This document shows positions 1 through 64,000 of a DNA stretch of 64,000 nucleotides, in pieces. A model generated the notes under the pieces. It did not search any database. It was given only the letters and a program-made list of their open reading frames with translations, and had not been told where the DNA came from. This stretch comes from Oidiodendron maius Zn. Its lineage: Eukaryota > Ascomycota > Leotiomycetes > Myxotrichaceae. The stretch covers positions 1,240,001 to 1,304,000 of the forward strand of contig KN832877.1 in assembly GCA_000827325.1 (NCBI GenBank), read 5' to 3'. Numbering within the stretch: position 1 is the stretch's first letter; each line of letters starts with the position of its first letter. A program made the position numbers and the translations under genes.

Positions 1-535
1 CGTTTGGTTTATCACGTCTCAGTCGCGGGAAAGAGGGGCTAGGTGCTGACGACGGGGTGAGAGGGTGTCTCGATAGATAGAGAGACAGAGATATATGTAG
101 AGAGATATATTTATATAGAGGGGGGGGGGGGGGGGGGGGGAGTATAGAGAGAGTACCGAATGTGAGTCTCCGCGCTAGCATATCATTCAGCTCTTTAGGA
201 TACAATATCCTGAGTGGCTGCGTACATTGCATCCTCGGCACGCCCCAGCCTCCTTCTACTTTTAACACCCTCTTGGAACCATCATCGCCTCCTCACCAGG
301 GTAAGATGCTCCTCTTAATACTGCCATCCTAGGAGCTACAATACTTTGGGGCGCAGGTCTCAACCCTATCCGGTGCCACAACCAACATCTACCGTCCTGT
401 TCTATCGATGTTCTCACGCCAGCGGTCCGCCCCTCTTCACTGAACAGCACCTGAGGACGTCATTCATCGTGATATGCCATATACATTCTCCCTCTCAAGA
501 ATTATCTTCGTTAAGTGAGAGTCCCGCAGTGCACT
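1..535. other. Low-complexity leader, no gene
   Basis: I see no gene here. The stretch contains GA/TA-rich simple sequence at about 73-120 followed by an uninterrupted run of 21 G (120-140). The following F-box-like gene begins at 536, so the right part probably serves as its promoter. Confidence 0.5.
120..140 (+). repeat. Poly-G run (21 G)
   Basis: Uninterrupted G homopolymer, preceded by GA/TA-rich simple sequence. Length in such runs is often uncertain in assemblies. A second run of the same length lies at 35849-35869. Confidence 0.9.
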
Positions 536-1837
536 ATGGTTGAAGTCTACTGTGCGATATGCGGAACACCGATATATACAAGTGGCAGCGTGTGAGTTCT
601 CTGCTAATATACCAACAACGCGTCAAACTAACACCCGTACAGGGATAGCCGCAAAATTTGGCTAAACAAAGTCATCCTCTTAACCTCAGCACACGAGTCA
701 GAGAACGGCATTGAGCTGGAGCTGGATTTGTATTACCCGCGAACTAATCACCCACGCTCGCTTTGGTCCTACCACCTTGGGCCACACCCGCCCGACGAAG
801 CCCAGAGGAGAGTGCTACGACTCGATACTGACGTAGATAATGACATTTGTGAGAAACCCTATTTTAAACTTGCAGGATCTGGTAAAAAAGTAAGGGCTTT
901 GTCCGTCCATCTCGCATGCCATCCCTTGCCACCAGGTGGGACACAAGGCGGACCCATATATCTTCCTGTTCACCGCCACTGTCTTCATATCGCGGATTGC
1001 TTCATTCAGAGTGTCGATGCGTCTATGCACACATCTTCTGAAGAATACCACGGCAAAATAACTTCTATCCGCCAACTGTGGGAGGTACTGTACCGTCGAT
1101 TGGAAGGGTATATTTTAGCCGATCAGTGGGTATTACAAGAGCCTCATGACTATTTTGGGGGTAAATCATGTCGTTCCATGGAATGGGAGCCCCCAAACGA
1201 TCCACCATATGGTGCGGTACGTATATTAGTCCTCGGTTGTTACTTTTATGCCTGCTCTCTAATACATTAATAGCTCCTTGAGGAAAACCCGGTAGAAATA
1301 CCGAATATTACAAAGTCGATCTTGCAAAATCTGGAGCCGATACCTACGGGTTTGCCTACAGGCCTGATATCCAACGTCCAGGATACAGATGATTTTCAAT
1401 GGGTAAATAATCTTCGGAATACAGGGCTGGTCTGTGATTATACATACAGCCAAGACTGGTGGTGTAGAGCCCTCATTCACAAGAAGATGCTCCCATGGCT
1501 ATGGGACATTGATATACATGAGATCCGCGAAAGACAACAATCAGGAAACTGGAACTGGGAACTCCTTGCACGCCAACTCTCCCAGGTCGAGATCCACGAA
1601 CCTCATGACACAACTTTAAAGTTACCTCTCGGATTGCGTAATCGTCGCAGGATCTGGCGTATTCTAGAAGAAGGGAGAGTTGACGATGTTGCAGAGCCTG
1701 AGGGAAGAGCGAGGCAAGAAGCAATAGAGGAAAAGCAAAGATACTGGGCTATAATGCACTCTCAGATACAGGTGCCAACAAGATCTTTTCCCAGCTCTTT
1801 CCCCCCTCCCCCTCCCCCTTTTAGAGGTACATCTTAA
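536..1837 (+). CDS. Fungal F-box-like protein with N-terminal CxxC motif
   Basis: Predicted 397-residue protein from three exons: 536-591, 643-1216 and 1274-1837. Donors are GTGAGT and GTACGT, and both junctions keep the frame. The N-terminus has a Cys-Ala-Ile-Cys motif at residues 6-9. The middle has a His-Arg-His-Cys stretch followed by an LWEVL block, and the C-terminal half has LPWLWDID and RNRRRIWRI. This layout matches a large, variable fungal family usually annotated as F-box or F-box-like; I do not see a clear F-box itself. The C-terminus ends in a proline-rich tail. Function is unknown, and substrate recognition for ubiquitin ligases is only a family-level guess. It is the only intact gene of the left arm, next to a RIP-like block, so it may belong to the accessory compartment. 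Confidence 0.7.
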
Positions 1838-4700
1838 ACTCCCTAGAGCAGGGACGCCGATTTCGTTAAGAGTTATCAGATAAGAATCGACTCAGTTCGT
1901 AGGTACTAAATAAACCCATCACATTTCTGATATAAGGTTGTAGTCTTATATTGAGAGTATAGTAGCAAAGTATATTCCCATTACTAGTCGCTGAAATCAC
2001 TAGCGTTCGTAATCCTCGAATTTATACGCCATCCAAATGTGAAAATATGTCCGCTTCCGTAAGACCTCATATAATGAAGTACTTCTCTGCGTATAATTGA
2101 CAGTAACACAGGCTGTTCCGCTGCTAAACGAATTGCAAATCTAGTCGGTATCACTAGAATATAGAACAACTCGATCACCCCTATTTAAGAGGTCCTCTGA
2201 GTGCAATAATGTAAGAGCTTCCGACATTACTCGCTACACTCAGCGAAAACCCCACAAAAATGGCCTAAAACCACTGATTTTAAAGTACTTTTAACCTAGA
2301 GTAATAGAAGATAATATAAATTTAAATACATAGAACTTTAAATAATTATATAGAATATACTACATCTAATTTTTAAGTAAATTAATCTAGAGGACACTCG
2401 CTAAGTTTATAGAGTATATATACTATAAACTCTATATTAACTACTAATTATACTTATTTATCTATCTAACTATATATTAAAGATATTAATATTTATTATA
2501 ATAGAGATTAAAGTGTATTATTATTAAGATAATAGTATATTATTACTAAGTTTAATATATATTATATCTAAGTTTATAATTGATTGATTGATTAATTCTT
2601 ACTCTAGCTAGCTAAAATAAAGCTAAGAAGTACTTCTATAGTCTAACCCTAGGAAAACTATTTAAAATAGGAGAAAAACCTAGGCTTAATCTTTTAACTG
2701 CTTCAATTATCCCTTGCTGCCTACTAATACTTACTGATTTCAGCTGGAATTATTTGTACAATAAGGCCTTGGCTACCCGGAACTGACTTAGTTAGCCTGA
2801 TTATACAATCTACCATATAATAACTCCTGCCCCCTCTAGAGTATTAAGTAGTCATATAATATTGATCCCTCCTCTATATATTATACAGAGGCTCTACCGG
2901 TTACCCTCCTTAAAAGGGTAATAGCGGAGTATATAGTAAGAGGTCTCCTCCTCCTGCCTATATTAGTAGACAGAAGACTTAAACTTTAGGACCCTAATCT
3001 AATACAGGAAGCTAGCTAGTCCTATCCAGCCTATAAAGACATAAAGTTGAATCGATGTAATGTGCAGAACAAAGTATCAGCAGTCACGCTTATGATCTTA
3101 CGGATCGGGAGCTCTTCTCTTGGAAGGATCAACTCATATTTCAGTCAAATTTTAGACATCTAGATTAAGTAGACAATCTTTAAGATGTTGCATGCAGTCC
3201 TTCCTGAGAATCAGCTGGCTGGGGGGCTGGGTATATAATCATAGACTGAAATTAAATTGTATATGTATCTTAGTCCGCTCAATCGGCCATTGATCAACCG
3301 TATGGACATTAAGTTTAATCTAGAACTGTAGCGCAAAATAACCACGATACCCAACTATAACGCACCTTAGAGATTCCATTGATTTAGAGTTGTTGGTTTG
3401 TGCAGAATATTGGGCGCCCAGCCGCAAAAATGGGATGCAATACGCTGTTCTGTTCTGCACATTGCCGAGTGCGACATGGAGTGTTTCTCTTGGCGCATCA
3501 AACATGTGAAACATTACCAGGCAGTGTCGGCCGTTTAATTGAGTTGGACATTAGATGCTAAATAAATTAAATATAAAAATCGGAGGCTAGAAGCATGTTA
3601 TGTCAAACCAAATCCTTGCTAATTAAGTGCCAAATCGTGGATACTTCTAATCACTAATTTGACAGAGCCAGTGGGATGGCAATAGTAAAGGAAGCATAAT
3701 TAATACACTAGTAGTAACTAAGGATTCTTCTCTGCTGCTGCCTTGTCTATAAAACCAACAACAACAATCATCAACAAGTACGCTGGTTGCAGAGCCATTG
3801 AAACATATATAAATCCTATTTAGGCTTAAACATTACAGCACATAGCCCAAAGCCGCCTGCAGAGAGACGCCATCCAAAAATCTTCGCCAGCAGACCATAT
3901 AAGGATTGCCAGGATACTAAAGAAGACGCGCCAGACAGATGCGACGGTTTTCAGGCCAGGAACCAGGCCTAATAAAACTTGCTGGAGTCCCGATCCTGGA
4001 TTGCTGGTTTGGTATTTCGAGTCCAATTTTCGCGTTCAATGCTGCGATTTGAGAGGATAGGGTTCTAAGGGAATAAGGAATGAGCTAAATCTCCTTGGAA
4101 TCTTTGCGTTAGGATTACTGTTGCGAAACCCGAAGCGCCGAGAATACGAGAGCCGAATTCATCATAAGTGATATCCCAAATTGGATGAAACGGACATCGT
4201 TTGAAAGTGGAGTTTCTTCTCTACCTGGAATGTGGATCTTCTTATCCCAGAAAGAGCCGACGTGACGAGATCTGAGATTGCGACTGTCGTGGTGTTGAGA
4301 GTCGTTACTGTTGGGAAGATACACGTACAAAACAGTACAAGCTTCTTGCTCAAGAAACTAGGTAGTTGGACGGTCAATCACGCTTTCTTTCCGCCTCCTT
4401 TCCCTAATTTTTTTTTTTAACTCTCTTCTTTCTTTTGCGCTCGTATTTCGGACCTAAGGAAAAATTAGAATAGGCTACTGCCTATAAATGTCTATAGTAT
4501 ATCTTGATGTTTGATAATATACTAAATAAGTTTATTAGTGAAATTGAAAATCTGATAGCTGTAGTTATACTTCCCTATAAGCTCGTTATTAGGACTATGC
4601 TGGCTTTCCTATAATATCGGTATCTAAACCTCCTTAGAATCTAAAAGATATATATCAAGCTAAATCAAACTCTCTATAATAACTACCTTAGCAATTTCTT
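1838..4700. other. Gene-poor, AT-rich stretch with RIP-like core
   Basis: No open gene can be supported over almost 3 kb. Between about 2230 and 2700 the sequence is extremely AT-rich, with many TA-rich words and stops in all frames, as expected for a repeat degraded by C-to-T mutation (RIP). The rest (2700-4700) is moderately AT-rich with only short chance ORFs. The opening part around 2210-2290 is less AT-rich and may be an element border. Confidence 0.6.
2230..2700. repeat. AT-rich, RIP-like degraded repeat
   Basis: Very AT-rich block with short palindromes, for example around 2417-2442 where a TATA-rich core is flanked by matching GTTTATAG and CTATAAAC arms. It has no coding potential. 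The composition is unlike the genes on either side. RIP is inferred from composition only; I made no alignment to an undamaged copy. Confidence 0.5.
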
Positions 4701-4734
4701 GGAAAGTATACTCTTAAGTTAGAACAATAAATTC

Positions 4735-5180
4735 TTTGAGTTTATAGTAAATGCTAAAGGCGGCGACTTTAACAATGCACTCCAGGCAGCTGTAATTCAG
4801 AGTAGCGAGGTAATTGTTATATAATCCCCGTTGTTATATTACTTATTAAGAATGGCGCTAATACAAATGCCTAGGCTGATGACCGTGATGGGGTATCATA
4901 TGCAATAACAGTTCGGGACGAAACAATTTTGTCACTGCTTAAGAAAGGAGCCGATGTGAATGCCCAGGGTGGCAAGTTCGGTAATGCGCTCCAGGCAGCT
5001 GTAGCTCGTGGCAGCAAGGCAATCGTCAGGTTACTACTTGAGTGGGGCGCAGATGTGAATGCCCAGGGCGGTTTATATAATAATGCGCTTGAGGCAGCTT
5101 CAGTTAAAGGCAAAAACACAATTGTTGAACTATTACTGGAGAAGGGGGCCTGTTGGAATACAGAAGCCCAAAACCCCTAG
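4735..5180 (+). pseudogene. Ankyrin-repeat gene relic
   Basis: At least two ankyrin units are readable in one frame from about 4929 to 5180, with the GADVNAQGG turn and the NALQAA(V/S) helix start that mark fungal NLR-ankyrin proteins. A third, worn unit (NALQAAV) precedes them near 4771-4800, and in-frame stops separate it from the rest. Sequence upstream of 4735 is AT-rich and no longer interpretable. I read this as the 3' end of an NLR or ankyrin gene broken by stops, not as a functional 83-residue protein. The last unit ends at a stop shortly after the third LLLEKGA motif. Confidence 0.7.
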
Positions 5181-5258
5181 AGATAGGTCAGATCCGGGCG
5201 ATGATGTGCTCATAGCTTCAGAACACTATTAAAAAAAACTCTTTTCCAACCAAACAGT

Positions 5259-5640
5259 ATGGCTTCTGTCGTCTATTCTCATCTATCCCTCGCCTTTGCG
5301 CGGGGTCTAGAAACGATTCCGGACCCAATTAATAATCCAGAATTCCTCCCAGGCCCGTCGCTTCGGAAATGCTTGATAACCTTATCGCCGGCCACGAGAC
5401 GTCGGGCATCACTACGTCTATACGTTATGTAAGAATTCCCCATGCACTCCGCCTTCTAGACTGCTCTTCAGGTAGAGTTAGGCTCCCTCGCTCCACTGTT
5501 CATTTCCCCTCGCCCGGCTTCTAGGCCAAGCGTTTCTCAGCGTCCAGTCCCATCTTTCTCACGCTCTAGATACTCTCTCAGTTCACAATGCCGCTTTGTC
5601 TGAAACGCGCGGCCATACCCAGCTAGTACAGCGGGCTGCC
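5259..5640 (+). pseudogene. Cytochrome P450 relic
   Basis: Three conserved P450 blocks appear in the right order but in different frames. An early VVYSHL stretch near 5268 resembles the region before the I-helix. The I-helix oxygen-activation motif AGHETSG follows MLDNLI at about 5367-5410. A later block, ALDTLSVHNAALSET at about 5562-5606, matches the segment leading into the K-helix ExxR. The heme-binding cysteine region is not seen. Changes of frame between the blocks show it is broken. The order and the motif make the family call safe; the subfamily and the substrate are unknown. Confidence 0.65.
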
Positions 5641-5971
5641 AGTCTCGTGCAGTACCTAGGTGAGTGGTAACGTTATGCTAGTTTGTGTTTTTGGAGGTGT
5701 AGTGGCGCAGGCGGTGCTATGTTCGGCGCAGAGGAATATAGAGGTTTTAGAGGGTGGAGGCGTGGTTGCCGGGAGGGGAGAAAGAGGTCCGAGTGTTGTT
5801 TTGGGCGTTACGAAGTAGAAGTCGGGGCATATTCGAAAGATATTTACCCTGCTGGCGGATAACTCAAGTCGAATCCTAAAAATTCTCGAAGGAGCCTTAA
5901 ATCAGCAGGAGATATCTTGAATTTCCTGTCAGATGTCAGATTTACTTGCACCAATGGTTATTGCATGCCAC
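5641..5971. other. No recognisable gene
   Basis: Short stretch between the P450 relic and the end of the ankyrin-TPR pseudogene. I see nothing that can be supported; it may hold worn C-terminal TPR sequence. Confidence 0.4.
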
Positions 5972-8340
5972 CTACCCCCGCTCCTTCTGGTCTCGAAGGC
6001 CAATGTAAGCAGGAATGTTGTAAATGGTTGACAAGTTCTCATTACTTGTACACGTATCGGGGTGATCTTTTCCCAGCACAGCTTCGTACGCAAATGAAGC
6101 CCACCGGTGACAAATCTCCGCCATTCCATACCATTTTTGATGTGTCAGAGTCACAGCCAGGTTGTTCATGGACCTTATGGTCAAAGAATGACTAGGACCT
6201 AGACTCGTATAGAAATCATAGAAGGCCTTTATCTGCATCCTCTTGGCACCTTCCAGATCACCATAATCGCGCAACGCGTCACCCAATGTTAAGCAAACAC
6301 GTCAAGGTATATACATGGTTGTCACCAAGAATCTTTTTAAATCCGGCCAATGCGGATTCGAATTCAGATATGGCTTCATCGAGCTCGTTTTCGCTCAAGA
6401 GCTCCAGAGCATAATCATTTGTCCTGCAACAAGACTCCATATCTGGATAACTCAACCGTTGTGCCTCTTCTATGAGTCTCACACATTCTAGGGTGTCAGG
6501 GTGGTTTGCACCCAACTTTTGACGAAATCCAACTAAAACAGACTCATATGTAGTCATTGCTTTGTGGTAGTTCCCTTCTCCAATCAGGACTTTTGCAAGG
6601 CTAAGTCGTTCTGAAAGGTAGCCAAGTTCGTTCAGCTTTGAAGGTCTAAGCTTTTTCTCCCTTACTATACCAGTCACCTCTACCAATCTCGTGCTGTAGG
6701 ATCCAACTACTCCGCTCGTGGGAAGTTGTGCCGGATAATCGATAACTAGATCGTGTCCTGGTCTTCGCCTTTTTTCTTCGGACTCGGCCTTTTGTACACG
6801 ACACGATTCTAAACTCTTCCGCAATGAGATTAGAAAGTACCAAGTCTTGGAACCAACTCCTCTGTGTCCGAGCGTCAAGATTGATTGATCGGCAAGTTTG
6901 ACAAGGCTCCCCAACTCGCAGGAAGACATTTTTTGCCTAAACTCTATATTCTCGCGACTCTCTGTCCCTGGGAGTAAATCAAGGTCTACTAGAGTCGCAC
7001 TATAGCCTGATTGTTGTCCTTTAGAGCCGTGTAGAATTCATCGAGCACAGAGGCTCCTTTTCGCACCAGGAGTTTAGTGATTTCTGAATGGGACGATTCA
7101 GTGCATCCTACATTACAACTTTGCAGAGCTAGATGAAGGGCCCACCGCGCTTGAGGTGTATTTGTAATGCAGATTTTCGGAGTGAGGTGATCGAGAAGAA
7201 TCTTGATGAGAGTTAAGTGGCCTTCACGCGCTGCCCATGGAAGGGGGGCAATATCTTTGTCCTGCGTCCCATCCCCCCCGACCTCTTCTTTCATCTTCCC
7301 CTTTGTTCCTTGTCCGGCATTGTGTGCTTTCGGCATCTTGCTATTTGCTATTTTAAAATCTGCCTCTTCTATACCCGCCGAATGTTGTTCAAGAATATTT
7401 CCTATGGCCAAGTAATATACTGCTGTGCATTCGATTGCAACTCCGGCGGACCATCGTTGCCCCGCAATGTAGAACCAGGTCCAGAACCGAAGACTCCGAG
7501 TATCGCACAAGGTCCATGCATTTTTTGCCATTGACGAAGTTAGATTGTCTCCACTCAGACGGAAATGGTATTACAAATGGCTAGCAGCATAGAGCAAAAA
7601 TGGATGAGATGAACAGAAGCGTTCTCGAGTCTTAGCATCGGCCCAAGAATTAGTGCCAAAGGCATCCGGGATTGATTCGAAATCAATTAAAAATAAATAT
7701 CGAGAACAGACATCTCCAAGGAGAGCCTGGGCAGTGGTAGGCCGGATGAAATGCCAGAATGGCCCATATAGAGTTTTAGAGACTTCCTGATCGAGATTTT
7801 GGCACAGCAAGGTCCTCGCTGTTTGATGTACTAGATAAACATTGCCGTTTCTGCATCTAATGAAGTGACCGCAGAGTTGTCTGAAATAATTCTCCGGAGA
7901 GTAGTGCAAATTTGGTCGAAGATCCTCCAAGGATCTGTCAGACTCTCGGAGACAAATAGCGAAATCTAGTTCGGACAAAGTGAGTGGGCGGGTCGCCGCA
8001 ACGATGATCTGGAGAAGGAGTTTTGCGCGTGATTCTACTCCCGGCTTTCGCAGACACTGAGCAAGGGGTTTGGCATACAACGAATCAATACTCCTGTCGC
8101 TAACAGCCAGCAACTCGTTCTCAGAGGCACCATATTCGGTGGCTTCTCTGAGAAGCGTTATGATTAGGGAGACATAGAGAAAAGTATGATCAGCATTCGC
8201 TACTAATTTGGACTTTAGCAGTTGCTTAAAATGATGGGCGATGACATGCAGGTCCACGAGCTCCTTCAGACTGTGTTCTCTGGTAGAGTGCTGTGGTGTA
8301 TTGTATCTAGTGGTACACTAAAGTATACAGAAGGTTCTAT
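5972..8340 (-). pseudogene. Broken NLR-like gene: STAND C-terminal region, ankyrin, TPR
   Basis: Reading from 8340 down, the order is: a post-NACHT winged-helix-like region (about 8300-7570; signatures include RTFLYVSL-like, RPLTLSELDFAI and LVHQTART), an ankyrin region (about 7530-6990; PLPWAAREGHLTLIKILLDH), and kinesin-light-chain-type TPRs (about 6930-5990; repeated ANHPDTLE/DNHVYTL/DHPDTCT turns). I see three lesions: an in-frame TAA at 7571-7573, a one-base deletion near 6990-7000 at the ankyrin-TPR junction, and a one-base G insertion near 6283-6288 inside the TPRs. The NACHT P-loop domain is missing upstream. Intact relatives act as intracellular immune-type or heterokaryon-incompatibility receptors. 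Lesions this clean suggest a recent loss, or sequencing errors. Confidence 0.75.
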
Positions 8341-8349
8341 CCAAGTCCT

Positions 8350-8903
8350 CTACTTGGCTTGGCCCTCAGCTCCATCACCTCCAGCTATAATGCCTTCCAT
8401 CATATCAGCATCAGTCTCGTCGTCCGCATTGTCGTCCTCTTCCCACTCGTCGTTTTCCTCCTCCGACTCGATTCCGGTACTCTCGCTCACATTCTCGCCA
8501 TAGACATTACCCAGTGCCACTGCCTCCGCAGCCTCCCCACGTAGTAAGGATCTTCTTAGGGCCCGCGACGAGTGTTAGCGGTTCACCTCGGCTCATTGGT
8601 TGGACAGCTTTTTGATCGAGGAGGGTTGATAGTTGCTTGATCTCCGGGCTCAGCTCGAGGAGGATTGGTCACGCCTCTCCTAGAGAGCCCTCGCCCCATT
8701 CCCGGAACGTGGTGCTCGTTAGTCTGATGTAACAGGGAATGAAGCTAGTCGGCTTACTTTTGAGTAGACGTGGCATGGAGAAGAGCGAGGGAGCCGATGC
8801 CAAATACTTCCACCAAACCAGATATTGCCTTGCCAGAGGTGCATAGATTATTTAGCTGACTCCTCGTCCCGATCTCGAACAGATTGACCAGGAAGGTGAC
8901 CAT
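8350..8903 (-). pseudogene. Uncharacterised gene with acidic C-terminus, apparently frameshifted
   Basis: A possible first exon starts with ATG at 8903 and ends at a GTAAGC donor near 8757. A second coding stretch (about 8650-8350) begins LLELSPEIKQL and contains MSRGEPLTLVAGPKK. It then shifts frame near an extra G at about 8500 and ends in a very acidic tail (EEENDEWEEDDN and DDETDAD) before TAG at 8350-8352. I do not recognise the family. The shift could be an unseen intron, so the pseudogene call is tentative. It lies just upstream of the NLR relic on the same strand. Confidence 0.35.
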
Positions 8904-9159
8904 GACCGATACCTACGCGAAAACAACCTTCGTACAAGTTGTACATAACCGCAGCACAAATTGTATCTACAAATTGTCGTCTTGTGCAGGATCCCCATGA
9001 CCTCACTTCACACTATATCACGCTAATATAAAGTTTAAGCTGCAGTCCCTGTCAATTCTTGGGAGATTGTTATTCGTTATTGTACATAGAACGCCTTTGT
9101 ATGCATTTTGTAATCTTGCTATGATACATTTCTGGTACAAACCCGATACACAATGAACT

Positions 9160-10194
9160 TTATTTCTTTGTCGCATCATGTGCCGCCTTCGGGATCAGCT
9201 CATCGTCTTTCTCACTGCTCGCTTGTGTATGACGGGAAACTTGTTTACTGTCATCCGCTTGTGTAATACTCCGCTGCTTCGACTGTTCGTCACTAGACAT
9301 TGTTCTAGAAACATTTTGTTCCCTAGGCTGGGGGGTCTTTTGCACCACTGGCGCTGTTGGCTCGGTAGCTGGTGCTGATATCTCATCCTCAGACTTGTCA
9401 GATGATCCATTTTCTCTGGCACGAAGTTCTTCCTCAATCTCGTCTTCATCGTCTTCTAACTCAGAGCCATACATCTCCGGGTGTAAACGGAAGCAATCTT
9501 GCATACCCCTATGATACGTTAGTACTGCCTTGGGTCCTTGCGGAAGGCACTCACTTGAACTTCTCAATACATTCCACGCCCTTGGGTTCCTCTGTGGAGT
9601 AGACGAAGCAGCTGAATGCAGCTTTGAACTTCTCGCCGCAAGGACCATGCGCCATACCACCCAAACATGGACAGTCCCAGTTGATTTCGCCAGTTTCTGG
9701 ATTAAATGCTCCTTGAGAGTCGGCCTCATCAGTCAAACCATCAATCCCTTCTTTGCTATCTTCGCTCTGGACTTGTTCGTCGTTTGCCAGTTCCGTTCGG
9801 GATAGTCTCACGTTTTCTTGTTCCTCAGCAGCCTGCTGTGCCTCTCTGCGTCGTTTCTCCTGCACAATCGCATCTACTGTCGGCTGGTCTGGTTCCTGGA
9901 CTGCCTGAATAGAGTCATCGATCCGCCGGACGACAACTATAGTCTCCGTCAGCGTCCAGGCATAGAACTAGGATACGAAAACGCACATTCTGGCTCTTCA
10001 GCGAACACAGTACTCGTGCTGTACACGTATACAGCTCCCACAGCCAATCCCCATCTCACAGCGGAGTTTGTCCAGCTCCTACGTTTCTGTGCTGGCGGTG
10101 CGGTGCTTAGAAATCTGCTTGTAGAGCTATTTCGGAGGACACTCCGCGAAGGAAGGACGTATCGGGGCACCACGCGGAGTGCTGGTTTATACAT
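9160..10194 (-). CDS. MIA40: Mitochondrial intermembrane-space import protein Mia40
   Basis: Predicted 312-residue protein from three exons: 10194-9987, 9936-9555 and 9508-9160. It has an N-terminal Arg/Ser-rich mitochondrial presequence and one membrane anchor ([13 protein letters not shown] region). An acidic linker follows, then the diagnostic redox CPC at residues 158-160 and twin CX9C motifs ([11 protein letters not shown] and C-IEKFKGMQD-C). The second pair is completed only after splicing the intron at 9509-9554. Mia40 oxidises cysteine-rich small proteins in the intermembrane space and passes electrons to Erv1. The long Lys/Glu/Ser-rich tail is typical of fungal copies. An in-frame upstream ATG at 10311 would add 39 residues; I prefer 10194 because the presequence begins there. 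Confidence 0.95.
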
Positions 10195-11409
10195 GGCGGA
10201 GAAGGTGATAATTTCACTGGCTAATGCCCATCTGATGCAACAAACAAAGGAAAGAGATGGGTGCGCATTGGACTCCGGATGTGATGGGTTTGATTTTGTA
10301 ATCATTGCCATTTTTTTTGACTTGACAGATTAAATCCCGAGGCACGTGATCTTGAAGCCACAGATTGCAGGGGTTGGGACCTCAGAGCGACAATTGATAC
10401 ATTCTCGTCATCAATGAAAATGCACGCTGTAAATACCTTTCTTGAGTTATGCCATGAAAATTTGGACTGACGTATCTTTCTCTACGTAATTTAGTCCGAG
10501 AGAGTCCTCGCCAATTGCCATAGACACTATTTGCCATAGGAATTTTTGAATGTTATACTAGTGTTGGGATTTATCATGTTGCATGTTTCTACCTTGCCCT
10601 GCACTATTGACTTGCTGTTAAAGAACTAATACATTTACTTCCTCGATCTGCTTTCTTATCATAGATATCTTCTTTATACCTTTATATGCTGTCCTTCTAT
10701 ACAATACTTGGGCTCCCAATACAGAATCCTTTTGTCAATTGAATGAGAAAGGAAGAAATTAGATCAGATAGTGCGCTATTCTTCGTTCCTAAAGGATTTT
10801 CAAGCATCAAACAATATTCTAAATGCCAGAGATATACTCACCACATTCTCAATTATACGAGGATTAGAGTTTCAGTAGCTGAGAAATGCCTCCTTCAAGG
10901 TCATCAGAATAGAGAAACCCATATAGTTGAATGGTAAATTACCCTGAATCCAGTTTAAACGTTCAAAGAAAACAGGAAACAAAGGGATTTGGGGAATATC
11001 AGGTCCATGCCGCTGCCATGAAGTGAAACTGAACAGTTTAGTCACTAGTAGAGTCACTTGATCTCTAATATTAATCATGAAAAACGGTCTTTGCAATCTG
11101 TGGTATCCATGGATGGACTCTCTACAGTAGTGAATCGTTGCGACATGGAACGTACTTCTGTATTAGCAGACGTGCGAGCCATACTATATCCTCCTCATTT
11201 CGTCCCCGACCGCATGCGTCACTTCGCTTCCTCTCCCACTTCGATCTCTTGACCATCAACAAACAACAACACACTCTTTCAATCTTCCTTCTTTCCAAAC
11301 CTGCACCCATTCTCCACCTGCACAAATTTCCCTGCCTCCTACCTCTATCATCTTGAATCCACCTCCCTGAATCGATCAATTTGATCCAATCACCTTGTCA
11401 ATCTCAATC
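10195..11409. other. Divergent intergenic region MIA40 / sugar transporter
   Basis: About 1.2 kb with no supported gene. It must hold both promoters. The right end (11200-11400) is pyrimidine-rich, common just upstream of highly expressed fungal genes. Confidence 0.6.
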
Positions 11410-13179
11410 ATGGCGCCCAACGGTCTGATGGCGACCGCGGACGTTTCACGTATTGAGGCGCCCGTCAGCTTGAAGGCCTACCTCATGTGCGCATTTGCAT
11501 CCTTTGGGGGCATCTTCTTTGGCTATGACTCAGGTCATATCAATGGCGTTCTGGGCATGCCCTTCTTCATTCATCTCATCACTGGTATTCCGATCCCTGA
11601 TCCAGATGCTAGTGACGAGGTCAAGGCTGCTTTCACTCTTCCCGCTTCCCAGAAGTCCCTGATCACCTCAATCCTCTCTGCGGGCACCTTCTTTGGTGCT
11701 CTCATCGCAGGAGATCTCGCTGACTGGATTGGCCGTCGCTTCACCATTATTGCAGGTTGCGCTATCTTCATCCTTGGTGTTATCCTCCAGACTGCCTCCC
11801 ATGGAATTGGTCTCCTCGTTGCTGGCCGTCTCATAGCTGGCTTTGGTGTCGGCTTTGTCTCTGCCATAATCATCCTCTACATGTCTGAGATCGCCCCCAA
11901 GAAGTTCCGTGGAGCTATCGTCTCTGGTTACCAGTTCTGCATCACCCTCGGTCTTCTGATCGCTTCCTGTGTGACATACGGCACTCAGAACTATACCGAT
12001 ACTGGTTCTTATCGCATCCCCATCGCTCTACAGATGATTTGGGCTTTGATTCTCGCGGGTGGCCTCCTCTTCCTCCCGGAATCTCCTCGATACTATGTCA
12101 AGAAGGGCGATGTCCAGCGCGCCGCCAAGGTCCTAGCTCGTCTCCGTGGTCAGCCCAAGTATTCCGAGTACGTTCAACTGGAGCTCACTGAGATCATTGC
12201 CAATAATGAGTACGAGTTGTCGGTCATGCCGGGTGGAGGATACTTCGCGTCTTGGTTCAACTGCTTCCGAGGCGGACTCTTTAACACTTCTTCCAACTTG
12301 CGCCGCACCATTCTTGGCACTTCTTTGCAGATGATGCAGCAGATGACTGGTATTAACTTCATCTTCTACGTGAGTCAAATGAAGCGCAGTCAACGCCCTG
12401 AAGAAAATTTTGCTGATATTGTGATAGTTTGGAACCACATTCTTCCAGGAGCTGCAGACTATCAGCAATCCATTCTTGATCGGCCTCATCACTACTCTTG
12501 TCAATGTGTGCAGCACCCCGGTCTCATTCTTCGCCATTGAAAAATTTGGTCGTCGTACAATCCTGATCTACGGTGCCTTTGGAATGTTGGTCTGCGAGTT
12601 TATAGTTGCAATTGTTGGTGTTACCGCCGGAACTGAAGACAAGCACAAATCCTCGGCAGTTTCTGCCCAGATTGCCCTCATCTGCATCTACATCTTCTTC
12701 TTCGCCACCACTTGGGGTCCTGGTACGTTTCTCCATTGATTGGTAGAATTGTACTAACTACTCTAGGTGCTTGGGTTTTGGTGGGCGAGATCTTCCCGCT
12801 GCCAATTCGTGCTCGTGGTGTTGCCCTGTCCACGGCGTCCAACTGGCTTTGGAACTGCATTATCGCCGTCATCACCCCGTACATGGTCGGCAGTGCGCCT
12901 GGAGAGGCCAATCTGCAATCTCGCGTCTTCTTCATCTGGGGCTCTCTCTGCACTGCCTGCTTCGTCTACGCCTATCTCCTGGTTCCTGAGACCAAGGGCT
13001 TAAGCTTGGAGCAAGTTGATCGTATGCTGGAGGAGACCAACCCTAGATACTCCGCGAAATGGATTCCTCATTCTACTTTCGCTGCTGACTTGGGTCTTAC
13101 GGAGCCGCTTCCTGGAGCCGACCTTGTCCAAAAATCTGGGGTTACTGTGGCTCCTGAGAAGACTGTGTCAGCCACATAA
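11410..13179 (+). CDS. MFS hexose/monosaccharide transporter (sugar porter family)
   Basis: Predicted 555-residue, twelve-helix protein from exons 11410-12369, 12428-12722 and 12767-13179. Sugar-porter signatures are plain: FFGYDSGHINGVLG in helix 1, DWIGRR after helix 2, YMSEIAPKKFRG after helix 4, PESPRYYVKKG at the end of the first half, QQMTGINFIFY in helix 7 and VPETKG at the C-terminal end. Both halves are complete and the central loop has normal length. It moves hexoses across the plasma membrane with protons; high affinity is likely for this subgroup but cannot be read from sequence. The start at 11410 is the ATG closest to the conserved N-terminus and follows a pyrimidine-rich leader. 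Confidence 0.92.
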
Positions 13180-13923
13180 AACTCTGGTCCTCTTCACAGA
13201 GGCGTCGCGTTGCCTTTGATGACGATGCTATCCATCGGGAAAGGAACAGTGCTGCTGTCTGCCAAGTGCAGCCACTGAGTATGCTTCTGTGATAGACGCG
13301 GCTTTTGTTAATGCAATGTTGATGCTTGGTTGCTTGTGCATGGCTGGTACGAGGGTCGAGATAAACGTTGCCGGAATGAGAGAATTGTCAGGAATGGCGC
13401 TTGTAGGGAGGCTTGCTAATTCGAACTCATTCTCCTCCATACTCGCGTTGGTTGCTCCAGTGATTGCTACTCTGATTGGATGTTTATAATCAAGGTAGGT
13501 GGTATAACCGCATTAAGCGTAGGCAAGAGCCAAATCGTTGATTTGTCTCCGGTAAGTTTCTCGGCGTCGACTTCAACCGGTATTCATTACCACATACTGA
13601 ATCGAAATGTGGTCACGTGCCAGGGTTTTCTCAGTGGTGAAGATTTGCCCCCATCTTTCGATATGTCGCTAGATACGATTAGGTATGTAGTTTGCATCAA
13701 GGTGCACACAGCGGATCCATGCTTTCTTGGAACAAGGAGTGTTTACCCCGCAAGAGTGGACAAGGAAGTACCGAGATACTCATTGCTTGCACAAAACTCA
13801 CCTAGGTAAATAGGTTAATAGGGTATTTATTCCGTACAGTATAAAGATATGGAATTAAATGGCTGTTTGATCCATCTACATGTCGTCTATAACTCTATTT
13901 CTACATTTGCAACCTTCTCAGCT
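13180..13923. other. Intergenic, no gene seen
   Basis: About 740 bases between the transporter and the secreted EGF-GH43-like gene. Short ORFs on both strands have no recognisable content. An in-frame ATG at 13849 lies upstream of the next gene but precedes its signal peptide. Confidence 0.5.
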
Positions 13924-15117
13924 ATGAAATCGATTCTGTTCTTGGCTTCGGTCCTAGGCCTTGGTGTTCCCATCACCTCTGTTGCCATTCCGAAATGTCA
14001 TACGGACGAAGATTGCAATCTAAATGGCGTCTGTAATCCATTTAGTAAAACCTGTATCTGCGATTCTGGTTGGCGATCTTCTGATTGTGGCGAGCTCGAT
14101 GTGCGTCCTGCTACTCGCAACTCTGGATATAACCAAACGGGCGTGGGGACCTCCAGCTGGGGATCGAAGATAGTTCATGACCCCCATAACTCAAAGCTGT
14201 TCCATCTCTTCTTGGCAGAGTTCACAGACGGCTGTGGTCTCGATTATTGGTCGCCTTACAGTCGCATCATCCATGCCGAATCAACGAGTGGCCCGATCGG
14301 CCCCTACACATTTAGCAACCAGGTTGTCGGCACATTTGCACATAACCCAACGGTGGTATATTCTCCGGCAGATAAGCTCTATCTGCTTTACTATATCGGC
14401 TGCTCCTTTTCTGCTCCAGCAGTATGCACTGGTCCCAGTTTCACCTGCGGTCCCGGCAATGATCTCAATGCCGAGAGTGGGATCTCAGTTCAGTCATCAC
14501 CCGACTTAAAGACCTGGACGCCCCATGGGCAGGTTTTCTCAGGGGACAATGGAACCAATTGGGACGCGGATGTCACAAATCCAAGCCCGTTCCCACTATA
14601 CTCTCCATATCACCCAACTGCTGAGATATTGCTTGCGTACCGAGGCTGCCCATACAACTGCGGGGGAGCCGAACTCATCAATTTTGCTACGGCTCAACAC
14701 TTCCAAGGGCCGTACACTAAAATCGAGAGTCAGCCTATTTTCCAGAACGGTAACGAAGATCCATTTGTGTGGCAGGACAAGAGGGGCAATTTCCACCTTC
14801 TCCTCCACTCCCTTGAAGCTGGAGGGGCCTTTGGAGATGGGCCAAAGGTCGGGCGACACGCATTTGCAAGGGAATTTGAAGGCCCGTGGACTTTCAATAA
14901 CCAGACACTCGCCTTCAACACAACAGTGCAATATACTGACGATACGAGCGTGAACTTCTACCGACGAGAAAGACCACAGTTATTTTTTAGTGAAGATGGC
15001 CAAATGACTCCATTATACTTGACAACTGGAGTGCAAGAGGTTAACAGCCCACAAAGCTACTCCGTTATTCAGCCACTTGGCGGTGCTGCGGCATACGTAG
15101 CAAGCCTTGGCTTCTGA
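13924..15117 (+). CDS. Secreted EGF-like plus GH43-type beta-propeller protein
   Basis: Single-exon gene of 397 residues. Start chosen at 13924 because it opens a clean signal peptide (MKSILFLASVLGLGVPITSVA). An EGF-like module with six cysteines follows (about residues 26-60). The rest has the sequence character of a five-bladed beta-propeller of the GH43/GH32/GH62 superfamily, with blade-like repeats such as HDPHNSKLFHLF, AHNPTVVY, WDADVTNPSPF and NEDPFVWQDKRG. These acidic residues would sit at the propeller's central site. Family members act on plant or fungal polysaccharides, but for this EGF-linked subgroup the substrate is not known to me. Several N-x-S/T sites support secretion. Confidence 0.75.
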   Translation: MKSILFLASVLGLGVPITSVAIPKCHTDEDCNLNGVCNPFSKTCICDSGWRSSDCGELDVRPATRNSGYNQTGVGTSSWGSKIVHDPHNSKLFHLFLAEFTDGCGLDYWSPYSRIIHAESTSGPIGPYTFSNQVVGTFAHNPTVVYSPADKLYLLYYIGCSFSAPAVCTGPSFTCGPGNDLNAESGISVQSSPDLKTWTPHGQVFSGDNGTNWDADVTNPSPFPLYSPYHPTAEILLAYRGCPYNCGGAELINFATAQHFQGPYTKIESQPIFQNGNEDPFVWQDKRGNFHLLLHSLEAGGAFGDGPKVGRHAFAREFEGPWTFNNQTLAFNTTVQYTDDTSVNFYRRERPQLFFSEDGQMTPLYLTTGVQEVNSPQSYSVIQPLGGAAAYVASLGF

Positions 15118-15650
15118 CGGGAATATCTGCGCATGAAGGGACAAATCCAGCCCTGTATTTGGACTAATTTAATGGTTTGGAAAATGACTTCAACCTGAAT
15201 CTTAATACATGCCGTTTCTAGTCTCAAATTTGTATGACCCATAGCTTGAGAGTTAAGTAGAATCTTGTTAAGTGCCATTCAAGAAGCAATCTGTAGCCTG
15301 CATGGACCGACAGCAAAGATTTTGGGCCTCTAATGCAACTTTCCGTAACCTCAATCTTGATCTACTTGATCAAGTTGATGGATCCTTTACCTAGAAAGGT
15401 ACAGCAGAAACGATGTTTGGTGCAAGATGAAAATTCAGGCTGACCGGAAGGAGAAGTAAAATAGCGATCCACTCGGGTGTTGCTAAAGAACCACATGTAA
15501 AGAACATCTCTCATTACCAATTCAATTTCCTCGTTCACCACCAACATGAAGCACATCGAGATCCGATCCCTGGTGCAATAGACACCAACTATCTACACAT
15601 GTATCCCCGACGACGATAACACTTCTCCTTACCTCTGAGCCTTGCAGAGC
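15118..15650. other. Intergenic, no gene seen
   Basis: Presumed 3' end of the EGF-GH43-like gene and promoter of the SulP transporter. Nothing else is recognisable. Confidence 0.5.
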
Positions 15651-18308
15651 ATGTCTCAACGACCGACCTCCCCACCTTCAGCATCCTCCTCCTCGCGTCC
15701 TTCCCCCACCCGCTCTGCGGGCGGTCGACAGCATGCCCCTATGAACCCTAGTACTTTGCGGGAAACACATACACTTTCTAGATCACCGGAGGAAGCTCGC
15801 TCGCTGCAGGGCGACGCGGCGCAAGGATCCGAGCCCATACCGAGTCAGTCGCATGCATCACCAAGCGCAAATCCGGAGCAGGGCAATATAGGAGGAAATG
15901 GGACAAATGGCTATTCCGATGGAGACCGAGCACATGAGACAATTGCAGCGCGACGAGCTGTTGACGAGACTACGTCGCTGCTAAGGAGGCCCTTCGAGAT
16001 TGTCAATGACCCAGCTCATACAGGGCCTTGCAATCATGGAACATTCAGTCCGCAAGTGGAGAGCCCAGCAGCTAGCATAGTAGAGCAAGTGGGGAGCCCA
16101 CCGGCAGGCTATGGTGATGATGGAGGAGATAGCTCAAGCAGTTTGATCTCGGGCATTTTGTCTAAGATGGGGATAGATGGCCAAAGGAAGAAGATCAGTA
16201 CCACAAGCCGGCTGGCCGAGGAGCATGGTATTACGAATACAACATCAATGTGCGTCTCACAAGTCTTCTTTTATGTCTATTTCTGCAATTGGTGTATCTA
16301 TGGGTTTATGTGCTGACCGTTCTGCTGCGTAGGTACATCTCTTACTATATACCATTTCTTGCGTGGATCCCACAGTACAGATGGGTTCACCTTCAGGGTG
16401 ATCTCACAGCAGCCATCACGGTGGCTTCTTTCTACCTTCCAATGGCTCTTTCTTATGCATCGAATCTTGCCCACGTTCCGCCTATCAATGGCCTCTACTC
16501 CTTTGTCTTCAACCCACTTATTTATGCCATTCTGGGAAGCTGTCCCCAGATGGTGGTGGGCCCAGAGGCTGCGGGTAGTCTGCTCGTGGGAAGTGTAGTC
16601 AAAACAAGTGTTGATAAAGGAGCGACAGGGGAAGACGACGACATCATGCATGCCAGAGTTGCCGGTGTCGTGACTGGCATGGCGGGAGCTGCGATTTTCA
16701 TTGCTGGATTAACGCGTCTAGGCTTCTTAGATAATGTTCTTAGCCGACCTTTCTTGAGAGGCTTTATCTCTGCAATTGGCTTTGTCATCATTGTCGATCA
16801 ACTAATTCCTGAAATGGGCTTGACAGATCTTGCAGACCAGTTGGATGTCAGCCACGGCAGCAGTGTGGACAAGCTAGGATTCTTGTTCACCAATGCAGGA
16901 CATGCACACCGTGTAACTTGTGCGGTTGCAGGCGTAAGCTTTGTGATTATCATGATTTGCAGGTGAGGGGCTAAAACTATTATTGGTTAACCAAAACTAA
17001 TTTTCGACAGAGAGCTTAAAAACCGCCTCCAACCTCGATTCCCCAAAGTAGCATATATTCCAGATCGCTTTCTGGTGGTTGTTCTATCAGCAATTCTGAC
17101 TTGGCAGCTTCGATGGGACAAATATGGCCTGGAGATCCTAGGCGAAGTCAAGTCCGCCTCTGGAAACCCTTTCCCTTTCCACTGGCCCTTCCAATGGGCT
17201 CACTTGAAACACATTCGGGAAGCTATGGGGACTTCGTTCCTCATTGCTCTCCTTGGCTTCTTCGAGTCATCTGTTGCGGCTAAAAGCCTCGCCGGCCAAG
17301 ATCGGAAAGATGGGATCAAGGGAATCGAGCTGAGTGCGAATAGAGAATTAGTCGCGCTCGGAGTGGCAAATCTTGTAGGCTCTTGCTTTAGAGCAATACC
17401 GGCCTTCGGGGGTTATGGCCGTAGTAAGGTTAATGCCAATACTGGAGGTAAAACGCCTATGAGCTCTGTGTTCTTGAGTATAATCACTGTTATTTGTGTT
17501 GTGTATCTGTTACCAGCGTTTTATTATCTACCAGTCAGTATTACCTTCTCCTCACACATTGCCATACTAATATATTCGATAGAAAGCAGTTCTTTCTTCC
17601 ATGATCACTGTTGTAGCGTGGTCCTTGATTGAGGAAGCTCCACATGACATCGCATTCTTCATTCAGATTCGCGGATACACGGAACTTGGCCTCATGCTCA
17701 TCATCTTCGCTTCCACTATATTTTACTCCCTTACGTTGGGCATTGCAATTGGCGTCGGTCTTTCGCTTCTTTCGGTCATCAGACATAGCACTCGGCCACG
17801 AATCCAGATTCTCGGTCGAATACCGGGGACAAACAAGTTCGAGAATGCGGAGGTTAACCCAGATAAGCTGGAGTTTATCGAGGGCTGTCTAATTGTGAAG
17901 ATCCCCGAACCCCTGACTTTTGCTAATACAGGTGATCTAAAGAATCGCCTGCGCCGTCTGGAACTCTACGGCACGACCCATGCACACCCGGCCCTCCCTC
18001 GAGTGCGGAGCCCGGAACATAACAAAAATATTATCTTCGATATCCACGGCGTGACGGAACTTGACGGGTCTGGGACCCAGGTCTTAGAAGAAATCGTACG
18101 CGGCTACCGCGATCGCGGCGTTCGCATTTTCTTTTCGAGATGTCCCCCAGACGGCACCCACGTGTATGAATTGATGCGGAGGAGCGGCATCCTCGATGTT
18201 GTCGGTGGGCCGTCACATTTCGTAGATGATGTGGGCGAGGCCCTGCGTCTCACAGAAACTGAGCATACTGGTTCTGGATATGAGGACTGGACCGACGACG
18301 GAACTTGA
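15651..18308 (+). CDS. SulP/SLC26 anion (sulfate) transporter with STAS domain
   Basis: Predicted 825-residue protein from exons 15651-16249, 16333-16962, 17011-17533 and 17583-18308. A long, Ser/Pro-rich cytosolic N-terminus (about 200 residues) precedes the transport core. The core opens with YIPFLAWIPQYRW, then DLTAAITVASFYLPMALSYA and the conserved GLYSFVFNPLIYAILGSCPQMVVGPEA. The C-terminal STAS domain is complete (FDIHGVTELDGSGTQVLEEI, then a GVRIFFSRC strand). The long N-terminus and internal sequence are closer to the vacuolar or YPR003C-like branch than to plasma-membrane Sul1/Sul2, in my judgement. The exact anion and membrane are therefore inferred only. The third intron uses a less usual GTCAGT donor. 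Confidence 0.9.
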
Positions 18309-18791
18309 CGGACAATGGAATCCAGAGTTTTGAATTTGGCCTGAGTGAATGCGATGCAAATTGATTCAGATGCCATCAATTCTTAAAGATAAAAGCATAG
18401 CACAATGTGGGAGGCGCTGTGATGGCTTATTTTGCCAAAGTCGTTACTATCGACAAACTGTGTATACCGACGCGAGGCTAGAATGTTGATATATTGTCCA
18501 GTGTTAGCAACTATGATACGCTAGATATATTCAAGGTTTTAGATTTGCGAGAATTTGCTTTAGAGAGAATCCATGCAAAAGCTTGCTTCCTTGGTAAGTT
18601 TGTGGGGAAAAGCAATCTCGCACACCTCACCTCACTAATATCATAATTTGACTCTATGTTTGAGCAATGTAAATACATACATTCAGGTTATAATTTAAAT
18701 TATATAACAAAAAATTTCAACTTACGGAAGGTGTGCAGGTCGAGATCCTAAATGGTCCATAGGCTAGCACCCTTCCGTAGTCATAACTCAT
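18309..18791. other. Intergenic between convergent genes
   Basis: Shared 3' region of the SulP gene (plus) and the WSC-GH128 gene (minus). No gene seen. Confidence 0.5.
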
Positions 18792-20120
18792 TCATGTCGT
18801 TGCATACGCCATTCCAATATCAGAGAGGCCAGTCCCAGCACTGTTCACCAGGTAGTCTGGGAATACTCCAAAATAGGCATATCGGGCAACATAGCTCTGC
18901 GCGTCCAACCATGGAAGAACAGTTTGCAAGAACGCTACCTGTTGAGCATCGGTGCCATAACACTGGAACTCCGTGATCCAAATTGGCAAATGTAGCGTAT
19001 TGTATGCATTTGTTACATTACCCTGGAACCATGCAGCGCCGCTCTGCCCGTCAGCCGGATCGCAGTCTTGATAGTAGTGGATGGCGGCAAAGTCAAAGTG
19101 GCAGCCGGTGCAATTGCCCAGGAAATATTGGGTCCAGACTGCGGAGTCGTAGTTGCCGCCAGAGGAAGAGCCAACGTTGTTCCAAAGAACATTCGGCATG
19201 CCAATTTTTACGGTACCGGCGAATGGCTCCATATATGTCGCGTACCCAGCAGCAGCGTTGGCAGGAAGGATGTTGGATGAACCTGAGTATGTCAAATCCG
19301 GCTCGTTGAAACCGAGGATGTTCTTTGTCCCAACTGTCTGAACAGCTGCGGTCCAGCCGGGATCCGATCCAGAGGGCAGACCCCAGAGCATGGGGACACT
19401 GAAAATGTCAGCTTCGCATTCTCAATGGTCCATGGCTAAGCGCCTGAAGGACAAAGGGGGTTCGTGGGAGGCGTACAATTCAAACGAGGGGTTGAGATTG
19501 TAAGATGGATATCCCCAGTCATAGCCCCATGACACACTGCTATATCCAGCGAAGAGGTTCGCATATTCTGCATTTGCAGTCGGGTTGTTATTGTTATATG
19601 CAAGACCCCGCTTCCCAGTTCCTGAAGTAGGCGGCGATGAAGAGCCATACTGATATACACTCAGCCCATTGGGGCCACCACAGGTCTCCGCAGCATTGCC
19701 TTTACAAGTCATAGTGCAGAGAGAGCTCGGGTTCGTAGATAGAGCGCCTCCGTTCCCAATGGCATTACCGCACCCTAGGAAATGTCAGTATCAAAGCCAA
19801 ATAGGGCCTAACAGATCATAAAACAAGAAAAGAATGAGATGGTCCTTACAGCACTCGCCAGCGTACTCCGTTCCTGCCAATGTAAAACCGTCTGCCTGGC
19901 ATGTGCTCTGGCACAGTTCATTTGCCATGGCATTAGTACCTCCGGGGACTTGCTCGCCATTTGGCAACGCCCGTCCTGATACATTATCAGTATAGCATCC
20001 CAGGTATGTCCAGCTAGCTCTCGCTTCTATAGTAGGAGCTGCATCTCGATCAATGGCCAAACATGCTCCTTGAAGTGCGAGGGCAGAGATTGCCAATGCA
20101 CGCATAGCCGGAAATCCCAT
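18792..20120 (-). CDS. Secreted WSC-domain GH128 beta-1,3-glucanase
   Basis: Predicted 391-residue protein from exons 20120-19850, 19774-19477 and 19398-18792. A signal peptide (MRALAISALALQGACLA region) leads into a WSC carbohydrate-binding domain with its eight-cysteine spacing (YLGCYTDN to TMTCKGNAAETCGG). The first intron splits the domain at EC-W-CGN. The catalytic part starts at KRGLAYNN and has the GH128 signatures GFNEPD (acid/base Glu) and WITEFQ (nucleophile Glu). GH128 enzymes cleave beta-1,3-glucan, so roles in fungal wall remodelling or attack on other fungi are plausible. Splicing the second intron joins NPSFEF to VPMLWG as expected. An alternative start is the Met at residue 6. 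Confidence 0.92.
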
Positions 20121-20822
20121 TCTGGGCAGATGTATATCAGAGAAACTTCAAGTACTCTTGAGCTTGATTGCTGAGCAGAAGACACCGGCTTCTCAGAGCC
20201 ATCACTTGCGGTCAACTGCAAAGCTTTATATGGAAAATCATGGTAAGGAATTTGGGCTTAAAGCACTTGCTAGCAAGCCAGTTTTTAATATCCTCTAACA
20301 TTAGTTAAAAGAAATTATGCGGCGCGAGCCGTACTCGAAGCTTACAGACATGGTGTAAGTAAGAAGAGGTGGAATAAGTCCGTCACCCTGACCGAGGTCA
20401 TGCCGAGATTCGAGACCAGCAACCATGGCTGGAACTGCTGTCAGGTCCCAGGTATGGCCACTATATTCTGCAGTGAAACAGCGGCACAAACTCCCTGCAC
20501 TCGGCCTCAATTGGGCGCCAGGGAGGAATGCGGGCCTGGGGTAAATAAAAGCTTATCCCCGCATTCTTGGGTCTCTCCCTCGAGTTAGGATGAAAAGCGA
20601 CCTGTTTCCTGGATTCCGCGGACCAAGTATATAGGCACGGCCACACCATCCATTTATAATTGACCGAAGGGCTGGAGAGTCATGTCTGATGGTGGCTGGA
20701 ATGGTGCCTTGTGATATCTTCTTGCTCGCGACGGTCCGAAAAGCCCCTGTGTAACCTACGCCACAAGCTCTTACTCTTGTTTCGTGGTAGACAGTCGGTC
20801 AGCTTGCACCTAAGCATCTACG

Positions 20823-20852
20823 GCGGGGTAATGTTGCTCTGAATTACCCCGC
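20823..20852. promoter_or_regulatory. Perfect 10-base inverted repeat containing CreA-type GCGGGG sites
   Basis: GCGGGGTAAT at 20823-20832 and its exact reverse complement at 20843-20852, separated by 10 bases. GCGGGG matches the SYGGRG core bound by the fungal carbon repressor CreA/Cre1, and the doubled inverted layout is a favoured arrangement. It lies about 700 bases upstream of the GH128 glucanase start, which would be a sensible target for glucose repression. Binding is inferred, not shown. Confidence 0.4.
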
Positions 20853-20997
20853 AGGAGCGATATGCGTAACAGAGGGAGTTGGCATTAGCTGAGGCTGTGA
20901 TTCCCAAAATCCCCTATCGACGGCAGCCCGACCCAAAGTGCGGAGCTCATATCTAAACACAGCATCTAACTGAGACTAATAAAATGGGGATCTTGAC

Positions 20998-21075
20998 AGG
21001 GACGGTGATTTCGACGTAGATTGGGACTTCGACATTGGTTGGGACTTCGATAACGATGAGGATTTCGATGGCCTA
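20998..21075 (+). repeat. Imperfect GA(T/C)TTCGA repeats
   Basis: About five spaced copies of a word close to GATTTCGA or GACTTCGA, alternating with GATTGGGA-like words. The copies are degenerate. No transposon or gene context is apparent. Confidence 0.55.
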
Positions 21076-21623
21076 GTATCTCATCCTTTTCGTCGTCACC
21101 GGAATCATCTCCATCACTCTCTTTTGCCCCCATCTCCATGTAGGATCTTTCTGGAGAGGCCTTGTATTTATCAAAGTCATCCTGTGTCTTGATCATGCCA
21201 AGTAGTCTGCGCCCAAGGTTATTCTTGATACTTAAAGCTTTATATAGTATAAGTTTTTGAGATAGTCATTGGCCAGCCTGGCCTGGACCCGTCTCGTGCT
21301 CCACTGAACCCCTAACAGATAATCGACTAGCTAGATGCTATCTCTAGAGAAAAAGAGACTCTTTTGCCAGAATCGAACCGAGAACAGATATGTTGGTCTA
21401 GGGAAGGGTATTATTCAACTGGGGCCATCTAGAGCTTTAAGGGTACGTAATGGGAGTTAGTTATGCTACTGGTATAAATGTCAAGGCATTTTTGGTCTCC
21501 TTATGTATAAATTTAATGACTTATATTCCATTAGGAGCGGATGTGGTGCCTGCATCTCCCGTTCATCATTTATGCGCAATATTTACAAATCCAAACACAA
21601 GCTACGAGATCGACAGGTCATCT

Positions 21624-23645
21624 TCAAATATCACTTCCGTTGCTACTTTCTTTCTGAGGATGCAACTTCAGGATCAATTCCTTCAACTCTCTGACTTCAT
21701 TCCTTAGTCGTCGCACCTCAACTGTCGCAGTGTCGTCCTCGACATTTGGTTTCGCATCTTGAACCTTCTTGGCCCATCCCTCTGCCTCAAGAGACACATC
21801 CAAGCGTTCCCATTCCTGGGATGTATCATCGTCCTGCTCTCCGCGTCGGCGATTGCTTCGGACCTTCATCGCGCTGCGGCACTCAAACCAAGCGGCGACG
21901 AACAATAGTGGCGCATAAACGACCGCCATAACATAGTCGTTCAGTCGAGAATAGATCTTATCAGGCATCCACCATTCGAAGGGAATTATGAGGAAGAAAA
22001 TCTCGATGAGGTTAAGTGGCGCGATGAAAACGTTTTCATCCGGAGCACGGACGAACTGCATTGTCTTCTGGGCAAAGAGTGCCATATATTCATCTGTTGC
22101 GTTACCCGTAATGTCCTCATAGGCACTGTTGTAAAGGGCGATCAAGATATTCAAGAGTATGACCATGATCAGGAAAGTAAAGATATAGTAAAGAATGAGT
22201 CCGAAAGGGTGAGCGAAATTGTCGAAACCGCTGAAGTCGGGTGATTGCATCACAGCATTGGCCATAGCCTGTAGGATGAAGACGGTGGCATCCGCATTCG
22301 AATCGGCATTGTCCATGCCTATGAATGCCTGGAGGAAGCCGACAATAATGACGATGAGGAGAGCGAAGAAAATGAGAGACTCCTTCATCATAACTTTGAG
22401 GACGACCAACATAGCGCCAAAGAAGCGGATGCTGTCAAGGTAGAGGAGGAGCCGCATCCAGAACATTGGAGCCGAGAAAGCTTCTTTTGTTAGCACATAC
22501 AAATTAAAGCAAGAAGTCACCCACCGAGGAAATTGTACGAAAATTCATTGTAAGAATCCCGCGCGTGTGAATCCAGAGGATAACTTAGTGCAATGAATCT
22601 CGTAACCAAGCTAGTAGTTAGAATGCCATATAAAACCAAGTTGAATGCGTTCCAAAACCCAATATAGTACCATCCAATCTTCCAAAACTTTGAGAGCTCG
22701 TCGCAGAGAAATCCGAAAGTGAAGATGTATAAAAGGCTTTCTACCCAATCAATATCGCCAGATGCATTAACCGTGCCAATAGCTTGAGAGTAAAGCGCCA
22801 AGTATATAATGGAGAAGATGATCTGGGTTGCGTTCTGATAGATCGGTGCCCTCATTCGGTCAGGATGCACATGAACCCAATATCTTGTGTCGTCCCTCTT
22901 CCTGTAATCTACGAATGCCGTAGGATCATTGTCGTCTTGGACCAGCCAGCCCCTCCAGAGATAATTGACACACTTCTGATACCCTGAGCTACCTGTAACC
23001 CATAACGCATGGAGGTCAACGGCGCGCTCGATCACATTTGCCGGCGCAGTTTCCTGATTACCTACAACTATCGAATACCTCTTCAGCAAGATGTCCCCAA
23101 GCAGATGATCCTGGTCTTCCTCAGCCTCAATCAACCTCTTTGCAATAATCTCCGCCGCTATAGCGCGCCCATTATGTAGATCTGCATCCCAGAGTTCAAG
23201 CATGGCCTGCTTCTTGAACCATCGTTTGTTGATGAGCAAGGCATAGACGACGCAGGCGCCATACTCTGCACCACCGGCTTCTTTCGCGGTTTGGATAACA
23301 TGATGGGTTATGATGTGTGAGTGCGCGCGTGTTATTGCGGAGTGCTCCAGTTCGCAGGGCACACATTCCTCAATCAGATAGCGGAGGCGTAAGGCGACTT
23401 TCGTCACTTCGGCAGCGGGGATAGCGGAGGGCAAGGCATTTTCATGGTAGCTCGGTAGAACTGCCGTGGGATCAGAAATGGTACGAAAGAGCACAAGAAA
23501 TGAGAATACTTACGGCGCCGAGCCTCATCTGCCAATCCCAACCGGCTAGAACTAGAGCAAGGTGAGCCGGCGAACCGCACATAGAAGCTTCATGTGGAGG
23601 TGGATACCTGCGATCAAGCCCAAATACCTTCCTCCATTGCACCAT
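21624..23645 (-). CDS. YVC1: Vacuolar TRP calcium channel Yvc1
   Basis: Predicted 621-residue protein from exons 23645-23608, 23545-23514, 23460-22525 and 22483-21624. The first two exons are tiny (38 and 32 bases) and give an N-terminus of MVQWRKVFGLDRS, then RLGLADEARR. A large cytosolic N-terminal region is followed by six or so membrane segments. The pore region carries FGLILYYIFTFLIMVILLNILIALYN, and a predicted C-terminal coiled coil (VRRLRNEVRELKELILKL) follows an acidic stretch. Fungal TRPY1/Yvc1 releases calcium from the vacuole after hyperosmotic shock. The length is close to yeast Yvc1 (675). The 5' exon assignment is inferred from splice sites and frame; the main two exons are certain. 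Confidence 0.9.
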
Positions 23646-24315
23646 TGTGAACTTCGCTGGGGTTTAGGGACAGCGACCGATATACCAGCTGAAGAGGGGC
23701 CAGAGAGCAGCGTATCGAAGCTGCGGGAAGAGACAGAGCCCGCACTCTGCGCGCGTCCACGATATCTTGGCTTCGCGGTCTTGGCGATCTGGAGCAGCAA
23801 CTGTGGCGGTGCAATGACGTACAACAACCGAGATCTGAGAAAGTCTAACGGAGAAGCAATTGCTGTTGTTTTATCAAACGAGAAGCCCATAGACGCCAAT
23901 TTTACTAGTGAGTCCTCATATGAAAGCAAGACTACAACCAAAATAAGTTCAACAAGAAACTCGAATCGAAACTCGACTTCCACGTAATATTCTGCTTGCA
24001 TACATTACTATCACAGCAATCTAAAACCATGTTAATAACCCCACTGTGAGAACAAAGGTAGAATGTGAATTGTGCGAAAGCACCCTCCAACCCTAAATTC
24101 CGTTCAATTGGAGGCCATGTGTGGTATCAACTACGCCGCGGTATGGAAACCCAATGTCATGTCTTGCCAAGTTCATCAAGTTATTTTCCTCTGCTTAATT
24201 AATCCAGTAACCATTATTTGCTCTGCAAGGGTACAAGAAAATATGGCTATCTATTACGCTACTGTACAGTGAAATTCTACTGCTGGTATAGGTACAGTCT
24301 ATCACTCCTATTTAC
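23646..24315. other. Intergenic, no gene seen
   Basis: Lies upstream of YVC1 and downstream of SPF1, both on the minus strand. Overlapping ORFs on both strands extend into the first YVC1 exons, but I see no family signature in them. Confidence 0.45.
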
Positions 24316-27300
24316 CTATTGCACTCTCCGCTGCCCAGTCTGCCCTGACAGTGCGGCCTGCTTACTCGCCTGTTTCTCTTGCAACTTCTTCTCTAGAGCC
24401 TCAATTTCTTTCGCCGCTTTCTCCTCATCTGCCTTGTATTTGTCCTTCAACGCTTGCTCTCTCCTCGCCTCTTCCCGAGCAAGCTGGTCTGGGCGTCTGA
24501 CCGCAATGTCCTTGGGTTTGTAGTCACTGAAGAGTGACTTCAATACCTTCTCGATGATATAGCAGCCAACATAATCGAGGATCATAACAGCCGTCATTGT
24601 AAACTTGAAATCGGCAGTGAAGGGAACCAACTTCATTTTCTCATTGATTTCGGGCACAAATTCTGTGGAGCAGGAGAATGCGATAGCGGACACACCAATA
24701 ATGCCCCAATACATACCACGATTTTCTAGTCTAGGTTAGTTATATATTTAAATCGGACTGTGTGGGATTACGAACCGGACAGAGCTTCCCGGAATGGTCG
24801 GCCTTGGTAGTTGATGGCAAAAGTGGAAATTTGCTGGATAAGTTGCAGCAGATACACGGCGCTGTTCAGCAAGGATGGAGCAAACTCTCCCTCGAGATCT
24901 ATTTCAGAATCACGTCTATACACTTGTTAGCATGTAGATAATTAAATATACGGGGCAAACGCACGGAGCCAGTTGATCGCAGTATCTAGCGATGTAGATC
25001 AGTGTGACAATGTGGATAGCAAACTGGCCAAGGATAGAACCGATGATGTAGAAATTGAAGATGTTCGGCTGTGGGCGTTCTTTGGACAGTCCCTCAACAG
25101 ACTTGGCTCTAGAAATGGACAGGAAGCATACGCTCATTAGCATGCCGCTGATTGTAACCTGCCCGTCGCTGAATTTGATGCCTTCGAGATATAGCACACT
25201 CAAACTGTACGCGCTGATCAAGCAGTTCAGTGCCAGAATCTTGTACATTTGGATAGTGGCAACGAGTGTACACCTGCCCTGCCGGATAATGTTGGGTATG
25301 GCGATGACATTGCTAAGCTTGCTGGTGAAAGGTGCAGCCACTGAAGCATCACCAAGCTTAATCGTAGGTGGCTCAGCGTCATCCAGCTCTGATTCCATCA
25401 TAGATTGGGTGAACCTATCAGCCAAACTGACAGCCTGCTTCTGAGCGGGCGTCATGTTCTGTTGATTCTGGCCATTAATGAGCGCCTGTGCGCCTTGAGT
25501 GGTAATTGTCTCCATATTCGAGTCGGCCGACTCGGCTTCCTTAAGAAGAGCAGCAGCATCTTTCTTTTCTGCTTCACGCTTCATAGCCGTTTCAAAGTGA
25601 GGATTCGATGGTCCCGGAGGATACAAATGCGCAATGAGGACAGGTACCGGGGGAGTTGGTTGGTTGAAACGCTTCATCATTGCGACTTGCTTCTCGTACA
25701 ACTCCTTCATCTTGGAATTTCTGAAATGCTCAGCAATCTTGTTTAGGTCGTCTTGGGATCCGTTTAGTAGCGCAACGCCGATGTGGGCCTGCTTAAGGGC
25801 GCCTACATCATTTGTACCATCGCCGGCCATGAGAGTGTGATATCCCAGGTCTTTTAGTCCCATGAGAATCTCCTCTTTCTGCTTTGGTGAGACACGAGCA
25901 TAAACCCAAGCGTAGCGATAGATTGAGAGTAGAGCAGGTTGTCCTTTGAATTTAGACAGGGCATATCCAGTAACGCAGAGGTCGTTCTCTTCCAGGATCT
26001 TCTTGTCGATAGGCTGGGAGGGGTCGACTGGGATGCTGATGAGGTCGTCGACACTTCTCCAAACAAGCTTCTCTCCAGAGTCATCATGTTCTGGGGCGTC
26101 TAAGATCAAAACATCTCTGTCAACGATCTCTACTTCCCGAGCAACATGCACAGCAGTTAGAGGGTTGTCTCCAGTGATCATGACAACACGGTGACTGCTT
26201 TCATTGAGCATCTGGACAGATGACTTGGCATCATCTTTCAGAGGACAGTGAAGGACCAAGAAACCAGCAAAGTTGAGCTCAGCTTCAACTTTCTCGCGCT
26301 TGAGTTCGTTAATCTTCCCGGAGCCCAATTCTTGGTCAACAGATAGATGCTTATAGGCCAGGGCTAGAACTCGCGAGCCTTTTCTTGTGAAGTATTTGAA
26401 AGTTTCCTCATAATCAGCGGGAACTTTGACCAACATCTTCATAATGGTTTCGGGCGCTCCCTTCACACCAACGAACGTGCTTCGTAGCTTCTTACCAGTT
26501 TCCGGATTTATAGAGGTGATCGTGGCGACAGAACTTTGGCGCTTAAGGGCCGATGAGAATTGAAATCGACGTTTGATTTGGACACTGTTTGAGGCGGTAG
26601 CAAACGATGCCCCCTTGATCACAGTCATTTGTTTGCTCGTGAGGATATCATTCTTCCCCAGAGTCCAACCAAGGGAGGTCAAAGTGGCCTTTTCCATGGG
26701 ATCTCCCACAATGTCGCCTTCGTCCAACTTGACAAGAGCATGCGCGGTGGCAAGTACAAGAGTTGTTTCCAGGCCCGCTTGTAAAACAGGAGTGATATGA
26801 CTATGCGCACCGTCCTTCTCGCGAGGCGTACCCGTACCAGACCGATCTAGTCCAAGACCCGCTATTCCTTCGACAACCAAATCTTCACCTGTGAGGGTAC
26901 CGGTCTTGTCGAAACAAGCAACATCAACTCTACCAGCAAAGGGGATTCGGAAGGGTTCAGTACAGTAGATAGCATATTTGCTGAGGGCCGCAAGACTGGT
27001 ATTAACTGCCAAGCTAAGCTCCATTGGAAGCTCGGGCGGAACAACGCTTGTAACAATCAAAACACAGTCGAGGAGCAACTTAGAGCGCTTTCTATCCTTC
27101 TTGACGCCTTCATCCCAGACGTACCAAGAAGCGGCAATTGCGAAGATAAGGAGGAAGAGAATGAAAAGAAGGGCCTCGGCATTATTAGCGGAGACACGCT
27201 CTGTCGAGTATATCATGGTTCGGACCAAGCTTCCTTGAGAGGTCTCAAAGCCAGTCTTGGTAATGATAGCCATTGCGCCGTTGTCTGGGGGTGCGGGGAC

Positions 27301-28513
27301 GCCAGAGACAATTTTGGGTCTCTCTTCATCACTATTTCCGTGGGTAACTTGAAGGACCTTTGTTCCACCGTAGAGAAACGCATTCTTGTCTAGACCCTCT
27401 GGCTCCAGAACGGCATCCTCGGGCCGGAGCTGTATCGAATCCTTCAGTAGCGGCGTACTCTCGCCAGATAGCATGGCCTCGTTTACTATGGCAGAGCCTT
27501 CGACCAAGATCATGTCGCAGGCGACGCCGCTATCTTCCTTTGTCCTGCCCACAGAAACCAAATCACCAGGCAAAAGCTTGTCACTCTGAGTCTCTGTCCA
27601 TTTATTAAGTCGGTAGACCCAGATATCGTACGGCTTTATGCTCATTCCACGGAATTCATTCAAGGTCCTTTGGCGTTGCCAGACAACTGTGCTTTCAAAG
27701 GCGACTAACATGAAGAGTGTGAAGAGAGAGTAGTACCAGTATTCGTCCAGCATCCATAATCCTACACAGAAAATCTGAAAAACGAAGAATGGAGCCACGG
27801 CATGCTCTCTAAAGAGCTCCAAGAAAGTAGGGACTGGGATATCAAATGTATTGTTGCCATAGTGTTGGTGAATACGGGTGAGCTCTGACTGTGAAGATAT
27901 GCCTCTTGACTTTTGAAAATATCCAATATTGGGCTTTGGAGTAGAGTCGATTGCGTAGGTTAGAGGCTGAAAGGTTTTGCGATCGGGATCATATAGGAAT
28001 CGGCGCTTTTGAAAGAGAAACGAAACGTTCTGCCTGCCTCCAATCTAGAATGTATTGGTGAGCGCTGTTCAACTAGGTAAACTGGGAGAAGTAGGGCAGT
28101 ACATTGTCGCGATCAATTTTACAGATGTCAGAAGCGCCAGCATTTGCGACGGGAAGAACTTTAATTAGAGTGGCATCTGCGACGGTCTTGGCCTTTATGG
28201 ACGTGAAGAGAGCCTTCAGGTTGACATTCCAATTTGTACTCAGCCAGACAAGACTTTGCGCCGTGATGATAGTACCACACCAAACAAAAGTCCACTCGGG
28301 GCCGCCAATGTACTTGTCATAAAGATCCGGGGTCAGGAAGTACCGCAAGAAAACCGGCCATATAATTGCAAAAGGCCACACATAGGTGTGCAGGTACAAC
28401 GGCACTGGAGGAGGTCAGTATTGTGAAATTCGGAATTTTTGAGGGACGAGAGGCTGACAAGGAACATGCAAAGAAGCCGATGCAATCAGAGGATTATCAA
28501 CAAGGGACGCCAT
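24316..28513 (-). CDS. SPF1: P5A-type ATPase Spf1 (ER membrane-helix dislocase)
   Basis: Predicted 1,328-residue protein from exons 28513-28459, 28404-28103, 28044-24965, 24915-24776 and 24725-24316. P-type ATPase features are all present: NEAMLSGESTP (actuator), TSVVPPELPMELSLAV (P5 hallmark in M4), the phosphorylated Asp in DKTGTLTGEDL at about residue 498, the MITGDNPLTAVHVA hinge and MAGDGTNDVGALK. The C-terminus is a long Lys/Glu-rich coiled-coil-like tail ending in RRVQ. Spf1 sits in the ER, removes mistargeted tail-anchored proteins and affects manganese and sterol balance. The first exon (MASLVDNPLIASASLHVP) is joined through an unusual GTCAGC donor; this start gives the conserved N-terminus. 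PLD is divergently transcribed 636 bases away. Confidence 0.96.
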
Positions 28514-29149
28514 CCGCGCAACTGGGTGAGGAATCAACGCGCGATGGGTTGCGAAGGAAATAGGTTGAAGCGGATGTTGGAGATCTCGACACGATACACA
28601 AAATCGTGAGGCCAAAGTCTCCTATCTGTCGATCTCGGATGGCGGAATTTCTTTTTCGCGTTCTTACGGTAACTTATGCATGACTAAGCATTATATAATC
28701 CAAATTCTTTGTATCACGTGATTTAAGCAACAAGAGGTACATTTTCTAGCTTGGCGCCAAGAAATGCCTTCCTAAGTACATAGGTATCTTATATGGCCAT
28801 CACTCGCCCTATAAGTTCTTTAAGTTGAGGGCTGTGCTTGGCCGCTGAACCGCTTGGCCGCAGATTGGGCATGGCTTCGCCCGGCCCTTTTTCTATTTGC
28901 ATCGACCCAAGGTTGGCGGGAAATCCGAACCTCCCATTCTACCCGTGTATCCATTTTCGCCAGCGGTGTATGGAGCCATGACATCACACAAGGCTGGGCA
29001 TTCTGGAGCAAGATTTGGTACTAGTCCATTGTACCCCTCAATGCTTTAGCTCTCCGTTCTATTTTCTCAATTTCCATTTCCCACTACACGCCTAAATTTA
29101 ATATACCTATGATATTAAAAATCCCTTTAACCAGCTTCATTGAACTACA
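28514..29149. promoter_or_regulatory. Divergent promoter region SPF1 / phospholipase D
   Basis: About 640 bases with no supported gene between two diverging starts. No sharp motif is assigned; a CACGTG word lies near 28714. Confidence 0.5.
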
Positions 29150-31991
29150 ATGACAACCAACGATCCATCCGATGATGGCTCCAAGTCGGAGCACCTGAAA
29201 GACAAACTTAAGCATCCGTTTGAACATATGCGTGAGAAATTTCAGGATAGCAAGCTCTACGACGTTAAAGCTGCACTGAGCCACAAAAAGTGAGCGCGAC
29301 TAGTTAGGGCCTGTAGACTGAACATTAGCTGATAACTCAGGCACGAGATTGGAAAGTTGGCAAATCTAGTGAGCATTATATTTGTGGTTGCTGGGAGCTG
29401 TAACTGACTCGGCAGTTTAATTCAAACCACCGCCATGATGAAGAGCACGAGAAAGCCACAGACAAGAAGAGAACAAAAATTAGCGACCGCCATCGCTTTC
29501 GCTCCTTTGCACCCGAACGCCCTGCTAATAATGTTAAATGGTATGTGGATGGGCGAGATTACTACTGGGTTAGTGTAATTCTTTATATGATATATAGCAG
29601 CAGCTAGTGACGTCTTCAGGCGGTCTCAATTGCCCTCGAGCGAGCACAAGAGACCATATACATTGAGGATTGGTGGCTCTCTCCCGAACTATTCATGCGA
29701 AGACCCCCATATTTTAATCAAGAGTGGCGATTGGACCAGATTCTGAAGCGCAAAGCTGAGGCTGGAGTCAAAATATACGTGATTGTCTATCGCGAGGTTG
29801 AGGCAAGTTCATTGGACCTGACGCAGACTTCGTACTTGAATACTGACGCTTCTCAAGGCCGCAGTCACTTGCAACTCCGAGCACACGAAGCTTGCTCTTC
29901 AAGCACTCTGCCCCAAAGGAACTAAAGGGCACGGGAACATCATGGTCATGCGCCACCCTGATCATAACGTCTTCGAGAACGCGGCGGACATGACATTCTA
30001 CTGGGCACACCATGAGAAATTTATCGTCATCGACTATAATATGGCATTCATTGGCGGTCTTGATCTCTGTTTTGGAAGGTGGGATAATCACCAACACCCT
30101 CTTGCTGATGCGCATCCTGCAGGCGTGTCCACTGAAATATGGCCGGGGCAAGATTTCAATAATAACCGCGTCATGGATTTCCAGAATGTGCAAGATTGGA
30201 AATCGAACGTAATTTCTAAAGCCGAATATGGGCGTATGCCATGGCATGACGTTGCTATGGGACTTACGGGAGACTGTGTACTTGACATTGCTGAACATTT
30301 TGTTCTACGCTGGAATTTTGTCAAGCGTGACAAGTACAAGCGAGATGGGAGATTTGACTGGCTTGTGATGGCAGGCCGAGAAGATGCAGATGAAGATTTA
30401 ATTGGAGTCCAGAGACCAACATTCCCTGTGGGAGAGTATATCCGACATCCATTGTCTTCACTAAGAGACAAAGCTCCAGGCAAGCAAGGCACTGTTAATG
30501 CGCAGGTCGTGCGAAGCAGTGCTGACTGGTCTAGCGGTATTCTGACCGAGCACAGCATACAGAATGCTTACGTTGAAGTTATCCAGAATGCGCAACACTA
30601 CATTTACATTGAGAATCAGTTTTTCATTACTGCAACGAGGGATCAACAGTCACCGATCAAGAATACTATAGGGAGAGCCATAGTTAATGCGGTTGTACGA
30701 GCAGCAAAAGAAGGACGCAAATTCCGTATCATCGCAATCATACCAGCTATTCCAGGCTTTGCAGGCGATCTTCGAGATGAGGGTGCTCTAGGTACAAGAG
30801 CCATCATGAGTTACCAATATCAGTCTATTTGCCGAGGAGAACACTCTATCTTTGGACAAATCCGAGCTGAGGGTGTAGATCCTTCAAAATATATTTTCTT
30901 CTTCAACCTTCGTTCATACGATCGACTCAATGTCACTCCAGCCTTGAAAAAGCAGGAAGAGCAATCAGGTATAAAATATCAGGATGTCCAACGCGCTGAA
31001 GCCTACGAGATTATGGATGCCGATATCCACGGCGCAAAGGATTCAAACGAAGGTACGCACAGGCCCTCGGATATGCAATCCTCCTCATATATGCCAGACG
31101 ATTCTGGAAATGAGGATTTGGAGAGGAAGACCGATGCAAAGCGTCAGTTCGAAGCAGCAGCCGAAGCAGCCGGATCTGGCCGCGAGCCAGAGAGCTCAGA
31201 TACTGTTGCCAAGCATGCCATGTACCAAATGCCAAAACTCGAGGATGAGCCTTGGGAGGGAAATTTAGAAGATGAGGTAGATAATTGGTTCCAAGAAGAA
31301 TTATACGTCCACGCCAAGCTTTTGATTGCTGATGATAAGACTGTCATTTGTGGGAGCTCCAACATCAACGACAGGTCCCAAGTAGGATATCACGATAGTG
31401 AATTATCCCTAGTCATAACAGATACAAAATCACTTCCGTCAAAAATGAATGGGCAAGTATACCAAGCAGGATACCATGCGGCTACACTTCGCCGGTACCT
31501 CTGGCGCGAGCATCTTGGGCTGCTATCTCCTCAGGAACTAGATGCAAGCAAGGATGCAAATGCGCAACCACCAGACGTACCGAACGATCCATACGAAGGA
31601 GATACTTATGAATTTGTTGCGGATCCTCTCAGTGATGAAGTCTGGGATATGTGGACATCACGCGCTACCCAAAATACACAAGTCTTCCGAGAGCTATTCC
31701 ATGCCGATCCGGATAACTGTGGTTTGTGTCCCTTCCAATCTACCCTATCGCTTCACTGACCTCATCTGCCTGGAAGTTAAAACATTTGAAGACTATGATA
31801 GATATCTTCCCGCCAAAAGTATCAAAGCGGGACATATCTATGACCGATTAAGGGACCCACGCGAGATTCGCCAGAAACTTGATTTGATTAAAGGACATCT
31901 GGTATGGATGCCTTTGGATTTCTTGAAAGACTCAAAGATGGCAGAGACAGGTTTACAAGTCAATTCTTTGACAGAGAGCATTTATACTTAA
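29150..31991 (+). CDS. Phospholipase D (two HKD motifs, no PX/PH domains)
   Basis: Predicted 860-residue protein from exons 29150-29289, 29341-29368, 29416-29568, 29620-29802, 29858-31721 and 31777-31991. Two HKD active-site motifs are clear: HEKFIVID (about residues 220-227) and HAKLLIADD (about 653), followed by GSSNINDRS. The enzyme hydrolyses phosphatidylcholine to phosphatidic acid and choline. It lacks PX and PH domains, as in the shorter filamentous-fungal PLDs related to Spo14. The second exon has only 28 bases. The fourth intron starts with GCAAGT instead of GT, and using it restores the conserved VEAAVTCNS. A region around residues 560-620 is Glu/Ser/Ala-rich and probably disordered. 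Confidence 0.93.
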
Positions 31992-32507
31992 GCGCGTTCC
32001 CACTTGTATAGCAAGCGTAAGGCAGTTCGTGAGGTGCAGTATTGATTTCGTCGATTCGGATGGATATGTGTCTGGAAAGGAATTATGTTGGAAGAGCATC
32101 TAGTAAGCTGAAATAGAGCAGTGTAGAAAGATATCTTTCTTCCTTCAAAGTGGGTCCTTCTATACCGGCACTTCGAACGAATTGTTCATTTATACCTAGT
32201 CATTGAGCCACATACAAACAATGCCATAATGCGACAAAATCTTTATATTTTTAGCAGGTGTGCTAACAGTAGATGCCAAGGTCATCACAGAATTCCCATT
32301 AGTACTTCAAATAGTGTTATTGGAGTGGAAGTTCCCTTGATCATCCATCTAAATCGTGACCTCGTCTTACTGAATGTCTGTCCCTTTCAAACACGATACT
32401 TTAAATACCATCGTGACAGCTTGCATTATTATCTGCTTGCCACTCTTTGCCTTTTTTATTCCATTTCATAGAGAAATCTACTCTAGCCGTATGTTTCGAT
32501 CTCTCCA
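31992..32507. other. Intergenic between convergent genes
   Basis: Shared 3' region of phospholipase D and the small membrane protein gene. No gene seen. Confidence 0.5.
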
Positions 32508-32953
32508 CTATCCATCTCTAATGTCACTCTGGGCCTGTTTTTGACGACTTCTTTCCATCCTCTTCACCCGATTACCCTGAACGTTTGCAATGGCGAGTAG
32601 CTGCACTGCAACCATCAGAGCAGTATAATTCCAACACGTCTGGTTATTTGCATGCACATCTAGGTAGAGCGTGGAGCCTGGTGCGGGGCCAAAGCCTTCC
32701 AGTCGTGGATACGGGGAGATTGATGGTATATGTGGCTTAGGTTGGAAATGCGAGATGACAGTATTAATAAGGTGAAGAAGAAGTGGCGGATTGAGAAAGA
32801 TGGCAGGGAAGAGGTAGTTTGTTGAAATAGAAGGGAATCGGAACGACAGGGGCATGCTGGATATTGGTGCAACTGTAACTTTGTCAGTGAGACGTATAGA
32901 TTTATTCAAGGTGAAAAGACCAATACGGAATGAGGGCTTCTAGTACCTGGCAT
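32508..32953 (-). CDS. Conserved small fungal membrane protein, function unknown
   Basis: Predicted 123 residues from a 7-base first exon (32953-32947) and a second exon 32872-32508. The joined N-terminus reads MPVAPISSMPLSFRFPSIST. Two hydrophobic segments (about YLFPAIFLNPPLLLHLINTV and YTALMVAVQLLAIANV) flank a loop with GPAPGSTLYLDVH, and a basic C-terminus (RVKRMERSRQKQ) follows. The gap between the helices and the pattern look like a small fungal-specific membrane protein, but I cannot name a function. If the mini-exon is wrong, translation could begin at the Met of MPLSFRF inside exon 2, giving a protein nine residues shorter. Confidence 0.6.
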
Positions 32954-33782
32954 CTGCAGTAATCTATCTAGATCCTAGCTGGATCAAAGTGGAAAAAAAG
33001 AGATTTGCCATGGATATTTGAATAAGTGAATGTTTGTGCTCGAATGTTGCGATTGTCCTTCGCGCAGGTAGGTTGTGAATCCTGGCTAGATGCAATTGCA
33101 CCACCTATTGTTTTTTTATGACAACTTCGCTTATAAAAATGCGAAAGAAATTGATTTTATAGGCAAACATTATGTGAAAGAAGAGTTGCCTCGCGAGGAA
33201 GTAAATGTGCTTTGATTTACCAAGTCCCATAAAGCACAAATATACATATGCACCGTTCTTGTTCTTGACAGCAGATATTTTCTAGAAGAAAATAACAGAT
33301 GTTATATTTAATTCAAGAATAATCAGAAAATGAATCCAGATAAGGGAAAGAAGCTGCAGACTTTCAAATTCTTGCTCCGTCAAAGGAGTGAATGATGCAA
33401 CCTACCTTTATCCACGCAACACCAGCCAGCATGTGATGTCAAAAAAAGATGACTAAATCCAGTTGATCCTCTGGCATTCTAGCTAATGTGGATATGTTGC
33501 ATGGCTGATCTGGCATCTGATATACTGCATGATGAAGGGCAAGAATCGATGAGCAAGGATAATCCATTAGCCACAGCACTAGCCACACGTCAAACTTCTT
33601 GCTCCAGCCACATTTCGTCACGCCACGTATTTAGTTTACCTCTTTATCAAGGGAGGCTTTTAGGCTCAAGAGTATAAGACTTCGAGACTTGAAACTATAC
33701 ACATCTTTAAACGCCATTGCACCTTCAACCTCAAGCAGGGCGCATTACTTTCGGAGTCCTAGACGGGCTCTTCAAACTCACC
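32954..33782. other. Divergent intergenic region, no gene seen
   Basis: About 830 bases between the small membrane protein gene and BOS1. I see only short ORFs without family signatures. Confidence 0.5.
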
Positions 33783-34564
33783 ATGGTACCTCACACTCCT
33801 TTTGTGTCGGTTTCTCAAAATAAGATTGACACTAATGTTTGCCCCTTGGATAGAACACATCGTTCAATACCGCCCTTAAACAATCCTCCTCTCTAAAACG
33901 CGACCTCTCCTCTCCTCCTACGGCCCTCACTCCTTCACTCCTCGGCCAAATATCTGCATCCCTGACGTCCTTCTCTCGGACCCTAGACCAGTATGCGGAC
34001 GTGACTAGAAATGAACTCAATCCCTCCAAGAAGGAAAAGGCCTCAGAACGATTAGCGTCTTTCCGTAGCGAACTGCAAGCATATCGCGAGCAACTAAAGG
34101 AGTTGAAATTACAGAGCGAGGATGCCAGTGCAGCATCTAATAGGACCGAACTGCTTGGCCGGCGACCGCATCATACGGCCACGCCAGATAATCCCTACGC
34201 CAATGCTACCAATCCGAGTAGTAGCAGCCCATGGGCGCCAAAGGAAAGCGGGCTAGGGATGGGGAGTAATGATTACACACGTGAGACGCACGCTTTGCGA
34301 GAGCAAAACTTCTTCGCAAACACGCATACGGCGCTAGACGAATACTTAGCCAGAGGACAGGCAGTGCTAGGGGATCTGGGGCAACAGAGAGAAATGCTGA
34401 AGGGCACGCAGAAAAGATTGTACAGTGTGGCAAATACATTAGGCGTCAGCGGAGATACTATTCGAATGGTAGAGAGGAGGGTGAAGGAAGATAAGTGGAT
34501 TTTCTGGGGTGGAGTTGTCGTTTTCTTCGGCTTTTGCTGGCTGGTACTGCACTATCTCAGGTAA
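33783..34564 (+). CDS. BOS1: ER-Golgi SNARE Bos1
   Basis: Predicted 237-residue protein. The first exon appears to be just the start codon (33783-33785), followed by a 68-base intron (GTACCT to TAG) and exon 33854-34564. Without it no upstream ATG exists in frame for the conserved N-terminus (FNTALKQSSSLKRDL). An N-terminal helical domain is followed by a linker with SNRTELLGRRPHHTATPDNPY and the SNARE motif. The latter has REQNFFANTH, then the zero-layer Gln in LGDLGQQREMLKGTQ. A single C-terminal membrane anchor (WGGVVVFFGFCWLVLHYL) ends the protein. Bos1 drives fusion of COPII vesicles with the Golgi. Confidence 0.93.
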
Positions 34565-34922
34565 TCGGAGATGGACGGCTGCCTTTAGAATCTGCTGAGA
34601 ACAGGCCGATAATCTCATGGGATAAGTTGTATGCGCAGGATGTTACCACGAAGTGTCAGTGGGTATAGCGAGGAGTTTGGCGTCAAGGTGTATCAACAGC
34701 AGAAACAGGATTATTACCATTTGGTACATGCCTGACCTATAGCTTTATTCTTTCCCCACTTGCAAATTAGCGTGGCTCACTCTGTTTTCTGCTGATTTGG
34801 CATCTCAATATACTAGAAGAGGCAGAAGAGCTCAGGCTGTTGCACCCTAATTGTTTATCGTTAAATTCGTTACATTCTATACTATTACGCTGTGATTCCA
34901 AGTGGTTTAAGTTTACAATTTC
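34565..34922. other. Intergenic between convergent genes
   Basis: Shared 3' region of BOS1 and the glutathione-transferase-like gene. No gene seen. Confidence 0.5.
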
Positions 34923-35889
34923 TCAATGTAACTCGGGAAAAACCTCCTTAAATGCTTCACGACTAGTGTAGTTCTCCCACCACTTACGCAATTTTGGCCC
35001 AAACTTGAAATCGGGGACGGACCTCTTGATATTGTCCTCCAGCTTCGATAGATCGCCGATTTCCTTAGTTCCAACGTGTGCCATAGCATGTGCAAGCCAT
35101 GGCACTGCATGAAGGTCTGCATGTGTGACTTGTTCACCAGTCGCATATGGCAAGACAAGGAGCGTCTCCAGCCGATTCACCTCTGCAGCGAATCGGGCAT
35201 ATCCGGCGTGAGTCGCCTTGAAAAATGTATCGTGTTCAGCAGACGGCCCAGTGGTGTATATATGGTGCAGCGCACCATTCTCTATAGCTTTTGGCCCATA
35301 GAATGGATGGTCTGGGTATGTCAAATGGTTTTTTTCAAGGGCTTTTTGCCTGGCTGCAATGAAATCGCCATAACCTCCAGTCCGTTTGGCATTTAGCTCC
35401 TTAACATCTCGTGCCTGTAAAAGAATGAGATTTGTACCGACATCGTCGGAGTGCACCAAGGCAATGATTGCGTCCATATTAGCCTTTAGTTTAGGATCGC
35501 TAGGAGTGAGAGATGGCGTCTTAATCTCATCAAGGTAATTGAGAACATCTCGGCTATCAATGAGAGTCTTGTTAAGTGAGGGTACGACGAGAGATGGAAC
35601 TGTCCCCATGGGATTGATCTTGATGTATTCTGGATCAAAGTTTGCTGCCTCCACTAAAGCCGTTAACAGGTTGCCTTTTATGATTCCAAAGAGAACTTAC
35701 TCAAGTCAATTTCCTTAATCTCTACTTCATCTTTCTTATATCCCTTTTCTGCGAGTCCAAGCTTTGGTACATTTGCCCATTGCGACGCAAGTGACGAGTA
35801 GAGAACCGGCTATATTAGAGTTATATATACATTCATGTAGTGAGTTTTGGGGGGGGGGGGGGGGGGGGGTTGCAAACCTTTTGAGACAT
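34923..35889 (-). CDS. Glutathione S-transferase-like protein
   Basis: Predicted 283 residues from exons 35889-35878 (12 bases: MSQK), 35809-35701 and 35653-34923. The N-terminal half has a thioredoxin-like GST fold (PVLYSSLASQWANVPKLGLAEKGY, then INPMGTVPSLVV with the cis-Pro and an SRDVLNYLD loop standing in for the usual ES). The C-terminal half is helical, with THADLHAVPWLAH matching the N-capping region of GSTs. An internal insertion (about residues 90-160) makes it longer than typical GSTs. Probable glutathione conjugation or reduction; the substrate is unknown. Intron 1 holds a run of 21 C on the coding strand. Confidence 0.8.
35849..35869 (+). repeat. Poly-G run (21 G) inside a GST intron
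   Basis: Uninterrupted 21-base homopolymer, read as C on the coding strand, between the 12-base first exon and second exon of the GST-like gene. It places a G/C tract in a 68-base intron. Its length may be inaccurate in the assembly. Confidence 0.85.
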
Positions 35890-36357
35890 TGCAAACTGGA
35901 ATGGCTAAGGTTAGCTATTAAAATGTTTCTGGAGAAGTCAGAGGATTTTTATGTTCATACTGCAAAGTAAATTCAATGGAAGCTCTCATGGCTATCTTAT
36001 ATACCTTCATCGATGCTATGATGTTACCATGCTATGTTTCTGTGACTTTGATTACGGTAACCAGCTAAGCGATTTTAGGTCGGATTCCACATCACGACCT
36101 CGGCTTCGCCAGACATCACTCATTACGCCGATTATGCACGCATGATAAAGCCAAGCATTCATAATTTCAGAGGCGGAGAGTTTCTACCTTCTCGATATTG
36201 TCATCGCGGTAATGCAGCAGGCTGGTCTGGCCCGCAGCATCCCGGGCTAGAATCGCGGGATTTGTAACATACAATAGCACCGTTACCTCTGTAAGTTGAA
36301 GCAATACTGTACATGTAGTATATGTAGTACATGTTATCATACAATTTGATCGATTTA
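35890..36357. other. Intergenic, no gene seen
   Basis: Between two GST-fold genes on the same strand. It should hold the promoter of the GST-like gene. Confidence 0.5.
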
Positions 36358-37732
36358 CTATTTAACAGCTTCTATCTGCTTCCCTAATATCTCTGGTCTC
36401 GGTCCCAATGGAACAATGCCCTATGCATCTTAGTTTGATTACTCAAAAAGTTCATGAGGACTTACTTCTGGATTCAGAGTCGTGATACTTGAGAAGTAAT
36501 GTCTCTTAATATGCTCAAAATTTGTTGTCTGGCCAAATGCAGGTAAGTCCCAATAAAGGTGGCGCAACCACTTATGGATTGCGGGAAACCCAGATCGGAT
36601 AGTATCTAGATTCGTCTTGAAAAGCTGCTTCGCGTTCAGCAACTCTGTCGCTCTATGGAGCAGAGGGATACAACATACAGTGACATATACGACATCAAAT
36701 CGCACAATTGTTGGATAAAGACGTAAATCCACCTCTGTGAGTTCATTTCCAAGTATGTATGGACCCGTGGAGTTTGCAAGGAGGCTTTCAACTCGGTCCA
36801 GAGAGTCAAAAAGCTGCGTGACATTTTTTTCGTAGGCTGCTTGTGACCTGACGTAAGTTAGTACCGGAAACTGAACTGGAGGTTTATAATTTCCTTACTT
36901 TGCAATACCACATTTGCTACAGGGGTGTACTCTTAGCAATCTTCTGATGGGGTTCGAATAAATTTAACTTACTAGACGCCATTATTTATGTCATCCTAGA
37001 ATTGTCAGTCTCAGAAGACTAAGAGTGGTACAAGAGAGGTTACATATATCCACTGATTCATCTTGTCTATAGATGCGATCAAACTATTTGGGATAATATT
37101 GATGCTTCTATGGTCCTCATCAAGCAAGTCATTGAATTCAGTCGCAAACATTCGAATGATTTCACTAGACTCGTTACTGACGATGGTCTTCGTCTTCTTG
37201 TCCCATAGTACAGGAACTGAAAAACGCCCAGTATAATTGGGTTCAGCAAGGAGATAGAGATCCCGAATCGTTTCAACTCCATTAACTGGATCTGGGGTGA
37301 CATTTTCGCCACTTAGCTTCTCATCTGCTTTGGCGAATCTCCAACCTATACCCATGTCAGAGAGAAAAGAGGAGACTGAGAAGGACGAGACAGACCAATT
37401 CCACCTAAGTCCATGTACCAATGCACGGAGGTAAAGTCGATTATGCTCTGCAAGCCTTTCAAGTTTCTCATGATTAGAGTCCTATGCGCTGAACAAAAAA
37501 GGTTTAAGTCATGCGTTCAAAGGCACCGCTCAATAGACCACTAACCCCAGGGACAAGCGTAAGACACGTATAGATGATAACGTCCACTTTCGGGAGGAAA
37601 TGGCGATCCTGGTTTTGAGGAGATATGATTCCGGAATTGGGCCGCTGGCCGCTTGAACTCTCCTGTGGCGGCGTCAACGACCGAGTTGATGGACTCGGCG
37701 GCCGCGGTCTTCTTCGTTTCGGACATATTCAT
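36358..37732 (-). CDS. Xi-class GST / S-glutathionyl-hydroquinone reductase (Ecm4/Gto-like)
   Basis: Predicted 355-residue protein from seven exons: 37732-37546, 37488-37396, 37345-37044, 36995-36973, 36916-36899, 36847-36466 and 36420-36358. Exons 4 and 5 have only 23 and 18 bases. The catalytic motif is Cys-Pro-Trp-Ala, Cys at about residue 60; its Ala codon is made only by splicing intron 1. Later signatures are the INNGVYKCG turn, then LDRVESLLANSTGPYILGNE and the TEVDLRLYPTIVRFD helix. The enzyme uses glutathione to reduce glutathionyl-hydroquinones in the cytosol or mitochondria. Every junction keeps phase, giving good support for the micro-exons. Confidence 0.88.
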
Positions 37733-37877
37733 TCACCACTGAGTGATATCTAAAACACTTTATGTGTTGCGACTTAGTAGGATGTTAAATTTCATAAGAT
37801 CTCCTTCTATTGAAAGAAAAGCTCGATAGGGAATCTCGAATGGGAGTTGTTAAGAACGAGGTGTCGGCTCGCTTACA

Positions 37878-38327
37878 ACGTAGTTGATCAGCAAGTGGAT
37901 CAGATCAGTAAGCGGATCACTTAGTTTTGCCGCAAAAACCATGATTTTGAAACAGCAATAACGTAGCCATTTCTTAATATTTAGATATAAAACTAAAAGC
38001 CCCAGCTATTTACTTATATATAATTAATATTTGAGCTTAACTTAGTTATCTATTAAGTCGTTATTAAGTTTTAAGGGTTAATAATAAATTTAAGGACTAG
38101 AATTTAATATTTTAAAGATTTATTGTAATTTCTTCTAAATTCTTAAATAGTAATTGCATATAAGTAAATAGCTAGTTTTTTATTATTATAATTTTATTTT
38201 TATTTTAAATTTTATCTTAAAATATTAAGAAATGGCTAAGTTATTGCAGTTTCGAAATCGTGGGTTTTTGTGGCAAAACTAAGTGTTCCCGCTTACTGAT
38301 CTGATCCACTTACTGATTCAACTACGT
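37878..38327. mobile_element. 450-base terminal-inverted-repeat (MITE-like) element
   Basis: The ends are long imperfect inverted repeats. The left arm begins ACGTAGTTGATCAGCAAGTG at 37878. The right arm, read on the minus strand from 38327, begins ACGTAGTTGAATCAGTAAGT. Similarity continues for about 105 bases, including GGATCAGATCAGTAAGCGG and GCCATTTCTTAATATTT. The roughly 240-base centre is very AT-rich with no ORF, so the element is non-autonomous. Target-site duplication is not clear; a TA dinucleotide sits close outside each end, which could fit Tc1/mariner-type insertion. Confidence 0.8.
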
Positions 38328-39130
38328 ATCTCAGCTCGAGGTACCGCATTGACATCTGCCCCGGACTGGAGAAGCACTTGTACCACCCCCGCTATTACCC
38401 TTACTGGCCGCAAGAACCAGTAGACTGCCATAGTGAGAATATCCAGGCTGCTCATCCACCATTGCGCCCCAGCTGATGAGGCGAGCACAGATGGCTGTGG
38501 ACTTTCCTAACACTGCAAATTCTAGCAATGAGTGGTGAAACATGTTTTTATGCTTGTATGTATCCCAAGGGTTATCCCACCAAGGAGATATAAGGGTATA
38601 AAATCCGAACGCACTGATCGCAAACGAAGCTATTGAGGCTGGGGTTAAGTCATCGACTTTTAAGATTTCTTTATTACTCGTATACCAGCTCTGGTAAGTG
38701 GGGCAGCTCTCCGTTGGAGATCCGAGGAATCGCTTTGGAAGAGTAGAATCTCGGTCATTATCGGCCGCCTGTTCACATATTTGGGCGTGGTACATCCAAT
38801 AGTTCGTGGCATACCCCCTCAGATCATAAAATTCGTGGGCGCAAGATACACAACGATGTGGGCCGCTGTATTCTGAACTAATTTGCAAAGTGCCTCTTTC
38901 CATTTCTTATTATAGTCGTGGCAATCATGATTAAGCATTTTAAGGCAAACACATGCTACAAGGTGGTGCGCCCTTGACAGGCTCCATAGATAACTCTCAA
39001 CGTATTCTATTACGGAGAGATGTGAAGGTACCCAGACTTTTCTATTGGGATCGATAACCAGGAGATTCTGGCAGTACTCGAGTAGGAGGTTTGCAGGTGG
39101 AAGACGATTGGGGCCTCATTGGCCATGTAT
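38328..39130 (-). pseudogene. NLR/STAND-ankyrin gene relic cut at the inverted-repeat element
   Basis: Reading from 39130 down, a frame contains LLLEYCQNLLVIDPNRKVWV and LSVIEYVESYLWSLSRAHHL, the post-NACHT segment of fungal NLR-like proteins. A frame change near 38905 leads to YATNYWMYHAQICEQ. Farther on, an ankyrin unit (LLQSGADVNA) becomes readable after allowing for one extra G near 38386. Directly after VPRAE the sequence enters the right end of the inverted-repeat element at 38327. The gene has therefore lost its start, has at least two frameshifts, and is truncated exactly where the element begins. Confidence 0.7.
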
Positions 39131-41302
39131 AAACCAGCCACGTATTAAGAAATAGGAACTCTTTTAGTGCAAAAACCTGTTCATTCCAGCTGCCCCACCT
39201 CCAGACACGTTAGGAAGGTAGGCAACGGCGAATAGCCACTAACACACCATGGAGCTATATATTAGCAAGATGTCACCAGCAAGATCCGGAAAGTGAGCCA
39301 AGCGATAGTAAACCTCTCGAATCTGCGACTATAAATTGACCTCTTTGACATAAAATATTTTATTCGGTTGAAGACCCTACCAGAGACTCTGGGCCACATG
39401 CCTCTCCTTCATATATATGGCAACTAGGAGAAGGGCTGTCATGAAGATCACTAATAATCAGAGAGAGAACCTAGGTGCTTACATTTCATGCGCTCCAAAA
39501 CAAATCCGCCTCTTGGATGAGACGGAGTATACTGCACAAATTTCCTAAATATATACAAAAAAGGGGGTTGATAAATATTGGACTATTGAAATCTAAGAAA
39601 CTATTCTGGAGATATGTAGTAAATAGTGGTAAAAACTAAGCAATATATATGGCAATAGGCCATAAGTAATATTTATAAGTGATATAGTAAAGTACCATCA
39701 AAGCCTGCTAATATGTTACGCTCTAGCATATAAGTAGCTCTCTTTAAAGGTATTAAAGACCGCTGCCAGAAGCAGTCTATTGTTATGGTACTTCAATTTA
39801 TAAGTGGATACTGTATATCCAAGAGATGCAGAGAATTGCTCTGACAACAACTAGTCTGTTAGCCTCTATAGACTTTAGGTAGCCCTCTTTAAATTTACAT
39901 AGGGTACTATGCGGAATACTTATATTTTGTACTACAGGAAGTCAATAGTCCTCTTTTAGGGGTATAGATTGGCATATTGCTAATGTGCACACACTGCACA
40001 CTGGAAGTGACTATCCCTTAGAGGCTTGATGACGCAACGTTGCATTCAACTTACGTATTGTGGCTTAGGATATAGTTGACCGTCGTCATGAGGAAATTGA
40101 CTGCTGTCACTAACTACATATGTACTCTCCCGTGGAATGCTGTTGATGTGCATGAACCACGGCCAAGAGCAACTAACGCACGTAGCCATACAGGGTATAA
40201 GAAGCCATCCAAACCTAATATGAACTACATTACAAACAATCAACTCGCGGTTGTCATTGTAGGTAAATAAATCTCTTAGGAGATACATTGGACCTGCTAC
40301 GGTAAGCAAGTCATAAGTCATAATAGTGAGCGATGTTATATTGAACCCCGCCATACGTATCAGGCGGGATACTAACTCCCTTACTTAGTTAGGAATCTGC
40401 AAACTTACAGTGTGAAGCGCGAGCAGTGAGTTAAAAAAAGAACAACAGGAGGGACAACCTTTCAGGCTGGATAAACACTGTGATCCACTCATTATGATGT
40501 TCCATCCTGATGCATGCATATGCATTATCTGTCACTTTTTTTTCTGCATGTGAGCCGAATCTAAGCAAATTAGAAAGCAGCACTGTAATCTAGATACAGC
40601 CAGCAAAGCAGTAGCTGAATACGAGGGCGGCAATTGTATGTAAAGGTTGCAATATTGTCCAAAAGCAACCACTGGTAGGATAGCATTAGCGGTGGTCAAG
40701 TGCCTGAAATGGGTTGGAAAGAGGGCCGAGACGGGCAGAGACGGCAGAAAGCCAGCCAACATGCAAGACGATATCCCAGTCTATTGATCAGCTGCAGCTC
40801 TGGACTCTGCATGTATTCGGCGACTTATTTGCTTAATCAGTGTTATCATTTCTAATCGTTCAACTAACAGTCACGGGAGAAGCTGCGTCCGAATACTTGC
40901 AGGACATACTCCAGCTAATGGGATCTCCGTGCTCCCTGAGGTTCATCCCTTTGCATCTTCCCTAGATAAAATTTAGCTACGGCCCGTGCATCCTGCCTAT
41001 TAATCCCTGCCAAGGTGATTCAGCTTGACCCTAAGTTTTGCTATCAAAGCGTTACTAGCTCTATGAAAGGTGACAATGGATGCAAGCTTTTCCCTTAGCC
41101 TCGGCATCTTTATATTTAGTTTGACGTTAGATTTTGTATACGCGCCGCTCTGGTAGTAAACGCACCTACTTATATTCTCACTTATCCCCCCGTGGCAGTC
41201 TCTACAGCCGCTCTTCTCTCTATAGCACATCTTAGCTACTCTTTCTTTGTTACTGGAACTTAACAGCTATAATAAAGCTCTCTTCAATTCACCACATCAG
41301 TC
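39131..41302. other. Gene-poor region upstream of the tandem-repeat precursor
   Basis: About 2.2 kb without a supported gene; 39500-40000 is AT-rich. A 76-codon minus-strand ORF at 41230-41000 starts MCYREKSGCRDCHGG and has four cysteines in its first 25 residues. It overlaps the likely promoter of the next gene and I cannot confirm it. Confidence 0.45.
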
Positions 41303-42261
41303 ATGAAGTTCAACCTCCTCCTCTTAGGAGTCTCCGTTACGCCTATCATCGCCTTTCCCTTGACCTTCAACTTAAAACGAGATGAGGTGTCTTCTGGTAA
41401 GACTTTAAAATACGCCCTCGTATTATTTAGAGTGAAATTTCCTTCCTACTAACTGGCCCAACCGCCCTAATAGGAGCATGGGGTCCGGACTTCCCAACTA
41501 TAGTTGAGAGACCAGAATACAATGGAGGAAAAGTGAAACGCAATGCAGCTACATCTGCTGACCCAAACGCTGCACTCCCGGTACAGAGGCCCACTTACTA
41601 CGGGGGAAAGTTTAAACGAAATGAAGATATGGCCGCTCGTGCGGATATTGAGCTCCCAGTCGAGAGGCCGGATTGGATAGGAGGAAAACTTAGACGTAAT
41701 GCAGATACGGCCACCGTGACGGATATCGCGCACCTGATTGAGCGACCTGAATATGCAGGGGGGAAAATTAAACGAAGCGATAGCACCGCCGCTGAAGCTC
41801 ATGTCGACTTGCCAGTTGAGAGACCAGATTACTTCGGTGGAAAGGTTAGACGCGGCGAAGATACAGATGCTACCGAGCACCTGGCTAAGAGGCCGGGTTA
41901 TGTCGGCGGGAAGGCTAAACGCAATGACGATACAAGTGCCACTGAGTACGTGGTTGAGAGACCAAATTATAGCGGCGGGAAGGTTAAACGCAATGACGAT
42001 GAAACTGCCACTGAGTACGTGGTTGAGAGACCAACTTATGCTGGCGGAAAGGTTAGACGTGGCGGGGACACAGATGCTACTGAGCACCTAGCTAAGAGGT
42101 TAGGTCGCGTTGGAGGAAAGGACGCACGAAATAACGATGCAACTGCCATTGAGTACGTAGTTGAGAGGCCGTCGTATGACGGCGGAAAGGCTAAGCGGAA
42201 TGACGATGCAACTGCCGTTGAGTATATCGTCGAGCGGCCGGAATACTATGGTGGAAAGTAG
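41303..42261 (+). CDS. Secreted Kex2-processed tandem-repeat precursor (candidate RiPP/KEP)
   Basis: Predicted 293 residues from exons 41303-41396 and 41474-42261 (77-base intron, GTAAGA to TAG). A signal peptide (MKFNLLLLGVSVTPIIA) is followed by a first Lys-Arg at 25-26, then eleven units. Nine junctions between units carry KR or RR at 53-54, 79-80, 105-106, 131-132, 157-158, 180-181, 203-204, 226-227 and 272-273. Most units end in R-P-x-(Y/W)-x-G-G-K before the dibasic pair; the x next to the aromatic residue varies (N, Y, I, A, F, V, S, A, D, Y). Spacers are acidic and Ala/Thr-rich. The design fits Kex2-processed repeat proteins, which include precursors of fungal cyclic peptides (ustiloxin/phomopsin type). 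Which residues form the product is unknown. No UstY-like, tyrosinase or peptidase gene is recognisable beside it. Confidence 0.8.
41500..42258 (+). repeat. Coding tandem repeat, 11 units, 78 then 69 bases
   Basis: Units 2-5 (residues 55-158) each span 26 residues (78 bases). Units 6-10 (residues 159-273) each span 23 residues (69 bases). The last unit (274-293) ends at the stop after GGK. Units 6-8 and 9-11 align as a duplicated block: units 6 and 9 share DTDATEHLAKR and units 7-8 resemble 10-11 (ATEYVVERP, AVEYIVERP). Unit 9 is degenerate in its core and in its right-hand dibasic site. Confidence 0.9.
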
Positions 42262-43432
42262 GATTTGAGGGATGCGATTCTAAAATAAGTATACAAATGC
42301 AGTGTGCGACATGAACTGTGACTGGTTTATGTAATTTTACTATACAGCGTATGAATATGATGTCTGGTTAATTCGTTATGGGGAAACTGTCACAGTTTAA
42401 ATTTCAGCAAGAAATTTAAATTAGGGGGGCACAGACCATTTTCTCTATGCAGACAATGTACAATAGGTCATGTCCAGCTGCCAAGGTATCCCGGGCTAGG
42501 GAAGCAGATATTCTAATTTACGCACCATCTAAACCGGAAGGCCATACTAGAGTAATCAGGACAGAGACGTGTTAGTCTTAAACTGCCTGAATTAATCATC
42601 GTCAGCAAATTACAGGCCTGTGACTCACCTTCTTAGCCCGCAAGAAACCTGGATGCAATCCTTTCATGACGTAAATTAGCTTGACAAGATGATCTCCTTG
42701 TATAGTTGTATGTCCAATATGGGGATAGTATTGTAGATATGAATAGGATGAGAGACAAAGTGTCTTTATGAACTCCAAGGCAGTCATGATCTTGCATGGT
42801 CTGATGTTACGTGTTAGGGATAGAGAGACGGCAATATTTCCACATCCCGAATAATTTGCTTATCACTTCTGGAGCTGTCACCTTTTCTACATCTTTTTGG
42901 GACTACCATATGATTGATAACATTTTCTCTGAAATACCTTGACCTTATTACTTTTTATCATGTAACGGACCAACTCGTGATGGTATATACAAAGGCCATC
43001 TTTGGCACGTTCTTCTAGTAATTTCTTACAGTGTCATCCACAATAAGATTATTGGAGCGGCAGGGAGGAGTGGTTGCAAATTAATACTCCCTTCCAGCCC
43101 ACAACTGATGCTGAAGTGCATTACTTTAGAATTTATTCGCCTTTATCCACGACGCAAGAGGACAGGGGAGATGATCCTAGCATAGAGCTTGATGATATCG
43201 CCCTGCATGATGACATTTTCAATTATGGAGAAATAGGTGCCTTTCTCTGGCCTATTGATTGGGTGGCCGAATCTGGTTACAGATATTTTACTGAATTTGT
43301 TTTACTCTCTAGATATATGAATACGACTATGACCATTTCACAATAAAACAGTTGCCAATATCCTGATGTGCCTAGAATTTGTTTCAGAGTCGCAAACGGT
43401 TATAGTCTGGGATACTACGAACTGCACATTGT
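42262..43432. other. Intergenic 1.2 kb, no gene established
   Basis: Two short ORFs were inspected: minus 42787-42602 and plus 43074-43346 (starting from TTG; contains FQPTTDAEVHYF). The second has a protein-like composition but no upstream start, no recognised domain and no partner exon that I can join. I do not annotate either. Confidence 0.4.
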
Positions 43433-44631
43433 CTAGAGCTTTGGGACAACCCTCTTTTCATCCACTCTAGATATACGTTCTCCTGACAGCAGGAAATCCG
43501 GGTACTTTAGGTCAGCTCCAGGGCCGCTTTTGCCTGTTCGCCAAGCTCCTCCATCCACTGTTGTTATGAGAAGTATCGTCAGTAGTGGGTCCTACATTAA
43601 AAGAATATACGACCAATATTGTAAAATGTGACCGAATTAGGAGCAAGGAAGTAAGAAAGAAATCAAGGTGTGGCTAACCGACTAGGACCTCTCCGTTAAC
43701 AAAGCTCCCGGCGTCCGAGAAGAGATAGATAACAGCATCTGCAATATCCCTCACGGTTCCAAATCTTCCCACAGGGATCGTCTTTTCCAAGGCGGTATCA
43801 TTATTGTGCTGTGACAACTTCCCCATGCCTTCTGTACCTTCGATTGGGCCAGGTGCAATAACATTTGAAGTCATTCCACGTGGCCCCATCTCTATTGCAA
43901 CGGTCGCCGACAACGCATCAACCCCGGCCTTGGCGGCTCCAGCGTGAGCCTGCATAGGAAGCCCAGTGTATTGGATAGTTGCACTGATGAAGATGACTCT
44001 CCCACTTGTGCCTAAAAGATTTTAAATTTAGTCACAAATTAAGGAAGTATAATTCATTTCAGTTCTAGTTGGTCGAGTAATTTGGGGGAGATCGTCATTG
44101 AAGACTAACCTGATTTTTTCCCTTCAGATTTAGAAGAAGAAGATGCTGACCGAAGAAGGTGAGGTAATGCTGCTTTCAGAGTATTGAAGGATCCAGCTAG
44201 ATCGATGTTCATGACGTTCTGGAAAGCGTTTGCAGATAGTTGCTCGATGGAGGCAATAAAGTTCCCTGCAGCGCCTATTATAGCGAAATCAAAACTGCCA
44301 AGCTCCTTGACGCATTTATCTACTGCTGCCATCATACTTGATATGCTTCGTACGTCTGCAGCGACTCCAATCACGCGGCTACCCGGCCTTGCGGTCTCAA
44401 TATCTCTTGCCATAGCCTCTGTTTTCTCAGCACTGCGGCCTACAATGCATGCGTTCGCGCCCAGATGTACCATAGCCCGGACTTGGAAGCTACACATCGT
44501 TCCACTTCCACCTGTGCAAAATACTACTTTGCCATCTAGATGAGGTGAATAAGCCGTCTGCATGCCGAGGGTGAGATGAAAAGTAGATTGGAAGCCATAC
44601 CAAACAAGCCATCTCTCCACACTTCACTCAT
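43433..44631 (-). CDS. SPS19: Peroxisomal 2,4-dienoyl-CoA reductase (SDR family)
   Basis: Predicted 304 residues from exons 44631-44601, 44535-44110, 44011-43679 and 43557-43433. The first exon gives MSEVWRDGLF and splices to DGKVVFCTGGSGTMCSFQVR, the NADPH-binding Rossmann motif. Other family marks are GANACIVGRSAEKTE, IGAAGNF, NVMNIDLAGSFNTLKA, KAGVDALSATVAIEMGP and NVIAPGPIEGTEGM. The last exon adds VDGGAWRTG and ends in Pro-Lys-Leu, a type 1 peroxisomal targeting signal variant. The enzyme reduces 2,4-dienoyl-CoA so that polyunsaturated fatty acids can enter beta-oxidation. Without the last splice the protein would stop at VLVG and lose the targeting signal. Confidence 0.93.
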
Positions 44632-45804
44632 ATATTGACTCTTGGGGACTGGCATGATGTAAGTGACTGATGAAGGGATTGGCAGTTACTGTAAGTGCGT
44701 TTGCTATCACCTATATATGCCATGATTGAAGTCGGCCTAGAACTTGATTGTCCCGGGATCGCGGAAACCGCTTAGCAGCATCGGGCCGCGGGCCGCGCAC
44801 GAAAGTATTAATGATTGCTCGCCCATATCGCCAAAAAGGGCATGTGATAAGCCGCCGTCATCAGGATCACAATGCCGCCTAGTAATGAAGAACTGCCGAG
44901 AGCGTATGTCCTTCTGAGTTTGAGCACGGGATGTTTCTATTACTGAGCAGGAGGTGGTGGAATCCGCCTCAAAGCTTCTTACTCGGTACAAGAGATTATC
45001 TGGAGGGGTCAGATTTGTCAAGGCACTTCCTAAGACGGCTGTGGGCAAGGCCTAGAAGAGAATACTACCAGAGGAAGCTAAAGCCGAGACACATCAGGGT
45101 AGGATAAAGCTTTGAGTCTTCTGCCTGAGCTTCAGTATTGTTAGACAGCGAATACAAGATGCATATATCGATTTATATAAAGCGTAGACAATCCCAACCT
45201 TGAGGCTTGAGGCTTGAGACTCCATATCGCGGTTGTCCCCTCCTGGCCTTATGCTTGATGTCCTAGCTCGGCGCCAATTGCACTATCTGACTAGATGGTC
45301 GCGTCTACCGTACATGGATGTTTCCGCCTCCAATTAAATTCCCCTGAATATTACGGTACATTCCTCCATATCACGTGCTAAATTCTCATACTCCTCACGT
45401 GCATGGAGTCGAAGCAATGATCAGCTGTAAGGTTCAAGCACCGGTTTCCCGTCTTAACAATAATAGGCCACCAGTGAGCGACAGGAATGATGGATTCTAT
45501 GAGGATCCTGGCCGACAGTCGCAGTCGGCGAATCAGCTCGTTTTATTTGGCTGGGTGGGTACATCATCGCTTGACGTCATTGATGCCGGTACCCCTGTGC
45601 CTGTCGGGAAATCAAGACTGGGCATCAGAAGCCTCGACAGCAGATATTTATATACAACTCTATACCCTCCCTCTCCTATTTTCTCTTTTCTTTCGAAATT
45701 ATACTCCTTTTGGAAGTTTACTGATCCCGACGAAAACTATACAGGGTTCCTCACATCGACCACCTCACTCTTATCTCATCCTAGTAGCAGAATAGAATAT
45801 CAAA
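44632..45804. promoter_or_regulatory. Divergent intergenic region with two CACGTG boxes
   Basis: About 1.2 kb between diverging genes. CACGTG palindromes, the core for bHLH factors, lie at about 45372-45377 and 45396-45401. The stretch near 45205-45222 repeats GAGGCTTGAG. A minus-strand ORF (45048-44737) has no recognised domain and I do not call it a gene. Confidence 0.45.
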
Positions 45805-46399
45805 ATGCCTCTCTTCGGTCACCACGACTCCGACAGGTCGCCAAAGTCCAGCCCTCCTGCCTCTACCACGGAGCCATCCCGGGACTCCAAAGATTCCCAT
45901 CGACGCAGTCACCTTTTCGGCTCCCGCAATTCCCTGAAGCAAACCTCCCCACCTCGTACCGCAAACACTGCAAGCAGCGTGCGCACGAATGGGTCCACCG
46001 GCGGGAGTTTCAAGTCGGGACTGCTACACAAGGATGTGGAAGATGCGAGCATCACGGCCGCGCGAGATCGCGTTATCAGCGCAGAGGCAGCTGAACGGGA
46101 TGCCGACAAGGCGCTTTTGATGGCCAAGGCTGCTGTCCGCGAAGCAAGGGATCATGTGAAGAGGTTGGAGAAAGAGGCTGCTGAACAGTAAGTTTGTCTA
46201 TTATTATTTTCCTTTTAAGAAAGTGATTTAAGACAGCGCTGACGATATCAGGGCACGCCTAGCTCAAATCAAGCAGAAACAAGCGGCCAACCTATCTGCT
46301 CGAGCTAAACCTCTAGGCCGTAAGTCATGGATATATCGTTGCGAATGACTATGACTAATCTTTTTCGTGATAGGTCACGACCATATTTTGAGCAATTAA
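45805..46399 (+). CDS. Conserved small coiled-coil fungal protein
   Basis: Predicted 158 residues from exons 45805-46187, 46252-46319 and 46374-46399. It opens MPLFGHHDSDRSP, has a Ser/Pro/Arg-rich disordered N-terminal half, then a helical segment (ARDRVISAEAAERDADKALL and REARDHVKRLEKEAAEQARL) likely to be a coiled coil. It ends PLGRHDHILSN. The block KPLGRHDH is conserved in filamentous-fungal homologues that I recall, but no function is known to me. The short last exon is needed to reach that ending; otherwise translation would stop in the intron. Confidence 0.75.
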
Positions 46400-46855
46400 C
46401 TCGACATGAACTTATCAGATACGATATGATACCCATTGCCCGTTTTCTTCTCCGCCCTCCCCTCTCTCCTTTGTATTGCCAGCGAGCGCTTGACTATTCT
46501 GAAGCGCGTTAAATCGTGGATGTGTTGTATATCATAACGCCTTTACCTGATTGCTGAGTTGTCTGGTCATATTTTCTATTACATACTCCGAGTGAAGGCA
46601 GAATTCCGGCTGTATGAGTAAAGTCTCCGAGCTTGATAAGAGATTGTCGGAACCAGTTTCATCTTCTCTTTGACTTTTAACATAAACCTATCAATTTGAC
46701 AAACTTGCCCATATAGAGCATTGTTCTCATACGTTTCACTTCCATTATAGAATGTCGTAAATATGTTGTATTACTTGCCCCCCAAGAGTAGGACGAAGCG
46801 AAAGCACAACTGGCAAAAGGGCTACATCTCAATCGTACCTCTCAAGTCAGAATTC
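46400..46855. other. Intergenic between convergent genes
   Basis: Shared 3' region of the coiled-coil gene and the dehydrogenase. No gene seen. Confidence 0.5.
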
Positions 46856-48069
46856 CTAGCCCTTCTTTTCCTTGACCAGCCTTTCAATCTCTTGGCATAC
46901 TCTTTCAGTTACTTCTACCGTTTTATTGTTCCCGCCCAAATCCAACGTTTTGATCCCGGTCTCGGTGACATTCTCCACACTTTCCATCAATAAATTGGCT
47001 GCCTCTCTATGACCGAGCCACGCCAGCATTTCTGCGCTGGACCAGAAAGTACCGACCGGGTTCGCGATCCCTTTTCCTGTAATATCGAAAGCGGATCCAT
47101 GAATTGGCTCAAACATACTAGGATTAGCCCCAGTAGGATCAAGGTTGCTCGTCGGAGCAATGCCAATACTGCCAGCCAGAGCCGCAGCCAGGTCACTCAG
47201 GATATCCGCATGTAGATTCGTGGCTACAACAGTGTCGATTGTCTCGGGATGAAGAACCATGCGCGTAGTCATCGCATCAACCAGCATCTTGTCCCAGTGC
47301 ACGTCCGGGTACTCCGCAGCAATTTTCACGGCACAGAGATCCCAGAATACCATCCCGTTTCTCTGCGCGTTGCTCTTGGTAACGATGGTCAGCTTCTTCC
47401 GCGGCCTGGAACGCGCCATTTCAAATGCAAATCTCATTATACGTTCCACACCATGGCGAGTGAATATCGAGACCTCGGTGGCGACGGACCACGCCTCGTT
47501 CAAATGAGAAGTACCGCCATGCCCAGCGTATTCTCCTTCGGAATTCTCGCGGACAATCACCCAGTCCAGATCTTTACGGGAACAGTTACTCAGAGGAGAC
47601 GAAATACCACGTAGGATCCTAGTTGGGCGGACATTGGCGTACTGCTGAAGAGGCTGGCAAATGGCCAGTCTCAGTCCCCACAGAGAAATATGATCCGGTA
47701 TATCTGTTTGTAGTTGTTAGTTACATATTTAATATGAAGATTGACGTCTAAGATATCAACTAAATATGATATTTCATGCTTTCCGAATGGCAATGCGGAA
47801 GACAAACCTGGGGCGCCAACAGCACCGAATAAGATTGCATTGCACCCCTTCAATCTCTCAAGTGCATCGTCAGGGAGATATCTCCCATGCTCTCTATAAT
47901 ACGCACTACCCCAATCGAAATGCTCGAAGTTCAGATCAAACTCATCAAGAGCTTGTGCCAAGGTCGTGAGAACCTGGATCCCAGCAGAGACTACTTCCGG
48001 GCCGATACCGTCCGCTGGGATTGATGCAATTTTGTATGACGGTCGTCCGGGTGGCGCCTTTCTCTCCAT
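46856..48069 (-). CDS. Tartrate/D-malate-type dehydrogenase (isopropylmalate dehydrogenase family)
   Basis: Predicted 369 residues from exons 48069-47808 and 47703-46856. Family marks are IPADGIGPEVV near the N-terminus, GAVGAPDIPDHISLWGLRL (completed by splicing), the active-site region IVRENSEGEYAGHGG, and the metal and substrate residues around DAMTTRMVLHPE and TNLHADILSDLAAALAGSIG. EPIHGSAFDITGKGIANPVG ends the NAD-binding part. The DHISLWGLRL block points to the tartrate/D-malate dehydrogenase branch and not to leucine or lysine biosynthesis. It oxidatively decarboxylates a 2-hydroxy-dicarboxylate with NAD and a divalent metal. I see no targeting signal, so it is probably cytosolic. Confidence 0.88.
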
Positions 48070-49197
48070 ATTGTTATTATCTGTGGCGTTTGATGGTAAT
48101 CAGACCGTTGTGCCTGTCTAAGCGGTTGGTGTGCAACGGTGGCATTGCGGGGGTTCAACGTAAGGAGGCATCAAAGATGGGATATCGCCATGCTTACAGG
48201 GCAACCCCACTTCACAAGGCTGAAACGCAGTGACCCAGGACCGCCATCGGACGGAATCGCTTGCAGTAGCACCTGCAATATCTGGTCACCATAGTCAGAA
48301 TAAAGGTCAGCAGAGGACTACAGTACAAAAGATACCTAAACGTAAGACCTCTAACTTAGACTGGATATATACACGTGACTTACCCCTGAATTCTATCCTC
48401 GATTTGGCAAGGTAACGTAGCTCCTGAGGGTAAGCAAACTTCACCAATCCTATCGGTCCGACATCAGGAATGGAAAATCTCGAAGACGATATTCCACCAA
48501 ACAAATATCCTGCTCTATTTTGGTCGCAAGTTCTTGCATCTCCCACCTCATCACCGCCATTTTGGCCATGCCATTGTGAGGCATTGAATCGCAAAAGCCG
48601 GCGGCTTGCCGGCAGCCGAAAGAATAAGCCGAACAAAAGTATCAATACCCCCACGGCAAGTAGAAAGTGCTGAAGATAATCTGGAAGAGGTTAATTTTCA
48701 TCAATTGAAAGCCAATGTGTTTCTACCACCTCAACTATTCTTAGACCACAAGACCGGCCTAATACCGGAGGCAAATTGCACATATAACCATTTTCAACGA
48801 GAATGATCCTTTTGGATTACTGAGTGCTAGTGGGTGCCATTACTACATCTTAAATTGCACGGACAGTTACCCCGCGCCAAGGCCGTCAATCGACCAGCAT
48901 ACCTGCTCAAAGCAACCTGTCTGTACATCCAATCCCCGCTATTCCCGCTTGTTCTTGAAAGCTGCCGATGAAGATTGGATCTGGCTAGAACAGACTTCCC
49001 AACAGGTAGCGAAAGCTAGGGTGCATTCTACTATTTCGTAGTACATGAAATGCAAGAGAATGGGCACTACGCTGCTGACAGGATGTAACTAAACTGAGAA
49101 ATGGGGAGTTGGTCTGCTATTAAATCTTCGTACGGCCTCATTTTTTAACCAAAAAAAAATTCTGGGAATTCAAGGATTTTGTTTTCCTACGGCAATA
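48070..49197. other. Intergenic 1.1 kb, includes a P450-N-terminus-like relic
   Basis: Between the divergent dehydrogenase and GH55 genes. A minus-strand coding-like stretch is listed separately (about 48700-48410). The remainder shows nothing recognisable. Confidence 0.4.
48410..48703 (-). pseudogene. Possible membrane-anchored P450 N-terminus relic
   Basis: An open frame starting near ATG 48703 (frame change near 48672) or inside LQHFLLAVGVLILLFGLFF gives one strong membrane segment. About 50 polar residues follow, then FSIPDVGPIGLVKFAYPQEL. The last block resembles the proline-rich hinge of microsomal P450s (IPxVGPxG). The frame ends at a GTAAGT donor-like site near 48405, and no later P450 exon can be found before the next gene. 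It may be a relic or an unrelated small membrane protein. Confidence 0.25.
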
Positions 49198-51969
49198 ATG
49201 AGGGTGTCCACTTCACTCACCTGGCTCTTAGCCACATTATGCTCCATCACCGCTGCTGTCTCCAGTCAACCGTCTGTCAAGATATCACATGGCCAATTGA
49301 AAGAACTTGAAACTAACTTGTTGAAAATAGGGAAATCGTAACAGATGAATTACTCTCTGCTGCCGAGACCCTAGGTTCTCATCCTTTTTGGATGGAAACC
49401 ATCAAGCACACTGGAATCTCCCCATTTTTAAATGATTCCTCATATGTGGTATACCGTAACGTGAAAGACTATGGAGCAAAGGGTGATGGAATTGCAGATG
49501 ATACTGCAGCAATCCAAAGCGCCATTGATGGTGAGCCCAATTCATAATATCTATCTTCTTGTCTAACTCAACTGTAATTAGCTGGCGGTCGCTGCTACAA
49601 TGGTTGTGGACCAGGAACTGTTGCACCAGCTAAGTCACTCAAACCGGCATTGATATACTTTCCATCTGGAACGTACAGAATCACCAGCACACTGAAGATG
49701 TACATCTTCACTCAGCTAGTCGGGAACCCACTCGATATGCCCGTCATCAAGGCTGACAAAAGTTTCACTGGCCTATACCTGCTGGATGGATTTCCCGCCC
49801 CAGTAAACTCCACCATCGTGACCACTATTGTCTTCTATATGCAGCTGAGAAATTTCGTATTTGACACGACGGCTGTGGATCCTCGATCCACGGTTGCTTG
49901 TATCAACTGGGCGACGGCACAAGCTGTGACGTTGAGTAATAATCATTTGGTTATGCCTGTGGGTAGTATGCATCAAGGCATTGCAATGAATGGTACAAAT
50001 GGTGGCGGAGGAGGCTCTGCTACATATATGGGTATTCTGGTACGTATAGACTTCAATTGAAGAAACAAGCCATTAATATTCATTATAGAAAATAACTGGC
50101 GGTAATATCGGGGTAAGTTACCAAAAACATAAGCATTAAGAGCTGAGCATTTTTAACAGTAATCTAGATCACACTGAATAATCAGCAATACGCCTTGCGA
50201 GATGTTGAGTTCACAAATGTGCGAACCGGCCTGTTCATCAATCACATCTTCACTGCCTCTCTCCAGGGCATGGTTTTCAATAACTGCTCATTCGGTGTGA
50301 ACAATACAGTCAGCAGCCCAAAATCCTCCGTAGGATCGGTGGTCATGATTGATTCCAGTGCAAAGTCAGTGGGCGCTCTATTTGTAGCTGAGCATAAGGA
50401 GACTGCAGACGGTTCAGTTGTTCTTGAAAATATATCAATTGATGATGTTGGAACTGCAATTTTGAGCCACACAGGCGAGTCTGTATTGCCTGGGTCAAAG
50501 AAGCAAACAACCATCGCATCATACATACTGGGAACTCTGTATAAAACAGAAATTACCGGTGCATACTCTGAGACTTCCGAGGTTATCAAGAGATCTTCAG
50601 CTCTTTTGGACAGAACTGGAAAATACTTTACCCGAGATAGACCTCAGTATGAGCATATCCCATCCAGTCTCTTCTCCAGTGTCAGGGATTTTGGCTGCAT
50701 TGGGGACGGACACACTGATTGTACCAAGGCGCTCAACAAAGCCCTCGCTGCAAATGCCTACCGCAAAGTTACTTATCTTCCAGCGGGCACATACATTGTC
50801 ACTGACACTATCCATGTTCCGGTTGGCTCACGTATTGTTGGTGAAGTTTGGTCGACTATAATGGGTATGTCTCGCTGCATCTCTCTTTATTCCCATAACT
50901 TGGTTAACAACAACTAGCATCTGGCAAGAATTTTGCGGATGAATCAAATCCCAGAGTTATGTTTCAAATGGGAACACCTGGAACCCGAGGTTTAATCGAA
51001 GTGTCAGACATCCTGTTCGACGTCGCTGAGGTGCTACCGGGAGCTATTCTCGTTGAGAATAATGTTTCTGGGCCAGATCAGGGCTCCGTAGGACTATGGG
51101 ACTCTCACTTCAAAGTGGGAGGAACTGAAAACTCAAAGGTCGAGGTTCAGTGTCCGTCTTACCCGCCCACTGGAACATACAATGTCACCTCCTGCAAAGC
51201 GGCATTCATGTTTCTCCATCTGCAGCCTGAAAGCTCTACTTATATTGAGAGTTCGTGGGGCTGGACCGTGAATCGAGATCTTGATGGATTGACCGGGTCC
51301 ACGAACGGTACTAGCCAGGCCATTGCTGTCGGCCGAGGCATGCTTGTGGAGTCCAAAAAGAGCACCTGGCTTGTTGGAACTGCTTTTGAGCATTGCACGC
51401 TCTTCCAGTATCAATTTGTCAATGCCCAGAACGTGTATGTTCTGATGGCACAGACAGAGACAGTCTATTGGCAACCTTCGCCCCCTGCTCCGGCTCCATT
51501 CACGTGAGTTATATGTCCCTTTGCCCTTGTCATTATGAAATTTAACACTCCTGGTAGTGTCAACCCCAAGTATTATGATCCAGATTTCTCGAATTGCGAC
51601 GGGACGTCTGTACAATGTTATATGGGCTGGTCTCTTCGTGTCATAGGTGGATCTGGTTTCGCATTTTATGGCTTAGGCTTCTGGCAGGTAAGTATATATT
51701 ATGATATTTTGCTTAGACACATTTCTCAAATTGTTCGCTTGCTTACTCTGGGATAGTTTTTCAACGGTCTCGGGGGCTGCCCGGGAGCATACTGTCAAGA
51801 CAATATATTGTCTATTGAAGAGAACCCTAAGCACATGGCGATTTACAATTTGGGGACACATACCGTGAAGAATATGGTCACCGTTGATGGTGAAGCAAAG
51901 GTAACAAGTGCTCAGAATGCTGGTGGCTGGGGAGGCCTTATTGCAGCCTATCTCCCTTTTGCACTATAG
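49198..51969 (+). CDS. Secreted GH55 beta-1,3-glucanase
   Basis: Predicted 793 residues from eight exons: 49198-49271, 49331-49530, 49582-50039, 50089-50112 (24 bases), 50168-50864, 50918-51503, 51558-51687 and 51757-51969. A signal peptide (MRVSTSLTWLLATLCSITAAV) is followed by two right-handed beta-helix domains of the pectate-lyase-3 type. Each is announced by its own signature: VKDYGAKGDGIADDTAAIQ and VRDFGCIGDGHTDCTKAL, the layout typical of GH55. Many N-x-S/T sites agree with secretion. GH55 enzymes release glucose or short oligomers from beta-1,3-glucan, so this gene complements the GH128 enzyme at 18.8-20.1 kb. Length fits the family. Confidence 0.93.
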
Positions 51970-52447
51970 AAAAGTCTATCTAGCTACTCTCATTGTCTGA
52001 GCTCGGGTATGCTCGCAACTATAATGACTACAGTATTCACAGAAAACTTATTGCTGCTAAATATGCTATTGCCTAGTATCTGAGTATCTGAGAGCTTCAA
52101 CAGTTCAAAATTCGTACTTTGGCGACACGTTCTAGGAACCAGGGAATCAAGGTTTGGGTACAATGCTCAAGGAGGCCAAGAGGGCGGTATATGTGTTGCA
52201 GCCAAGTATTTACGCCAAATAACGATTGTACGAATTCATCTTACACAGTACTCCTCAGAAGTTATAATTCATGGAAGAATAATCATGTCCGACCAAGTCT
52301 AAAAAAATTCCACGTATATCATACAAGGCCCTTTCTCTTGTTTCCCATGAGTTGATGAATCATCATCGCTCAATCAAAACCTGCCCTAAATATAACGCTC
52401 AAAAGCAAGCCAGCAGAAGTAAGCAACCTTCCTCCCCGTCTACCATT
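51970..52447. other. Intergenic between convergent genes
   Basis: Shared 3' region of the GH55 gene and SEC7. No gene seen. Confidence 0.5.
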
Positions 52448-55400
52448 TCATTCTCTCCTGCTTGATTGCCGACTGCCAGGCGGATATCCAGATCTCTCGC
52501 TCGTTGGACTTAAAGGTGACTCTAATCGAGGTACGGGAGGCAATCCAAATTTCACTTCGCCTACTCTTCTTAGCAGATTCTGCAACGCAACCCGTACTTC
52601 GATGCCAACGTCCCTATTCAGAAGATCCACGCTTAGAGGGTAGAATGTCTCGACATGTTTCTCAAACCCATCAACCGGGAAATTCGTATATCCTTCAAGA
52701 ACATCCACGACAACTGGCCTCCAGGCAACGATATTCCTCTGCTGACTCTCCTCCTCTAAGTGTACAAACCCGCGAATAATATCAGCACAAAGTGGTACGA
52801 GAGCCGCTTCGGTATCGTCACGGTTGCGTTTCCGCTCTTCATCCTCGTCATGGTACATGCGGAGAAGGATACTGACATATGTCGCAGCAGATCCAGATTC
52901 TTGCTTCAGCAGATTCGGCGGCTGCTTCATGAAGCCTTCACGCCAAAGTCGCATCCGGAGGTCTTTATTCTCATTAAACTTCTTAGCAAAAAGGAAGGAT
53001 TTCTTGAGGAGGGCCATAAGACGCAATAGTTCAGGTGAAGGTATCTGAGCGTAGACTGTGTCATTGGAGAAGAGTTCATTGACTGTCTCGATCATGAGGA
53101 GCTGTAGAACACATCGAGTGATGATCCTATTGAAGAAGCGGCGCCGCGCAGCAGTGACCACAACGGGTTGTTGCTGAGGTCCAGATTGGTTCTTATAGTC
53201 CTCCAACTCGGTCGCAGGTACTCTCGGTGTTCGACCTTCGTCATCGTTTACGGATTCAGTGTCTGAAATCGTGCTCCCGTTCGTGCCGGTAATCTTAAGG
53301 GACTTTTCGGTCTCTGTGCCATCATCATGAGGCGACGCATCATTATCAAGGTCATTAGGTACTGCCGATGACGTTGCTGCACGGAACAGGTCGTATGCAG
53401 TTGTCCTCTCAAATAATTCAACGAACGCTCCAACAATCTTAGCCCAATGCTCAGGCTTGAACTTTCTTACATTCTGCAGAATAAGCTGTTGGAGACAGTT
53501 GCTACCGATTCTGGCAATTGTATCATTCTCCTGACAGATACAAAGTGCCAGGAGATCCAAGAACCGATCCAGCATGTACTCCAAGGATTCGAAATAATGG
53601 GTGAATAATGTTATCATATTCCGCAGGGCTTGGATCATCGTTGTGGATAGCCAGACAGAGAGTTCCTCGTGGTTCAGGACGTTCGACATTTCGGTCTTCG
53701 ATTTCAGCACCATAAAAATCGGGTATAGCAGCTGCCGCCAGAGTATGTCCCAAAAGTCAGGTGGGAAATCACCACCGTATCTCACAAGCGCCTCAAAAAG
53801 ATAGTTCAGAGCGTTGGATCTGACCTCAAGATCTTCGCCAGTCATCAGAACATCATGAAATGCAAAAAGGACAGGAAACCAGAAGGCCTCTTCTTGCGAC
53901 GTCCGACTTGGCTGTTTTGAAGCCGGTTCTGATGTTTTAACCGAGCCGTCAGAGTTAACGTTGGATCGGTTGGAGAGAGGGCATTCTGGCGTCTTCAGCA
54001 TCTTTGGTATGATGGACTTCAGAGTCTCCATAGCTTGCAGTCCCTTCTTCTGAAACTTCATGTTCTTGGAAAACTCAGTCAAGCAGACGATGAGATCAGC
54101 AAATGCGCCTTGCGAGATGACCACCCCAAAACGGGTCTTGTATACGTGGGTGACATTTTCGAACGAGAGGTTGACGATACTCTCATACGGTTCTCGAGCG
54201 GCAACAGTGAAAACTCCAAACATCGTCCGCCAACCAGAACGGATGTTATCGCCACGGGCTTGGATCATTTGGACGAGGCAACGAAGAACCATATCCTTGA
54301 CGGCAACAACGCTGCTATTTGACATGACGTGCTCGAACGGCTTGAGAAAATCTTTCTGGAACTTGAAACCCGGCAGCTCTTCAATCTCCATAAAACGCAT
54401 TGACAGCTGGCGCAGCGAGTCTAAGGCGAAGAAAACCACAGCAGTGTTATTGTGGCATCCAACGCGATTGAAATGTTCGCCTAGCACAACCCATATGTTC
54501 GTCCACTCGTATCTCACACGAGTCATGTTGTAGTAACTAATCTCGACAAGCTTTTGCAAGCTATAAGTTCGTGGAGATTCATTAGACCCCGAAATCTTGA
54601 TTTCTTCCCAACTGACCTCTGTCAGCGCACGAACAAAATGTACGATAGCCTCGCCAGAGAGATTCGCCGTATTTGTGAATATCCGATCGACACCCTTTAT
54701 GACCTCATCAGAACGACTCTCCATCGCAATCTCCATGGAATAGCTTGTAGTCGTGGTTGTTGATCTTGGCCTAGGTTTCGGCCTTGTGGTTGAGCTCTGG
54801 CTCGACTTCCTTGGCGAGTTTGAGTCTTGTCGTGGCGGCACCACTATTCGAGCCTTCGTGACGTCTGGGATAGAGCCTTCATCTGCACCATCAGATATCA
54901 GTTGCAGCCGGTCAAGCTGGCTTATACACATCAAAATATCTCGCCATGATTCCTTCAGCAAATTGCCTTCAGACTGTGCAACTTCAAGCAAAACCTTGAG
55001 CGCCTCGACATTCTTCGCCATTACTTCCGTCGGGTTATTGAGATTTGTGGAATTCTTTAGCGCAGACACGAAAGCCACCCTTGGAGTTTCCAAGTCGAAG
55101 AGACACGAAATAGAGATTGCGAGTTTCATGCCCTCCATGCACAGCTTGATGATTTCAATGTTATGGGCATTTTGCATTTGGCCCGACAAACCAGAAAAAA
55201 ATGACATCCAGGTGACATCGAACATGGGACCAACGTGCTTAAAAGATGTAGCCGGGATAAATTTAATGCCATCTCCCTTCGCCGAGTTTTTGCGTTGGCT
55301 TCGGAAGAGATTCTTGAAGAGCTGCTCTGACCTATGCGAGATCTCCTCAGATTGCTGCATGTAAGCCTCACGCTGTAGGTCTCTGCCAACTGTTGCAAGA

Positions 55401-57984
55401 GCTTGTCCAAGGCCAGCCGCAATACCACCAGCGGTGGTAGGAGTCATTCCCATTGCGGCTGCTGCTTCACGTTCACTCTTGAGAACAATCTCGTCATGAG
55501 CAATTTCATCGTATATACCCACCAGATACTCGTCTGGAAGATTGGCGTTATCGTTGATACCTCTGTTATTCTTGATGAAGTCCTCCTTAGTCATTCGTTT
55601 GGCAACTTTGCTGCTATGCAGGTCGGTATTAAGCAATATGACGGAGTATGCAAGAACATAGGCTGTGTCTGCATTTGCGAAGGCATTTGGATTACCCGTA
55701 ACATATCGATTAGCGAACTTCAACATAAACCGATCAATTTTCTGGGCCTCGCCAGGGAGGCGAAAGGACTGGAGGAACTGTCGTAGCGCGGCAACAAAGC
55801 GCCGCTTAGTGAAATCCATAGCATCAACGAATGCATGCATGATTGCGATATTCCGCTCGTCGCCATCCCCTAGGTATTCTCCTATCTGCGCTTTGTCCAG
55901 CCTTTCCTCAGTTAAGAGAAACCGAGCAATGCTCTCTGGAGAATCATCTGGAATGAATCCGTCCGAAATCAAAAGCTTAATTCCGCGCTTAGGCTTGAAG
56001 TTGAATTGCTGGATTGCATTACTCCTGGCAGTTTTCCGCTGCTTTTCCTTTTCTAGATGCTCCGGATCATCCTCTAACACTGGTGTCGAGGGCACAATCG
56101 GCGTATCACCGTTGGTGGCTCTTAGGGAGCTGTCGCGTCCAGATCTGTCCAATGACTCTCGGAAGTCTTCGGACGCTCTAACTTCAGTTTCTGGCTTTCC
56201 ATTAACATCGGCAATTCCCTGCTGCGACCAGTTGACCAGGGATCTCAAGGTTTCCACAAGACACTCTAATGCTTGGCGCTTTATGATATATTCTTTCGGG
56301 ATCTCACTATCAGTACTCTCGGTCAAAGTTGCCATGTGAGCCGTAGATAAAGGTGGCGGTAGAGTGCCTCTGCCCTGCCAATCAGCCCCAGACCCGCTAA
56401 TGCCAGCTTTAGCAACTCGCTCCTCGTATTGCTGCTGATGCACTGGAAGAATCATCACTGCCTGGCTCGCAGTCTTGGAAAGATTTTCTATGAGCTTTTG
56501 GAACATGTTATCCACATTTCTGTCGCAATCATAATTGAGATAGGTCTCGACTAAAGCTCGAGGATCGGCACAATATCGCTGAAGAATTCCCATGAAGTAG
56601 AGCTTTTGGGATACGGGGGCATTCCTTCTTTCCAAAAGCGCCAGATAGATCTCATTTAAGAATACGTCGATTTCTTTCTATGAAGATATTAGTTTGTAAT
56701 CTCACCAAAATAGGATGAGATACATACCTTGAATGGGGCTCTCATGAACTTCAGCATTAACCAAAAAATCTCGCAACACACGTCAAACACCTTGTCCACT
56801 GAACTAGCTCCATTCCGGGTGATGCTAAGACACAGGTAGAATTTTATCGCTTGCAAAAAGCTCGTGGGTTCATTACTTTTGCTGTTTGTGATCGTACATA
56901 AGGGAGACGTGAAGACAAGTATGTTATTGTTGAGTAATGTGTGTATGAGGTGCAGCGAAATTAACTTGGAGCGCATTGTTTGGCCTTTCAAATCGTAAAG
57001 TTGATCAGGAGGTAAGACTTTGGTGCTGAGATTGCAAAAGGAGCGGAAGACCAGATAAGCATCTCGTATGAAAACTTCATCCTCTGACTCGTCGGAATCT
57101 GCGGTATCATCAATACTGGCATCCTGGGCTGATTGCCCTGATGGAGAGTCGGGAGAAATATGAGCCGCCTTCACTTGTGTTACCATGGTCGGCCCTTCAC
57201 CCATTTGCGAGTCGTCGAAACTCTTCCGGTGTTCTAGGTCTTTCAAGGTGAGCTTGGGACCTTCCGGTAATTGGCTATCGGATGTAGCGCTATCTGCGAT
57301 AGATTCTTCTCTGTCGTGGCTTCCAGGCGCATCGGTCATCGAGTCGGTAGCGTCAAATGTAGCAGAGCTCATATTGCTAGTGCCTTTCTCCAGCTTTGCC
57401 AAGTTTAATCGTGCTTCCTTCATGTGTATTCTTGTCTTGACTCTCTCAAAGACCGTTCCTACCATCTGCGCCAACGTCCCTTGCGCCACTTGCTGGTTTG
57501 CACTGCTTTTGGAGAGGAGAAAGACATTGTAGACTTGACGGACAGCCTTGAGCAGCCCTGCTCCATGCACCACGATCTTGTCATTCAGCACAGCTGCAAG
57601 TAACGATTTAACAATTTGCAATTGGGTCTCAACTGCCGTTGTCTCGCCTTGGAAGCAATCGCATATTGTATCAATCGCTCGTTCGATCAAAGGCGCCCGA
57701 TCAGCCTCCTTGTCCGCGTTCGGCGAGGACGGAATTGAGAAGTACGAGTAGCTAATCAGCTTTCCAATGCAATCGAGGGCTGCTGTCGTGAGAGGTATGC
57801 TTCCGGTCCGCGTAGCCAGCTGCAATGGCGTGAAAATTATTTCGGGATCGGGGAGGTTAGGCTCATGATCCTTGATCTCCTTGAGCGCTTTCTGCACGGA
57901 TTCCCCCAGCTGTTGCCTTTTCGTGGCCTCCTTAGAAGCAGCGATCGCTTCCAAAGCCGATACCACGAACACTATAGAGCTCAT
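52448..57984 (-). CDS. SEC7: Golgi Arf guanine-nucleotide exchange factor Sec7
   Basis: Predicted 1,828 residues from exons 57984-56728 and 56677-52448. The N-terminal DCB and HUS regions (helical; NYDCDRNVDNMF marks the HUS box region) precede the catalytic Sec7 domain at roughly residues 630-825. That domain includes FRLPGEAQKIDR with the glutamic finger, and ANADTAYVLAYSVILLNTDLH. Armadillo-like HDS1-4 regions follow (WISFFSGLSG-like and LSMRFMEIEELPGFKFQKDF). Sec7 exchanges GDP for GTP on Arf1 at the trans-Golgi and so drives vesicle formation. Between HUS and DCB the protein has acidic, disordered stretches. SEC7 and LAT1 diverge from a 425-base shared region. Confidence 0.96.
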
Positions 57985-58408
57985 AGTGGTCTATCGCATT
58001 CGCCGGCTCCCATTCGCGAGGCAGAAATTCATGAGTGTCCGTTGTCTGTGCTTATTGCTGCGAAATATACCACGTAACCTAGAGAATCCGCTTGCCGTGC
58101 TGAGCCCGGCGATAAAAATACACGCGGCTAGCTCAGCCAATTGAAATCTTGAGAGCGCTTATTGCATTCTCCGCCCTGGTTAAGGCCGACGCTAACCCCT
58201 TTCTGGTCTCTTGCCAAAAAGCTCCCAATAACCCGCCGTGAGCTTTTCCTCAACATTATCCACAACCATCTCCGTCGGCGTTGTCCACGACCTCCCCTCC
58301 CTCCACCACCACCGGTGCAATTGCTCCAGCACATCAATTGTCTGGATACGAGATTCACCGCCTCTCTCATTCTCTTCTTGTTATTCTTTCTCAATTGACG
58401 TTGTCGGG
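57985..58408. promoter_or_regulatory. Divergent promoter region SEC7 / LAT1
   Basis: About 425 bases between two diverging start codons, pyrimidine-rich on the LAT1 side (58280-58390). No individual binding site is assigned. Confidence 0.5.
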
Positions 58409-59902
58409 ATGTTTTCCGCTGTGCTTAGAAGGCGAGCCCTTCAGGCTTCTCTCCCCTCCGTTTCGTCCCAATTCGCACGATGTTACGCCTCCAAGTCCTT
58501 TCCGCCTCATACGGTGGTCTCGATGCCTGCTCTATCGCCGACAATGACAGCAGGGAACATTGGGACGTGGCAGAAAAAGACTGGCGATACCGTTGTACCC
58601 GGAGATGTCCTCGTTGAGATTGAGACCGATAAGGCGCAAATGGACTTCGAGTTCCAAGAAGAGGGTGTACTGGCTAAGATCCTAAAGGAGTCCGGAGAGA
58701 AAGATGTTCCAGTTGGTAATGTAGGTATCATATTAACCACTCATTGCCATTCTTGTGCTAATGGTTTACAGCCCATCGCTGTTATGGTCGAGGAAGGAGA
58801 GGATATATCAGCATTCGAGACTTTCACAATTGAAGACGCTGGCGGGCAGGCGGCTGCCCCAGCACCACCCAAGGAGAAGTCCAGTGAGTCTGCGCAGCCC
58901 TCTGAACCGGCTACGCCGGCATCGGAGTCCGCACCTGTCCCCGAGGAGACCAGCTCGAGCGGTGGGAAGTTACAACCGGCTTTGGACAGGATGCCCAACG
59001 CTAGCCCTGCTGCTATCAGACTTGCAAATGAGAACGGCCTTAACATCGCCAGTATCAAAGGCACTGGAACTGGTGGGCAGATCACAGAGGCCGATGTTAA
59101 GAAAGCTTCCTCTGGCGGCGCGGCGGCTCCAGCTGGTGCTGCTTCGGCTTCCTACGTCGACATCCCTATCACCGGCATGCGCAAAACCATTGCCAGCCGT
59201 CTCACGGAGTCCGTGAACCAGAATCCCCACTACTTCGTTGCCTCGACCGTGTCTGTTAGCAAACTTCTCAAGCTCCGACAAGCTCTCAATGCCTCCGCGG
59301 ACGGAAAATATAAGCTTTCAGTCAATGATTTCCTTATCAAAGCTTGTGCTGTTGCTTGCAAAAAAGTCCCGGTTGTAAACTCTAGCTGGAGAGACGGCTT
59401 CATCCGTCAATTCAACAACGTAGACATTAGCGTAAGTTTCACAGGTGTGGATATGTTTTCACGTTTCTAATTTTTTCTCCGGCAGGTCGCTGTTGCTACT
59501 CCCGCCGGTCTTATGACGCCAATTGTGAAGTCTGTTGAAGGCCTCGGTCTCGAATCGATCTCCGCCCAAGTCAAGGATCTCGGAAAGCGCGCACGGGACG
59601 GTAAACTCAAGCCCGAAGAATACCAGGGTGGAACTTTCACCATCTCCAACATGGGGATGAACTCCGCCATTGACCGTTTCACCGCAGTTATCAACCCTCC
59701 CCAAGCGGCTATCCTCGCAGTCGGAACGACGAAGAAGGTTGCAGTACCTGTTGAGACGGAAGAAGGGACACAGCTCGAGTGGGACGACCAAATAGTCGTT
59801 ACTGGGTCTTTCGATCACAAGGTCATTGATGGTGCAGTGGGTGCTGAGTGGATCAAGGAGTTCAAAAAGGTGGTCGAAAACCCATTGGAGCTGTTACTCT
59901 GA
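58409..59902 (+). CDS. LAT1: Pyruvate dehydrogenase E2, dihydrolipoamide acetyltransferase
   Basis: Predicted 462 residues from exons 58409-58720, 58772-59431 and 59486-59902. A mitochondrial presequence ([18 protein letters not shown]) leads to the lipoyl domain ([13 protein letters not shown]; lipoylated Lys at about residue 75 in [11 protein letters not shown]). An Ala/Pro/Glu-rich linker follows, then the E1/E3-binding domain ([23 protein letters not shown]) and the catalytic domain ending in [13 protein letters not shown] (His about 435). It transfers acetyl groups to CoA in the mitochondrial matrix. The first intron has 51 bases and no in-frame stop, so its retention would insert 17 residues in the lipoyl domain. 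The frame is open upstream of 58409, but the presequence starts at this ATG. Confidence 0.96.
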
Positions 59903-60247
59903 TTTATTGCAGGATCAACCTGGAGGCTGTAATGAAAGATGCGATCGAGTAGAGATTCCCCTTGTAACCTTGTAAAATGACCTCTGATATATCTTTTGCA
60001 ATAGAAACTGACTCCAATTGGCCCTACTACAATCCGATAGACCTTGCCTTGTAATATTTTTGTTGGTTGAAACTTTGAACAGCTCAAGCCAAAACCCACA
60101 ATCTAATCTCCCAGTAGTCCTCTCTTGGCATCTGAGGAGTGTATTTATATATATACAGGTATATTGAGGCCAATATTAATATTTATTACACGGAGGGCCG
60201 TCCGCCCCCAACATTTAATACTTTTCAACACTTTGGTGCACCATCCC
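59903..60247. other. Intergenic between convergent genes
   Basis: Shared 3' region of LAT1 and MET8. No gene seen. Confidence 0.5.
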
Positions 60248-61111
60248 TCATCCCCATCCTACACAAAACCCAAAGGAACCGTCAAACCCTTCAAATTCTC
60301 CTCTCATGGCTTTTATACAAGCAAGCCGGGGTACCTTGCCAGAAGTGTAGAATCTAAGCAATGCTGACATGTCTTCCTCTTCCATCTGGCATAGATCTTC
60401 CAGGCTATATGTATCACTGACTTTGACCATCCTGTATACTGTCAGTATCATTGTTCTCAATTTCTCGGCCACTTCTCTTACCAAGACATCCTCCTCGGCC
60501 CCTCCTCCGGATCAGGAGCAATTTTTCGTAGCATCTGCCTTAACTTCCCAATCTTCATAATAGCTTCCCCAGCATTCTTTGGCAAGCTCTCCGCAACAAA
60601 TCGCCTAATAATATTCGCCAATCTCGGCCCCTTTCCGTTTGTACTGACCATTATCTGCAATGGGCCATCTCGATGCACGCTGCCGAAATAAAAATCGCAC
60701 TCAGAAGGGACATCTGCTATATTCGCCGCAATCTTTCTTTCCTTACACAGCTTCCATATTTGTGTTGAGGCTTCGGGATCATCCACAGCTGTCAGAACCA
60801 TGTCCACATTGTCGAGGTCGGATGGTTCAAACTTTCGATCCACATAGTCCACTTGGCCATGTCGAACTCGATATGCAACCTCTGGATTAAGGCCTTCCCT
60901 AGGAGAGACCACTGTTACTTTGGCGTCCGCATTGAGCACGTTCAGGATACGCCCAGCAGCAACCTATGAAGTGTCAGACGTAATCATCTCCAACTGTTAT
61001 AAAATTACTTACCTCTCCGCCCCCGACCACCAACACTCTCTTATTCCTAATCTGCCATGCCAGTATAAGCGACCCCCCTCCCCGGATCTCAGGGAAATGT
61101 TCGTTGGCCAT
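60248..61111 (-). CDS. MET8: Siroheme synthase Met8 (precorrin-2 dehydrogenase/ferrochelatase)
   Basis: Predicted 254 residues from exons 61111-61013, 60963-60482 and 60431-60248. The N-terminus GGGSLILAWQIRNKRVLVVG opens an NAD-binding Rossmann domain (GGGEVAAGRILNVL, whose halves are joined by splicing). Next come VLTAVDD and the conserved ADVPSECDFYFGSVHRDG region around the catalytic Asp. A helical C-terminal domain follows (GKGPRLANIIRRF, then SWMVKVSDTYSLEDL). Met8 oxidises precorrin-2 with NAD and inserts iron to make siroheme for sulfite reductase. Start chosen at 61111; an in-frame ATG at 61189 would add 26 residues. PEP7 diverges only 246 bases away. Confidence 0.94.
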
Positions 61112-61357
61112 CCAGGCAATAGCAGTGAACAAGTTGCGAATAAATTCTTCGAGCTGCGAGGCTCGGCGTTCCCGATAAGCCTTTATCATTTAGTCCGCAC
61201 CGCCACAGCATGCGGCGTCGCTAGGTAGACAAACGAGGCTTGAACCTCACATGTTTGATGTGAGGTTGCCAACATCAGACATCCAAGGAGAGAGCATATC
61301 TCGAGCTTGTCTTACGCAGGCCCGAGAAGATATCTCTCTGCTCAATAGTCCTCCACC
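61112..61357. promoter_or_regulatory. Compact divergent promoter region MET8 / PEP7
   Basis: Only 246 bases separate the two diverging start codons, so regulatory elements must be shared or overlapping. An inverted word pair TGAGGTTG... / CCTCACAT occurs near 61245-61266. Confidence 0.45.
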
Positions 61358-63456
61358 ATGTCTGGCCGCAAGCTGGGAGGCGGGAGGATTCTTGGCAGTG
61401 GGAGGTCCCTAGCGCCTCCCCCTCCGGCGCATCAACGCACGACTTCTCTGATCTCTCCATCAGAAAGCACGATCTCTTTGAGCTCGAGGGAGAGCACGGC
61501 TTCCCCACTAGCGACAAGCCCATTGCAAGATGCAGAGCAGGATTTGACATCGCGGGTTTCGTTGCACAACGGATCCAATGGAGCGGTGGCGACAGCAAGC
61601 TCACGGCTACTGTGCCCGATATGTTCTGAAGAGATGGTATATGCCATTTACCGCAGTTCCTCATCAGTTACTAACTAATTCCAGATGACATTGCTGCAGT
61701 TAAATCGGTATAGGAAGAAAGGCCTCATGCCAGCAATAGGTGCTAACTTCTAGTAGACATCTTGACGACAACCATCAGGAATTGCCAGCTGTCGAACAGG
61801 ACGAAGTGAAGACTTGGTTCAATAAACAAGTCATCAAAGCAAAGAAGTTTCAACCTCTCGCTGTTATCAATCAGAAACTCAAAGGATTAGATGTCTTTGA
61901 ATCAAACTATACGCCACCTCCCGTCCCTGTCCTTCCTCCAACTATCACAAACAACCACGCTCCTCCCCCGGAACACCATCTCCCTGACCCAGATGAAGTA
62001 GTGACGAGGACACATTGGCAGAGACCAGACCATAATGATGTTTGCACAGAACCCTCATGTGGCAAGAGGCTCGGCCCTATGAATGGGAGCGTGAACTGTA
62101 GGAAATGCGGCCGGCTGTTTTGCGAAGACCATACGATGTACCAGATGAAGCTTTCCAGATCAGCCCACCATGAACCCGTCAGAGGTCTCTGGTGCAGGGT
62201 TTGCGAGACATGCTACAAGTCAAGGGAAGGGTATAATGATCACAACGGACATAGCCAAGACCACACCAAGGCCTTTTTGGCCATGCGAAGTAAAGTACTG
62301 GATAAACAGTATTTGGAGATCTCACGGCTTGAGAAACGCCTCACGAAACTTACTCAATTACTGACTAATCCACCAGAGGATGTTCAAAGCAGTAATGGAG
62401 GAATATTATCGCTCGCCGGACAAAAGAACCAACGAAAACTCCTTGAGCAGTCGGTTGTCACTTGGGAAGAAGATGCCAAGGTCTCAAAATGTCCGTTCTG
62501 CCAACAGGAGTTTGGTTCGTGGTCATTTCGGCGCCATCACTGCCGACTTTGCGGTCGAGTAGTTTGTGCAGATCCACGGACAGGTTGCTCCTCGGAAATA
62601 GGTCTGAACGTGGCAGCTGGTAAGATTTTCCTCTCAAGCTGTCCTAACATACGCCGATTGACCGAATTCAGGTACTGATATTCTGTCAGAAAAAGCCGGC
62701 GACCTGGCCCTCGACATCCGGATGTGTCGAGACTGCAAAACAACCGTCTTCTCAAAGAAGGACTTTGAAGCAGAGAGCTTGCACAAACCGGCTGATCAGC
62801 GAGCATATGAGAACCTTGTGCAATTCGAAAAGGGCATCCGACTCCTGCTACCCAATTTTCATCGCTTACTTACCGCACTCCAGGATCCCGAGAAACCACC
62901 AACTCCAGCCCAACTGGCCGAAGCTTCGAAAGTTCGAAAACGGCTGATTGATTCATTTGGGAAGTATGATATCGCAGCGAAGAGGATCAGAGACCTACCC
63001 ACCAATAGTCCTGCGCAGAAGAAAATGCAGATGAGCATATATCAGCAAAGCGCAAATTTTCTTAATTTGCACATGTTGCCTCTTAAACAGCTGCCAAAAT
63101 TGCTCAAGCACGCTTCTCCACAAGGCGCCAGCAGTCTACCTACCAACGGCCGGTCAGCCCTCTCAAGCATCAAATATAATGACATCGATTCCGCCTCTCA
63201 AGTCTCGAGTACGAGTGTTGTCTCTGCGATGGAGGCGGAGGAGAAAGAGCTACGAGAAAAACTCATCGTGCTGGAAGAGCAGAAGTTCTTCGTCAGCGAG
63301 ATGATTGCGGACGCGAATAAACGGAGGAAGTTTGAGGAGGTAGCCAGTTTGAGCGCCAACCGATCGGATCTCGAACGCGAGATTGACGCCGTGCAGGGAA
63401 TGATCAGTCAGTTGGATTTTGCAGGGGCGTATGCTCAGGGATCGGGCATAAATTAG
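61358..63456 (+). CDS. PEP7: FYVE zinc-finger Rab effector Pep7/Vac1 (rabenosyn-like)
   Basis: Predicted 649 residues from exons 61358-61636, 61685-61707 (23 bases), 61757-62619 and 62672-63456. The N-terminus holds a C2H2-type finger (CPICSEEM-MTLLQLNRHLDDNH, completed only by joining three exons). Two Cys-rich FYVE-related zinc modules follow: CTEPSCGKRLG to CETCYKS, and SKCPFCQQEFGSWSFRRHHCRLCGRVVC with the RRHHCR phosphoinositide-binding signature. C-terminal helices (EAEEKELREKLIVLEEQKFF) form a rabenosyn-like Rab-binding coiled coil. Vac1 binds PI3P and Vps21/Rab5 to dock Golgi vesicles at endosomes. Confidence 0.95.
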
Positions 63457-64000
63457 ATGTTTATCGATATTGCGTGTATGCAAGCGAGTATATTAATGAT
63501 GGGGTGGGTTTAACGTGCATTGCAGGCGTCTGGGGTCGGAAATATAGAGAGGCGTGTTTATATGCGGGGGGCATTATTGCGTGGCGTTTGAGACGTATGA
63601 AGCTCATCAACGAATTGACATACCCCCATATAGTGAAGAATACTTTATTCAGGAATGGGCTTCTACAGAATTCGCGTCGTGGTCTCGACAACTTCGAGTT
63701 GTGAATTTTCGTAGGGCGCACAAACTATCTACTTTTGGACTTGAGGGTAAGGTGTATAGAGTCCAAATTACCTGTCGAGAGCAAAAGGAAGCAAATGGGG
63801 CATTTAAGACTTTACTGTTGCAATCGGTTGCTCAAGTAGTTACAAATGCTTGTGAAACAGGCTTCCCCTCTGCCAAGTCGGCGAATGGCAAATTCGAAAT
63901 GGACTTTCTCAAGCAACCTCTCGGGGAATGGCTATCAAATATTTTCCTAAGATAACGCATTCAACCGAGCCTCTTTTGCTTGGCATTGCTATGACGCTTA
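63457..64000. other. Right edge, no gene established
   Basis: A 133-codon plus-strand ORF (63554-63955, from a non-ATG start near the left end) lies here, with no domain that I recognise. The region may be the PEP7 3' end followed by another gene outside the window. Confidence 0.4.

Follow-up and report, generated by a model that had tools for sequence, protein, structure and literature searches.

The repeat gene at positions 41303-42261 (forward strand) of the window, i.e., the whole analysed stretch of 64,000 nucleotides from contig KN832877.1 of Oidiodendron maius Zn, raises the question of whether a single fungal precursor furnishes a family of small secreted peptides, and whether such peptides would be linear or cyclic. 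The gene is of the Kex2-processed repeat protein (KEP) type, contains two exons and codes for 293 residues. The coordinates given in an earlier note on this DNA, with their ATG and stop codon, are retained in our model, but the 959 bases are not a single open frame, because a 77-nt intron interrupts them. The parts of the gene are as follows:

41303..41396, forward strand: exon 1, with the signal-peptide-like N-terminus MKFNLLLLGVSVTPIIA followed by FPL, and the first KR (residues 25-26)
41397..41473, forward strand: predicted intron of 77 nt, fungal-type, with the sequence signals GTAAGA...TACTAAC...TAG
41474..42261, forward strand: exon 2, carrying all eleven units

Residues 3-17 contain a hydrophobic stretch, and hydropathy places a plausible cleavage site between A17 and F18. 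With this support the N-terminus looks like a signal peptide, and the protein is probably secreted. The early Lys-Arg pair that the note had reported is present at residues 25-26. The 293-residue precursor contains no Cys residue and matches no Pfam family. A sigma-70 promoter scan is not applicable to fungi.

Eleven units were counted, in agreement with the earlier note, mostly of 23-26 residues each. The unit ending RPxYxGGK given in that note is exact in nine of the eleven, the exceptions being unit 3 (RPDWIGGK) and the degenerate unit 9. The dibasic ends are likewise present, but GGK does not directly precede KR or RR: a single residue (V, F, L, I or A) is interposed between GGK and the [KR]R pair in units 1-8 and 10, and in unit 11 the stop codon directly follows GGK. 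Nine of the ten internal unit ends carry the [KR]R pair, and units 6 and 9 contain an additional internal KR. Ten units possess the aromatic residue (Tyr in nine, Trp in one), the remaining one having Arg. The first four steps between units measure 78 nt and the following six 69 nt, and a higher-order repeat of 207 nt is evident in the array. The individual units are:

41503..41541, forward strand: unit 1, core region VERPEYNGGKVKR
41581..41619, forward strand: unit 2, core region VQRPTYYGGKFKR
41659..41697, forward strand: unit 3, core region VERPDWIGGKLRR, Tyr replaced by Trp
41737..41775, forward strand: unit 4, core region IERPEYAGGKIKR
41815..41853, forward strand: unit 5, core region VERPDYFGGKVRR
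41884..41922, forward strand: unit 6, core region AKRPGYVGGKAKR, with an additional internal KR preceding Pro
41953..41991, forward strand: unit 7, core region VERPNYSGGKVKR
42022..42060, forward strand: unit 8, core region VERPTYAGGKVRR
42091..42129, forward strand: unit 9, AKRLGRVGGKDAR, degenerate (without the P, the Tyr and the terminal dibasic pair)
42160..42198, forward strand: unit 10, core region VERPSYDGGKAKR
42229..42261, forward strand: unit 11, core region VERPEYYGGK-stop

Within 41854-42129, a variant spacer, GxDTDATEHLAKR, is common to units 6 and 9, the latter of which is decaying.

The motif and its repetition exceed what chance provides. A degenerate DNA motif for RPxYxGGK occurs nine times in the window, always within the precursor gene, and in none of 100 dinucleotide shuffles. 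In the whole 45.9-Mb genome it is found 12 times, versus none for the reversed pattern; these comprise the nine of the precursor gene, one in a decayed duplicate on contig C5 and two SPxYxGGK matches in short frames (53 and 39 residues). The looser pattern YxGGKx[KR]R gives 16 matches genome-wide, versus seven for its reverse, with eight in the precursor gene and one in the C5 relic. As for the other seven, L043, L044, L045 and L049 are single motifs in unrelated frames, L042 and L048 (C26, codes YSGGKAKR) have no motif-bearing frame of 30 residues, and the last is located on C16. A repeat detector of our own, which seeks similar 10-residue stretches preceding dibasic sites with a threshold of three units, was run on the 685 window ORFs of at least 45 residues and flags only that of the precursor; it flags none of 13,700 shuffled ORFs. 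Shuffling of the exon-2 protein itself reaches three units in two of 2000 trials, compared to a score of nine for the real protein.

The earlier note had described a fixed frame around freely varying tyrosine-flanking residues, and the between-unit substitution rates bear this out. Among the ten units other than the degenerate unit 9, the nine frame codons show a dN of 0.06 and a dS of 1.81, and the two codons flanking the aromatic residue a dN of 1.67 and a dS of 1.56. Inclusion of unit 9 changes these values to 0.12 and 1.70 for the frame and to 1.62 and 1.42 for the core. In the frame dN is thus far below dS, and in the core the two are about equal. Strong purifying selection acts on the frame, which is old (dN/dS of about 0.03), and the core is free to change.

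These rates bear on whether the repeats are cut at all. A repeat-containing secreted protein could work intact, in the wall or as an effector, its dibasic sites being incidental; charged, Cys-free tandem repeats do occur in other secreted fungal proteins, and unit 9 has lost its dibasic end. We nevertheless regard this as quite unlikely, since the dibasic end is retained in nine of ten cases, with only K/R exchange, at a distance where synonymous sites are near saturation.

Whether the core residues are not only free but selected to differ was assessed by Fisher's test of core nonsynonymous change versus all synonymous change, and the evidence for positive selection is suggestive only. For all pairs among units 7, 8, 10 and 11, which are not independent of one another, p is 0.003; for the register pairs 5/8, 6/9 and 7/10 it is 0.33, for 5/8 and 7/10 0.016, and for 7/10 and 8/11 0.017. 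In units 7, 8, 10 and 11 (41923-42258) synonymous divergence is also greater in the core half (0.64) than in the spacer (0.17), a gap matched by 52 of 20,000 column permutations; the corresponding numbers are 677 when unit 6 is added, 1431 with units 6 and 9, and 503 for units 7, 8 and 10 alone. The unit sets in both the selection and the divergence tests were picked after inspection of the data. The synonymous gap between the two halves points to homogenisation of the spacers as well.

A more far-reaching interpretation builds on these features. On this view the gene would define a peptide family whose sequence class is new: a fixed ERP-x-aromatic-x-GGK frame would present two hypervariable residues that selection keeps different from unit to unit, neighbouring spacers being homogenised and core halves keeping their old divergence; the resulting mixture would serve as an extracellular code specific to the species or strain, or an oxidase would crosslink it in trans. 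We consider this unlikely. If core diversity is indeed selected, fungi would offer an example of one gene whose secreted product is a deliberately varied peptide mixture.

The decayed duplicate provides a further comparison. The segment concerned is:

39143..42689, no strand assigned: outer boundaries of the duplicated segment; the copy lies on C5 at 338005-339697, on the opposite strand

The matching blocks on the window side are 39143-39195, 39687-40884, 41475-41612 and 42497-42689, and 1243 of 1536 aligned bases are identical (about 81% ungapped, 19% different). Exon 1, the intron and units 3-11 all lack a match in the C5 copy, which is therefore a relic. The unmatched stretch upstream of the units stops almost exactly where exon 2 starts. 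In the two units that remain, 5 of 54 bases differ from the window copy in the frame codons, 6 of 12 in the core and 13 of 57 elsewhere; the core change lies above the overall rate (binomial p of 0.015, on very few sites). The same pattern holds between the units of the gene itself, an indication that both copies once functioned. The relic shows no bias of the RIP type (86 C>T plus G>A changes, 95 in the reverse direction). An ORF at 40049-40384 (minus strand) was considered as a conserved coding neighbour and rejected, as its match extends over every frame at the DNA level and stop codons occur in the copy on C5.

The relic, together with the degenerate unit 9, might indicate that the locus as a whole is decaying or non-functional, as might the fact that homologues were not found in two protein searches. 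The open frame and clean intron, and the between-unit dN/dS of the frame, speak against this, and we consider it highly improbable. The searches, with the whole precursor or with residues 15-125 of the exon-2 frame, returned no homologue at E 0.1 or E 1 among 5.8 billion predicted proteins. As a control, the same database was searched with a fragment of the YVC1 channel encoded in the window, for which it contains 778 relatives; among the 120 matches listed, the best is 97% identical, and the best named ones are from Botrytis cinerea (73%) and Claussenomyces (70%). Both genera belong to the Leotiomycetes, so that by this one comparison the host would be a fungus, probably of that class. Fungal proteins are therefore covered by the database, in which small repeat genes are perhaps unpredicted. 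A protein search of the genome itself detected the C5 relic as the only relative, besides the precursor's own two exon matches.

A literature comparison gave a similar outcome. Among titles, abstract beginnings and main-text passages of the KEP literature, no precursor with RPxYxGGK or ERPx(Y/W)xGGK was found, and the motif does not occur in the passages considered of PMC6339444, PMC7329392, PMC12048977, PMC7099791, PMC9769878 and PMC9233826. Searches for YGGK together with Kex2 and repeat, and for two or more of the pentamers YNGGK, YAGGK, YFGGK, YSGGK, YDGGK and YYGGK, likewise gave no literature match. The motifs named in the main-text Results of PMC6339444 (EDYXI, DADAATXYV[A/V]D, YVW[G/A][G/S], SPPHKT, QKLKVD and XSDW) do not include ERPx(Y/W)xGGKx[KR]R. 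The "new peptide class" proposed in the earlier note is nonetheless too strong a term: orphan KEPs are common, 2560 of 7878 surveyed KEPs having no homologue according to a passage of PMC7329392, so that an orphan of this kind is ordinary. Fungal KEPs are described in part of PMC9769878 as numerous and largely of unknown function. Judged from its sequence, the precursor is an orphan gene for predicted secreted repeat peptides, with an architecture known in fungi and a signature for which no match was found.

The main text of PMC7329392 defines KEPs by three or more tandem repeats, each 8-100 residues long, that lie between KR, RR, KK or RK sites. Like the KEPs in the sections considered of PMC6339444 and PMC7329392, the precursor has more than the minimum of three tandem units delimited by KR or RR, namely eleven, with [KR]R at nine of ten internal ends; a signal peptide, also typical of KEPs, is predicted here by hydropathy. 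The genome search also gave one P_proprotein (PF01483) match above the cut-off, on C12, as would be expected of a Kex2 protease. The gene anatomy, the pattern of selection and this genomic match thus lend good support to the earlier proposal of a Kex2-type precursor that yields several related peptides in parallel. We consider it rather probable that the gene is a KEP giving linear, secreted peptides with variable cores, for signalling or interaction.

The precursor protein would enter the secretory pathway, Kex2 would cut after most KR and RR sites, and a Kex1-type carboxypeptidase would trim the basic ends. In this manner one precursor may release some ten core-bearing peptides at once, each of 19-31 residues, with the shared C-terminal signature [VIA][EQK]RPx(Y/W)xGGK-x. 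If a KR that precedes Pro is taken to resist Kex2, the predicted digest consists of twelve fragments. Ten of these carry a core, and in one of the ten, units 9 and 10 remain joined. The fixed frame may be the part read by the processing enzyme or by a receptor, while the residues on either side of the aromatic, whether free or kept different by selection, would create a small secreted mixture of variants that is tolerated or favoured. The clear separation of conserved frame and free core within one gene means that the part carrying the information can be sought with a few synthetic peptides. The peptides are most likely linear, as the contig has no UstYa gene, and would act extracellularly as signals or upon neighbours. 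Against this reading, the gene may be a lineage-specific one on its way out, given the decay of unit 9 and the relic on C5.

Ascomycete alpha-pheromone precursors share the same architecture, with a signal peptide followed by Kex2-cut tandem units at KR sites, and the gene could accordingly be taken for a mating pheromone precursor of the alpha-factor type. Unlike those precursors, it contains neither a pheromone core (no two-Cys and no PYGxPxG core) nor any Cys, and the repeated XA/XP steps of Ste13 processing are absent. After KR the units begin with DE, NA, NE, NA, SD, GE, ND, ND, GG and ND; two thus start with XA, in neither case as the first step of a longer run. A pheromone role is in our view very unlikely. 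The genome was also searched for a canonical pheromone gene elsewhere; one pattern gave 0 matches and another 2, the latter versus 3 for the reversed pattern, so that these searches do not point to another gene in that role.

The remaining question is whether the peptides are cyclic, as the earlier note had suggested by comparison with dikaritins and epichloecyclins. In such a RiPP the aromatic residue would be crosslinked by a UstYa-type oxidase, here one encoded elsewhere in the genome. A six-frame, exon-by-exon profile search for UstYa (PF11807), in which the counts are lower bounds, gave 70 exon matches on 18 contigs. None of these is on the contig of the precursor (C8, 1.95 Mb), either in the vicinity of the gene or beyond, so that the suggestion finds no support. 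The UstYa family is expanded in this genome, several of the matches being grouped (C1, C11, C14, C15 and C17).

Like the dikaritins (ustiloxin, phomopsin, asperipin) and the epichloecyclins, the window gene encodes a multi-unit, probably secreted precursor with a conserved aromatic residue in the unit, and its imperfect repeats would yield several variants, as described for the epichloecyclin precursor GigA in a passage of PMC9233826. The aromatic near the unit end, the acidic spacer and the dibasic ends also recall a TYGLNF-repeat ORF on C11, and the 70 UstYa exon matches could act in trans. In the portion of PMC7329392 that treats this point, Tyr occurs in 65.6% of the repeats associated with UstYa genes versus 38.2% of those without; an aromatic residue in ten of eleven units, Tyr in nine, is more typical of UstYa-associated KEPs and counts against linearity. 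Unlike dikaritins and epichloecyclins, however, the gene has no UstYa/DUF3328 match on its contig, no YxIx core and no tailoring cluster among the scanned neighbours. The same portion puts the share of KEPs with a neighbouring DUF3328 gene at 22%, and the mean distance at 3.09 genes. Furthermore, Tyr is not found in every core (Tyr in nine units, Trp in one and Arg in one), and the Trp of unit 3 means that an ether through the Tyr hydroxyl is not general. On balance we hold the cyclic alternative to be improbable, and retain linear peptides as the preferred reading.

The neighbourhood was assessed in 39 of the 150 window ORFs listed, none of which matches a UstYa, tyrosinase, P450, methyltransferase or peptidase family. 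Nine of the 39 match no family, and the remainder are mostly ordinary genes (transporters, the YVC1 channel, a P5A-ATPase, phospholipase D, a SNARE, Sec7, an acyltransferase, a glycosidase-type protein, an SDR, GSTs and others). The neighbouring SDR and GST genes could in principle act as tailoring enzymes, which would speak against the linear reading. Glutathione S-transferase-type exon pieces, probably of two genes, lie at 34926-37481 (minus strand).

The repeat detector was also applied to five control regions with UstYa genes (C15, L033 and L034; C11, L035; C1, L039 and L041; C17, L040), where it gave one clear candidate (L035) and one uncertain one (L039). In the other three regions and in eight short loci (L001-L008) there was no candidate, the pieces being short and spliced genes missable by this method. 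The control is partial: it shows that the detector can work beside UstYa genes, and not that every UstYa group is accompanied by a precursor. The absence of a candidate from three of the five regions favours the cyclic alternative to some extent, since a precursor and UstYa are then not necessarily adjacent by this method. The clear candidate, L035:2-262 (C11, about 545.5-545.8 kb), is an ORF of five similar TYGLNFDKR units with a 42-nt period, cut by the end of the stretch and about 2.5 kb from UstYa exons; it is probably a dikaritin-type precursor. Like the window gene, it has an acidic spacer and a Tyr-bearing core directly before KR. Its cores are near-identical (TYGLNF/AYGLNF) and its units of 42 nt lie near UstYa, whereas the window gene has variable cores and longer units, and no UstYa partner was found for it on its contig. 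At L039:5688-6002 (C1, about 6598.2-6598.5 kb, near the contig end), nearly exact 63-nt repeats with RR sites are open in three frames, the strand being uncertain (the minus frame reads NVDSVSAAEWDGGGDFAPDRR), and lie within about 1 kb of UstYa exons; this is possibly a second precursor.
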